NCBI GenBank assembly: GCA_951217055.1 | Contig: OX578286.1 | Coordinates: 2,363,508 to 2,427,507 of the forward strand | Source of the DNA: Gerris lacustris | Taxonomy: Eukaryota; Arthropoda; Insecta; Hemiptera; Gerridae | Direction: 5' to 3' | DNA length: 64,000 nucleotides | Shown here: positions 1-64,000 of the stretch, piece after piece | Layout: each line of letters starts with the position of its first letter | How positions within the stretch are numbered: position 1 is the stretch's first letter | Notes under the pieces: model-generated | What the model saw: the letters and a program-made list of their open reading frames with translations, nothing else | Told to the model about the DNA's origin: nothing | Databases searched by the model: none | Made by a program: the position numbers and the translations under genes

Positions 1-159
1 ACCTTAAATCAATCCTAGTTCTCATGTGTTCCTTCAATTGACAGTCATCATATTTTTTCTCATGATACTTAATCTTTGATTTTTTTACTCTTAACTTCAA
101 ACAACTTCTCTATAGCGCTTAACTTGTAGCTTTCTTAAAAAGCTGTTTAAGGCTATTAA

Positions 160-193
<34 letters not shown>

Positions 194-194
194 C

Positions 195-745
195 ATTTCA
201 TCAAAATGTATCTTTAAAATAAATTCTCCTAGGTAGGGAATCGAACCCGGGCTCACTCCGTCCGCGTTTTAATCTATTTTCTCAGGAACTAGATTTTTCC
301 CCCAGAAAACGGCTTATATCGTTGGATTCGTATTTAAATGGACTACATTTTAGATTTTTTTAATCAAATTCGTCGGAACCGTTTTTGAGAAATAATTTTT
401 TCAGAGTTTTTGGGTGGTAGCGCCCTTAAATTTGGAGCTAAAATTCATTTCTCGATTTCTCCTCGGGGTATGATTTTTCTGAACATGTATGCCAAATTTC
501 ATCAAAATCGGCCCAATAGTTTAGGCTCCAGGCGTCTGCACAGACAGACGACAGACGACCGACAGACGGCAGACAGACGACTGACAGACGGCAGACAGAC
601 GACCTACAGACGGCAGACAGACGACCGACAGACGAGAGACAGACATTTTTTAAAAACTACTTTTTTGGACTTGTGGACCTCAAAACGGGGAAATCCATAA
701 AAATCTCAAAATCGAATTTTCGTGCCATCACAATACTTTCTCTTT
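195..745 (+). repeat. rep-A dispersed element, left end missing
   Basis: This is a partial copy of a non-coding family also seen at 12300-12780, 16621-17228 and, inverted, 50300-50890. Full copies begin near ACTTTCTCATATA and end with its inverse TATATGAGAAAGT, which suggests a MITE with about 13-bp terminal inverted repeats. The internal phrase GGGAATCGAACCCGGGCTC reads on the minus strand as a Pol III B-box (GGTTCGATTCC), so a tRNA-like segment is embedded. Translations across it have no recognisable protein homology. A poly-A run lies just upstream (about 163-193). Confidence 0.6.
537..642 (+). repeat. GACAGAC-rich simple repeat
   Basis: Degenerate tandem CAGACGA/CAGACAGACGG units expanded inside the rep-A copy. 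The related copy at 17088-17110 has only a few units, so this is a local expansion. Confidence 0.75.
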
Positions 746-1477
746 ATATGAGAAAGTAAAAACAGTGCAAGTTATTATTTAGTGCAGTTGGTTCTGGAGA
801 AATCTAATGTTGATTTCATATAAATTTAGAATCTATTTAAATGACCGCCATCTTTTATCAAGATGGTGGATTGTAAAAATATTTTTTTGTGATTACATAG
901 GAGAAATGTCTTCATACGAAACTGTATGGTTAATATTTGATAAAAATAATATATTTGATGAGTCAGTCAGTCTGTCAGACATTTTGCAGTGAGTCAGTGG
1001 TTCTTAGTTTATACATATACGTATATCTTCGAGTTATTTTGGCACCCTCACAAAAGGAAGACAGGCTAGTTTATTTGAGTTAAGATTTATCGCTGGATGG
1101 AAATTCTAATACGAGAAAGTTAATATTGAAGTCTGAACGTTGTTTAGTCTACTGGATGAACAGTTGTTCAGCTAAAAGGAAATTATTGTCATGTAATTTA
1201 CAGGATTGTAACACTGAGGGTGGCTCCTTCATCCTGTAGACGGTTCCTGTAGAACGATTCACAAGTCATGCACGCGTTATCCCTTAGTCATCCTCCTTCA
1301 GATTGTCTCGTAACTTTCAACCCTATTTCCGTTTTGCAAGTAAACATATCGTAAAATTAACACTTAAAGTTTGTCCATTGCGTCTTCAGATGGATTTAAA
1401 TATTATAGAATTAGATGTTTTAGTGCTTGTTCATGAAATACTTTCTCTTTATATGAGAAAGTAATAATAGTTATTTA
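746..1477. other. no gene seen; isolated rep-A terminus
   Basis: AT-rich sequence with no long ORF. A short palindromic phrase at about 1438-1465 (TACTTTCTC ... GAGAAAGTA) matches the rep-A terminus. Nothing else is recognised. Confidence 0.5.
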
Positions 1478-2052
1478 TGCACCTAGGGAGTAAAGTAAGT
1501 GATTATTCCCTGAGCGAATAAGTTGGTTCTTGTGTCTAAGCCGAAGGAACCATGGTCCTTAATTCCCGAAGCGCAGCCGAGGGAATAACTCTAATTAGCT
1601 CCCAAGGCGCAGCCGAGGGAGATAATTATCGCGAGGGGAATAATGACACTTTACTCACGATGTACATAAATAAATAGGAAGAGAATACACATTTTCGTCC
1701 ATTGCACAGTTTTTATTAATTATTTTAGTAAATAACAATAATTGTTAGCACTTTTAATAGCAGATATATAAGAGATTCAATATTAAAAACAAAAAAGAAT
1801 TGGAATTAAACTTAAATAGAAGGTTATTTAGATGCAGGTTATAAACAAAGATAAACATGGTCGAAAAAAGCAGTGCCGCCAACCTGATTTCAACAACTTC
1901 ATTACATTAGCCATTCATTTTCTACTATGTATTTATAAAATAATTAAGTTGCAATCTTTGCTTTTTTGCCCTACTTTACTTTTTCGCCCTAATTTTACTT
2001 TATCTCCCTACTTTTTGAGTCCAGGGATGAATAGAGTTACTTTAGTCCAATG
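1478..2052 (+). repeat. rep-F dispersed element, copy 1
   Basis: One of five copies (also 52662-53345 forward; 54712-55215, 61478-61992 and 62134-62395 inverted). The family starts near GCACCTAGGGAGTAAAGTAA, carries the GC-rich phrase GGCGCAGCCGAGGGA once or more, then GATAATTATCGCGAGGGG, and ends near CAGGGATGAA ... TACTTTAGTCC. No protein is recognised in it. ORFs crossing it are a by-product of the repeat. Confidence 0.7.
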
Positions 2053-2148
2053 AAATCTATAGATTGTCGATTTAAAGGTTATTCGAAGTCTAGTTAATAA
2101 ATTATGTTCAGTTAACCATATCTCTTTTATAATACATTATATAAAGGG

Positions 2149-2297
<149 letters not shown>

Positions 2298-2628
2298 CGC
2301 ATACATACAGTTACTCACATTTCAATTATTATTTTTAAATTGTTAGTAGGTACTTGATGCATGGTGCATAATAAAAAGGCTAAAATAAAATCCCATTAAT
2401 AAAAGGAAACGAATTATTATTCATATGAAATGGATACGGTTAATTAAATCAACTGCAAGTAATTTATTCCGTTTATTTTCAGATTCGTTTTTAGTTGATT
2501 AGAATAAAAAAAATAAATAATGGAAAGCTATATACAAAGTATAGCAAATGATACTGTAACTTGTATGCCAAGTTAGTGCTTAATAAACTTTTGTTTGTTT
2601 TTAATATCGTATTAACAATATAATATAA

Positions 2629-3330
2629 ACAGGTCAAGTGTGTGCAAGTCAGCTCACAGCGAGGGTCCGTAGACCACACTGTATAGTTTAAGTAGTACCC
2701 TATTGATGGTGTTTTTTAAAATGCTAAAAAGCTTACTTTGAACTATCCTATGGGTCTGATATTCTCAAAACACATAAACAAACTTCTGATAAAGTATTTT
2801 TTTGCCACTGAACCGGACTACAACCATATAAATACATCGAAAAGACCATAGTTATAAAAAAACGTATTTTGCCAATAAAAAATAATTTTTTTTTTTTGAA
2901 ATTTCCAAAAAGTGATATCTTTACTTTTGGTCGAAGAATGTTCAGGAATTTTTTCAGATTTTTTGCACTTCACATAAGCGAGATAGAGGGGGGGGGGGGA
3001 CACGTTTCAAACCCGCTTCAAACTCGCCTACGCTCGTCCTATCAAAGTTATAACCAAAGAATTATATATTTTTGTGATCAGCTCGACGTACCCTTTCATA
3101 TGATACCCCTCAAAAAAAAAAAAAAATGTTAACGCTTAAGTTTTTTTACCTTAATTTTTTTGAAAAATATTTTTTTTAAGTCGCTATATTTTTAAAACGA
3201 GAAGACACATACATGCCAAATTTCAAACTGATCGGACGAAAGATGTAGCCATGAGAGCAGGTGACAGGACGGACGGACAGACACACGCAGGAAAATATAA
3301 GGGTCCTTGGTTTTGCCTTCGGACGATAAA
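2629..3330 (+). mobile_element. rep-D DNA-transposon-like element, copy 1
   Basis: Direct copy of 49721-50260 at high visible identity, starting with AACAGGTCRAGTGTGTGC. The left part contains AGGGTCCGTAGAC and the right end contains the inverse of the same phrase (CCTTGGTTTTGCCTTCGGAC here; TTTTGCCTACGGACCCT in copy 2). That resembles the terminal inverted repeats of many insect MITEs. An 87-codon ORF inside is not similar to anything I recognise. Confidence 0.55.
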
Positions 3331-4025
3331 AACAATTATATTTTAAGAATTTCATTTTTTTCTGGACGATACATTAAAATATCTTAACATTTAATTTACT
3401 TTAATTAATTAATTATTAGCTAAACTCATGTTTGCGTTGATTTCTACACTCCGTTTTTTTTATGGAAGTTAATAATAAACGAGAAAAATTTTCAATCGGG
3501 TAATAAAATTAATTTTGAAGAAAAAGTTTTTTATTAATCGAGGTATCTTTAAGAGTAACATTAATAATTTCTCTGTTTTATGGTTTCGTAGGTAAAAAAT
3601 AAAAAATAAACGCTTAGTGAACTCAAAATTATAAGCCGTTTAAATCCAAAATGGTGGATAATTCATGCCACCCGATTTTTTTTTTTTAAATGTTGAGTGG
3701 GATATCAAAAGAAAGGTATTAAAAAACACAAAATTGTATAACACTTGTAGAAATTGTTTAATTTTGCACATTTTCTTTGCAACAAATAAATATTACTTAA
3801 TTCTAATTATTATGTAGGTACTAGGTACATATTATTTTAATTTCACTCCGCTTTTTAAATCGGTCAAATTTTGACTTTTTACATGAATTAAAGAAAATCA
3901 ATTTAGTACCTCTAGTTTATAGAGCGCAGACGTTTAAATTAATCTAGAGCTGTCTTCGGGCTACGTTCGACAATCCAATCTAATTTCATAAAATTCAGAT
4001 GAGTACTATTGAAAATGTAGGTGTA
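3331..4025. other. no gene seen; degraded repeat tail
   Basis: AT-rich. At 3610-3720 the phrase AAATCCAAAATGGTGGATAA and 'gatatcaaaagaaagg' match, inverted, part of the element at 10735-11045. No coding potential is seen. Confidence 0.4.
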
Positions 4026-4029
4026 TTTT

Positions 4030-4425
4030 TTTTTTTTTTTTTCCGGGGGGCTTTTACACCCGAAGACTCAGGCCACTTAGGTGAGCCCATCGAACAAACC
4101 CGGGTTAAGGACCGAAATCTTCACACTTTTGTGAAGATGTGGTCGGTAACCATGACTCCCCTCCTGATTGTATTATAACCAGGAGTGTCATCATCATGGT
4201 TTCCAGGCCGAAACCTGGTGGCGCCACTCTTTCGAGGAGCTTCCCATTTGTTTAAACAATGCTGGGTTGACATTGAGAGGGGGGCCCGATCCGGGAATCG
4301 AACCCAGAGCTGTGGTTAGAAGCGTTCACCCATCCATCTACTGAACCTTCTAGAGGCTTCTTTACTTGCGTTATCACACGGCAAGCGCGCTAGCCTCTGA
4401 GCCACCCAGACCCCCTCAATGTAGG
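4030..4425 (-). mobile_element. tRNA-derived SINE-like element
   Basis: On the minus strand the head near 4404 contains TGGCTCAGAGGCTAG, a good Pol III A-box. At 4294-4304 lies GGTTCGATTCC, a perfect B-box. The A-to-B spacing is over 100 nt, longer than in a tRNA, so this is a tRNA-related head with an internal expansion or a composite, not a tRNA gene. The rest of the body contains a hairpin-forming stretch (TCTTCACACTTTTGTGAAGA) and is GC-richer than its surroundings. Confidence 0.6.
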
Positions 4426-4435
4426 TGTAAATAAA

Positions 4436-4700
4436 TGTATAATTGTGAGCTCGTGAAAGTAAAAACAAATGAGCAAAGAAGGTTGAAACATATACGGGAC
4501 CAACAATGAGCTACATATGACCTACCATACAAATTTTATTAAAATCGGACGAGTGGTTTTTAAGATGTGTTGGTTCGCAAAAATTGATTCCCTGATGTCT
4601 TAAACGGATTTCTGTTTTTGAATCTCTGAAATCGGAGACACAAATTTTTCGTTCTTCGGAACATCCATTACCTTCGGTTAACTTGGAAGCAATAAAGTCG
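4436..4700 (-). repeat. rep-B dispersed element, partial, inverted
   Basis: Matches the 5' half of the full copy at 63172-63776 in reverse. It keeps the sequence CCTGATGTCTTAAACGG with a TTAA at 4600-4603. That is the unoccupied counterpart of the site where another rep-B copy carries a TTAA-flanked MITE at 14842-15193. Confidence 0.7.
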
Positions 4701-5720
4701 TGTCTGGATTTTTTTTTTAATTACCTAACCTCTTTGCGAAAGAATACAACAAACTCTCAACTTACTCAAAAAAAACAACAAATTTTATGATAACAAAAAT
4801 CCGAATAGTCTGTTATTATATTACTGACTCTAACCATTGTTGACACGGTGATGAGTATTTTATACTGGAAAACCTTGTTGAAGGGAAGAGTATGTCATTG
4901 TGGCTCTTACTTTTGTTTACAGGTGATAAGTATTTTAGACTGGAAAACTATATTAAGAGAAAGAGATGTGATAGTGACTCTTACCTCTTTTAACTGGTTA
5001 TTAATATTTCAGATTGCAAAACCATGTTAAAGTGAGAGTATGTTCTTCATGTTCATTCAATTGTAAATAAATTTGTTTCTAAATAAATTTAATAACATGT
5101 TATTAGAATGGCAGTAAGTTAAGAACGAAATAATTATTTTCCTTGAATAATTTCCATAGATTGCTGTTTTGTTAAGTACTTATACCTATGTAGTTACATT
5201 ATGTTATGTTAATAGAGGAGATTAGCAGTAAGTGATAACATGTCAACACCTAACTGATAACGTAGATAATATACTTCACGCAGCAAAACTTATTCCGCAT
5301 CTGGTTTTCTTGTGAAAACATTGGAACTAAGTACATTAAACAAGCTGTGAATTACACTATCACATGAAATGTACGCATAACATTAAGATTTGCCAATCAT
5401 TACCATGTAAAAGGAAATGAAAATGTATATCGGCCATTAACACGAGAGTCTTTCCTTACAAAACATGTGTGCAGTTCTTATCACAACTTTCTTATCATTT
5501 ATAATGATTTTTCATTCCGCAAATGAAAATTTATATTGCAGAGAAAGCAGTTTTACATAAAGTTGTTCATACATAAAAACATTAGCACTCTGTTCAAGTT
5601 CTAATATGTAGATCTATGTTCACATAAATGATTATAATATTGCATGATATCCAAGTTAGTTATCAATAACTCTCCTAAATGTAAATTATAACAAGCTAAA
5701 CTGTAAGAAAAAGATTGCAA
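4701..5720. other. no gene seen; three short imperfect direct repeats
   Basis: AT-rich. At 4848-5037 three roughly 65-75-bp imperfect copies occur of a unit beginning GGTGATGAGTATTTTA and continuing with ACTGGAAAAC and an AAGRGARAG purine run. No functional ORF is recognised. Confidence 0.4.
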
Positions 5721-5721
5721 A

Positions 5722-6671
5722 CATTTAGATTCTATGTGACCTGATGATGATGTAATGTATTGAAATGTTCATTGTAAACAACTCATCTATGGTACCACTA
5801 AAGTAGTAATTCTTTATCTTTTATCCTGTTAGATATTGTTAGTTTGTAATGTAGTGTTTAGATGCTATGTTCCCTGATGATGTAATGTATTAAAATGTAC
5901 ATTGTAAGCAACTCATCTATTGTACAACTAAAGTAGTAATTCTTTATCTTTTATCCTGTTAGATATTGTTAGTTTGTAATGTAGTGTTTAGATGCTATGT
6001 TACCTGATGATGATGTAATGTATTGAAATGTACATTGTAAACAACTCATCTATTGTACAACTAAAGTAGTAATTCTTTATCTTTTATCCTGTTAGATATT
6101 GTTAGTTTGTAATGTAGTGTTTAGATGCTATGTTACCTGATGATGATGTAATGTATTGAAATGTACATTGTAAACAACTCATCTATTGTACAACTAAAGT
6201 AGTAATTCTTTATCTATTATCCTGTTAGATATTGTTAGTTTGTAATGTAGTGTTTAGATGCTATGTTACCTGATGATGATGTAATGTATTGAAATGTACA
6301 TTGTAAACAACTCATCTATTGTACAACTAAAGTAGTAATTCTTTATCTTTTATCCTGTTAGATATTGTTAGTTTGTAATGTAGAGTTTAGATGCTATGTT
6401 ACCTGATGATGATGTAATGTATTGAAATATACATTGTAAACAACTCATCTATTGTACAACTAAAGTAGTAATTCTTTATCTTTTATCCTGTTAGATATTG
6501 TTAGTTTGTAATGTAGAGTTTAGATGCTATGTTACCTGATGATGATGTAATGTATTGAAATATACATTGTAAACAACTCATCTATTGTACAACTAAAGTA
6601 GTAATTCTTTATCTTTTATCCTGTTAGATATTGTTAGTTTGTAATGTAGTGTTTAGATGCTATGTTACCTG
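5722..6671 (+). repeat. 133-bp tandem satellite, about seven copies
   Basis: The word GATGCTATGTTACC recurs at 5861, 5991, 6124, 6257, 6390, 6523 and 6656, with a diverged first unit at 5728. Spacing is 133 bp, with one 130-bp step caused by loss of an ATG triplet. Units are nearly identical and share a few linked substitutions (GTAGAG for GTAGTG in two adjacent units), indicating recent unequal exchange. Each unit holds CTGATGATGATG followed by TTGAAATGTAC, which resembles a degenerate hammerhead core (see findings). Confidence 0.95.
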
Positions 6672-7430
6672 ATTGAATCAGAAAATTTTACTATACACAA
6701 TTCTTGACATTTATAATTGGTGAAAAATGTATCCCATGTCTCTCGGAATAGAATCAGGTACTTTAGTGTTTGTACTGTGCTTCATAGGAGAGTTTTGAAC
6801 TTCTTGGACACACTAAACCGATACATGTAGTTGCATGTTCTCTGTGTTAGAGTATTTAGTTTAGATTGGTTTTGGTTTGAGAAAGGTTTATGAGTTTCAT
6901 TAGCAGTGCCTTGTGTGGGGTTCGAACCGTAACTTATTGATTTATAGCTTAATAAACATTGGAATTTTTATGACTCTATACATAAAGCTAGAGGAATTCA
7001 GCATGAGCTAATATTGTAGTTTACTTTATACTAACTAGTAATTTAAACGCCTTTCTAGTGCCGCTTCTATAAACTCTTAAGAAATAATGTTTTTTCAAGA
7101 ATTTTACTTAAAATCTGACTTAGTCCTAAAATCAGTCAGTGTGTGGTGGAACTAAATCGAAAAGTATTGATATTTAGTTGTTTATTGTAATGCTTAAAAA
7201 TTTAAATTCTAAGGTGTGCCATATAGGCTCCTTTATCCTGGAAAATATTTCTAAATTTTCTTATCAAATTTGATTTCAATAAGGAAATTTCGGCAAAATT
7301 AAATAATTCCTTTAATAAATAATAGAATTGACATACTTTGAAAAAGGAAATTATTTTTTTCAAATCATCGGAAAATCCATAATCATCTTTCTTTACTTTT
7401 GACTTCCTCATCATTTTACAAACTTTGATT
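6672..7430. other. no gene seen
   Basis: AT-rich. At 6919-6930 GGGTTCGAACCG resembles a T-arm or B-box in either orientation, but no A-box or tRNA fold is visible nearby. Confidence 0.4.
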
Positions 7431-9150
7431 TGTATTGAAAATAGTTCAAATAACACTGTTCTGCAAAATTTAACGAACTTTCGGGCCCCAAGAGAACTTT
7501 ATGTTTTCGAGGTTGCTGAATCAAAATCTGAAGTCAAAATTTCTCCTATGCGTACAGTTGTCCCGGAAAATGTGCCTAAAGTTCGGAAAAATTGTGTTTT
7601 TGGGGGTTTTTGACCCAATTTTTCTCCCAAACAAATTTCGTAAAAAAATAAATACAAAAAACATTGAGGGCGCGAATAGTAAAGACATTAGGCAAAACCA
7701 CAACTTGTATGTAGTTTTTTCAATTAAATGTGAGATGCTAAAATACAATATTCCCCCCACACAAATGTTCTTGGACACCCTCCCTCCTCGGTCACATAAC
7801 TTATAATAAAAACTAATGTCAGTAAAAATCAGAAAAAGCCTTATTAAATTTGTTATATCACGAAAAAGCAATATAAATATAAAGACTCAATGAGGAGAAA
7901 TAGTATATTATGTTACAAGGCTGGGAAGTGAGTTTTTTCTTTACCGCGGCAATTACATTTACTGTCGAGCGAAGCGAGACAGTAAATATTGCCAAGGTAA
8001 AGAAAAAACGCTTCACAGTCGCGTAGCATATGCTATTTTTTCCGAGGGAGCAGACAATGAAAAAACATTAAATATTAATCACTAATCAATATATAATAAT
8101 AACAAATATTAGTACTTAGTACATACTTAAGACTTAAAAAAAGAAATCTTAAAATGAGGTTATACAATAAGAAAAGATAAATAAAACGCATTGACATCTA
8201 GCGGATTTTTATCGTACTAGAAGCATTTCTACAAAGACTGCAGCACTACTAACGGAAGTTTTGACAACTACCCACCGGAAAAAAAAAATCTTTTAGTGCC
8301 TAGAATGTAAAAGATTTTTTCTTTACAGCTAGGAGTAATGAAAAGATTTTTTAAGTCCACGTAATGAAAAAATGGATTTTAGCTATGTTTTTTAGGCTCT
8401 AAAGTTACTATTTCACAGCCTACCACGGAAAACATCTTTTTCTATTCTATTCTATATTTATATTGATTATTTATTAATATTTAATGTATTTTCATTGTCT
8501 GCTACCTCGGAAAAAATAGCATGTGTTACACGACTGTGAAGTGTTTTTTCTTTACCTTGGCAATTGCCGCGGCAAAGAAAAAACTCACTTCACAGCCTAG
8601 TAACATAATATACTATTTCTCTTTTGAGGAAAATTGGGGGATACTAAAAAAAATTGGGCACAACCACAATTTTGATGCACTTTTACTTAGATTCCCCCCC
8701 CCCCCCCCCATTTTCTTGATCCTCCCCCCTCGGTCACATGTAATTCACTAGAATAATGTCAGAAAATAGTCACAAAACATTAGTTATACCACTGAAAATG
8801 TAATAGAAATACAAAGACTCAATATGAGGAAAAATCTATTTCATTTTTTTTATTTTTCTTAAAAAAGTAAGGTTAACAGATTTTATTTTTTACTTTTGAT
8901 TCGTGTTCTTTATAGTTTAAAAAGATATTCAAACGCCCAATATGTATATATATATATGTTTTTTTTTACGAAATTTGTTTTGGCGAATAATTGGGTCAAA
9001 AACCCCCAACAACACAATTTTTCCGAACTTTAGGCGCATTTTTCGTGAAAACTGTACGAATAGGAGAAATTTTAACTTCAGATTCGGACAGCACAACAAA
9101 ATACTTCAGAAAAGGACATTTTCATTCTGAGGATTTTTTTGCAGAAGTGT
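7430..9150. repeat. large inverted-repeat composite (rep-J)
   Basis: The stretch 7470-7645 (GTTGCTGAATCAAAATCTGA ... AAAATTGTGTTTTTGG) recurs inverted at about 8966-9125. Inner segments at 7680-7890 and 8640-8845 are similar to each other in direct orientation ('cctcggtcacat', 'aaagactcaat'). A third, damaged forward copy lies at 14180-14400. This looks like a foldback-type transposon or two overlapping insertions, with a second inverted-repeat element nested at 7895-8621. ORFs in it look incidental. Confidence 0.6.
7895..8621. mobile_element. foldback MITE with long terminal inverted repeats
   Basis: The left end GAGAAATAGTATATTATGTT is inverted at the right end (AACATAATATACTATTTCTC). Complementarity continues through AGTGAGTTTTTTCTTT, the TGCTATTTTTTCCGAGG block and GCAGACAATGAAAA, giving arms of about 170 bp. 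The left arm also carries an extra perfect hairpin TTTACTGTC-GAGCGAAGCGA-GACAGTAAA (about 7950-7987) that the right arm lacks. No transposase is present. A target-site duplication could not be resolved. Confidence 0.75.
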
Positions 9151-9235
9151 AATTTGTATTTAATATTGTAGAGACATGATCATTTTGATTTAGAATGATC
9201 ATTCTGACTGTGACGATTCTAATGGAAGCCACTTT

Positions 9236-9733
9236 TTTGTCTCCAATTTTAAAAATTAATGGACAGAAATTTGTTTCACATATCAGGGAAAATATTTGGT
9301 AAACATTTTGTTTACCAACATATTCTATAACGAACTATTTTTGATGAAATCCGAATGGTATGTCATAATTAGCCCATTGTTGGTCCCATATAAGTTTAAT
9401 CCTTCTTCGCTCATTTGTTTCTATCTACATGCACACAAACATACATTTATTTACACCTATATCTTCGAAAGTACATGTCTGAAATTTGGATGGTTTGTTA
9501 AAAGTAGCCCGCAGATAGCCCCTAGAATAATATCAATCTTCTGCGTTCCTTAAATTTTTGATAAATTGATACTTTAATTCACGTAAAAAAATCAAAATAA
9601 ATTTGACATATTTAAAAATAAACAGGGGGAAACAATTAAATAAATTAAACACAGTAATGGCTTGTGAAAGCATAAAGTCAATAAAGTACGAGAAAGGATG
9701 TGAGGAAGCTATGTGCCACACTAATTAGCAGTC
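9236..9733 (+). repeat. rep-B dispersed element, 5'-truncated
   Basis: Matches the middle and 3' parts of the 63172-63776 copy, ending in GCTATGTGCCACACTAATTA. Non-coding. Confidence 0.7.
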
Positions 9734-10125
9734 AAAATTATTCTCATTATTTTTTCTGAAATTATGGACTGACTTACCTTGTACAGTAAAACAGCTGTTA
9801 AGTTCACTTATAAGGAACAACTTAGTAAACATTTTCTCAGAATAAAAGTATGACTTCAATTTACACTTTAAAGAGAAAGTAGAGAGCATAATATGAAATA
9901 AAATCTTATAAAATATAAATAACACTTGGTTTCAAGTAGACTGGTAGAATAATTCCAAGAATAAATTCTTTAACCATTACATTATTTTTTTAGATATAAT
10001 AATTTATACGAGAAAGGTTTAATGGATAAATTGAGTCACTCAGGATTTCAAAGAAACCTCTTCAGTAATAAGCGTCCTAAAGAAATAAATAAATAATTTA
10101 TAAAGTTTATTATTTTGTTGTTTTT
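9734..10125. other. no gene seen
   Basis: AT-rich, no recognisable feature. Confidence 0.4.
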
Positions 10126-10612
10126 GTTCTCGAGCTTATCGAAGGTAACATAAGCTATGAGATCGTTCTGAAGAAAAAACAATCTCAGATTTTTTAAAAA
10201 TTCCAAGACAGAAATCCATTAGAGACATCCGGGAACATTTTTGGTTCCGTGTCTGTCTGTCGCTCAATTTTTGCTAACCAAAATATCTTAAAAACCACTC
10301 GTCTGATTTTAATGAAATTTGTATGGTAGATCATAATTGGCTTATTGTTAATCCCATATAAGTTTCACCCATTTGCGCCTATTTGTTTCAATTTTACATG
10401 CACACAAACATATATTGTATTTACACCTATATCTTCAAAAATGCTTATCTGATTTTTATGAAATTTAGATGGTTTGTCATACGTAGCCCGCAGATAGCCC
10501 CAGATTAATTTGAACCGTCTGGCCTCTTTAACTTTTGCCTATTAATTAATGTAAAAAATCAAAACAATTTTGACAGATTAAACTAGACTGCCCATTGGTG
10601 TGGCACATTGCT
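10126..10612 (+). repeat. rep-B dispersed element
   Basis: Begins with the family head CGAGCTTATCGAAGGTAACA and runs to GGTGTGGCACATTGC near 10610, where the terminal module is partly inverted. It keeps the 'ccgtgtctgtctgtcgctc' and 'cccgcagatagcccca' landmarks. Confidence 0.7.
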
Positions 10613-10734
10613 TCTCGTATCCTATCACGTACTATACTGATTTTATGCTTGTTGTGTAATTTGTTTAATTGTTTCTCCCGTTTTTTTAACTAAGACAATG
10701 AGTGCAGACGGTTTAAATCTGGAACTATCTGCAT

Positions 10735-11045
10735 GCTACTATGTCTTCAAAAGCAGACTTTTAGTCGACTCTTCAATACCTTTCATTTGATACCCCACTC
10801 AAAATTTAAAAAAAAATATTTCTTTGCATGACGTGAGTTATCCGCCATTTTGGATTTGAACAGCTGATAATTTTGAGTTCGCTATATTTTTCCTGTGTGC
10901 GCGTCAAAACGATGTGCAACATTGGAAAGTTTCATGTTTTTATCTCTTTTTATTCAAAAGTTATTGGAACCGTACAGAGTGACAGACAGACACATGAACG
11001 AAACTATAAGGGTTTCTTTTTTTGGTTTTACCAACGAAACCCTAA
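10735..11045 (+). repeat. dispersed repeat ending in AACGAAACCCT
   Basis: Contains 'ccgccattttggattt', 'gtacagagtgacagacagac' and ends TTTTACCAACGAAACCCT, a terminus common in insect MITE/retroposon families. Related, diverged sequence lies inverted at 3610-3720. Followed by a rep-B 3' tail at 11050-11115. Confidence 0.5.
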
Positions 11046-11306
11046 AAAGTAAACTATTTTGACAGATTTAAAAGTATACGAAATAGAAGCGAGGAAGCTA
11101 TGTGCCACACTAATTTGCTGATTATTTTACTTTGTGTTTTATTTATTTCTATTTTTAACGCTGGACCAATAAAGGATTAAATGTTTTTCAGATGTTATCG
11201 TGTTTTTAAGTTATCGTGATTGTTCTAGAGACGAAGAACTTTACGACTTAGCTTTGATTTTGGTCTGTGGGAGCGCAGAATTTTACGCTGAAGGTTTTTC
11301 ATGTTT

Positions 11307-11716
11307 GAATATGGTCGGTTTCTTGATCAAGTCTGAATATGGTCGGTTCTTGATCAAGTCTGAATATGGTCGGTTCTTGATCAAGTCTGAATATGGTCGG
11401 TTCCTTGATCAAGTCTGAATATGGTCGGTTCTTGATCAAGTCTGAATATGGTCGGTTCCTTGATCAATACGGATGGTCGGTTCTTGATCAAGTTTGAATA
11501 TGGTCGGTTCTTGATCAAGTTTGAATATGGTCGGTTCTTGATCAAGTCTGAATATGGTCGGTTTCTTGATCAAGTCTGAATATGGTCGGTTTCTTGATCA
11601 AGTCTGAATACGGTCGGTTCTTGATCAAGTCTGAATATGGTCGGTTTCTTGATCAAGTCTGAATATTGTCGGTTCTTGATCAAGTCTGAATATGATCGGT
11701 TCTTGATGAAGCTTGA
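11307..11716 (+). repeat. 27-bp minisatellite
   Basis: About 15 units of TATGGTCGGTTCTTGATCAA plus GTCTGAA, with length variants (27/28 bp) and a few substitutions. It creates short repetitive ORFs that are not credible genes. Confidence 0.95.
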
Positions 11717-12299
11717 ACATGTCGGAGATTTAACAATGAAGTTAAGAACGAAGGCTATAGATTTCTATTACAGCGTCTCGCGACACCTCTCCATGACGGA
11801 ATCTTCCCTTCACAAGCTTCGTGTTTACGTAGAGAATTCTTTAACAAGAATTCATTGTTGATTAATAAAGAAGAAGATTGGACGAAGAAAACTTGGACAA
11901 CAAAAGCTATTATATCAACTCCATGGAAAAAAAACACCTACAGGCATTAAAAATAAAAAGTATAGTTCTAAGCTTCAGAAACTTCAAAAGAGCAAAGTTC
12001 TGAGAAGTCAATAAAGTCTTTTAAGCTTGAAGTATGTACGGAAATAGTAAATTAGCATTTATTTACCTGGCGCCACGCCGGTATCAACAACGGTATATTT
12101 ATTATTTCAATGATTACTTCTTCTATGAAAATGGTTTTTATTTAATACTTCACTGTATATAATATGTTTGGTTATATTTCAAGAACTAATTGACCGTTTA
12201 TCTTGATAGTAGTCAATTATTTTTTACTGGGATTTTTAGAAATTACTTGTGATGAATGAATCTGATCAGTTTACTGACAAACTCACTGGACAAACACAA
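11717..12299. other. no gene seen
   Basis: AT-rich single-copy-looking DNA after the minisatellite. No recognisable feature. Confidence 0.4.
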
Positions 12300-12780
12300 T
12301 TATATTTACAAAAAATCGGCCAGAGACAACTCAGACAAACTTTCTCATTTATGAGTTCATAATTACTTAGCCCAGTGTTTTCCATTTATTAGTTTTCATA
12401 GCTACATTTAATTATTAATGAACATTTTATCAAAATTCATTATAAAAATAACTTCTCCTCGGTGGGGAATTGAACCCGGCTTCTCCCCGTCCGCGTTTAA
12501 ATTATTTGTCAGGAACTTGATTTTTACCGGGAAAACGGCTTATATAGTTATACGTATTTAAATAGACTACATTTTAGAATTTTTAATTAAAATCGTCGGA
12601 ACCGTTTTCGAGAAATTATTTTTTTTCACGTTTTCAGTTATTTTGGGAGGTAGCGCCCCCAAAATGGGCCTAGTTTTTTAGGCTCCACGCGTCTGCACAA
12701 ACAGACCTTTTTTAAAACCCACATTTTTGGACTCAGGGGACCTCAAAACGTGTATATTATCTCTTTATATGAGAAAGTAA
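12300..12780 (+). repeat. rep-A dispersed element, internally deleted
   Basis: Starts near CCAGAGACAACTCAGACAAA and ends TATATGAGAAAGTAAAG. Lacks about 100 bp of the central part present at 16950-17060. Keeps the tRNA-like phrase GGGAATTGAACCCGG. Confidence 0.65.
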
Positions 12781-13460
12781 AGAAACAAAAAATATTTGTG
12801 TGGCTGCTCATTTACAATTAGTTGCTCCAATACAGCAAACTAATCAATAGAAAAATTACAATTATTATCAATTAAAATAATACTAAATACTAAAAACTAA
12901 ATAAGTAAAACTTAACAAACATCATATCAATTTTGAAATTAACAATTTCAATAACAATTTTTTTTTATGTAATTTGTAAGAAACGGAAATAAAAAATTGA
13001 AAAGAATTGAATTGAAACACACAATAAAATCATTAACTTTGAACAAGTAATTAAAAGAAAAATCACCTAATTCTGAATTCCAAATCAATTTATACCTTAC
13101 AGAAAGATATTTTATTCATAATAATAATTTTTAGATATGGTTTTCCATAATCCCTATACAGTCTAAAACAAATATCTACTGTAATTTGACTAATAACAAA
13201 AAATATATGTATAATAATGAAAATTGAAAAAAAAAAAAAAAATAATAATAATTTAATAATAATGTTAACTGTCTAACATCTAAGCAGTAAATAATCTTTT
13301 TTATTTGGAAGATTCCGAATAATAATGTACAACAGAAAATTATTTTACAAATGTTATTTAAAGATACAAAAAAAAAAAATAATGAAAAGCAATAATCATA
13401 TTTCATTTTTTTTAATTAGTAACCAATTTATGTTAATATAAACACCCTAGCACGCGCACA
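12781..13460. other. no gene seen
   Basis: Very AT-rich with A/T runs. The ORF on the minus strand at 13176-13406 is low-complexity Phe/Leu/Tyr and is not supported. Confidence 0.4.

Positions 13461-13526
<66 letters not shown>
13461..13526. repeat. (AT)n microsatellite
   Basis: Pure AT dinucleotide run following GTATAT. Confidence 0.97.
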
Positions 13527-13530
<4 letters not shown>

Positions 13531-13730
13531 TGGTTATAATCGTGAATTGAATTAATAAATTTTGTTGTATCCTTTTGTTAAAATATATTAAACATAATTT
13601 AGTTGAATAAGATTATTAAATTAGATTTCTTTTTAATTTCTTCTCTAATTGGTATTATTTTAATCAACAAATAACAACTTATTAAATTTGTTGAAACACT
13701 TTAATTAAATATCAGCTGTCATTAATAATC

Positions 13731-13735
13731 TGGAT

Positions 13736-13766
<31 letters not shown>

Positions 13767-13790
13767 TTATTGTATATATATATATATGTA
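13731..13790. repeat. interrupted (AT)n microsatellite
   Basis: Several short TATATA blocks separated by CATATATTATTG and flanked by GTGTGTG. Confidence 0.9.
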
Positions 13791-13861
13791 CGTGTGTGTG
13801 TAATGAAGAATAGGTGTTAGCACAATGCGTGAAACCATCCAATAAATTATAGTTTTATATT

Positions 13862-14036
<175 letters not shown>

Positions 14037-14179
14037 ATTTAGGCGTGGTACTTTTTCAATTTAAAAGAAGAATTTACTATTTTTTTGTTTGATGTTTTCA
14101 GATGTTATGAGTGCCAAAGAACATGCAATTTCTCGACTAGAAGAGCTTCAGCAATTCTCAAAATTTTATGTAATTGTAA

Positions 14180-14400
14180 CAGCGGATGCCAATTCAAAAA
14201 TTTCTCTAAACTTTATGCTTTCGAGATTGCTAAATCCTAATCTGAAGTTTAAATGTTTCCTTTACGTACAGTTTTCCCGGAAAGTTAAAAACAGTAAGGT
14301 CAGCAGAAAATTTTAAGTATTTTTTTTAAACGCCCAATTCGCGTGGGCGAAACATTTGGTTGAAACCCCCAAATCACAATTTTTCCGAAACAAATTAGAC
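14180..14400 (+). repeat. rep-J fragment
   Basis: Diverged copy of the 7470-7645 arm: TTTCGAGATTGCTAAATCCT, GTACAGTTTTCCCGG, CCCCCAAATCACAATTTTTC. Followed by a rep-B tail (14405-14490). Confidence 0.6.
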
Positions 14401-14507
14401 TATTGGCTAAAAGCAAAAAATCAATTTTTAAAAGCATAAAATCAATAAAGTACGTGATAGGATGCGATGAAGCTATGTGCCACACCAATTGGCAGACTAT
14501 AATACCT

Positions 14508-15308
14508 GAATTAAAGCAAAAATTAAAGAGCGCGAACGGTTGAAATTAGTTGTGTGCATCTGCGGTACATCCCAAATTTCATAAAAATCAGTTGAGTACT
14601 TTTGAAGATATACGTGAAATGAAATGTATGTTTGTGTTCATGTTGAAGAGAAACAAATGGGCGCAGTAAATTGAAAATTACATGGGACCAACAATGAGCT
14701 AATTATGACCTACCATACAAATGTTATTAAAATCGGACGTGTAGTTTTTAAGATATGTTGGTTCGCAAAAAAATTAAGTGACAGACGGATCAATACACCG
14801 ACAGACAAACCCGGAACTAAATATAGTCCCTAATATCTTAAGGCTCTACCGCCCTTTGAGGTTAGAAAAAACAGTAAAATTAAAATTGTATTGGTTCTAA
14901 GCAAGATATCAAAAATCTAAGTACATGCTTCATTCCCAATTTTAATTCTGCCCACTTTGAGCCCTATTTCAACTTCCTATGATAAATAGTTCAGGCGCCA
15001 TTTCAATACAACCATAAAACTTGTTGTATTGAAATGGTTGTAGTATTTATTGTAATAGGGAGTTGAAATAGGGCTCAAATTGTGCAGAATTAAAATTAGG
15101 AATGAAGCCTGTACTTAGATTTCTGATATCTTGCTTAGAACCAATAAAATCTCCATTTTAATTATTTTTCTAACCTCAAAGGGTGGTAGAGCCTTAAATG
15201 GGTTTCTGTCTTGGAATTTTTGAAATCGGATACATTTAATATTTTCTTTCTTCAGTACTATCTCATAGCTTCCGTTACCTTCAGTAAGCTTGCGAGCAAT
15301 ATACAAAC
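14508..15308 (-). repeat. rep-B copy, inverted and split by a MITE
   Basis: Outer parts (14508-14841 and 15194-15308) rejoin into a continuous rep-B sequence when the 14842-15193 insertion is removed. Compare CCTGATGTCTTAAACGG at 4591-4607, which is the same site unoccupied. Confidence 0.75.
14842..15193. mobile_element. piggyBac-like foldback MITE with TTAA duplication
   Basis: Terminal inverted repeats begin GGCTCTACCGCCCTTTGAGG and end CCTCAAAGGGTGGTAGAGCC. The inverted similarity extends for about 150 bp per arm (TTGGTTCTAAGCAAGATATC inside the left arm, GATATCTTGCTTAGAACCAA in the right). It is flanked on both sides by TTAA (14838-14841 and 15194-15197), and the host rep-B family has a single TTAA there. 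TTAA duplication is the hallmark of piggyBac insertion. No ORF, hence non-autonomous. Confidence 0.85.
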
Positions 15309-15411
15309 ATTTATTTTGTATTTCAATAAATTAATTTGCAAGAGTACAACCCATCCCTAACTACTTACTGAGTTGGACTTACCATTTAAGTAATGTAATT
15401 GCCGCACAATT

Positions 15412-15968
15412 TATATTGCTTCCGAGCTTACCGAAGGTAACGGAAGCATTGTGTTCACTTTTGAGAACGAAAAACATTTATGCCTCCGATTTTAAAAATT
15501 CCAAGACAGTTATCCGTTTCAGACATCAGGGAACATTATTGGTGTCAGTCTGTCTGTCTGTCGGTCTGTGTGTCCGAGAATTATGAAACGTGCGACGATA
15601 ACTTGAGTAAATGTCGACCGATTTTGATAAAATTTGGTAGACATGTTCATTTTGCCAATGCCTAGGACGAGTTCGTTGGACAACGTTATCCGTCCAAGCG
15701 TTCACGAGCAACGCTTGCGTAAACGTGAACTTCAAATTTAAAATTGGAATTTTAGGTCGGGAAAAAATCGAACTTAATCTATTCAATGAGACAATAATTT
15801 TTTTTTTCAAATACAATTTATTAGTAAAACCAACAGCGACACCGCTATGAAGTGTTAAAGATCGCTAAAACTATTAATAGTTTTTACACAATAAACAATA
15901 TAACAATAATGTGAATGTCAATATAACAATAAAGTACATGATAGGGTGTGCCGCACTAATTGGCAGTC
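15412..15968 (+). repeat. rep-B head and tail around a rep-I segment
   Basis: Head CTTCCGAGCTTACCGAAGGT at 15420 and tail GTGTGCCGCACTAATTGGCA near 15950 belong to rep-B. The middle (15545-15870: GACGATAACTTGAGTAAATG, GTTCGTTGGACAACG, CAACAGCGACACCGCTATGA) belongs to a different family also present at 33540-33820. This is either a chimeric family or an insertion whose borders I cannot resolve. Confidence 0.6.
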
Positions 15969-16567
15969 TATTTTTCGTCTATTTTGTCATTCAAAGTTTC
16001 TGTACAACTTTCATTGTTTACACAAAATGTTGTTTCTCAAGTTCTATTGATTCTTGTTAACCCTTTTGAGGTGAGCTTATCGTAAATATCTGTGTTATCT
16101 CCAAACCACAGTGATAGTGGGGGAAGGAAGTCCGCTTCGGAATATCAAAGTACCAGGGAAAGGGGTTAGAATGTCCGAACATTACGGCCCCCGACTACCT
16201 TCATGTCGGTTAATGTCACGCGTTGTGACACCTCTTTCCTCCTACCCCTTCCACATGGGGGATGTTAACAATAGAAATATGATTATGTTTGAAGATATGT
16301 AACAAGTCTATGTTAAGTTTGTTTGCACATACTAACCGTATTGTTATTAAAATCACAAGAGAAAAGGGGTAGAACCATGTGAGTCACACCCTTGGAAAGT
16401 TTCAAATCATTGTCGCTTTCAGGCTTCGATTTGAAGTTCCATGGATTCCCAAAACCCACTGGTTCCTTGTTAACCATATCAAGAACCGTTATTTGGGCTC
16501 GATATCGATTCATATTCTTTTAATTTTAATATAAACAGTTTAATATTAATTCTCACCAGTTTGTACT
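15969..16567. other. unassigned, relatively GC-rich non-repeat segment
   Basis: 16080-16260 and 16370-16510 are GC-richer than neighbouring DNA and contain ORFs of 63 codons (+) and 66 codons (-). Neither product resembles a family I know, and no splice pattern or conserved motif supports them. They may be eroded mobile-element or gene fragments. Confidence 0.3.
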
Positions 16568-16620
16568 TCCGACCTTACCGAAGGTAACAGCAGCTATGTG
16601 TTCGTTCTGAAGAGCGAAAA

Positions 16621-17228
16621 AATCGGTCCGAGACAACTCAGACAAACTTTCTCATATACGAGTTCATAAATTAGTCAGTGTTTTCCATTTATTAGCTTTC
16701 GTATGTCCATTTAATTATTATTGAGCATTTCATCAAAATTTATCATAAAAATAACTTCTCCCGGGCGGAGAATCGAACCCGGGCTCTCTCGGTCCGCGTT
16801 TGAAGATTTTTTCTCAGGAACTAGATTTTTCCCGGGAAAACGGCTTATATCGTTGGATTCGTTTTTAAATGGACTACATTTTAGAATTTTTTAATCAAAA
16901 TCGTCGGGACCGTTTTCGAGAAATAATTTTTTTTCTCGTTTTGTCAGAGTTTTTGGGGGGTAGCGCCCCTAAATTTGGAGCTAAAATTAATTTCTCGATT
17001 TCGCCTCGGAATATGATTTTTCTGAACATGTATGCCATGATTTCGTCAAAATCGGCCCAGTAGTTTAGGCTCCAGGCGTCTGCACTGACAGACGACAGAC
17101 GACGGACAGACATGTTTTAAAAGCCACTTTTTTGGACTTAGGAGACCTCAAAACGTGTAAATCCATCAAAATCTCAAAATCGAATTTTTGCGCCATCACA
17201 ATACTTTCTCTTTATATGAGAAAGTAAA
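16621..17228 (+). mobile_element. rep-A, full-length copy
   Basis: Most complete rep-A copy. It begins near GGTCCGAGACAACTCAGACA/ACTTTCTCATATA and ends TATATGAGAAAGT. It includes the tRNA-like phrase GAGAATCGAACCCGGGCTC and the 'gccaaaatcggcccagtag' tail-like phrase typical of insect retroposed repeats. A rep-B head (16568-16620) abuts the left end. Confidence 0.65.
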
Positions 17229-17765
17229 AAATGTATGTCTCTGATTTAAAAAATTTCAAGATAAATATCCGTTTCAGACACCTGGAAACATTTTTGGTTC
17301 CGCTTCTGTATATCGGTCTGTCGTTCTGTTTGTCGCTCAATTTTTGAGAACCAACATATCTTAAAAACTGATCGTACGATTTTAATGAAATTTGGGTGGT
17401 TGTTCATAATTAGCCCATTGTTAGTTCCAGATATGTTTCAACCTTCTGGGCTTTTTTTTTGTCTTCCAAATGTGCCCAAACATCCATTTATTTTCCCCCG
17501 TAGCTTTAAAAGTGCTTATCTGATTTTTATGAAATTTGGATGGTTTATCGAAAATAGCCCCAGATTAGTTTCAAACGTCTTCGCTCTTCAAAGTTTGTTA
17601 TATCGATTTAATTCATGTAAAACAAATCAAAATAGTTTTGACATTCATTAATCAACGGGGCAAATTAAATAAATTAGGCAAAAATGGTAGTAAAAGCGTA
17701 AAATTATTAAAATTAACGAAATAAAACATATGAACCACACTAATTGGCAGACTATTTCATTTATA
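17229..17765 (+). repeat. rep-B dispersed element
   Basis: Runs from the 'tgtctctgatttaaaaaatttc' region through 'gatttttatgaaatttggatgg' to CACACTAATTGGCAG. Non-coding. Confidence 0.7.
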
Positions 17766-17840
17766 TGATAAAACTGCTGAACAAAATTTTTATCCATTTC
17801 TTGTATGTCCTTCTCTTCATTTTTACTATTCCTCACACTA

Positions 17841-18455
17841 CCTATAGTAGGAAAAGTACTGTTTTCACCAAAAAATTTTGTTTTCGAGATTTCAACGGAA
17901 TTATCCGTTTTGGGTGTTTTTAAGACCTCCTAAGTGGTTTTCAGCATGACGTCTGTATGTATGTATGTATGTGTGTTATCATCGTAGAGCCCAAGGTATT
18001 TAACCTAGAGATTTGAAACTTGGCAGAAAAATCAGTCCTTACCTGTAGTGGTGCCGCCCGGAAAATAAAAATGTTTTCCGCCATCTTGAACCCAGTTTAC
18101 TGAGTCAGCAAACATTTAAAAAAATCGTTAAAAAATCGGCTCGAATGTACCTCTCTGTATGACAAACAAGCCCACTAAATTTCATTTTGATATTGGCCGC
18201 CATTTTGAAGTTATCAATTTTTGAATTTTTAAATTTTGACGGTTAATAATACCGAAAGTATAAATAGGTTTTTGACATATAGCATATCTTTGGAGCCGGA
18301 AAAAATTAAGGAACAAATATAGAAAAAACGATAAAGTTTCATTAATTAGTTTAAAAGTTATAAGCGAATATAATTATTTTTATTAATGCGATAAGTTTGT
18401 TTACATCTGTCAAATTGCCGCCAAACTTCAAATAATTAAATAAAATATAGCTATT
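17841..18455 (+). repeat. rep-C dispersed element
   Basis: Begins CACCTATAGTAGGAAAAGTA and contains a (GTAT)n patch, CATCGTAGAGCCCAAGG, GTGGTGCCGCCCGGAAAAT and GACGGTTAATAAT. The same family is inverted at 38515-39228 and 41875-42475. Non-coding. Confidence 0.7.
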
Positions 18456-18496
18456 AAAAATAATGTTATTTTTGAAGAATGATAATAAATCAGTTA

Positions 18497-18546
18497 GTTC
18501 AGAACGGTCACCCATCCAAGTACTGACCACGTCCTATGCTGCTTCC
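18497..18546 (-). other. 5S-rRNA-like fragment (5S-derived SINE or pseudogene)
   Basis: The reverse complement reads AAGCAGCATAGGACGTGGTC then AGTACTTGGATGGGTGACCG, which matches the central conserved part of eukaryotic 5S rRNA. The remainder of a 5S gene is not present. It lies just downstream of a rep-C copy and just before GAGGTACCCCGTACCCG, which also borders rep-C at 38955-38975. It may therefore be part of a 5S-headed SINE or of rep-C itself. Confidence 0.6.
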
Positions 18547-19130
18547 TCCTGCTGCGAAGCAGCAAGAGAGGCCACTTTAGTGGCCTCTGAAGTGAAGAAA
18601 AGTTCCGAGGTACCCCGTACCCGATTTTTTTTATTCATTTCATGTATATCCTCTTCTTCATATTTTTATCAATTTCTTGCATATCTTTCTCTTAATGTGT
18701 TTGTCCATTTCTTGTTTATCCTTCTCTTCACGTTTTTACCCATTTCTTTTACATTCTCCTCTTCAGGTTTTTTTTCCGTTGACTACAAAACTTACGTTGG
18801 TAAATATATTCATTATAAACAAGTGAAAAAAAGAACTTCTTTTTCAAAACATTTTAACATATTTAGATTTGTCCAAAAATAAGGAGAAAAGAAACAGCTT
18901 GTTTTTTTTTCCAAACTCATGATGATTTTATTCAAAAAAAGTATAACAAAGTAGGTAATATAAAAAGGGCTTTTGATAACGACCTAGACAAGGACAACCG
19001 GTTAAAAACTTGATCAAAAGTACAAAGAATACTTATTTTGAACGAAGGGAGATTTCAATACCAAATCCAAACCAGTATTGTAACTTTTTCGAACAAGCTT
19101 TTAGGGAGTGAAATAAATATTAGAATTCTA

Positions 19131-19132
<2 letters not shown>
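18547..19132. other. no gene seen; C/T-rich stretch
   Basis: 18630-18780 has four loose repeats of 'catttcttgtatatccttctcttca'-like sequence. The 139-codon ORF spanning it (from 18463) is low-complexity Ser/Phe/Leu and overlaps the 5S-like piece, so I do not support it as a gene. Confidence 0.4.
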
Positions 19133-19229
<97 letters not shown>

Positions 19230-19231
19230 CA
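19133..19231. repeat. (AT)n microsatellite
   Basis: About 95 bp of AT dinucleotide bounded by an inverted ATTCTAATTTATAT / ATATAAATTAGAAT pair. Confidence 0.97.
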
Positions 19232-19605
19232 TATAAATTAGAATGTAAGTAAAAAGGGGTGATACAAGAACCCTTAAGGGTTTTTCATGGTCAATCCAAC
19301 AATAGATTCCTTTTTTTTCTTTAAAAAATGCTTTTGATAAAAGATAAAGGTTTTCTGGTTAGGGGTGTAATTTCATTTCCTTCCTGTTAAAAAAAGATCT
19401 TTGAATCGTGAGGTTGTCTTCAGTCTGTTGATGGCTCCTTTTGTCCGCTGGTGACAATGGGTTGAGGGGTACTTGTACCATGTACACCATGTCCTTGATG
19501 CAATGGGTTCTTGTAAGATTGAAAGTTTGCCAAGTTTTATTTCTTTGTAACCCTTTTTTAACATTTTTGTTTTTTTATTTTGCTAAACTAAAAAAATTAA
19601 CATTT
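19232..19605. other. no gene seen
   Basis: No recognisable feature. Overlapping antisense ORFs of about 62 codons have no recognisable similarity. Confidence 0.35.
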
Positions 19606-20051
19606 TGCTTCCGAGCTTACCGAAGGTAACGGAAGCACCTCTAAGCAGCGATGTAAACGAGTGCAGTTAGCTCCAACCTTTTTCTATTCTCCTAGTACAG
19701 TGTACAGCGTTTTAGAATCGCTTGGGGAGGGGACGCCCTAGTGACAGCGGTACCAAGCGCGGTAGTGGGAGGCACTATCCTTACCAAGAGCGGACAGACT
19801 CGATTGAACACCTATACCTTCCTAAACCTTGATCCTATATATTCCCCATTCGTGTAATGTGCCATAGCCAAAACATAAAAATGTCAAAATGTTTTAGGTC
19901 TCCGATTTAAAAAATTCCAAGACGTTTCAGACATCAGGGAACATTTTGGTTCCATATCTTCCTGTCTGTCTGTCACTCAATTTTTTCGAACATACATATC
20001 TTATAAACTACTGATCAAATTTTATTGAAATTTAACTGGCAGGTCGTATAA

Positions 20052-20525
20052 AGCTGGGTTTACACGATGCAAGTATACTTGACCAAGTCTGTTTTGACTT
20101 TACTTTATTTTAATCTTGTAAACAGTGTATTAAAGTCAATCTGGACATCCAAGATGAGTTGGATGGGTTCTATCTGAGTAGACATAATGAAAACAAAAAT
20201 GGAGCCCACCTGACAAATTATGAGAACGAGCAGTCAAGATATGACAGATGTGAGGATGAGCTATGGGTTTTGTTCACCAGAAGGTGATATATCACCACTG
20301 ATTTAAAACTTAATAAGTACAATTTAAATGGAAAGTTCTAGAGAGAAAAACATTTCACACAATCTATCTTAACTTCTTCTTTATAGTGTATCATAGCTCC
20401 ACTACTTGGACCAAGTATACTTTGATCGTGTAAACCTTACTTCAAAGTTCCACAAAACACTTGGACCCAGTGGATTTGATCAAAGTGACTTGGACCAAGT
20501 ATACTTAAATCGTGTAAACCAGGCT
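20052..20525. mobile_element. Harbinger-like MITE with TAA duplication
   Basis: Ends AGCTGGGTTTACACGAT and, inverted, AGCCTGGTTTACACGAT. Similarity continues into AAGTATACTTG and CCAAGTC, giving about 38-bp imperfect terminal inverted repeats. It is flanked by TAA at 20049-20051 and 20526-20528 and sits inside rep-B. A 3-bp TAA/TTA duplication is characteristic of PIF/Harbinger elements. No transposase, so non-autonomous. Confidence 0.75.
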
Positions 20526-20532
20526 TAATTAG

Positions 20533-20918
20533 TCCATTGTCCACCTCTAACCGCCTCTAACCACCTCTTACCACCTCTAACCACCTCTAGCCACTTCTAA
20601 CCACCTCATTACCACCTCTAACCACCTCATTACCACCTCTAACCACCTCTTAACCACCTCTAACTACCTCTAACTACCTCTAACCACCTCTAACCACCTC
20701 TAACTACATCTAACCACCTCTAACTACCACTAACCACCTCTAACAACTTCTAACGACCCCTAACTACCACTAACCACCTCTAACAACCTCTAACCACCCC
20801 TAAACATCTCTAACCACCTCTAACTTCCTCTAACCACCTCTAACTACCTCTAACCACCCCTAACTACCTCTAACCACCTCTAACCACCTCTAACTACCTC
20901 TAACCACCTCTAACCATC
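20533..20918 (-). repeat. 10-bp minisatellite array, TAACCACCTC orientation
   Basis: About 38 imperfect units of TAACCACCTC. It replaces a short stretch of the rep-B consensus right after CCATTGT. The unit is the complement of arrays at 21938, 30080, 44040 and 46670. Confidence 0.95.
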
Positions 20919-21262
20919 AGTCCTCTACGCTTTTTTGTTCCTCTTCCACATGAGCTGTTTGTTGAAAGTAGCCTGCAGATGGCCCCAGATTAATTTTAAC
21001 TGTTTGGGGTCCTTAAATTTTGCTAAATTGATATTTTAACTAACGTAAAAATTCAATACAATTTTGATAGTTTTAAAAAACGTGGTAAATTAAATAAATT
21101 TGACATTTATAGGTTTTAATAGTATAAAATCCTTAAAGCATACAAAATAGAAAGCGAGGAAGCTATGATCCACACTAATTGGCAGAGTATTTTTACTCTT
21201 TCGTAGTTTGTTCTTTAGAACGACATACCTTCCGTTAGCTTCAGTAAGCTCGAAAGCAAAAT

Positions 21263-21850
21263 TGAAAATTGCTTCAAGATTTGAAAAAAAAAATTGTACT
21301 CTAGTTTTGATGGGTTTTACCATGGTATAGGGGAGGCAAGTTTTGTAAGTAAAAGGTGTATACATATATAAAACATATAGTTTATAATAGTATGTACCCT
21401 TCTTCAAAAAATGTTAAGATTTAACTCTTAGAAAATTGTTTAATAGAAGTATAAAAAATGTGAGGGGTGAATTTATAGAAACATGTGATGTTAAAGAGTT
21501 ACCCCTTACCTTTCTATAATGTTCATATCGTTACCTGATTATAATATGGAAGATATCCTTTGTGGATTAACCCCCCTCGCAATACCTTTTTTCAAAATAA
21601 TTTAGTATGGTGTAACAGGTGGCTGTTTTGTGACGCACACTTGAAGCTTCTCTCGTCTATTTTACAGTTGGCTTTGTGTGTGGAGGCATCACTGTCAGAC
21701 AGATGAGAAACCCATTCGGTCGTGCTTTATCCTTATTAACAGAATAAACTCTCCAACAACCACCTGGTAAATTGCACAAAGATTGAGTGAAACGTCATAA
21801 CAATTGTTCGGGTTTATTTTTCCGATAGCAATTGTAATTTTGTGAAGAAT
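21263..21850. other. no gene seen
   Basis: Mixed sequence. 21600-21790 is somewhat GC-richer but has no supported ORF. Confidence 0.35.
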
Positions 21851-23232
21851 TTCCATCGTTTCAAAGTGTTTATTTCGAAGCAGTAATATAATGACAAAAT
21901 ACAGTTTATTACTTATGTCTTCTATTATTAAAAAAGTGGTTAGAGGTGGTTAGAGATGGTTAGGGATGGTTAGAGGTGGTTAGAGGTAGTTAGAGGTGAC
22001 TAGAGGTGGTTAGAGGTAGTTAGAGGTGACTAGAGGCGGTTAGAGGTAGTTAGAGGTGACTAGAGGTGGTTAGAGGTAGTTAGAGGTGACTAGAGGTGGT
22101 TAGAGGTAGTTAGAGGTAACTAGAGGCGGTTAGAGGTAGTTAGAGGTGACTAGAGGTGGTTAGAGGTAGTTAGAGGTGACTAGAGGTGGTTAGAGGTAGT
22201 TAGAGGTGACTAGAGGTGGTTAGAGGTAGTTAGAGGTGACTAGAGATGGTTAGAGGTAGTTAGAGGTGACTAGAGGTGGTTAGAGGTAGTTAGAGGTGAC
22301 TAGAGGTGGTTTGAGGTAGTTAGAGGTGACTAGAGGTGGTTAGAGGTGGTTAGAGGTGGTTAGAGGTGGTTAGAGGTGGTTAGAGGTGGTTAGAGGTAGT
22401 TAGAGGTGACTAGAGGTGGTTAGAGGTAGTTAGAGGTGACTAGAGGTGGTTAGAGGTAGTTAGAGGTGACTAGAGATGGTTAGAGGTAGTTAGAGGTGAC
22501 TAGAGGTGGTTCCATCGTTTCAAAGTGTTTATTTCGAAGCAGTAATATAATGACAAAATACAGTTTATTACTTATGTCTTCTATTATTAAAAAAGTGGTT
22601 AGAGGTGGTTAGAGATGGTTAGGGATGGTTAGAGGTGGTTAGAGGTAGTTAGAGGTGACTAGAGGTGGTTAGAGGTAGTTAGAGGTGACTAGAGGCGGTT
22701 AGAGGTAGTTAGAGGTGACTAGAGGTGGTTAGAGGTAGTTAGAGGTGACTAGAGGTGGTTAGAGGTAGTTAGAGGTAACTAGAGGCGGTTAGAGGTAGTT
22801 AGAGGTGACTAGAGGTGGTTAGAGGTAGTTAGAGGTGACTAGAGGTGGTTAGAGGTAGTTAGAGGTGACTAGAGGTGGTTAGAGGTAGTTAGAGGTGACT
22901 AGAGATGGTTAGAGGTAGTTAGAGGTGACTAGAGGTGGTTAGAGGTAGTTAGAGGTGACTAGAGGTGGTTTGAGGTAGTTAGAGGTGACTAGAGGTGGTT
23001 AGAGGTGGTTAGAGGTGGTTAGAGGTGGTTAGAGGTGGTTAGAGGTGGTTAGAGGTAGTTAGAGGTGACTAGAGGTGGTTAGAGGTAGTTAGAGGTGACT
23101 AGAGGTGGTTAGAGGTAGTTAGAGGTGACTAGAGATGGTTAGAGGTAGTTAGAGGTGACTAGAGGTGGTTAGAGGTAGTTAGAGGTGACTAGAGGTGGTT
23201 TGAGGTAGTTAGAGGTGACTAGAGGTAGTTAG
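21851..23232 (+). repeat. 10/30-bp minisatellite within a 659-bp tandem duplication
   Basis: Units of TTAGAGGTGG vary as TTAGAGGTAG, TTAGAGGTGA, CTAGAGGTGG and form a 30-bp higher-order period. The block starting TTCCATCGTTTCAAAGTG (about 87 bp of non-repeat sequence plus array) occurs at 21851 and again at 22510, 659 bp later, with the same pattern of array variants. The segment including its array was therefore duplicated as one unit. Confidence 0.95.
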
Positions 23233-23674
23233 CACTGGTGGTTAATATCGTATTTGTATGTATCACAATATTCTACCTGATAGTCTACCTCCACTTTGTA
23301 TTGTTAGTTTATGTCATAAAGCTGATAAATTTGTATGCTAATACTTAACACTGAAGATGATATAAAATGTATACATGTTTGTTAATAATTAATATAAATT
23401 TATTGTGGCAATATTGTGGTGTTACTTTCTATTAACCTCTCTAGTCATAATTATGATGTGGTACCACAAAGTATCTGTTAAAATAACTAATTATTTATTA
23501 CAATAATCAATATAGACAAAGTGCATATCAGAAGCTTTAGCAGACATTTTCTTGAAAAGAGTTTGTTGTGGAACATCTTATACATTCAATTTGCATTAAT
23601 GTTTTTAATTAATTTATGTTTAAAACGTGTATTGTAACTAAGTATAATTTAAGTAGTAATTCTCTGACTTAAAT
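23233..23674. other. no gene seen
   Basis: AT-rich. ACACTGAAGATGATATAAAA at 23351 is a relic of the CTGAAGATG...GAAA motif discussed in findings. Confidence 0.35.
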
Positions 23675-24125
23675 TGTCTAGAGTCTAGCAGAGTTTAAAG
23701 TCTAGTGGAGTCTAGAGTCTAGTAGAGTCTATAGTCTAGAGTCTTGTAGAGTCTATAGTCTAGATCCTTGTAGAGTCTAGATTCTTGTAGAGTCTAGAGT
23801 CTTGCAGAGTCTAAATTATAGTCTTGTAGAGTCTAGAGTTTTGTAGAGTCTTGAGTCTGGTTGAGTGTAGAGTCTAGAGTTAGATTCTTGTTGAGTCTAG
23901 AGTCTATAGTCTAGAGTCTTGTAGAGTCTATAGTCTAGATCCTTGTAGAGTCTAGATTCTTGTAGAGTCTAGAGTCTTGTAGATTGTAGAGTCTAAATTA
24001 TAGTCTTGTAGAGTCTAGAGTTTTGTAGAGACTTGAGTCTGGTTGAGTGTAGAGTCTAGAGTTAGATTCTTGTTGAGTCTAGAGTCTTGTAGAGTCTAGA
24101 GTCTAGAGTCCAGAGTCTAGACTCT
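23675..24125 (+). repeat. minisatellite of AGAGTCTAGAGTCTTGT units
   Basis: Irregular tandem GAGTCTAGAGTCTTGTA units. A longer roughly 180-bp segment (TAGATCCTTGTAGAGTCTAG ... AGAGTTAGATTCTTGTTGAG) is present twice, at about 23755 and 23935. Confidence 0.93.
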
Positions 24126-25100
24126 AGACAAATGAAAGTTTCAATGATGATGAAATGAAAGGTTTCAAGACAATCTTCAAGTGGCATTAAAATAAATAAT
24201 TTATTTTCAAAGAGATCAATAAAAAGATAAATTATATTAAAGGTCTTCCATGATTTTGTGGAGATTAGAAAAAATACAATTAAAGGAAGTCTGAAAGTAA
24301 TATTGAGATAGATAAATGTAGGATGAACTTGAACGAACTTAATGACTTATTGAAAGACTTGGAGATGCTTAGTATTATAGTAGAACTGACTTCGACTTAG
24401 AAATGTTTCCTGACCATAATGCCGAGCGAACGAGGGTGCAGTTAAACTGCATGGAATGCCGGCTTGATAATGGCAAAGACTGAAGGAAAGCGACTCTGGC
24501 AAGACAAGGAAAGGTAAGAGAACGAGATGAGACAAAGTTAAGCCTGCAAGGGAGGTGAAACAAGGTTCTTCCTGCGAGGGAGGCGCTAAAGACAAGGTGG
24601 CAACAAGAACAGGCCTTCAGGGCGGCGAATGGCGATGTGAATGAACGCGGGCGTCTCGCCTCTTAAGAACGAGATGGGAAACAAGAATGCACCTTCTTCG
24701 CAAAGCGGAGAAGGGGAAACGGCAAAAGGAATCGTTAAAGCGGAGAGCACGAAGTGGCTGCAAAGCCTCCGGCGATCTTTTACGTTCCCGACTAACTCGG
24801 AGGCTAACGGCTTAGAACATTACCGGCCGATGGACATTCGACTTCGCGTCAAAACTTCTTTAGTTTCTACCGCAAAAAGCCATTTTATTCTTCTTTATTT
24901 TTATTACTGGGTATCTTTAAAAGTCTTTACGAGAATTTAATCGTTTTGAATCGTATAATGAAAACAAAGCTCCGGAGAATCATTTTCCTCCCGACCCAGA
25001 CATATTATGACTTTAGTTTACATCAACTCAGCGTGAGATCGTGCTTTTGTTAAATCCAAATTAACTTGTTCTTGACACTCACTGGAAAACGCTTTTTATT
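24126..25100. other. GC-richer island, unidentified
   Basis: 24400-24880 is clearly GC-richer than its surroundings, with purine-rich phrases such as GCAAGGGAGGTGAAACAAGG and GCGAGGGAGGCG. ORFs of 82 (-) and 99 (+) codons are present but resemble no family I know. It could be a remnant of an LTR retrotransposon or a CpG-rich regulatory segment. I cannot decide from the sequence. Confidence 0.3.
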
Positions 25101-25139
25101 CATGAACTTGGAAACAAGGAAATTACAAATTGGATTAAG

Positions 25140-25592
25140 TAAACAAATGATTACAGTAAATTAATTTGTAAACCAAACTACCCTTAATTATCTTGGTGCG
25201 TAGGCTTCCGCAGTAAGTTTCATAATGGAGTTCAAGGCCTTCCGGTGGTGACCGCGTCTTAGTGGATGATCATTCCGACGTTTCGCCTCTTATGCTAGAG
25301 GCATCTTCAGGGTAGAGCATGTTGTACTAATGAATGTTGTACCCTAAATTATAACTGTGAATTAATATGTAAACCAAACTAGCCTTAATTAAAACAGTAA
25401 ATAATTTTGTAAACCAAACTACCTTTAATTATAACAGTAAATTAATATGTAAACCAAACTACCCTTAATTATAACAGTAAATTAATATGTAAACCAAACT
25501 ACCCTTAATTATAACAGCAAATTAATTATGTAAACCAAACTACCCTTAATTATAACAGCAAATTAATTATGTAAACCAAACTACCCTTAATT
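25140..25592 (+). repeat. about 41-bp tandem repeat, interrupted
   Basis: Units of TAAATTAATATGTAAACCAA plus ACTACCCTTAATTATAACAG at 25156-25186 and 25362-25592. The intervening 25187-25345 is a different sequence carrying a hammerhead-like motif. Confidence 0.9.
25275..25312 (-). ncRNA. hammerhead-like motif, Penelope-element type
   Basis: Minus strand: CC - CTGAAGA - T - GCCTC (loop TAGCATAA) GAGGC - GAAA - CGTC - GG. CTGAAGA fits the CUGANGA core. There is a perfect 5-bp stem II, GAAA, and a minimal palindromic ACGU stem III followed by the C cleavage base. Stem I is only CC/GG, then a mismatch. An extra U sits between the core A9 and stem II. Minimal hammerheads of this kind are reported from Penelope-like retroelements. 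Activity is not demonstrated here. Confidence 0.45.
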
Positions 25593-25677
25593 GTTGATAA
25601 TAATTGAAGTGGAATGACCGGGACGTGTAGAAGAACCCTTCTCCCCCACTGCACGGCTCTCTATTACTAGCATATTC

Positions 25678-25911
25678 GGCACTTCTTTATATTGTTACTC
25701 CCCTTATAAAGAAAACAGAGGGGAGTAACATTCTAAAGATTGTGTAAGGAATGTTCTTCTTTAGACTGTTACTCTCCTTATAAAAACGGAAGTGATATAT
25801 TCCTTTGTCCAAAATTACATTGGACTAAACATCCCTTTGTCTTAATAGTTATTAAGTCAGTCATTTATATTCTAAAATAACTTAGGGGGAGTAGCAATCT
25901 AAAGAAGTACC
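25678..25911. mobile_element. rep-H MITE, 8-bp target duplication
   Basis: Ends GGCACTTCTTTATATTG and, inverted, GGTACTTCTTTAGATTG, flanked on both sides by GCATATTC (25670-25677 and 25912-25919). Internally it has a second inverted pair (GTTACTCCCC ... GGGGAGTAAC) and GTCCAATGTA-type sequence. An 8-bp duplication fits hAT, P or Merlin elements. No transposase. Confidence 0.85.
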
Positions 25912-26280
25912 GCATATTCTTTAAAATATCAACTCATCATGATCAACTATCTAATATTTATCCATTAAGCTCGCTTCAATAATAGAGCCACGCGATGCCT
26001 AGTTTAAACTAGGTGTGCAATGCAAGTTGTCTGCTTGCAATATTGAGCTGAGCGTGCATTTTAATCTGTTCAGGGGGAAACTTTCTTACCCAGTACCCCG
26101 TACCCCTGTGTACCAATTTGGACCATTTTAGATTTATACCTTCCTGTGGTTAGTCACTATGACCGTGCCAAATTTTGTGCAGATCGGTTCAGCCGTTCAG
26201 GAGGAGTATGCGTCAGGAAAAATGCAAAGTGTAGTATAAGAGCTTCGCTTCGCTCCGCTCAATTATTATTTTATCAATGT
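25912..26280 (+). repeat. retroposon-tail-like repeat
   Basis: 'atagagccacgcgatgcc' recurs at 34026-34043. The end CCAAATTTTGTGCAGATCGG/TTCAGCCGTT ... GCTTCGCTTCGCTCCGCTC is a phrase common in insect SINE/LINE 3' regions. Confidence 0.5.
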
Positions 26281-26928
26281 AGTTACTAATTAATGCGATC
26301 AAATTTTGTATCTTAAATACAGTTAATACTTTGAATACAGTTTTTTTTGGAGCCTCAAGTCACAACGATAGAAAGAATGAACTCGTGGATAATGGATACA
26401 TAAATGCATCAATTTCATTTTTACAAAAAATAAAAAAATAAAATAAAAGAAAAACTTGTACAGTGCAGTTAGCCTTTCACCGCACATACTTTAGGAACCA
26501 AGCTATAGCTTCAGTTAAGGGGGGGGGGGAGACAATTTACTAATACACTAAACAAGTAACTCGAGAGAAAGCCGGTGCTTTAAGATAACCAATGGACTAA
26601 CGGTAGACCTGCAATACATCTTTCACTGCTTATTTATTGCCTTTCCGATTACAAGAAAAAAAGAACAAGAACTAAACATGATCTAGGTCAAATATTTCAA
26701 TTTTTGTTCGCAAAAAAAAAAAAAAAAAAAAAAAATTGCAAATTCATTGTATGAATGAGAAAGTAAAGAAATTTATTATCTTTAAACTCTCTTTGGTATT
26801 TTATTTGTTGAGAAAGTTTAACTGGTTTTGTAGAATACATTAAATCGGCAACATTGAAGGCAGCTAGTCATTAAAATTAAAGAGGTATATAATCATAAAT
26901 AATTTCAAGATAAAAAGAACTTTTTATA

Positions 26929-27508
26929 TACTACGTTTTTAAATTTTCTGTTGAATCGTATGTAATGTTGATAATAAAATTGTTATTGTTATATAATATA
27001 TAATGTTAGTGAAAAAAAAAGAATGTTCCGAATTTATTTACTTCACATAAATGACAACCATCCAGAGAGCTGATCTTAAACCTATAAAAGGATAAATCTT
27101 TGTACAACGGATCTCCCCAACACCAAATCTAAAGCATGCCATCGATCTATTTGAAATAATTTAATCGATAAATAATATAATCGATATTTCCAGTTTTGCT
27201 GTCATTCAATGTTTATCTATCACAAATTTGTGACCCGTCAAAATGAAGATTGCGTAAATATTGGATATGGCAAAACTAATAAAATAACTTGCGGATTTTT
27301 TCCGAATTAACTTTTCGCACAGCAAAATTTGCTGAAAACGAATTAAATTCTGCTGAAAGATGGCTAAAAGTATTGAAATAATGCATTGTCATCGTGTTCT
27401 GAGCTATGCTAAAAGTTTCAAATGTCTAGCTATTCGGGAAGTTAGTTAGAAATCGATTGCCAGATTTGTACCGGACAAACAAGAATGCAAGCTAATAAAA
27501 ACGTAGTA
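26929..27508 (+). mobile_element. rep-G MITE, copy 1
   Basis: Ends TACTACGTTTTTA and TAAAAACGTAGTA, 580 bp, no ORF of note. A second copy in the same orientation is at 57941-58536, a short version (inverted) at 52380-52652 and a fragment at 60183-60420. The two long copies are visibly about 90% identical. Confidence 0.7.
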
Positions 27509-27754
27509 AAATACACTCGGCTTCGAAGAATGGAATCGTGGATTCCTGTAATGCTCTGAGCTACAAGAGAGCTATAATTTCTACTTTTACAAACACATTT
27601 TATAATGCTAATAATTAGAGAAATTATTTCTAAACTAGTGATGCGTGCTATTAAAGATTCGCTTAGACAAATTTGCATTCAACTCTTATAACAGCCATAT
27701 TTGTTTTCAATATGGTTGTCATAGGAAACATTTTTCGGGCAAAACTTTCATAGT

Positions 27755-28720
27755 CTAACCCTTTCGTTCCAGGTGTCCAGTATACTGGACATCATTTTCA
27801 GGACTAGTTTTAATCTACATTAAGTCATTTGTCTTTATTTTTTGGCCAACCTGATACCTTCTTTAGTGATTTTAACTCATCAGTGTTAACAAAAATAATT
27901 GTAACTATTAGATAAACATCATTTCGACAGGTGTTTTTCGTCCCAACAACATGGCGTCCAGAGGAATGTATATATGTTTCACTTTTTTGTTTTAAATTTT
28001 CAAAATTTCTTTTAGGCAGTAATTGTTTTGTAAAGATAAAAGTTAAAATTTGTTTAAATTTAGCACATAATTTATCGTCAAAATTTGATGTCCAGTATTC
28101 TGGACATTAGAACTTTATGGTAACATTTGGTTTTGTAATATGTTCAAGATCAGGTAATGAATTCAGAAGGAGGTAATGATTTAGAACTTGAGAAATTATT
28201 TAGAAATTAGATTGTTTTATTCCAAATATTTCTTTCATTATTATCATTAAAATTTTGATTTTTTAAAAATTATTTACTTTTTAAAAAATTCTCGTGAAAG
28301 GTTGAAATTGTTTTCACATTTTCTACAATTAAAATTCTAATGTTTATTATTTCCAATTTTTACTTGTTTTATTGCAAATTAGTCTTACATTATAATTGTT
28401 AACGATTTTATTTCTATAAATGCTTAATTTATTTATTTATTGAAATTTTGAACCTTAGGGTGAGTTCAAATACCGTGATTTTACTGATCATAATCATTGT
28501 AAACTGGTTTATCAGTCATTTAAGCTAATGTGAAACATAACTGATCACAGTGATCATGATCATAGTGATCACATGTGGACTTACTTATTTTTCATGTATA
28601 TCTGGGATCTTACAGTTGAGTCTGAATGTCCACTATAATGGACATTTCATATCTCAAAAACGGGTGGTCCAAAAATTTTGAAAAAAATACTGAGCCATCT
28701 AGGGCGTGATTTAATACCTG
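27755..28720. mobile_element. possible piggyBac-like remnant with three 18-bp palindromes
   Basis: CTAACCCTTTCGTTCC at 27755 resembles piggyBac-type termini (TTAACCCTTT). Near-perfect palindromes TGTCCAGTATACTGGACA (27774), TGTCCAGTATTCTGGACA (28089) and TGTCCACTATAATGGACA (28627) follow. At 28531-28575 TGATCA-based inverted repeats occur. A right terminus is not clear, so the element assignment is tentative. Confidence 0.35.
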
Positions 28721-28747
28721 AATGTCTTTATGTCTAATACTCATACT

Positions 28748-29405
28748 CAGGGCTCGATTTGAGGCGGAACGTGGCGGAACGGCGTTCCGGGACCTCTCTC
28801 TCTGATAAATAAAAAATAAAATTATCGGCACTAAGTTTTTTTTTTAAAATCCTTTGTTAAAATTTTATTTGTTAATGAGTGACTACAAATTTGATTAAGG
28901 ACATCATGTATTAGACTGGCAATTTTTTTTTTTTTTTTTCAAAATACAAATAATATCTATTTGTTGAGATTATACTACTAAATTATGATAACCTGAAACA
29001 ACAAAGGTTCTTTTTAAGGCAAGGATCGTATTAAATAAGTACTGTGCAGAGACGCTGTGACGAAACTCCCAAGGGCGAGTGAGACAGGGAATGTTTTGTT
29101 GATTTAATTATTCTTATAAACCTAAGTACCTATTTATTTATTAAGAGTATTATAACAACATGTGGCATGCTAATCAAGAAATTGTTTATAAAAAATACTA
29201 CTTAAAATGATATAAGTTTCCACACGAAACCCACCTGATTGCAGAATGGGTTTATGTCTAAAACTCTTAAAATGTTGTTTTTGAACGTTTATTTTTCAAA
29301 ATTTTCCCGGGGGAGGACCCCCGGACCCCCCTTCTACAGAGGGGGGGGGGCAAAGAGAGGGTAGGTTGTAGTTCCGGCACCTCAATTTCTAGAAATCGAG
29401 CACTG
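28748..29405. mobile_element. hAT-like non-autonomous element
   Basis: Ends CAGGGCTCGATTT and, inverted, CAGTGCTCGATTT, the CAG-N-G form usual for hAT elements. Flanked by TCATACT at 28741-28747 and 29406-29412 (7 bp visible; hAT normally gives 8). Internal sequence is non-coding with G- and T-runs. Confidence 0.65.
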
Positions 29406-29412
29406 TCATACT

Positions 29413-30075
29413 TATACTTATTTCCGATCTAACCATGGGAATAGCATCCAAATCTTATCAACATACTGAAGGCAAATGATACTTTATGTTGTTTTACAAT
29501 CGGACCTATTTCCAATCCAATAACCGGGTTATGATTCAAATTTTCTTGTCACTAACGTACTGCTGGCGAATAAAGCAACATTCGCATTTTTCATATCAGT
29601 CCTATAATATCTGTTAATTTAAAAATTAATTTTAAAAATCTGAGAGTTCATTGACGTATGATATTTAAAGTTATGAAAAATAGGTCTCGTGGATAATTTT
29701 AATAAAGAGCCATATTGTTAATTTATTGGTAGTTACGAGGTCTAGACCGAGTCTGGGAGAGTTGGATGGAAGGCAGAGCGTAATACCGCTGCATTATTAA
29801 ACAGCTCTACTACGGAATAATTATCATCATTATAAATCATCGTGATGACACTGAGTTATTTGATAAAGGTTAATCCAGGGACCGGAGTCGAGGCAATACC
29901 AGGCCCGCTCGTATAATCCAGAAGCTCCTACTGAAAATTTCACTTCATAAGGTCAATTCAGTTTTAATTTTTTTTTTCCTCGACTATAACTCAAACTAAA
30001 TCAACTTTAAGTGTTCATCATTTAAATTGTGAAGAAACAATAACTACAACTTAATCAGGTTATAGTTTTGATTGA
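29413..30075. other. no gene seen
   Basis: AT-rich with no recognisable element or ORF. Confidence 0.4.
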
Positions 30076-30079
30076 GTAG

Positions 30080-30405
30080 GCGATTGTTAGAGGTGTTTAG
30101 AGGTAGTAAGAGGTGGTTAGAGGTTGTAATAGGTGGTTAGAGGTAGTTAGAGCTAGTTCGAGGTGGTTAGGGGTGACTAGAGGTGGTTAGAGTAGGTTGG
30201 AGTTGTTTAGAGGTGTTTAGAGGTAGTAAGAGGTGGTTAGAGGTGGTTAGAGGTGGTTAGAGGTGGTTAGAGATGGTTAGAGGTTGTAATAGGTGGTTAG
30301 AGGTAGTTAGAGGTAGTAAGAGGTGGTTAGAGGGGGTTTAGAGGTGGTTAGAGGTAGTAGGAGGTGGTTGGAGGTGGTTAGAGGTAGTAGGAGGTGGTTA
30401 GAGGA
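30080..30405 (+). repeat. 10-bp minisatellite array, GAGGTGGTTA orientation
   Basis: About 32 imperfect units (GAGGTGGTTA, GAGGTAGTAA, GAGGTTGTAA). Confidence 0.93.
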
Positions 30406-30491
30406 ATTGTTAATTATACTAAATTATGTAAGGAATTGGTTTTTCTTTACTATAATTATTATTGTTTAAATTTTAGAATATTAAAATAAAC

Positions 30492-30529
30492 GACTGAAGA
30501 TGGCCTTATTTTAAGGGTCGAAACGTCTC
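30492..30529 (+). ncRNA. hammerhead-like motif, Penelope-element type
   Basis: GA - CTGAAGA - T - GGCCTT (loop ATTTT) AAGGGTC - GAAA - CGTC - TC. Stem II pairs with one bulged G and one G-U. Stem III is the minimal ACGU, and stem I is 2 bp visible. Same architecture, including the extra U, as the motif at 25275-25312. Confidence 0.4.
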
Positions 30530-31022
30530 ACACACTATAAAATAGCGTTTTTCGTTTTAATATACACCTCAGCAACCATCTGGAATTAAATTTAGAAGGG
30601 TGTACCATAATGTTTAATAATTTTTATTTATTTAATCTCGTATATATTTTACTTAGTTATTAAATTTAATTTTAGTTTCAATATTTTTGGGGAGTTTTTA
30701 ATAGCTTAATTAAAAAAGTAACTTAATATCCCATGTTACAACTCTTTGTCGTCTTTTATAAACATATAATATGTATATATTTTTTTTAATTTTAATTTTT
30801 CTTTTTAAATAAAATCTGATAAATGTGTCACTGAATAATTTTAATAGAATTTTTAAGATGAAACAGAAATTTATTAATACACTTTAACAAATTATGTACG
30901 AATAATCAAATAATTATGTATTATGAAAGAAATGATGTATTATGAGAGAATTCTTAAAATTATTGCCTACTTGTTGTTTTCTAAAATAAAGAAATAATTA
31001 AAATTAACTTTGCAATTAAAGA
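30530..31022. other. no gene seen
   Basis: AT-rich filler between two minisatellite arrays of opposite orientation. Confidence 0.4.
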
Positions 31023-31500
31023 TTACCTCTAACCACCACTTATTACCTCTAACCACCTCTAACCACCTCTTACTACCTCTAGCCACCTATTAATACCTAT
31101 AGCCACCTCTAACCACCTCAGACCACCTCTAACCACCTCTTAACACCTATAGCCACCTCTAACCACCTCTAACCACCTCAGACCACCTCTGACCACCTTT
31201 AAATACCTATAGCCACCTCTAACCACCTCTAACCACTACTAACCACCTCAGACCACCTCTAACCACCTCTTAATACCTATAGCCACCTCTAACCACCACT
31301 AACCACCTCAGACCACCTCTATCCACTTCTAACCCCCTGTAACTGACTTTAACTATTCCTAACTACCTCTAACTAACATCAATCATTCTTTACCACCTAA
31401 AACCGATGTCAACCATTTCTAACCACCTCCAACTGACTTCAAGCATCCCAACCACCTCTAACCACCTAATCCTTAACCACCTCTAACCCCCTCTAACTGA
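31023..31500 (-). repeat. 10-bp minisatellite array, degenerate
   Basis: TAACCACCTC-type units, increasingly diverged to the right (ACTGACTTCAA, CATCAATCATT variants). Confidence 0.9.
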
Positions 31501-32590
31501 CTTCATCAAGGAATTGTGTATTGAGGCAATTCATAAAAATTATTGCCAAGTTGTTTCTTTAAAAAGAAAATAAAAATAATCTTTGCATATAGAGAGAAGA
31601 AAACACGATAAAACAAAACGAAATTCTATTTGGCTTATTTCCAGTAAGTCTGGAGTTACTTCATTTTTTTTATTTCCTTACGAGGAAACGTTTAAACAAA
31701 AAAAAAAAAATAAAAAAGTAAATAAAAATACATTAGAATGCTCATTGAATGAATAATAGTTTTCTCAGAACGGAAATTGTTTTTAAAAAAAAAATCCCGA
31801 CTATATATTTAAGAGAAGAAGTTGAGGACATCAACCTGATTTATATAAAAGGGTCCTGAACTCATTTTAACTTAACATAATAACGAAGGAAGAAGAAGAA
31901 GAAAAAAACTGAAATCCTTTCGGCCACCATCAAAAGGACGAAGGATGCAAAAGAGAAGATGAAGATCCTGTAGACTAAGGAATGAAGAAGTTGATGGCCT
32001 TGAAGCTGTTGCAAGAATGGACCCTTGGAATATATTATCATTAACTTCAGGTACCTCTCAGGTAATGTAGGTCCTTAGGAATCTTCTAAGGATGCCTTTT
32101 TAGCCTAGTGACCAGATAACCCTTAGAATTCCTCCCAACTAACCACTTAAAACCAGATATCTTCTTCTTTTTCTTTTTTTTAGTTTCATCTTCAGTCTGA
32201 TAGATTGTTAACAGTAAGTGATCCTTCCATCTTCATCTATTTATACCTTTAGAAGGATTCGCTTTGATTTTTTTTTTTTTTTTTTTTTTTATTATTATTA
32301 TTTTTTTCAATTTACTTTTATACAGAGAAAAATTATTTTTCATTTCAGTTGAATTTCTTCAGATATGCAAAGCCAATGTGGGACTAATGTAGTACTCATA
32401 TAAAACAATATTTTTTATGACTTAGTGACTCTGATGTGACAGAGATTTTACCTTTCTTATTATTAAGAAATTTTATATTTAGAATAAATTGCTGAGATTA
32501 TTCATACCGATAGATTGTAATATTTAGCAAACCCTCTATTCAATCCTAATTCAGAGAAGATATTTTATATTAACAGAATTCTTAGAATCA
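31501..32590. other. no gene seen; purine-rich stretch
   Basis: 31880-32000 is A/G-rich (GAAGGAAGAAGAAGAAG). A T-run lies at about 32268-32290. No supported ORF. Confidence 0.35.
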
Positions 32591-32912
32591 TCCTCTAACT
32601 AAGTGGTTTCCAACCTTTTGTGTCTGGGGACCCACTTTTAGTTGTTAAAATATTTTATCTACGATTGATACGAAATATAAACATTGTATCTCTGTTAAGA
32701 TGCGTGGAAAGTGATTCTTTACGTACTTGTATTCAATGCGCATGCGCGTCTCATGGTTCTGAAGAATTCCTTTTCTTTACCAACCTATGGCGATAAAGAA
32801 GAGGAATTCTTCAGCTTTACGCACGATTAGCGAGTTTGTTTACATTTAACAAAACTAATTTGCTGTTATTTTATTAAAGTAACTGTTTATATCGAGTTTT
32901 TAGTAAAAAACA

Positions 32913-33077
32913 ATGAGTGAATCAAGTGACTTTGACGAAAATGTGGAGAATAATACTCCTCCAGAAATAATTAATTCGGCAAAAAATACAACTCAAGAAT
33001 TAATTCCATCTTTATCAAGAGAGAGATACGAACTTACATACAGCAAGTTTATTTTTTTTTCTGTATTTATTATTTAA
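32913..33077 (+). CDS. short ORF resembling an N-terminal recombinase exon
   Basis: ATG at 32913 with the A-rich context AAACA, 54 codons, stop TAA at 33075. The first roughly 46 residues are acidic then polar and end ELIPSLSRERYELTYSKF. That resembles the N-terminal segment 'lP.kS..rYe..Y..F..W' often seen at the start of Crypton-like tyrosine-recombinase-related insect proteins. This is my recollection of the pattern, not a search result. The match stops at Lys-Phe, after which the frame runs into a T-tract (IFFFSVFII), so this is either a first exon followed by an intron (candidate donor GTTTAT around 33047) or a truncated pseudogene. Upstream GTGGTTTCCAACC at 32602 resembles a hAT-type end. 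Confidence 0.35.
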   Translation: MSESSDFDENVENNTPPEIINSAKNTTQELIPSLSRERYELTYSKFIFFSVFII

Positions 33078-33290
33078 ATCTAACAATCGTAGATAAAAGT
33101 ACGGTACGCAACTCGCGCGAAAATGGCATTTTCCATTGCTCGTGTGGTTTTACTACCCTCGCTGTCGCTCGGGTGCAAACTCCACACTCGCATGCAAAAT
33201 GCTACTTTCCGCACTCGACACGTAATGTACTATTGCGACCCAAGGTACTGTAAATAGCATAACATTACTTAAAAATATGTGATTAGAGGT
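33078..33290. repeat. inverted-repeat-containing sequence with CpG-rich words
   Basis: AGTACGGTACGCAACTCGCG ... CGCACTCGACACGTAATGTACT looks like the diverged ends of a short element. CpG density is far above background. No TSD resolved. Confidence 0.35.
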
Positions 33291-33459
33291 GGTAAGAATA
33301 ACGCGACACAGCAGTCAAATAAGCAACTTTTATTATAAGTCTATGTGTACAGAATTATACAAAATTACATTATAAAAGATTTAAGTTTACATTAACGGCA
33401 AGTGAAGCAATGTATACATTTTACCCTTGACATGATCGTTTACTTTTTGCCGCGACTTA

Positions 33460-33860
33460 CCGAATTGGCACTCGAAGTAATTGAAGCGAGCGTAAGCGAG
33501 CTTCTTTTATTCAACGAAATATGCATCTTGTCTGTCTGTCAGTGTGTAACGTTTACGTGTCCGACGATAACTTGAGGAAATGTTGACCGATTTAGTTGAA
33601 ATTTGGTATACATGTTCCTTTTACTAATGCTCAAGCTAAGTTCGTTGGACAGCGTAATCCGTCCAAGAGTTCGCGCTCAACGCTCGCGTAAACCAGAGAT
33701 TCAAAACTTAAATTAGAATTTCAAAACGGGAAAAGATTCTATCATCATCAATTCGATGAGACGAACATTTTTTAGTAAAACCAACAACGACACTGCTATG
33801 AAAATTTCAATTTGATACATGCAGTAGTTTTTTTGTAGCAAAGTGATACATTTTATAATA
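33460..33860 (+). repeat. rep-I dispersed element
   Basis: GACGATAACTTGAGGAAATG, GTTCGTTGGACAGCG and CCAACAACGACACTGCTATG match 15590-15850. Preceded by AGCGAGCGTAAGCGAGCTTC. Confidence 0.65.
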
Positions 33861-34094
33861 ATTGAAAAGGAGATGTGTGGTTAGAGGAATAGTAAGAATG
33901 CAGGGTGGTTCCCTTAGTACTAGCCGCTGTACTACTACTATACCCATTATCTATCAACTCATCATGATTCATGGTTATCTATTTTTTCAATATTCCATAC
34001 ATATTTATATGGTATTTATTCAATGATAGAGCCACGCGATGCCAAGTTAAAGTCCTTTAACAGTTATTATTCATCCTTCCTATCAACCTCCAAC

Positions 34095-35775
34095 CTGATT
34101 CGACCATTCCCTACTTAACCATCCTAACCTACTTAAACCATAAACCACTTCTAACCTACCTCAACCATCCTAACCATCTCCAACTTACTTCATCCGTCCT
34201 AACCACCTCTTACTAACTTCAACTATTCCTAACCAACATCAATCATTCCTAATTACCTCAAACCGATTTCAACCATTCCTAACCCCCTCTAACTTATTCG
34301 ACCATTCTTAATAACTTATTATAACGATTCTTAAAAACTCATTACAACCATTCTTAACAAATTATTACAACCATTCCTAACCCTCTTTAACTGACTTAAA
34401 CCATTACTAACCTCCTCTAACTTAGTTCAATCATTCTTAACCCCCTCTAACCGGCATCAACTTGCTTCCTAATCAAATCAAACCAACCTTAACCATCCCT
34501 TGCTACCTCCAACCTTTCCTAACCACCTCCAACCATTCTTAACCACCTCCAACCATTCCTAACCACCTCCAACCATTCTTAACCACCTCCAACCATTCCT
34601 AACCACCTCCAACCATTCTTAACCACCTCCAACCATTCCTAACCACCTCCAACCTTTCCTAACCACCTCCAACCATTCTTAACCACCTCCAACCATTCCT
34701 AACAACCTCCAACCTTTCCTAACTACCTCCAACCATTCCTGACCACCTCCAACCATTCCTAACCACTTCCAACCTTTGCTAACCACCTCCCATCATTCCT
34801 AACCACCTCCAACCATTCCTAACCACCTCCAACCATTCCTAACCAGCTCCAACCATTCCTAACCACCTCCAACCATTCCTAACCACCTCCAACCTTTCCT
34901 AACTACCTCCAACCATTCCTAACCACCTCCAACCTTTCCTAACTACCTCCAACCATTCCTAACCACCTCCAACCTTTCCTAACTACCTCCAACCATTCCT
35001 AACCACCTCCAACCTTTTTTAACTACCTCCAACCTTTGCTAACCACCTCCAACCTTTCCTAACTACCTCCAACCTTTGCTAACCACCTCCAACCATTCCT
35101 AACCACCTCCAACCTTTGCTAACCACCTCCAACCTTTGCTAACCACCTCCAACCATTCCTAACCACCTCCAACCTTTCCTAACTACCTCCAACCATTCCT
35201 AACTACCTCCAACCATTCCTAACCACCTCCAACCTTTCCTAACTACCTCCAACCTTTGCTAACCACCTCCAACCTTTCCTAACTACCTCCAACCTTTGCT
35301 AACCACCTCCAACCTTTGCTAACCACCTCCAACCATTCCTAACCACCTCCAACCTTTCCTAACTACCTCCAACCATTCCTAACCACCTCCAACCATTCCT
35401 AACCACCTCCAACCATTCCTAACCACCTCCAACCATTCCTAACCACCTCCAACCTTTCCTAACTACCTCCAACCATTCCTAATGACCTCCAACCTTTCCT
35501 AACTACCTCCAACCTTTGCTAACCACCTCCAACCTTTGCTAACCACCTCCAACCATTCCTAACCACCTCCAACCTTTCCTAACTACCTCCAACCATTCCT
35601 AACCACCTCCAACCTTTGCTAACCACCTCCAACCATTCCTAACCACCTCCAACCTTTCCTAACCACTTCCAACCTTTGCTAACCACCTCCCATCATTCCT
35701 AACCACCTCAAACCTTTGCTAACCACCTCCAACCATTGCTAACCACCTCCAACCTTTGCTAACCACCTCCAATCT
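34095..35775 (-). repeat. long minisatellite array with 20-bp unit
   Basis: From 34500 about 64 units of AACCACCTCCAACCATTCCT and the alternatives CCAACCTTTCCT and CCAACCTTTGCT, in-register at 20 bp. 34095-34500 is a degenerate edge (AACTTATTCGACCATTCTTA and similar). It is a doubled, diverged relative of the 10-bp TAACCACCTC unit. Confidence 0.96.
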
Positions 35776-36907
<1,132 letters not shown>

Positions 36908-37722
36908 CGCGAAAGAACCATGCTCTACCGTTAAAGCACCATGCTCTACCGTGAAAGCATCATGCTCCACCGTGAAAGCACCATGCTCTATACCACGAAA
37001 GCACCATGCTCTACCGTGAAAATACCATGCTCTACCGTGAAAGCATCATGCTCCACCGTGAAAGCACCATGCTCTTTACCACGAAAGCACCATGCTCTAC
37101 CGTGAAAATACCATGCTTTACCGTGAAAGCATCATGCTCCACCGTGAAAGCATCATGCTCTATACCACGAAAGCACCATGCTCTACCGTGAAAATACCAT
37201 GCTCTACCGTGAAAGCATCATGCTCTACCGTGAAAATACCATGCACTACCGTAAAAGCACCATGCTCTACCGTGAAAGCATCATGCTCTACCGTGAAAAT
37301 ACCACGCACTACCGTAAAAGCACCATGCTCTACACCACGAAAGCACCATGCTCTACCGTGAAGATACCATGCTCTACCGTGAAAGCATCATGCTCCACCG
37401 TGAAAGCACCATGCTCTTTACCACGAAAGCACCATGCTCTACCGTGAAAATACCATGCTTTACCGTGAAAGCATCATGCTCCACCGTGAAAGCATCATGC
37501 TCTATACCACGAAAGCACCATGCTCTACCGTGAAAATACCATGCTCTACCGTGAAAGCATCATGCTCTACCGTGAAAATACCATGCACTACCGTAAAAGC
37601 ACCATGCTCTACCGTGAAAGCATCATGCTCTACCGTGAAAATACCACGCACTACCGTAAAAGCACCATGCTCTACACCACGAAAGCACCATGCTCTACCG
37701 TGGAAACACCATGCTCTACGTC
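36908..37722 (+). repeat. 26-bp minisatellite with 342-bp higher-order repeat
   Basis: Units ACCATGCTCTACCGTGAAAG alternate with ATACCATG, CATCATGCTCCACCGTG and a longer TATACCACGAAAG variant. The ordered set of variants repeats with a 342-bp shift (for example GCTCTTTACCACG at 37071 and 37413). All frames are open for long stretches on both strands, so translations here are a product of periodicity. Confidence 0.95.
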
Positions 37723-38261
37723 TCACCACTTATTTAGTAAGTAACTTAATTATAAAAAGCCGTCTTTCATCTAATCATTTTATCATTTTTTAATAAAACA
37801 TTTAATATTATAATTAAAAGATTAATAAATACATAGTTATTAGTTAGGAATATATATGTTTTATAATTGTGTTAAACTCGGTAATATTAACAGGAAATTA
37901 TTTTTTGTTGTATCATTTTAAAGAAAGATAAAATAAAATAATAATCCGTTACTATAATTACTAACTTTAACTGTTAATTTAATTTTTTATTAATCCATGT
38001 TAAATAATGGTATACAGAATATTTATTTTTTTGTTAAAAAAAAATCTGAATTTCTACGGAATGGAATTTAAATTAGACCATATTACTTTTTTTTTTGTTA
38101 AATTAATTATTAATTCTAAACGAGTCGAGGCTTTGTACTAATGAATCACATGAATGGCTTGAATATATTAATTAACGCTGTGTCTACAACGCTATATAAT
38201 ATATTACAGAGAATACCTGCCTACGACCTTCAGTTAGTATCTTGAACCTTACCTCTAACTC

Positions 38262-38264
<3 letters not shown>
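37723..38264. other. no gene seen
   Basis: AT-rich, nothing recognised. Confidence 0.4.

Positions 38265-38340
<76 letters not shown>
38265..38340. repeat. (AT)n microsatellite
   Basis: About 75 bp of AT dinucleotide. Confidence 0.97.
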
Positions 38341-38343
<3 letters not shown>

Positions 38344-38514
38344 GTATTATGTGTATATGTAATGTAGTGGTTAGGTGTTAAAATATAAGCAAGGTTATTC
38401 TGTCTAAGACATTATTCTGCCTGATTATAAACTATACTGGTAGTCTACCAATATAACATTGTTTAAAATTAGTAGTAACACAATAACAGCTTTGTCTCTT
38501 AATGCTGAAATAAA

Positions 38515-39228
38515 TAAAAAAAATTAACCGTCAAAGATTCAAAATTAAAAAAATCGATAGCTTCAAAATGGTGGCCAGTATCAAAATTAAATTTGGTGTA
38601 CTTGTTTGTCCTACAAAGAGGTACATTCTTGCCAAATTTCAACTCGATCTGAACACGTTTTAATTTTTTACGATATATTTAAGTTTTGGCTAACTCAGCA
38701 AACTGGGTTCAAGATGGAGGAAAATGTTGATTTTCCGGGTGGTACAACTAGAAGTAAGGACTGATTTTTCTGCTAACTCTCTAGGTTAAATACCCTGGGC
38801 GCTACGATGATAACACACATATACACTCATTCAGACGTCATGCTGAAAACTACTCAGCAGGTCTTCAAAACTGAAAAACTGAAATCTCGATAAAAATGTG
38901 TTGGGTGATAATCATTACTTTTTCTACCATAGGTGAGGCAAAGTAAAAAAAAAAACGGGTACGGGGTACCTCAGAACTAATGTGACCTCTTTAAATAAGG
39001 TTTATACATTATTTTTATTTATTTTATTTCATTTATTCAATTATTTGAATTTTGGCGGTATTTTGACAGGTATGTAAAAAACTATGACGTCATCAAAATT
39101 ATCGCACTAATAAATAATAATATTCGCTTATAAGTATTAAACTAATTAATGGAATTTCATCGGTTTTTTTAATATTTCTTCCTTAATTGTTTCCGCTTGC
39201 AACCATATGCTATATGTCAAAGACGTAT
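38515..39228 (-). repeat. rep-C copy, inverted, left of the BEL/Pao element
   Basis: Reverse complement of the 17841-18455 family, ending in TGCTATATGTCAAAGACGTAT, where the LTR element has inserted. 38515-38960 and 39040-39228 are two adjacent rep-C segments. Confidence 0.65.
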
Positions 39229-39534
39229 TGTCGCTGCCGGAATCAAACTTTGAGGCCGGCAGACGTGTAACTATGAAGAAAAACCCTTTGTTAACTGATA
39301 AGTACGAGTATATAACAATTATATTTACTGAATACAAAACGTAACTTTACATATACTTAACGTACAAAAAAGTTCTACTTCTTAGAATAATTTCTTGACG
39401 TATATAAAACATGTCAATTGTATTCAAGTAACTTGGAACGACAGCTCGGTAACTTATGTCATACAACAGAAATAAAAGTACTAAAACAAATAGAAAAAAT
39501 AAACTAAGCGCAAATCGCTGTTCTCACAGCGACA
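39229..39534 (-). repeat. 3' LTR of the BEL/Pao element
   Basis: 306 bp, same length and apparently the same sequence as 41564-41869. On the element strand it starts TGTCGCTGTGAGAACAGC and ends GCCGGCAGCGACA. Confidence 0.92.
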
Positions 39535-39545
39535 CTCCCCGCCTT
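39535..39545 (-). other. polypurine tract
   Basis: Element strand AAGGCGGGGAG directly upstream of the 3' LTR, the expected plus-strand primer position. Confidence 0.65.
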
Positions 39546-39568
39546 GGTAAGCAATTGTTTTTTGCTTA

Positions 39569-41512
39569 TCAATCGTTTTCTTTAAATTGCTTCCTAAATG
39601 CGCACAATCTTTCCTCCCCCTGTACTGCTCTTGGTAGCCAATGAAGACAGGTTGGGTGACTCTTTTTACAACCATCTACCGTACAAGTGGCCCTTTGTTC
39701 ACATAGTTTTGACTTATGCCCCGATTTCAAACACCCGAAACAAAGGTTGTGATCATAAACAAATTTTAAAATTACATCTGGTGTTGACTTACCTAGCTTA
39801 CTACATAAGGACAGCTCATGCTCATTTTTACAAAATAAACACCGTTTAGTGCCGTCATTTGACGTCACAAAATTACGACGACTTTTAACAGAGGGAAAAT
39901 ATTTGTCCTGAGAAGCCCAATTACTCCTAGCATCTTTGGGCCACCCTGTACTCCCACTTACACACTCACTCAGAGAGTAGACTGGATGATTTAGAGATTT
40001 AGCTATACTATCAACAAACTTTGCTAGATCTTCTATAGTTTCTTTATTTTCCAATCCCTCTATTGCCTTAACCCATCCCTGCAAATATTTAATAGGCAAG
40101 CGAGCCACCATCTTTTTTAAGTAGAGCTTTGAACTCATTTCGCGCCTAGATTCTTCGGACAAAACCCTACTAGCTGTACGTAAGGCCTCAGCAAACTCTA
40201 GCAAGCCTTTACTGTCGTTAAGCCCAAATACGGGCCCGTTAATTAATTTATTCGTCCAGGCCTCTGTAACTGCGGCTACGTTACCGAACCGCCGTTCTAA
40301 CAAAGCTATACTTTCAATATAATTTAAGCCAAAATTTTCTTGAAACAATTTTTGAGCCTCCCCTTCCAAAAACCTAGTTAGAAAAACTCTCTTTTCGTGG
40401 TCAGGGAGGACTCCATCTTCCAAATGTAATCTTATTTGGTCTCGAAAAATTGGGTACTTAGCACTTTCGCCATTAAATTTAAAGGGGACTAATGAATTTA
40501 GAATCTGTATTTTTGACATCAAAATCATAGGGTTAACTTGTGAAAGTGGAGCTTGGTTGTTACTTAAACTACTACCTTCTGTTGGAATACTTGGATGCTG
40601 TGCCTTTGGCGTTACTTCGGTAGCTGCTTGTGTCGTTGGACATCCATCTTTGGGTTGTAAAAGCGGTTCTTTGTCGTTGAAGCACTTCGATGGCGACGGA
40701 TTATTCTCGACTTTATTTGCGGGATCTTCGGTTTTCGAATTAGACTTTAACCACCTAAATACTGAATTTAGTCCATGGAGGTCAACGGCAGGATCTTCCA
40801 TAGCCTCCTGAAGAATTCTTGCTTTGTCTTGTTTTAACTTCAAGGCTCTTTCTCTAGCTTCGAGCTCTGCTTTCAAAACCTTCTCTTGAGCTTCGAATTC
40901 TTCTCGGGCCTTTGTTAGTGTTTCAGCTTCTGCTCTAACGGCTCTCTCTCTTGCTTCCAACTCAGCCTTCTGTGCTCGCTCCCGTGTCTCTAATTCATTT
41001 TTAAGTTTAACTAAAACGACTTGTTCCTTTTGAACTTCTTCTTCAAACTCTACAGCTTCGATTTTAGCCAGTAAGCGTAGCGTCGTACTATTTGTTTTAC
41101 GTGAGCTTCTAGAAGTACGAGAGTTAACTAAGCTCTTTTGAGACGTACTTTCATAGAAGCCTTGGAGGGAAATCATTCCCGAATCTATAAAGTTACCAAG
41201 AGTTCTTATCGTTTCGTTAATTTCTGCGATGTAAGAAGGATCGGCATGTTCCCTGAGTTCTTCACTTAGCCTTTCTATGCCAGCCTTAAGTTCTCTATGC
41301 AGCAGTCTAAGCTCACTTAAGGTGGCGCTTTGCAAGCTCGGAACACTGGGTTCTTTTTGCCCTAACTCATCGAATTCTGTCATTTTTGCTTTGACATTTC
41401 GTTTTACTGATTCTAATGTTTTGTAAATAAGAGAAAAAGCGTAAGCTTTACCTTTCTCGGTCATAGTTCTTTTCCTTTTGCTCTTCTCACTTTCTATTTC
41501 GCACTCTGACAT
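39569..41512 (-). CDS. gag: BEL/Pao Gag polyprotein
   Basis: 647 codons from the first in-frame ATG (41512). The frame is open further upstream into the LTR but without an ATG. Residues about 150-240 are a charged Glu/Arg/Ala-rich coiled coil (repeated ELEARERA). About 335-435 matches the Gag region typical of BEL/Pao elements (DUF1759 type: LVPFKFNGESAKYPIFRDQI, EGEAQKLF, LLERRFGN). The C-terminus has three zinc-binding clusters: C558/C561/H565/C570, the canonical CCHC C591/C594/H599/C604, and C610/C615/H619/C622/H624. It should bind and package element RNA in cytoplasmic particles. The frame stops 46 codons after the last CCHC cluster begins, where autonomous elements continue into protease and RT. 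That marks a pol deletion. The ORF is undamaged, implying recent or ongoing function in trans. Confidence 0.9.
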   Translation of the reverse strand: MSECEIESEKSKRKRTMTEKGKAYAFSLIYKTLESVKRNVKAKMTEFDELGQKEPSVPSLQSATLSELRLLHRELKAGIERLSEELREHADPSYIAEINETIRTLGNFIDSGMISLQGFYESTSQKSLVNSRTSRSSRKTNSTTLRLLAKIEAVEFEEEVQKEQVVLVKLKNELETRERAQKAELEARERAVRAEAETLTKAREEFEAQEKVLKAELEARERALKLKQDKARILQEAMEDPAVDLHGLNSVFRWLKSNSKTEDPANKVENNPSPSKCFNDKEPLLQPKDGCPTTQAATEVTPKAQHPSIPTEGSSLSNNQAPLSQVNPMILMSKIQILNSLVPFKFNGESAKYPIFRDQIRLHLEDGVLPDHEKRVFLTRFLEGEAQKLFQENFGLNYIESIALLERRFGNVAAVTEAWTNKLINGPVFGLNDSKGLLEFAEALRTASRVLSEESRREMSSKLYLKKMVARLPIKYLQGWVKAIEGLENKETIEDLAKFVDSIAKSLNHPVYSLSECVSGSTGWPKDARSNWASQDKYFPSVKSRRNFVTSNDGTKRCLFCKNEHELSLCSKLGKSTPDVILKFVYDHNLCFGCLKSGHKSKLCEQRATCTVDGCKKSHPTCLHWLPRAVQGEERLCAFRKQFKEND

Positions 41513-41563
41513 CACTTTTCTATACCTTGAAGATTCTTCACAAGAATTTAAACTTTTTTGTAC

Positions 41564-41869
41564 TGTCGCTGCCGGAATCAAACTTTGAGGCCGGCAGACG
41601 TGTAACTATGAAGAAAAACCCTTTGTTAACTGATAAGTACGAGTATATAACAATTATATTTACTGAATACAAAACGTAACTTTACATATACTTAACGTAC
41701 AAAAAAGTTCTACTTCTTAGAATAATTTCTTGACGTATATAAAACATGTCAATTGTATTCAAGTAACTTGGAACGACAGCTCGGTAACTTATGTCATACA
41801 ACAGAAATAAAAGTACTAAAACAAATAGAAAAAATAAACTAAGCGCAAATCGCTGTTCTCACAGCGACA
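41564..41869 (-). repeat. 5' LTR of the BEL/Pao element
   Basis: 306 bp, visually identical to the 3' LTR. It should hold the promoter. TATATA-like words occur on the element strand within it. Confidence 0.92.
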
Positions 41870-41899
41870 CGTATTAATACTATCAATATTATTAACCGT

Positions 41900-41992
41900 T
41901 TTAATTTAAATCAAATTATAACTATTATTAACTATGGGAAACAGACAGAGAAAAATACACTCCAGCGCCGGGATTTGAACCACGGGCCTCTA
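41900..41992 (-). mobile_element. 5'-truncated tRNA-derived SINE
   Basis: Minus strand GGCCCGTGGTTCAAATCCC (B-box) then GTATTTTTCTCTGTCTGT and the AT-rich tail, the same family as 57642-57770 but lacking the A-box part. Flanked by TATTAACCGT at 41890-41899 and 41993-42002, so it inserted into rep-C by itself, independently of the LTR element next to it. Confidence 0.8.
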
Positions 41993-42002
41993 TATTAACC
42001 GT

Positions 42003-42475
42003 CAAAGTTTCAAAATTCAAAAATTGATAACTTTAAAATGGCGGCTAATATCAAAATGAAATTTGGTGGGCTTGTTTGTCATACCGAGTGGTACATTCGT
42101 GCTAAATTTAAACTCGATCTGGACCATTTTCGATTTATTACGATTTTTGCTGATCAGCAAACTGGGTTCAAGATAGCGGGAAAAGTTGATTTTCTTGACG
42201 GCACCACTACAGGTAAGGACTGATTTTTCTGCCAAGTTTCAACTCTCTAGGTAAATACCTTGGGTGCTTCGATGATAACACAAATACATACACACATACA
42301 TACATACACACATACATACATACATACATCATACATACATACAGACGTCAAGCTGAAAACAACTCAGGAGGTCTTAAAAACACCCAAAACGGATAATTCC
42401 GTTGAAATCTCTAAAACAAATTTTTTGGTGAAAACAATACTTTTTCTACTATAAGTATTGAGGAAACGTAAAAAT
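42003..42475 (-). repeat. rep-C, inverted (continuation of the host copy)
   Basis: Continues the rep-C sequence interrupted by the SINE and the BEL/Pao element (GTCAAAGTTTCAAAATTC ... TACTTTTTCTACTATA). Includes an (ACAT)n patch at 42285-42345. Confidence 0.7.
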
Positions 42476-42560
42476 AAAGTTATATAGAAGGCCCTCAAAA
42501 ACAAGACGAGAACCAAGTGGAGTAAGAGGTCCTTGGTTCGATCCCCCGGGGGATCACAAT
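42476..42560 (+). other. tRNA-like sequence fragment
   Basis: TCCTTGGTTCGATCCCCCGG contains a perfect B-box (GGTTCGATCCC) followed by a CCCCCGGGGG palindrome. No convincing A-box at tRNA distance, so probably a SINE head piece. Confidence 0.4.
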
Positions 42561-43280
42561 GTTTTTATTGGCTATAACAACAAGGTAAATTACATTTCTT
42601 CGGATAATTTTCATCGCTTTATCATAAGGTATTTGCACTAATTATTTCAAAATTTTAGGACTAGCCGTTATTGGGTGGTTGGGGGGTAATATACCTACCT
42701 ATAAGAAATCATACACCCATATTTCAACTCAAAATATATTAAAAATTCTAAATTTGCACACACGTAATTTCATTAGAAAAAAGTATTTTTTTTTTTAATA
42801 TTCAGTAGTTTGGCGTGTGTTAGTAAAGCTATAGTGTTTATGACACACTAATGCTATAACATATGTTATTATGTTGCTGTTGTTGTTGTTTATAATTAAA
42901 ACACGATTATACTACTTAGGCCATTGTTTTACTTGTTCTCGTGTGTTGTTTTAATAATAACATATACGAAGACTTGCTGAAGAGCCCGTTGTATTGTCTA
43001 AGCAAGACAATTAACTTTTGCTAAGCACGAAGCTACAACCGGTTTATTGTCTGAAGTACCTCTTCATTTCCTTTGTAAGCGGATTACGAACTACAGAATA
43101 TTGTTAATGAATTAACTGATTAGCATCTATAATAGTCATATATCTGGGTGAATTAAAGAATTAAAAAACCAGCGCTAACCTACTGACTTAATACTTTTAA
43201 TTTTACGTTAAGCTTTTCTTTTCAGAGATATTTTAATAATTATATAATACCGGTTTCTTTTATGCCTAAAATTATAATTT
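42561..43280. other. no gene seen
   Basis: AT-rich, no recognised feature. Confidence 0.4.
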
Positions 43281-43299
43281 TTTATAAACTTAGTGATTA

Positions 43300-43990
43300 T
43301 GGCAATTCTTTAGATCGTTACTTCCCTTATAAAAACAATACAGAGGGGAGTAACAATCTGAAGAAGGTGTACGGAATATTCTTCTTTAGACTGCTACTCC
43401 CCTTATCAAAAGAGAAGTGTGATATTCCTTATGATATTATTATCTGTAATATAGTTTCATCTAACAAGATAGTCATTAAGTAGATTAAAAATAAAACACT
43501 TCTTTAGATTGTTACTCCCCTTAGAAAACAAACAGGGGAGTAACAATCTAAAGAAGGTGACAGAATGTTATTCCTTAGACTGCTACTCCCTTTATAAAAG
43601 CAGAAGTGTGATATTCCTTTGTCCCAAAGTACATTGGACTAAACATCTCTCTCTTTCTTAAAAGTTATTTAGTCAAAGACATTTTCATTCTAAAACAACA
43701 TAGAGGAGTAACAATCTAAAGAAGTACCGTGATTATTATCATATGTAATAATGATCTAAGTATTTTTTGCTTTCTCATATTATGTAACATATATAAAGAG
43801 AAGAAAGTATCGTGATGGAACAAAAATACGATCTTAAGATTTTGGTAATTCTTTAGATTATTACTCCCCTATGATGTTTTAGAATATAAATGACTGACTA
43901 AATAACTATTAAGACAAAGGGATGTTTAGTCAAATGTACTTTAGGACACAGGAATATCACACTTCTTTTTGGTAACAGTCTAAAGATATT
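43300..43990. mobile_element. rep-H copies, tandem and rearranged
   Basis: Contains at least three hairpins of CTTTAGATTGTTACTCCCC ... GGGGAGTAACAATCT (43302-43740) and an inverted partial copy (43843-43990). The conserved core ATTGGACTAAACATC is present in both orientations. Borders are blurred by recombination. A rep-A terminus-like palindrome (CTTTCTCATATTATG ... AAAGAGAAGAAAGT) sits between them. Confidence 0.65.
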
Positions 43991-44039
43991 AAGAAATTAG
44001 CTACAGATATCAATTTGAAGATCTACGTCCCAAATATCT

Positions 44040-44280
44040 TGGAGGTGGTTAGAGATGGTTAGAGGTGGTTAGAGATGGTTATAGGTGGTTAGAGGTGGTT
44101 GGAAGTGGTTAGAGGTGGTTGAAGGTGGTTAGAGGTTGATGGAGGTGGTTAGATGTGGTTAGAGGTGGTTGGAGGGGATAGAGGTTGTTGGAAGTGGTTA
44201 GAGGTGGTTGAAGGTGGTTAGAGGTGGTTGGAGGTGGTTAGAGATGGTTAGAGGTGGATAGAGGTGGTTAGAGGTGGCTC
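44040..44280 (+). repeat. 10-bp minisatellite array, GAGGTGGTTA orientation
   Basis: About 24 units with GGAGGTGGTT and GAGATGGTTA variants. Confidence 0.94.
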
Positions 44281-44715
44281 TAAATCTCGGCCTGGCACGT
44301 ACAATATGAATTTACCGACGAATTCAACCATGTATCGTTTTGCTGAAAACAAGTTAAAAGGTAAAATTTCTGATTCCAGAGATCTAAAACGAAGTATAAT
44401 CATTCCCCTGTTGAACATTTTTTAGTGGGTTTAAAAATAAATTAATATTATCTTAAAATAGTCTGCCAATTATTACTATTTCGTATACTTTTATGATTTT
44501 TGTTAAAAAAAAAAAAATGTTTTTGACACTAACAGTATATAATTATATTTCAAATCAGCAATGTAATACCGTGTTTTTGCACACTGCAATAAGGTACACA
44601 ATTTGTGTTAGTGAGAGACACCAAGGGATGTGCCACGCACGCGTGACACATAGGAACTGTTCCAACATTAGACTATACGTCACAAAGCTGTTGGCTCGGC
44701 ATTACGCCATGTCCT

Positions 44716-44758
44716 GCATCGTTTCGTCGCGTCCGACTCATCAGGGGCCCGACGATGC
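44716..44758 (-). ncRNA. hammerhead ribozyme, monomer 1
   Basis: Minus strand: stem III GCATCGT, cleavage base C (GTC, cut between 44751 and 44750), GGGCCC as stem I, core CTGATGA, stem II GTCG-GACG-CGAC, then GAA and stem III ACGATGC. All invariant core bases are present (C3-A9, G12-A14, A15.1-U16.1, H17=C). Stem III is 7 perfect pairs and stem II 4 pairs. Helix III is the open one, so type III topology. Stem I is only the palindrome GGGCCC, too short for a hairpin of more than one pair, which suggests pairing between neighbouring monomers. Confidence 0.85.
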
Positions 44759-45024
44759 CCACCCAACTCTGGACCTATACTAAATCAAGAAGATCAGATA
44801 TAGGGCTTTACCAGAGACGAGCGTGCTCTCACACCGCCATTCTTGCTTGGCTGGCAAAACAAATCAGCAATGTAATACCGTGTTTTTGCACACTGCAATA
44901 AGGTACACAATTTGTGTTAGTGAGAGACACCAAGGGATGTGCCACGCAAGCGTGACACATAGGAACTGTTCCAACATTAGACTATACGTCACAAAGCTGT
45001 TGGCTCGGCATTACGCCATGTCCT

Positions 45025-45067
45025 GCATCGTTTCGTCGCGTCCGACTCATCAGGGGCCCGACGATGC
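45025..45067 (-). ncRNA. hammerhead ribozyme, monomer 2
   Basis: Identical to the motif in monomer 1, exactly 309 bp away. Cleavage at both sites of a tandem transcript would release a 309-nt RNA. Confidence 0.85.
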
Positions 45068-45279
45068 CCACCCAACTCTGGACCTATACTAAATCAAGAA
45101 GATCAGATATAGGGCTTTACCAGAGACGAGCGTGCTCTCACACCGCCATTCTTGCTTGGCTGGCAAAACAAATCAGCAATGTAAGTAATGGCATGTAATG
45201 GCGGTGTGAGAGCACGCTCGTCTCTGGTAAAGCCCTATATCTGATCTTCTTGATTTAGTATAGGTCCAGAGTTGGGTGG

Positions 45280-45322
45280 GCATCGTCGGGCCCCTGATGA
45301 GTCGGCCGCGACGAAACGATGC
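45280..45322 (+). ncRNA. hammerhead ribozyme, inverted monomer
   Basis: Same motif on the plus strand. Cleavage predicted after 45287. The only change is the stem II loop, GCCG instead of GACG; all core and stem bases are kept. Confidence 0.85.
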
Positions 45323-45455
45323 AGGACATGGCGTAATGCCGAGCCAACAGCTTTGTGACGTATAGTCTAATGTTGGAACAGTTCCTATGTGTCACGCTTG
45401 CGTGGCACATCCCTTGGTGTCTCTCACTAACACAAATTGTGTATAATTATATTTC

Positions 45456-46669
<1,214 letters not shown>

Positions 46670-47772
46670 GGTTAGAGGTGGTTAGAGGTGGTTAGAGGTA
46701 GTAAGAGGTGGTTAGAGGTAATAAGAGGTGGTTAGAGGTAGTAAGAGGAGGTTAGAGGTGGTTAGAGATGGTTAGAAGTAGTAAGAGGTGGTTAGAGGTG
46801 GTTGGAGGTAATAAGAGGTGGTTAGAGGTATTAAGACGTTGTTAGAGGTGGTTAGAGGTAATAAGAGCAGGGGCGGATTTAGCATCAAGTTTGGGTGGGG
46901 GTCACTACCGGGGGGGGGGGGTTTCCCTCAAATAAATTTAACTTATAGTGCAATTCGATGGCACCAAAGTATGAACACCAAGTATTTTTAAATTAATTTT
47001 AATACCTACTTAAAAATAGTAATTGTAAAAAAAAATTGTGCAACTACTAAAGTAATCATTATAGATTAAATAAATCATTCAATAGCCATTGTGCAATATT
47101 ACTTAAAATCTATAATTAACGATGCAATTTAATCAATAGTTAGGAAAAACATGTTTGTATTAGGGTGGCCATAATATAAAGTTTAGTCCAAAACGGGACA
47201 TTGAATTAGGGCGAGCTATTGCAGGCAGGTGGGGGAGTCTGGGGGCCCTAGGAAATTTTATGGAATTTTAAGGATAAATTTGCATTTTTCATATAAAATT
47301 TTTATTTTTATATAAATTTATAAAGTAAGTTTTGGCTACTTAAGAGCCACTTCAGATTCTAAATTAGTTGTTCACTGTTCACAGTAACATGGTATCAAAG
47401 TGACACACAATGAATAATCAATTATTATTGATAAAATATATGTAGAAAAATATAATAAAGTTGGATATTTAAAAATTCTATATTCATCTCAAACATTGGG
47501 GGGACACGTCCCCCAAGGCGATGACGCCCGTGATATTCCTTACTTTTTTCCTAAAATACAAATACAGTTATCTTACTGAGTAGTTAGTGCAAAATGAAGA
47601 CAAATATTATATTATATTTAATTTTTTAATGTGTAAAAATCAATTAACACAAACCCTTGCCAACACTTCTTTATGACAAATCTGAAAATTTGAGGGGGGG
47701 TCATGACCCCTGTGACCCCCCCTCTAAATCCGCCACTGAATAAGAGGTGGTTAGAGGTGGTTAGAGGTAATC
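46670..47772 (+). repeat. 10-bp minisatellite array split by a hAT-type insertion
   Basis: GAGGTGGTTA/GAGGTAGTAA units at 46670-46867 and 47739-47772. The two parts were one array before the element at 46868-47738 inserted. Confidence 0.93.
46868..47738. mobile_element. hAT-type non-autonomous element
   Basis: Ends CAGGGGCGGATTTAG and, inverted, CAGTGGCGGATTTAGA. Perfect 8-bp duplication AATAAGAG at 46860-46867 and 47739-47746, itself a variant of the minisatellite unit. 871 bp with G/C-runs at both ends and no transposase ORF. Confidence 0.88.
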
Positions 47773-48027
47773 TTTAAGGTTATTGACCAAAGAAATTATC
47801 TCACGTCTCTGGGATTTACAAGATGTGCTGGTGTTTTAACTTTAATTATTGTGAAAAAGAAATTTATTTTTATTTGCTATTTTAGTTCAACTACATATTT
47901 ATAAATAAAATAAGATTTTTTTTTTAAAGAGTTGTGGTCCCGTATAATTTGTATATCTTCTATGGTGGGTCGTGAAGGGGTGATGGGTGATTAAAAATTA
48001 CTTCATATTAGTAGTATTTTAGTATTT

Positions 48028-48063
48028 GGCTATATTTCATCCCTTAAGTGACATCTTCAGGCC
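48028..48063 (-). ncRNA. hammerhead-like motif, minimal
   Basis: Minus strand: GGC - CTGAAGA - T - GTCAC (loop TTAA) GGGAT - GAAA - TATA - GCC. Stem I is 3 perfect pairs, stem III is the palindrome AUAU with A as cleavage base, and stem II is weak (one mismatch, one G-U). Same layout as 25275 and 30492. It lies beside the long inverted repeat at 48070-48331. Confidence 0.35.
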
Positions 48064-48069
48064 TGTTAC

Positions 48070-48331
48070 AATGTTAAGTGGTAGAGTCAGTAATAAAACA
48101 TTTTAGATAAACTTTTTAAATATATAAAAATTTGTCATAACATAATCATAAATAAACTATCAGTTACCACAAAATAAAGAATATAATACTTTTTTAGCAC
48201 GTTTTTAATAGTTATATGTTAAATGTTAGTAGTGGATAGTTTATTTATGATTATATTATGACAAATTTTTATATATTTAAAAAGTTTATCTAAAATGTTT
48301 TATTACTGACTCTTTTTTTATCACTTAACAT
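48070..48331. repeat. long inverted repeat, about 100-bp arms
   Basis: Left arm 48070-48171 (AATGTTAAGTGGTAGAGTCA ... ATAAATAAACTATC) is inverted almost perfectly at 48236-48331, with a 65-bp spacer. No ORF. Confidence 0.85.
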
Positions 48332-48344
48332 TTTTTTAATAGTC

Positions 48345-48760
48345 CGCCACATTGAAAATATTCTGTGTGAAATTTTTAATACTTAGATATTCCTTTCCTA
48401 TACTCCTCTCAAACGCCCTTAAAACTATGTATAACACTTTATGTTGGCTAAAAATATATTTTTAGCGTCCGCCATATTGGCGACCATCTTGAAAATATGA
48501 AATTTGAAATTTTATTAGTTACATATTCTTTTCCTTCTCTTAAAGACCTTTAAAACGATGTATAACACATTATGCTGGCTAAAACTTTTTTTTTAGTCGT
48601 CCACCATATTGGCCGCCATCTTGGAAATGTTTAGTGTGGAATTTCCAAAAACTATACAGTTCTCACAAATGCTGAGATGCATCTATGTGCCAAATTTCGT
48701 TGAAAGTGATCAATTTGTACTCCAGTTATCGTTGGACAAACAAACAAACTTTTCAAAGAT
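48345..48760. repeat. rep-E related tandem segments
   Basis: Three loose copies of a roughly 120-bp unit with TCCGCCATATTGG...CATCTTGAAAAT and 'ttaaaacgatgtataacac'. Shares phrases with 50905-51265 and 60660-61005. Confidence 0.6.
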
Positions 48761-49720
48761 CTAGTCTCTGAAATGAAGAACTCACTACGATCGTTCAATT
48801 GCGTTGATCATAATGATATAGGTCTAGATGCAATACGATTATTTCATTAGGTGGTTATGTCATCATAATGATACATCAATACGATTGTTTAGTTGTGAAC
48901 GAATTGTATGTCACCTTATCAACAAGGCATTGAGACATTGAAGATATTATTTATTTATGAATGACCATTTTCTTCCTGATGAGCAATCATTAAGACCAAT
49001 TCAATTGTGTTTATTTATGAATGAAATTATGCTTTATCAAAACGACACAAAAATTAAACTAAGATAATATCGTTTATGAATGAATCGGGTTTTATCATAA
49101 GACAGTAATAAAACTATTGTTGTTTTTTTTTATTAATGAATTAACTTATGCTTTGTCGTAATTATATTAAAAGAAATGGTAACAACACGATTCTTTCATT
49201 TATGAATGAATTGTAACTTTTTACATACATTCACATTTTCTATTTTTAATAAAAGATTGCGTGTGTGTATCAGGATTTCTTTTATGAATGAATGATCGGT
49301 TTCATTCAAATTATAAATCAGATTGTAAGAATCTTTAAAAAAAAAAAACTAAACGACACGTAAACGTGTTTACTCTATCATTGATAAAAACCATTGATTT
49401 TTCTGAATGGAACAAGGTCGACCTCAATGGGAGCTAATTAGTAGAACGATCTTTGGACTATCTGCTTTTAATTATTATAGAATTTTAAACTAACAGTCAT
49501 TATCTCGTACGTTTATCTATTTGTTTGATTTATTAATAATATATTTTTAATAATTAATTTTAATCCGAAGTGATTCCGCCACTACAATAAATTAAATCAA
49601 AAGGAGGTGACAGTGATTAATTTTTTCGGCACACAGTTTACTTAATATTATTTGGAGTTATGTGTTAAAAATTTTGTTGATTTTTTAAATTGAATCAGAA
49701 AGTTAAAATTCTAATAAACA
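48761..49720. other. no gene seen; loose ATGAATGAA repeats
   Basis: 48900-49310 contains six or more loosely spaced occurrences of 'tttatgaatgaa' about 60 bp apart, an eroded tandem repeat. No ORF of interest. Confidence 0.45.
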
Positions 49721-50260
49721 GGTCGAGTGTGTGCTAGTCAGCACACAGCGAGGGTCCGTAGACAACCCTGTATAGTTTAAGTAGCACCCTATTAATGGTG
49801 TTTTTTAAAATGCTTAAAAGCTTACTTTGAACTATCCTATGGGTCTGATATTCTCAAAACACATAAACAAACTTCTGATAAAGTATTTTTTTGCCACTGA
49901 ACCGGACTACAACCACATAAATACATCAAAAAGACCATATTTATAAAAAGAAACGTATTTTGTCAAAAACAAATAAAATAATATTTTTTTCGAAATTTCC
50001 AAAAAATGGTTTCTTTACTTTTGGTCGAAAAATGTTCAGGACTTTTTTCAGATTTTTTGCACTTCACATAAGCGAGATAGAGGGGGGGGGGGCACCCCCC
50101 TTCCCACTTCAAACTTGCCTACGCTCGCCCTATCAAAGTTATAACCAAATAATTATATATTTTTGTAATCAGCTCGACGTACCCTTTCATATAATACCCC
50201 TCAGGGTGTCGAAAAAAAATTCGTCCTTGGTTTTGCCTACGGACCCTAAAAACGATTTAA
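49721..50260 (+). mobile_element. rep-D element, copy 2
   Basis: Same order as 2629-3330, here with cleaner ends: AGGGTCCGTAGACAAC at 49752 and the inverse TTTTGCCTACGGACCCT at 50230. The 146-codon ORF across it is open in copy 2 but broken in copy 1, so I do not treat it as a gene. Confidence 0.6.
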
Positions 50261-50299
50261 TTGCTCCAAATCTACTAATCGTACCTCGCACCTATACAT

Positions 50300-50890
50300 T
50301 TCATTTTTTTACTTTTTCATATACAAAGAGAAAGTATTATCATGGCGCGAAAATTCTGTTTTTAGATTTTGATAGATTTACACGTTTTAAGTTCCCATGA
50401 GTCCAAAATGTTTTTTTTTTTAAAGCCGTCTGTCATCTGTCTCTGCAGACGCCTGGTGCCTAAACTACTGGGCTGATTTTGACGAAATTTAGCAGAAAAA
50501 TCATACCCCGAGGCAAAATCGAGAAATGAATTTTAGCTCCAAATTTAGGGGTGTTACCCCCCAAAAACTCTGGAAAAAAACGTGAAAAAAATTATTTCTC
50601 GAATACAGTTCCGACGATTTTTATTAAAAATTTCTAAAATGTATTAAATTTAAATACTTATCTAACAATATAAGCCGTTTATCACGGGAAACATTTAGTT
50701 CCTGAGTAAATGGCTTTAAAAGTGGACGGAGAGAGGTCAGGTTCGATTCCATGCCGAGGAGAAGTTATTTTTATGATATATTTTGATTAATGTTCAATAA
50801 TAATTAAATGTATAGCTACGAAAACTAATAAATGGAAAACACTGGGCTAAGTAATTATAAACGTGTATATGAGAAAGTTCGTCTGAGTTG
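50300..50890 (-). repeat. rep-A, inverted copy
   Basis: Near full-length inverse of 16621-17228. The tRNA-like phrase reads CAGGTTCGATTCC here on the plus strand. Confidence 0.65.
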
Positions 50891-50904
50891 TCTCGGACCC
50901 ATTT

Positions 50905-51265
50905 TAGGTTTCTGTACGAAGTAAAAAAGAAGAAACCTTATATAACTGCTCTGTCTGTCTGTCAGTCCGTTGGCATGTTTCAATTCATAAACTACTATAG
51001 CTAGGAACATGAAATTCAGCACACAGGTGCATCTCGGCATTTGAGACAACTGTCACTTTTTGGAGTTTTCACACTTAATATTTTCAATATGGCGGGTGAC
51101 TAGAGAAAAGTTTTTAGTCGCCATGAGATGTTATACAGCAATTTAAAGGTCTTGAAGTGTAGAAAAAGAATATGCAACTATTAAAATTTTACACTTAATA
51201 ATTTTAACTTAATTGTAGAGAAACCGGCGATTATCGCCTCACGTACTTACGTGAAGCGCGCCTTA
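50905..51265 (+). repeat. rep-E dispersed element, copy 1
   Basis: Starts TAGGTTTCTGTACGAAGTA and ends CGCCTCACGTACTTACGTGA/AGCGCGCC. The inverse copy is at 60660-61005. The ACGTACTTACGT/ACGTAAGTACGT end is palindromic. Confidence 0.65.
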
Positions 51266-51276
51266 CTTGTTTATTT

Positions 51277-51509
51277 GGTACTTCTTTAGATTGTTACTCC
51301 CCTAAGTTTTTTAGATAAAAAACTACTTTGACTAAATAACTATTAAGAAAAAGGGATGTTTAGTCCAATGTACTTTGGGACAAAGGAATATCCCACTTCT
51401 GTTTAGATAAGGGGAGTAACAGTCTAAAGAAGATCTCTCCATACACCTTCTTTAGATTGTTACTCCTCTCTGTTTTTTTATAAGGGGAGTAACAATCTAA
51501 AGAAGTGTC
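51277..51509. mobile_element. rep-H MITE, 8-bp target duplication
   Basis: Ends GGTACTTCTTTAGATTG and the inverse. Flanked by GTTTATTT at 51269-51276 and 51510-51517. Same internal order as 25678-25911. Confidence 0.85.
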
Positions 51510-51517
51510 GTTTATTT

Positions 51518-52379
51518 TTTATTTTTGATCTAGAAATCTATGATTATACTTAATTAAAAGAAGGTATAATGGTAAGATTTTGTAATAATTATCTTACATA
51601 AATCTTTGAATAAATAATTATATACGGGTTTATATTATAAATATAAATATTTTGAGTATTATAATTAATTATTTTTCATTTGATCCTTTGAAATTATATG
51701 TTTATTGTAACTCTATGCAACTTTTTTAATTTTTTTTTTAGCAAACTATAAAAGTTCAAGTGAAAGCTTGCGAATTTTTTTGCCCTCTTTCAATATGTAT
51801 TTTTTTTATTAGGCCAAAGAATTTTTTTCATGCTGAAATTAGATATTCACTGCTGACAGGAAAAAAGATTTAAAACCTTGCGAGAACTAAAATAAAAATG
51901 TATTTAAACCTGTAATCAATTTTCTACGGTGATTTTTGTCGAGAAAAAAAAAAATAATAAACAAGAAAAAAAAAAAGTTCAACGACTTTCAAAAAAGTTT
52001 TAATAAATTATATGTAAAATAGCTTAAATAAGCTTGTTTAAATAATACGAGCGTATGAAATTAGTACACTCAATATTTACGTATATTTAGCATTTTTTCT
52101 CCTTTTTTTTTTTTTTTTTTTTTTTTTTTTGTAAATTACATAAACTATAATTGTTAAAAAGAAAGTACACTAGAAAGTTAAGGTAAATAAATTCCGATCT
52201 GTTTCGAACCAAGAAAACATGCAAGAAATGCCTCTGGGGTAAAAAAATCTAAAACGCAAATATGTATTTATTAGTTCTTAAGTAGCTTAGCAGTATTTAT
52301 CACTGGTATTATCACATTTTTTGTGCTAATTCCGTAAAAATTCTTAATTTTTCAAATAACTAAAAAATGGTTTGTATTT
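51518..52379. other. no gene seen
   Basis: Very AT-rich, with a T-run of about 30 at 52100-52130. Confidence 0.4.
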
Positions 52380-52652
52380 TACTACGTTTTTATTAGCTTG
52401 CTTTCTTGTTTGTCCAGTACAAATCTTACAATCGATTTTTAACTAACTTCCTGACTAAGTAGAAAGCTGAAACTTGCATAGATTATGTATTTCCGATGAC
52501 AATATAATAATTAGATTTACCAAATTATTTCTATTATTCGATAAATCAATAAATTATTTAAATATTTAGGCGGTCAAATTCAAAATCAATTGTAAACTTA
52601 CGCGACCAGTGACAGCTAAGGAAACCCACAAGGAAAATTTAAAAACGTAGTA
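52380..52652 (-). mobile_element. rep-G MITE, short internally deleted copy
   Basis: Both TACTACGTTTTTA termini present, 273 bp against about 580-596 bp for the long copies. Confidence 0.7.
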
Positions 52653-52661
52653 AATAAATAG

Positions 52662-53345
52662 TTATTTATGCACCTAGGGAGTAAAGTAAGCCATTATTCC
52701 CTGAGCGAAAAAGTTGGATCTTGAGACGAAGCCGAAGGAACCATGTTCCCTGAATCCCGAGGCGAAGCCGAGGGAATTAGACTCTTTAATTACCGAGGAG
52801 CAGCCGAGGGAATAACTCTAATTAGCTCACAAGGCGCAGCCGAGGGAATAACTCTAATTAGCTCCCGAGGCGCAGCCGAGGGAGATAATTATCGCGAGGG
52901 GAATAATGGCACTTTACTCACGAGGTACATACAATATTTTATCTCCAGTAAAAAGAAAATACACATTTTCGACCATTGCACAGTTTTTATTTATTATTTT
53001 AATAAATAACAATAAGTATTAGCACTTTTAATAGCAGATATAAGAGATTCAATATTAAAAACAAATAAGAATTGGAATTAAACTCAAATAGAAGGTTATT
53101 TAGATGCAGGTTATAATGTTGTAAACAAAGATAAACATGGTCAAAAAAGCGCAGTGCCGCCAACCTGATTTCAACAACTTCATTACATTAGCCATTCATT
53201 TTCTACTATTTATAAAATAATTAAGTTTCAATCTTTACTTTTTTGCCCTACTTTACTTTTTCGCCCTACTTTTACTTTTTCTCCCTACTTTTTGCGCTCA
53301 GGGATGAAAAGACTTACTTTAGTCCCTCTAAACTATCAAAATCAT
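52662..53345 (+). repeat. rep-F copy 2 with tandem CGCAGCCGAGGGA modules
   Basis: Carries five GAGGCGCAGCCGAGGGA-like modules (52750-52890) where copy 1 has two or three. The 88-codon ORF through them is a by-product. Confidence 0.7.
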
Positions 53346-53749
53346 AACTTTTTCCTCCTACTGGAGATCAAATAATTTAAATGTTTCTTGATGGTACTTT
53401 ATAAACTTATCAAATTAAAAGAAAACTCCGTAGCGAAGCACGGGTATCCAGGTAGTTATAGAATAAAATTTATGATTAATTAAGGGATTTAAGAGTACTG
53501 AACTTTTGAGATGTGACTTAATTTATGAGAGTTTTATGGATTTGGATAATATTTATTATATATTATCAATTTTTTGTGTCGGAAGTTATCTAAGATGTTC
53601 AATACATATCTAGAGGTTTTAGAGTTGTATACAATTTTACTGCTTTATTATGTTTAACGCTTAATCTTGTCATGTATTTTTTTAACTTCTTACTGCTAAT
53701 AAGCGTTTAAGTAAATAAAAACAGAAATTAATGAGTAAATACAAACTAT

Positions 53750-53802
<53 letters not shown>

Positions 53803-54385
53803 TAATTTATTCTTTAAACTCGTCAACAAAAAAATAAAATAAAATAAAAAGACAAAATATTTTTGAAATTAAGTTCAACATAATAAAAACAGCAATTTGT
53901 AAACACGCAAATATGTGGATGGAAAACAAACTGAAAGTCAAGGCCGGTCATACACTTAAGTGTACAACTTGATCCACGCAACACGCACTTATTATACAAA
54001 CAACAAACAAAGCTCTCCATTATTTCATGGACACTTTTTTTTCAATAATTTTTATGTTAACATAAATGTATTTTTTTATTTTATTTATTTTTTTTTTTTT
54101 TTGTGGGCTTAAATGTTATTTTCATTATTAGAATTAGTAAACAAATTTCTTGGCCTTTAAGTCCCATCTTATTGCATCATTAATTTGTTTACATTTTACT
54201 TAAGGTCAGAATTTAAATTTATGAAATTTATATGTACAGTAAAACCTTCACCTTCAAAGTGACCACTGGATAGACCAAATAAAAGTAGTCACACTTCTCT
54301 GATTAAGAGATTGGACATTTTTTTTCACAGGGACAAAGAAAAAGTTGTCACCTCATTTAGACTAGGATATTAGAATTTTGGTATG
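53346..54385. other. no gene seen; (AT)n at 53752-53797
   Basis: AT-rich DNA with a 46-bp AT microsatellite and T-runs near 54085. No supported ORF. Confidence 0.5.
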
Positions 54386-54623
54386 TACTTCTTTAGATTG
54401 ATACTCCCCTAGGTATGTTTTTTTTTTACAATATAAATAAATTTCACTAAATAATTATTAAGACAAAGGATGTTTAGTCCAATGTACTTTGGGACAAAGG
54501 AATATCACACTTCTAGTTTTATAAGGGGAGTAACAGTCTAAAGAAGAACATTCCGGACACCGTCTTTAGATTCTTACTCCCCACTGTTTTTTTATAGGAG
54601 GAGTAACAATCTGAAGAAGTGCC
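54386..54623. mobile_element. rep-H MITE
   Basis: TGTACTTCTTTAGATTG ... AACAATCTGAAGAAGTGCC with the usual two internal hairpin halves. The flanking duplication is not preserved. Confidence 0.75.
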
Positions 54624-54711
54624 GACTTTTTTTCACCTGAACTAAGAAAAAGTGGTCACCTTACTCTTAAACTAGGAAATTAAACATTTTTATCTCGACT
54701 AGGGAAAAAAA

Positions 54712-55215
54712 GTTATGATTTTGAATTAGTTTAGAGGGACTAAAACAGGTCTTTTCATCCCTGAGCTCAAATAGTAGGGAGAAAAAGTAGAAGTAGGGCG
54801 AAAAAGTAAAGTAGGGTAAAAAAGTAAAGATTGTAACTTAAATTATTTTATAAATAGTAGAAAACGAATGGCTAATGTAATGAAGTTGTTGAAATCAGGT
54901 TGGCGACACTTGCTTTTTCGACCATGTTTATCTTTGTTTATAACCTGCATTTAAATAACCTCAAATTTAATTTCAATTCTTATTTGTTTTTAATATTTAA
55001 TCTCTTATATCTGCTAATAAAAGTGCTAATAATTATTGTTATTTATTAAAATAATAAATAAAAACTGTGCAAATGACGAAAATGTGTATTTTCTTCCTAC
55101 TGGAGATAAAATATTGTATGTACCTCGTGAGTAAAGTGCCATTATTCCCCTCGCGATAATTATCTCCCTCGGCTGCGCCTCGGGAGCTAATTAGAGTTAT
55201 TCCCTCGGCTTCGTT
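54712..55215 (-). repeat. rep-F copy 3, inverted
   Basis: From 'agtttagagggactaaa' to CTCGGCTGCGCCTCGGGAGC and TCCCTCGGCTTCG. Confidence 0.7.
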
Positions 55216-55466
55216 TACGACTTATCGACTAATCGTTCAGCCACAATAAACCTTAAAAGAAAAAGGTCCACTGCACCAAATTTGAAGCTGAAGAAATTGA
55301 ACTATGTGGTATTTTATCGTCGATTGCGCAGGATTAAGCTATAAGTTTGCCAATTTTAAATGTCTAGCTTAAGTGCAAGTGAGTTAGCATTAATGTCTGT
55401 CTGTCATTCATGCATCTTTATATTATATAGTAACTGGTAATTGAACCAGCAGCTATACAATTACCT

Positions 55467-55469
<3 letters not shown>

Positions 55470-55539
<70 letters not shown>

Positions 55540-55546
55540 TATATAT
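55470..55546. repeat. (AT)n microsatellite
   Basis: About 75 bp of AT dinucleotide with AAAATA near the right end. Confidence 0.96.
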
Positions 55547-56283
55547 AACGCTGGCTTGTAAGGTAGATGAGTAAATACCATGTAATCTCGGTAAAGACAC
55601 CCGATTTCGATCTAAAAAACACCTTTTTTGCGCAATTTAAAAGAGAAAAAAACCTAAACAATTGCAAATGTTCTGATAAATTGATAAATTATAGGTTTCG
55701 ACAAGAAACCTGAAAAGGTCGAAACAACAATGAGTTTAAACTGGTTTTGCAAAATACTTCATATTTTTCGTTATAAACGCAGTGAAGCAAGAGATTAAAA
55801 TAAATAGCTCGTGCTTACATTCTGCATTACGCATTTCTAGACTAATGTAACAGTTAAGTTCAGATTACGTTAAGTTTAACTTAGCCTGAGGGTAAGTTCG
55901 TACAGACTTGTAAAGTTCATACGAGCTACTAAGTATAACGCTGCAGTCTTATATAAACATGCTTAGTAAGTCCGTTAGTAAGTAAAAGTTGCTTACAACT
56001 GTTTTGTAAACACACGGTATTACATGATTAATAGTCTTCAATGAATCTATCTACAGATATAAACTTGAGCTTAAATTATAGTTATTTTACTTAACATTAG
56101 ATTTTTAAAGTAAAAAATACAACTTCACTCTAAACTTTCTACTTCAACTTCTAAAATAAAATTAAATAATAAATAGGCAAATTAAAAATCAAAAACAAAT
56201 ATATTTCGGACCTTATATTATGTTAATCATTACAACGCTTTACTTTTTTATATTCCTATAGTATCATAATATAAAGAGAAATT
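55547..56283. other. no gene seen
   Basis: AT-rich. AACCTGAAAAGGTCGAAAC at 55706-55724 is a relic of the CTGAAGATG...GAAAC motif, lacking stem II and the cleavage triplet. Confidence 0.35.
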
Positions 56284-56974
56284 GGCATTTCTTTAGATTG
56301 TTACTCCCCTTATAAAAAAAAAATATAGTGGGGAGTAACAATCTAATGAAGGTGTACGGAATGTTCTTCTTTAGATTGTTACTCCCCTTATAAAGGAAAC
56401 AGAGGGGAGTAACAATCTAAATAAAGGTGTACGGAATGTTCTTCTTTAGATTGTTAGTCCCCTTATAAACAAAACGGATGGGTGGAACCATCTAAAGATG
56501 GTGAACGGAATGTTCTTCTTTTGATTGTTACTCCCCTTATAAAAATAAAACAGAAGGGAGTAACAATCTAAAGAAGGTGTACGGAATGTTCTTCTTTAGA
56601 TTGTTACTCCCCTTATAAAAAAAATTCAGAGGGGAGTAACAATCTAAAGAAGGTGTACGGAATGTTCTTCTTTAGATTGTTACTCCTCTTATAAAGAAAA
56701 CAGAGGGGTGTAGCAATCTAAAGAAGTCGTATGGAATGTTCTTCTTTAGATTGTTACTCCCCTTATAAAAAAAATACAGAAGGGAGTAACAATCTAAAGA
56801 AGGTGTATGGAATGTTCTTCTTTAGACTGTTACTTCCCTTATAGAAACAGAAGTGTGATATTCCGTTGTCCCCAAGTGCATTGGACTAAACATACCTTTG
56901 TCTTAATAGTTATTTAGTCAAAGTCATTTATAGTCTAAAAAAAAACGAGGGGGAGTAACAATCTAAAGAAGTAT
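56284..56974. mobile_element. rep-H element expanded into an array of seven hairpins
   Basis: A unit of 74-76 bp, GGAATGTTCTTCTTTAGATT then GTTACTCCCC, a short A-rich loop and GGGGAGTAACAATCTAAAGA, repeats seven times (phase marks at 56356, 56431, 56505, 56581, 56657, 56731, 56807). The normal single-copy right half (ATTGGACTAAACAT ...) and right terminus then follow. Each unit is a near-perfect hairpin with arms of about 22 bp. Flanks GAGAAATT and GACAAAGT agree at six of eight positions. Confidence 0.85.
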
Positions 56975-57045
56975 CGACAAAGTATTGTAGAAAAAAATAT
57001 AAATTCATTGAGTGTCTTTGAGTACAAATTTTATTTTAAATTTTT

Positions 57046-57110
57046 GCTTTCAAGCTTGCCCGAAGATAACGGAAGCTTTGTGATGGTTCTGAAGAACAAG
57101 ATGAATTCGA
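57046..57110 (+). repeat. rep-B head fragment
   Basis: TTCAAGCTTGCCCGAAGATAACGG and GGTTCTGAAGAAC match the rep-B start. Confidence 0.5.
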
Positions 57111-57170
57111 GAAATTAATTTTAACTCTAAATTTAGGAGTGCGGCCTAGAGAAATTGTAAAATATAATAT

Positions 57171-57470
57171 AATTCAATTTTTAAGTTTTTGGTAGTATTC
57201 ATACTACGGAACGTTTAAATTTTAATTTAAATCAAATTATAATTACTATTTACAACGGGAGACAGACAGAGAAAAATAGGCCTCCTTTATTTCCAGTAAA
57301 GATGCTCTAACCAAATAAGCTATACTGAAGAATAAGTTCGAATCCCGGTGCTGAAGTTTATTTTTCTCTGTCTGTCTCCCGTTGTAAATAGTAATTATAA
57401 TTTGATTTAAATTATAATTTAAATGTTCCGTAGTATGAATACTACCAAAAACTTTGGGTAAAATTGAATT
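57171..57470. repeat. palindrome of about 108-bp arms with SINE parts
   Basis: Left arm (GTAGTATTCATACTACGGAA ... GGAGACAGACAGAGAAAAAT) is inverted at 57358-57470. The 80-bp centre holds an A-box on the minus strand (TAGCTTATTTGGTTAG) and a B-box on the plus strand (GTTCGAATCC). It reads as two SINEs fused head to head, each missing part of its promoter. Confidence 0.75.
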
Positions 57471-57641
57471 TCTAATTGACTGTACTAGGTACAGGTACTA
57501 ATTGGGTACTTTATAATTATAAGCGTTATTTCACCGCTTGCCGTGTCTAGTTCTAATGTCGTTAATGTTGACTTCTAGACTTGTGGAAAAATTTGAAAGC
57601 TTAATTTGGTACTAGGTATCGTTATCGACAGAGGAAATTAT

Positions 57642-57775
57642 TCTTCAGTATAGCTTAGTTGGCTAGAGAGTCTTTACTGGAAATAGAAGAGGCCCGTGGT
57701 TCGAATCCCGGTGCTGAAGTCTATTTTTCTCTGTCTGTCTCCCGTTGTAAATATTAATTATAATTTGATTTAAAA
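57642..57775 (+). mobile_element. tRNA-derived SINE, intact head
   Basis: A-box TAGCTTAGTTGG at 57651-57662 and B-box GGTTCGAATCC at 57698-57708 are both perfect and at tRNA spacing. CTTCAGT and GCTGAAG pair as a 7-bp acceptor stem. The T-arm is mispaired and the anticodon loop is not canonical, so it is a SINE head, not a functional tRNA. The body is CTATTTTTCTCTGTCTGTCT plus an AT-rich tail. Confidence 0.8.
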
Positions 57776-57940
57776 TAATATATTTCTCGTTAACAGTTTC
57801 GATTATATCGATTTTTAAAAAATTCTAAAATTTAGTCCATTTAAATGAGAATTTAATCATAATTACTCTTTTCTCAGAGGGAAACATCCCGAGGAAATTG
57901 AAAATCTAGAATAATTTCAAGATAAAAATAACTTTTTATA

Positions 57941-58536
57941 TACTACGTTTTTAAATTTTCTGTTGAATCGTATGTAATGATGATAATATAATTGTTATTG
58001 TTACATAATATATAATGTTAGTGAAAAAAAAAAATAGTTCCGAATTTATTTATTTCACATAAATGACAACCATCTAGAGAGCTGATCTTAAACCTATAAA
58101 AGGACAAATCTATGTACAATGGATCTCCCCATCACCAAATATAAACCGTGCCATCGATATATTTGAAATAATATAAATAATATAATCGATATATTTCCTG
58201 TTTTGCTGTCATTCAATGTTTATCTCTTATTTATAAAAATCACAAATTTGAAACCCGTCAAAATGAAGATTGCGTAAATATGGGACATGGCAAAACAAAT
58301 AAAATAACTTGCGGATTTTTTCCGAACTAACTTTATATACAGCAAAATTTGCTGAAAACTAATTAAATCCTTCTGAAAGATGGCTAAAAGTATTAAAATA
58401 ATGGATTGTCATCGTGTTCTGAGCTATGCTAAATGTTTCAAATGTCTAGCTATTCGGGAAGTTAGTTAGAAATCGATTGTCAGATTTGTACCGGACAAAC
58501 AAACAAACAAGAAAGCAAGCTAATAAAAACGTAGTA
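57941..58536 (+). mobile_element. rep-G MITE, copy 2
   Basis: 596 bp with TACTACGTTTTTA and TAAAAACGTAGTA ends, same orientation as 26929-27508. Confidence 0.7.
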
Positions 58537-58573
58537 AAAAAGGTAAACAACACCCAAATGTGTAATTATTACT

Positions 58574-58640
58574 TGCTAGTTTACCGAAGGTAACTGTAGC
58601 TGTAGCTATGTGATCGTTCTGAAGAACGAAATATATCGTT
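58574..58640 (+). repeat. rep-B head fragment
   Basis: CTAGTTTACCGAAGGTAACT ... GTGATCGTTCTGAAGAACGA. Confidence 0.6.
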
Positions 58641-59805
58641 TATTACAATGAAAATTTTCACGGTACAAACTTTAATTTCTTCAATAAAAATCCCCTAATA
58701 TGCTTTATCATCTGCATATAACCATATAAAAGAAACACTCATAAGTAATATATTACTTATGTAAGAAAGCCAAAAAATATGAAAGAAAATCCTGAATGAA
58801 TCCTTATATACGTTAACACAAAAAAACTTTAAAAATGGTTTATTCATGAACCAGTAAGTTAACTTTACTTTAAAAATCATTAATATTCATTCATGTAGTA
58901 AAGATATATGTTGTAGACTCATGTTTCACCATTAGGGAGTTGAGAAATGCAACATAATGTTGTAGTTCATGAAGTGAAACCTTCACCTTGGTTCAGAGAG
59001 AAGGTTACCTGATTTTAGAACTAGGTCGAACTTTTGTTATAGATTCTTTTTTCCTTTTCAGTGCTAAATAACAATGAGATCTATGTACTATCTACAGATC
59101 CTTCCCATGAGTATAGATTTGTGTGTACTTGAAACCCTGTAGATTCTCCTCTGTAACTAAGGGTGTAAGGACCTCTTTTTTCCTTCGTCTGTATATTTCT
59201 TAAAAAGGACTTCTTTTCTCTCCTCCCTTGTACCTTACCTTTCTTTTGAACCGTGGTACCTATTGTCCTTTGTTAAGGTAGTACCTACCGAAAAAAAACG
59301 CCTACCAGGTGTCCGCAGGATCGTGAAAGAAGGGCATCCTTCTCGAAGGACCTTCGAAAACACCCTTCCTAAGAATAAAAACCTTCAGGAGATTCGCAAC
59401 ATCCGTTCTTTTGTTATCGTGTCCTATCTGACCTTTTTTCTCGAAATGGTAAAATGAAAGGACTTAAAACCTTCTTTATTTTATTCCCTTTTTGCGCATT
59501 TTTTTTTTTTTTTCTTCTTGTTGTTTCGTACTTTTCTTATAGTCTTGTTCTACTTTCAGAAAATCTTATTCTATGAATAATATTATTGGCTTTAGAACCT
59601 ACAAGCGAATAACACAAAAGATAACCAACGACAGATGCAATTCATCAGATTTATTACTTTAAATGTGACATTATTTATTACATTACAGGAATGTATTAAT
59701 AGAATAAAATATACCTAAAGAAAATTGTATTAAAATGAAACTGTGGTAAATCTTTAGAAGCTTATAAAAGGATGCAACAGTTCCTTATCGAACCTTATAA
59801 AATCA
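58641..59805. other. no supported gene
   Basis: 59160-59460 is C/T-rich then mixed. A 64-codon plus-strand ORF at 59263-59457 has no recognisable similarity. The rest is AT-rich. Confidence 0.35.
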
Positions 59806-60165
59806 ATGTTCTAAAGATTTAAATGTTCTGATTTTAATGTTCTAAAGATTTAAATGTTCTGATTTTAATGTTCTAAAGATTTAAATGTTCTGATTTTAAT
59901 GTTCTAAAAATTTAAATGTTCTGATTTTAATGTTCTAAAAATTTAAATGTTCTGATTTTAATGTTCTAAAGATTTAAATGTTCTAAAGATTTAAATGTTC
60001 TGATTTTAATGTTCTAAAGATTTAAATATTCTGATTTTAATGTTATAAAGATTTAAATGTTCTGATTTTAATGTTATAAAGATTTAAATGTTTCAAAATC
60101 AATGTTCAAAGATTTAAATTTATACTAATTTTAATGTTCTAAAGATTTAAATTTTATAATTTATC
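59806..60165 (+). repeat. 31-bp minisatellite
   Basis: About 11 units of TTCTAAAGATTTAAATGTTC plus TGATTTTAATG with single-base variants. Confidence 0.95.
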
Positions 60166-60182
60166 CCAAGAAAATTGACCTT

Positions 60183-60420
60183 TGTTATCTTGATTTTACT
60201 ACGTTTTTATTAGCTTGCTTTCTTGTTAGTTTATTGTTTGTCCAGTACAAATCTTGAAATTGATTTTTAACTAACTTCCCGAGTAGCTAGACATTTGGAA
60301 CTTTTAGAATAGCTCAGAACACGATGACAATGCATTTTTTTAATACTTTCGGCATAATTTAATTCGTTTTCAGCAAATTTTGCTCTCTGGAAAGTTAGTT
60401 CGGAAAAAATCCGCAAAAAA
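60183..60420 (-). repeat. rep-G fragment, inverted
   Basis: TTTTACTACGTTTTTATTAG and about 230 bp of the right part of the family. The other terminus is absent. Confidence 0.65.
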
Positions 60421-60659
60421 ATATACACTCCAATTTGAAATTTTGATGTTGGGTAATCCTGGGGGAAAAGTGGGTGGTTGCCCCTAGTGTGCAATTGTAT
60501 GAAAACAAACTTCCCTTTACATGGTACGGATCCCTCAAGTTTCATTAATTTATCAACCGTTCAAAAATTCAAAAGAGGGGGAGGGAGATTTTTGGACCAC
60601 CCTGTATATAATATATGTAACACATATCATATGTATAATATAACATATTAATAAAACAA

Positions 60660-61005
60660 GTTAGGCGCGCTTCACGTACGTAAGTACGTGAGGTGATAAT
60701 TGACGGTTTTTGTACGATAATATAACTGTAATAGTTGAATATTCTTTTTCAACACTTCAAGACCTTTAAATTGATGTATAACATGTCATGGTGACTAAAA
60801 ACTTTTTTTTAGTCGCCCGACATGGCGCCATCTTGGAAATATTAAGTGTAAAAACTGCAAAAAGTGTACAGTTGTCTCAAATGCCGAGATGCACTTTTGT
60901 GCCGAATTTCATGTTCCTAGCTATAGTGGTTAATGAATTGAAACATGCAGAGCCAATATAATAAGGTTTCTTTTCGTACTTTGTACAGAAACCTAAAACC
61001 AAGAA
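60660..61005 (-). repeat. rep-E dispersed element, inverted copy
   Basis: Starts GGCGCGCTTCACGTACGTAA and ends TTTGTACAGAAACCTAAAA. Inverse of 50905-51265. Confidence 0.7.
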
Positions 61006-61477
61006 AGTATTTCTGATTCATGATTCATGATAATAATTATGAGGAAAGACAATGTTTATATTACATAGAAGTTCAGTTTCCTGCAGTAATTCCAGGTAGG
61101 GATGAAAAAAAAAATTATTTAGTTTAGATTTCCGGAATTCGACTGTTCTTAGATGTCTGTTGTGAATTGAAGGAATATTTGTTGTTTAAAATCCACTTTT
61201 AAACCTGCAAGGTGACATCTTTTAAAAAAAAATTCAGGTCTTAAGTAAGAATATAAATTGTTTCTTGACAGCGCAGGTAATTCTGAGAAAGGATTAGTTC
61301 ATTTAGAGTCAGGTAAGTTTAAGAGTGACAGTGTACCTGCTTATAAGCACCGTTATTTGAACAATAATCTGTCATAAATATATTCAACTTAGACACTCAG
61401 GTATCTTGAAAATATACAATTAAAAATCTTAGCTAAACATAAAACATAATAAAAGGTAAAAAAAAAAATTATCGCCA
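61006..61477. other. no gene seen
   Basis: AT-rich, nothing recognised. Confidence 0.4.
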
Positions 61478-61992
61478 GTAGGGAGAAAAAGTTATGATTT
61501 TGAATTAGTTTAGTTTAGAGGGACTAAAGTAAGTCTTTTCATCCCTGAACTTAAAAAGTAGGGAGAAAAAGTAAAAGTAGGGCGAAAAAGTAAAGTAGGG
61601 CGAAAAAGTAAAGATTGCAACTTAATTATTTTATAAATAGTAGAAAATGAATGGCTAATGCAATGAAGTTGTTGAAATCAGGTTGGCGGCACTGCGCTTT
61701 TTTGACCATGTTTATCTTTGTTTGTAACCTGCATCTAAATAACCTTCTATTTGAGTTTAATTCCAATTCTTATTTGTTTTTAATATTGAATCTCTTAATA
61801 TCTGCTAATAAAAGTGCTAATAATTATGGTTATTTATTAAAATAATAAATAAAAAGTGTGCAATGGACGAAAATGTGTATTTTCTTCCTACTGGAGATAA
61901 AATATTGTATGTACCTCGTGAGTAAAGTGTCATTATTCCCCTCGCGATAATTATCTACCTCGGCTGCGCCTCGGGAGCTAATTAGAATTAAA
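61478..61992 (-). repeat. rep-F copy 4, inverted
   Basis: Visibly close to 54712-55215 through AAAAAGTAGGGAGAAAAAGT and CCTCGGCTGCGCCTCGGG. Confidence 0.7.
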
Positions 61993-62133
61993 GAAGTGTA
62001 AATACAAGTTTGTGCGCATGCGCACATGAGTGAAATATTACTATCTATGAAAATTTCAGTTTCCAGGTAGTCTTAAAAGGATATTACAAAATTTGTGCCT
62101 CACAAACTAGAAAAGTTTAATAAAAGCCAGTAA

Positions 62134-62395
62134 AAATAATTTATCTCCAGTAGGGAGAAAAAGTTATGATTTTGAATTAGTTTAGAGGGACTAAAACCGG
62201 TATTTTCATCCCTGAACTCAAAAAGTAGGGAGAAAAAGTAAGAGTAGGCAGAAAAAGTAATAATTATCTCCCTCGACTGCGCCTCGGAATTTAGGGACCA
62301 TGGTTCCTTCGGCTTCGCCTCAAGAACCAACTTATTCGCTCAGGGAATAATGGCTTACTTCACTCCCTAGGTGCATAAATAACTATTATTTATGC
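62134..62395 (-). repeat. rep-F copy 5, inverted, internally deleted
   Basis: Keeps both ends (CATCCCTGAACTCAAAAAGT and CACTCCCTAGGTGCATAAAT) but lacks the middle present in copies 3 and 4. Confidence 0.7.
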
Positions 62396-62554
62396 GTCGA
62401 TGTTTACAATATTCTAATCAATTTTAAATTTCCATTGTAATTTTTAACGAATTAGCTCATAGAATACAAAATTACAAAATCCCAGAAGGAAAAACTGATT
62501 TAAAAGGTAAATGTGTGTTTTGTAATATATTTTTTTGTACACGTAAATATAAAG

Positions 62555-62558
<4 letters not shown>

Positions 62559-62636
<78 letters not shown>
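62559..62636. repeat. (AT)n microsatellite
   Basis: About 75 bp of AT dinucleotide. Confidence 0.97.
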
Positions 62637-62641
<5 letters not shown>

Positions 62642-63171
62642 GCTACATTTGTATTGATAACATCAATATAGTTTCTAATGTTTATTACCATATACGAGCT
62701 CTTAAAATAAACCGACAAAATAAGTTATGAGGAGCTTTTAAAAATGCGGTAAAAGTTTGTATGAATGGGAAGGCGTAAGGTTGTTTTGAACTGGATACTG
62801 GATGGTCAAGAAATGCCAGCGGCAGTGGGTCAGGTCAGAGGCGCCTCGAGGCAGGCACGCCTCTACAAAGCGCCTCTGACTTGTAATATCTTTTGACGGT
62901 TTATAACAACTCTCCAGTTCGGGTAAGATTTTTAAAATAAGATTAGTAAAGTAACCTCTTGAAGCTTTTAAAATCCCAAAAAGGTTTGACTTTGCCATTT
63001 TCTTCTTTAGTTTATATATGCATTAACCGTTTCGAACCAAAACCATCTGCTATTTTTGAAGTTTAAGTGTCTTATTGAAGAAGTCGAAAAAGGTTTTAAA
63101 TAAACATCAGTTGGTTTCGACCTCGCCGCAGTTCATAGAAACATTGTCAGGTCATCATTCTGATGAATTTT
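62637..63171. other. no supported gene
   Basis: 62810-62880 has an imperfect hairpin (AGAGGCGCCTCGAGGC ... GCGCCTCT). An 86-codon minus-strand ORF (62738-62998) lacks recognisable motifs. GTTTCGACCTCGCCGCAG at 63115 with GTCAGG downstream is a degenerate CTGA...GAAAC motif. Confidence 0.3.
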
Positions 63172-63776
63172 GCTTCCGAGCTTACCGAAGGTAACGGAAG
63201 CTATGTGATCGTTCTGAAGAAAGAAAATATTTTATGTCTCCGATTTCAAAAATTCAAAGACAGAAATCCGTTTCAGACATAAGGGAACATTTTTGATTCC
63301 GTGTCTGTCTTGTCGCTCAATTTTTGCGAACCAACAAATCTTAAAAAATACACCTATATATAATAAAATGTATCCTATTTTAATAAAATTTGTATGGTGG
63401 ATCATAATTAGCCCATTGTTGGTCCCATATAAGTTTCAACCTTATGCGCTCATTTGTTTCTCTTCCACATGCACACAAACTTACATTCATTTACCACTTA
63501 CATCTTCGAAAGTACTCATCTGATTTGTATGAAACTTTTATAGTTTATCAAAGTAACCCGCAGATAACCCCAGATTAATTTGAACCGTCTGAGCTCTTTA
63601 ACTTTTGCTTAATTGATACTTTAATTCATGTAAAAAATCAAAACAATTTTGACAGATTAAAAAAAGGAGGGGGGGGGAATTAAATAAATTAGACAATAAT
63701 GGCTTGAAAAATCATAAATTCAATAAAGTATGTGGTAAGGATGCGATGAAGCTATGTGCCACACCAATTAGCAGTT
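63172..63776 (+). repeat. rep-B, full-length reference copy
   Basis: About 605 bp from GCTTCCGAGCTTACCGAAGG to GCCACACCAATTAGCAG. The head folds as a nested hairpin (GCTTCCG/CGGAAGC around TTACC-GAA-GGTAA). No ORF is conserved between copies, so it is non-coding. At least a dozen copies or pieces occur in this window. Confidence 0.75.
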
Positions 63777-64000
63777 ATGTTGTCTCCGAATTTATAAATC
63801 CATTTCATATTTGAGAGAACATTTTTGGTCTCTCTTCTGTCTGTCGGTCCTGTATTTTACAAGCCAACATATCTTAAAAAATCGACTTGTCCAATTTACT
63901 TGTCCATTAAACATTGATTGATCATAATTATCCTACTTTTGAATGCTATATTAATTTCAAAATTCTGCGCCTTTTGGTTTCTCTCTCATGCGCACGAACT
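63777..64000 (+). repeat. rep-B partial copy, cut by the window edge
   Basis: TCTCTTCTGTCTGTCGG, AGCCAACATATCTTAAAAAA and 'gatcataatta' follow the family order but are more diverged. Confidence 0.55.

Follow-up and report, generated by a model that had tools for sequence, protein, structure and literature searches.

An apparently young retrozyme-like insertion in Gerris lacustris with type III hammerhead motifs whose loop-less, palindromic stem I is predicted to pair between units

The locus described here is a single one, situated within a 64-kb window of the Gerris lacustris genome (the window being the whole stretch of DNA that was analysed), where a tandem repeat with a period of 309 bp and 99 % matches occupies positions 44551–45184. 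Two head-to-tail 309-bp units and an inverted partial unit had been reported at this site in an earlier note, and this arrangement was borne out: the two units lie at 44552–44860 and 44861–45169, and the inverted one runs from 45197 to 45441, or to 45443 if its match is followed to the end. The tandem units are identical at 308 of 309 positions (the sole difference being C/A at 44640), whilst the inverted copy differs from unit 2 by a single base in the loop of stem II, giving two substitutions among the three units. The inverted repeat itself comprises 44904–45150 and 45197–45443 (247 nt). The GC content of the 309-nt unit is 48.9 %, and no additional copies of it were found elsewhere in the 64-kb window. 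The features of the element are as follows, with unit positions numbered from the predicted cleavage site.

44538–44551, no strand: left copy of the target-site duplication, 14 bp, TATAATTATATTTC, an exact match to 45442–45455; its last base fits the unit too
44552–44860, minus: unit 1, 309 bp, the 3'-most of the element, hammerhead sense on the minus strand (tandem repeat, 99 % matches)
44716–44758, minus: hammerhead core of unit 1, predicted cleavage between 44751 and 44750 (RF00008 Hammerhead_3, 42.6 bits, model 1–54, stem I loop length 0)
44861–45169, minus: unit 2, 309 bp (tandem repeat)
45025–45067, minus: hammerhead core of unit 2, predicted cleavage between 45060 and 45059 (RF00008, 42.6 bits)
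45170–45184, minus: 15-nt stub of a further unit, the 5' end of the sense segment (exact repeat), corresponding to unit position 185 from the cleavage site
45185–45196, no strand: 12-nt filler at the inversion junction, the first 8 bases of which, GTAATGGC, recur where the inverted unit joins (read by eye)
45197–45441, plus: inverted partial unit, unit positions 219–309 and then 1–156 (inverted repeat); the match extends 2 nt into the right target-site copy
45280–45322, plus: hammerhead core of the inverted unit with loop II GCCG, predicted cleavage between 45287 and 45288 (RF00008, 40.5 bits)
45442–45455, no strand: right copy of the target-site duplication, 14 bp (from the sequence); its first two bases fit the inverted unit too

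The surroundings hold several other repeats and candidate genes. An open frame of 678 codons on the minus strand (39569–41605) contains a DUF1759 domain (E 6e-7), and its C-terminus looks like a zinc knuckle on visual inspection. The frame resembles the gag of BEL/Pao elements, of which this domain is typical; to our knowledge, BEL/Pao elements with a DUF1759 gag are confined to animals. Among 7994 candidates scored, this frame had one relative at E 1e-3 or better (P0001, 23 % identity). A 10-bp satellite (GAGGTGGTTA, its complement, variants and multiples) occurs on both strands at 20541–20916, 21941–23232, 30086–30404, 31025–31497, 34505–35772, 44042–44277 and 46669–46859, with one array sitting 274 bp to the left of the element. 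Tandem repeats of 76 bp at 56289–56847, with relatives within 43295–43870, look hairpin-forming (CTTTAGATTGTTACTCCCC and its complement) and perhaps represent a hairpin-type mobile element; weak Rfam microRNA and snoRNA look-alikes, all below cut-off, fall on these repeats and at 51404–51551. The 18-bp sequence CTTTACTTTTTCGCCCTA, in places as its complement or a variant, forms short arrays at 1956–2014, 53233–53291, 54773–54829 and 61554–61612, and a tRNA-like Rfam match above cut-off (36 versus 29 bits) on the plus strand at 57644–57719 possibly marks a tRNA-derived SINE or a tRNA pseudogene. Lastly, seven tandem copies of a 133-bp repeat (5724–6673, 97 % matches), each with a stretch of CCTGATGA, were considered as candidate hammerheads; they contain CTGATGA, but gave no Rfam hammerhead match at E-values up to 5.

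The 14-bp sequence TATAATTATATTTC abuts the interval 44552–45441 on both sides. As it is AT-rich, we measured the local match rate: of 1,904,714 random pairs drawn from the local flanks, 715 agreed at all 12 of the fixed positions compared. Read in hammerhead sense, the locus opens with one target copy, followed by the inverted segment (unit positions 156 to 1, then 309 to 219, in descending order), the filler, the sense segment (185–309, 1–309, 1–199) and the second target copy. The inverted and sense segments are contiguous along a multimeric RNA except for 28 nt, and the junctions between element and target overlap by 2 nt and 1 nt. This near-contiguity is a statement modulo 309 and is by itself weak evidence; it is instead the target-site duplication and the inversion that carry the insertion argument. 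A layout with an inverted 5' part and a target-site duplication is an outcome of twin-primed, target-primed reverse transcription, known from LINEs. Thus, 44552–45441 is one insertion, with boundaries fixed to the base save for one or two ambiguous positions. The 308/309 identity together with the intact target-site duplication gives the insertion a young appearance, and the duplication and 5' inversion support a young non-LTR, retrozyme-like element.

All three copies contain GTC, GGGCCC, CTGATGA, GTCG/CGAC and GAAAC, closed by a GCATCGT/ACGATGC stem III, with the tandem units carrying these pieces on the minus strand and the inverted unit carrying them on the plus strand; the only change inside the motif lies in the stem II loop (GACG versus GCCG). 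The catalogue of motif pieces given in the earlier note, and its remark that variation is confined to that loop, therefore both stand. Using cmscan, each of the three motifs was assigned to Hammerhead_3 (RF00008) over the full model, scoring 42.6, 42.6 and 40.5 bits, with E-values of 1.4e-7 to 5.3e-7 for a 1.4-kb stretch, and of 6.2e-6, 6.2e-6 and 2.4e-5 when both strands of the whole 64 kb were searched. Hence the covariance search proposed in that note did return type III matches in every copy (40.5–42.6 bits), although all of them fall under the Rfam gathering score of 48.5, for which reason a default Rfam scan lists no hammerhead here. In the RF00008 alignment all three copies retain an intact conserved core as well as stems II and III, with no non-standard pair marked; stem III has 7 bp, and stem II consists of GUCG/CGAC with a 4-nt loop, this loop being four positions shorter than that of the model. 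Stem I consists of GGG and CCC with nothing between them (loop length 0), such that the three bases 3' of the cleavage site are directly joined to the three bases preceding CTGATGA. Without a loop, this stem cannot close within one unit, or at most by one pair and at an energy cost. The claim of a full hammerhead ribozyme per unit consequently fails at stem I, which is a bare GGGCCC, and the motif seems to depend on a partner unit. Two other readings of the motif were tried and rejected: a type I arrangement, as visual inspection of the sequence downstream of GAAAC revealed no nearby GUC that could close a short stem III, and a clan scan reports type III only; and a hammerhead encoded by the other strand of the units, where a search for the exact core found no CTGATGA.

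A home-made, looser scan for core and stems found the three motifs in the real window; when the whole window was shuffled 617 times with its dinucleotide content preserved, it gave 22 matches, including at least one with stems as long as those of the real motifs. Collections of viruses, bacteria and archaea were also scanned, and given this composition they serve as a control and not as a search for animal relatives. The exact core pattern had no matches in viral contigs, and a degenerate zero-loop pattern had 60 in viral and at least 119 in prokaryotic contigs. Among the 179 matches listed, one combined a stem II of 3 or more pairs with a stem III of 4 or more, its hexamer being non-palindromic; three had a palindromic hexamer, none of which showed a stem II of at least 3 pairs. 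The unit matched none of the plasmids and phages compared.

Folding was modelled for isolated 43-nt modules, under energy models that ignore the hammerhead core itself, magnesium and co-transcriptional folding. For a single module, the predicted minimum (−13.7 kcal/mol) is a fold other than the hammerhead; stems II and III alone give −11.4, and the addition of a one-base-pair stem I gives −9.2. For two tandem-type modules, the minimum-energy dimer is exactly a double hammerhead (−39.1 kcal/mol), in which a 6-bp stem I is shared, both stem III helices form between the partners and stem II forms within each strand. The predicted binding energy is −9.6 kcal/mol, which corresponds to ∼0.2 μM under the standard conditions of the model, and the stem I pairs have probabilities of 0.89–0.90. 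When only the hexamer was varied and the rest kept fixed, the double hammerhead was the minimum for nine of 64 palindromic hexamers, GGGCCC included, and for none of 200 random non-palindromic ones; a palindrome is thus required but rarely sufficient, the remaining 55 palindromes not giving the dimer fold. Of 20 orders of the letters of GGGCCC, two yielded it (GGGCCC and GCCGGC). The module of the inverted copy, with its GCCG loop, adopts another predicted fold both alone (−17.5) and as a homodimer (−41.6, stem I probability 0), whilst paired with a tandem-type module its minimum is still the double hammerhead, with a stem I probability of only 0.26–0.27.

The picture for longer RNAs is less favourable. 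In linear tandem RNAs of 392, 472 and 652 nt, a forced double hammerhead lies 4.2, 4.7 and 4.6 kcal/mol above the minimum, and the cross-unit stem I has a probability of about 0.06, 0.28 and 0.004, respectively (range 0.004–0.29). One of the two cross-unit stem III helices has a probability of 0.003–0.009 in the three RNAs, and since it never exceeds 0.009 the complete double hammerhead is predicted to make up < 1 % of the ensemble in all three. The double form is nevertheless favoured over two single hammerheads without stem I in each case (−135.1 versus −133.2, −160.2 versus −155.3 and −227.4 versus −226.6). The 309-nt unit is fairly self-paired (z −2.4 against 100 shuffles, 67 % paired), and the monomer circle has its own minimum without a hammerhead; stems II and III alone cost just 2.7 kcal/mol there, and a partly formed single hammerhead may therefore occur. 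The energies and probabilities in long RNA, the 55 of 64 failing palindromes and the dimer fold of the inverted copy all speak, within the limits of these models, against a dimer reading. In addition, a stem I–stem II loop contact of the natural type is impossible, as there is no stem I loop.

With respect to its class, the description of the locus as a non-coding retrozyme-like element is well supported by a tandem unit of ∼300 bp, a core in each unit that is assignable to a hammerhead type, the 14-bp target-site duplication, the 5' inversion and the near-identical copies. The duplication is longer than 4 bp, and no LTR was seen: within 43000–47000, the only other long direct repeats are the decamer satellite arrays and short families. 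A coding unit was considered and rejected, as stops occur in every frame of both strands (4, 5 and 5 per unit in the hammerhead-sense frames; 1, 2 and 6 in antisense), and the antisense frame with one stop could be chance. A SINE driven by pol III was likewise discarded, since simple patterns found no A or B box on either strand. No Pfam match to a reverse transcriptase or GIY-YIG domain was found in the 23 scanned of the 33 listed frames of 90 or more codons. We regard the support for a retrozyme reading as good, but file the element as a variant rather than a standard member because its hammerhead has the type III order. The fuller proposal, a young, non-autonomous, non-coding animal-type non-LTR retrozyme in which a palindromic-stem-I double hammerhead cuts multimers, we hold at about an even chance; the proposition of an animal retrozyme whose natural hammerhead, of type III, works only as a dimer, held together by a palindromic stem I that has no loop, is more tentative, falling somewhat short of that.

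Under the fuller proposal, transcription through the array would produce multimers, in which neighbouring units, or two separate RNAs, would pair their GGGCCC hexamers into a shared 6-bp stem I and swap strands of stem III. The paired units would constitute a symmetric double hammerhead, each half of which has its active site after GUC, and their mutual cutting would be expected, from hammerhead chemistry, to release 309-nt RNAs with 5'-hydroxyl and cyclic phosphate ends. The earlier note had supposed that the multimeric transcript is cut into 309-nt units; if this occurs, the route we would predict is the two-unit double hammerhead and not independent cutting within each unit. A host ligase would presumably circularise the products. 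By this multimer-only logic, dimeric or longer RNAs could be cut again, whilst a lone monomer or circle, being without stem I, would stay intact. The insertion anatomy suggests that the reverse transcriptase of a partner element would then copy the RNA at a nicked site, with target-primed reverse transcription and a second internal priming generating the 14-bp duplication and the inverted 5' part. If both segments share one template, it would measure ∼908 nt (91 + 309 + 309 + 199); such a template could have been a linear multimer or a circle that the enzyme went round almost three times.

Several other explanations have to be set against this proposal. The motif could be a decayed hammerhead of a retrozyme or satellite, in which the stem I loop was deleted, the palindrome is all that remains of a GC-rich stem and the ribozyme no longer works. 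Scores below the gathering cut-off, an alignment in which the loop of stem I and some of that of stem II are missing, and the GGG and CCC halves, which are the remnant expected of a short GC stem after loop loss, would all agree with such decay, as would the predicted share of < 1 % for the double hammerhead in long RNA and the loop change in the third copy that disfavours the dimer. It sits poorly, however, with an intact core and intact stems II and III in all three copies, with an insertion that looks young (308/309 identity, intact target-site duplication) and with a dimer fold that arises from nine of 64 palindromes, including GGGCCC, and from none of 200 other hexamers; we consider decay somewhat unlikely. 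A further explanation is a slow hammerhead working within a single unit, where stems II and III hold the core, stem I is reduced to one base pair (a G–C pair closing GGCC) or is lacking altogether, and pairing between units is irrelevant. The cost of 2.7 kcal/mol for stems II and III in the circle is compatible with this, but the axolotl hammerhead is reported to work poorly on its own and far better once dimerized, and in our module the one-base-pair stem I lies at −9.2 kcal/mol, compared with −11.4 without it and −13.7 for the minimum. We judge slow single-unit cutting to be unlikely.

Less plausible still is that the locus is a genomic copy of a viroid-like or hepatitis delta virus (HDV)-like circular RNA, rather than a member of a retroelement family. 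The unit is of a size to form a circle and is fairly self-paired, but its opposite strand has no CTGATGA, and the frame encoding a delta antigen is longer than 309 nt. Animal type III hammerheads are reported in HDV-like RNAs of a toad and a termite and in some invertebrate genomes (PMC7936874); yet stems I and II are long in those motifs, in contrast to the motif described here, and this origin appears very improbable. The least credible alternative, to which we give next to no weight, is an ordinary satellite repeat with a hammerhead-like motif arising by chance. The window is indeed rich in unrelated satellites; a chance motif was nonetheless rejected on the Rfam E-value of 6e-6 over the window and the rate of 22 looser matches in 617 whole-window shuffles, and the motif is present in every unit of what is a discrete insertion with a target-site duplication.

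Should the double-hammerhead proposal prove true, the ribozyme would in effect count units, such that multimers are cut and monomer circles are safe, and the hammerhead dimer switch would be able to move from stem III to stem I. It would also provide a built-in answer to the question, raised in PMC7229834, of how animal retrozyme circles avoid re-cutting themselves: as described there, such circles are abundant although most are predicted to let the hammerhead fold freely, and a block of unknown nature is proposed. Two published searches checked their matches for stem I–stem II contacts, and given such contact-based inspection and the sub-gathering scores obtained here, more motifs of this kind may hide in animal genomes.

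Animal retrozymes are described as giving RNAs of ∼170–400 nt from tandem units of 150–450 bp with low GC, target-site duplications of > 4 bp and type I hammerheads (Cervera and de la Pena 2020, PMC7229834). The Gerris element likewise has short tandem units with a hammerhead in each, no LTRs and a duplication above 4 bp; its GC content of 48.9 % is within the limit given in the text of that paper (< 50 %) but over that of its figure (< 45 %). The main difference lies in the ribozyme: the animal non-LTR retrozymes are of type I, those of axolotl dimerizing via a weak palindromic stem III, whereas here the order is type III and the palindrome forms stem I. The same source reports that tRNA ligase circularised axolotl and mussel retrozyme RNA in vitro.

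Type III hammerheads of plant retrozymes and satellites (RF00008) resemble the present motif in an open stem III and a 4-bp stem II with a 4-nt loop, but have a 6–8-nt stem I loop and a stem I–stem II contact, both absent here, and we saw no LTRs. Type III motifs cleave well as monomers (PMC6155905), and their usual stem I length is 6 bp, equal to that of the shared stem I predicted here (PMC7936874). In animals they are described from HDV-like RNAs of toad and termite and from some invertebrate genomes, mostly of flies, with long stems I and II (PMC7936874). The discontinuous type III hammerhead of mammalian Clec2 also has an unusual stem I, but one of 150 to 1500 nt, whereas that of the Gerris motif encloses nothing (PMC6155905). 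No report of a natural hammerhead dimerizing through a loop-less stem I was found in the literature searched, subscription papers and supplements lying outside its reach and absence thus being unproven; the accessible portions of PMC11167929 and PMC10085705 contained nothing bearing on stem I dimers.

Engineered trans-acting type III hammerheads do consist of two strands joined by a loop-less stem I, which indicates that such a stem is chemically workable; they are asymmetric, with a ribozyme strand and a substrate strand, whereas here both strands would be both, by virtue of the palindrome (PMC6155905). Minimal hammerheads without stem III are known from Penelope-like elements (PMC7761336, PMC6155905). 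Double hammerheads are described from avocado sunblotch viroid, newt satellite RNA and Penelope-like elements; they merge through stem III, and in them, as proposed here, a stem that is too weak to form in a single copy is completed by a palindrome common to two copies (PMC6466107). A palindromic stem III and loop III are also described in PMC3088659. In these systems the palindrome lies in stem III or its loop, whereas in the Gerris element it lies in stem I, and stem III is 7 bp long without a short loop. As the double hammerheads in the literature consulted use stem III and the animal retrozymes are of type I, a retrozyme whose units pair through a palindromic stem I would represent a new variant.
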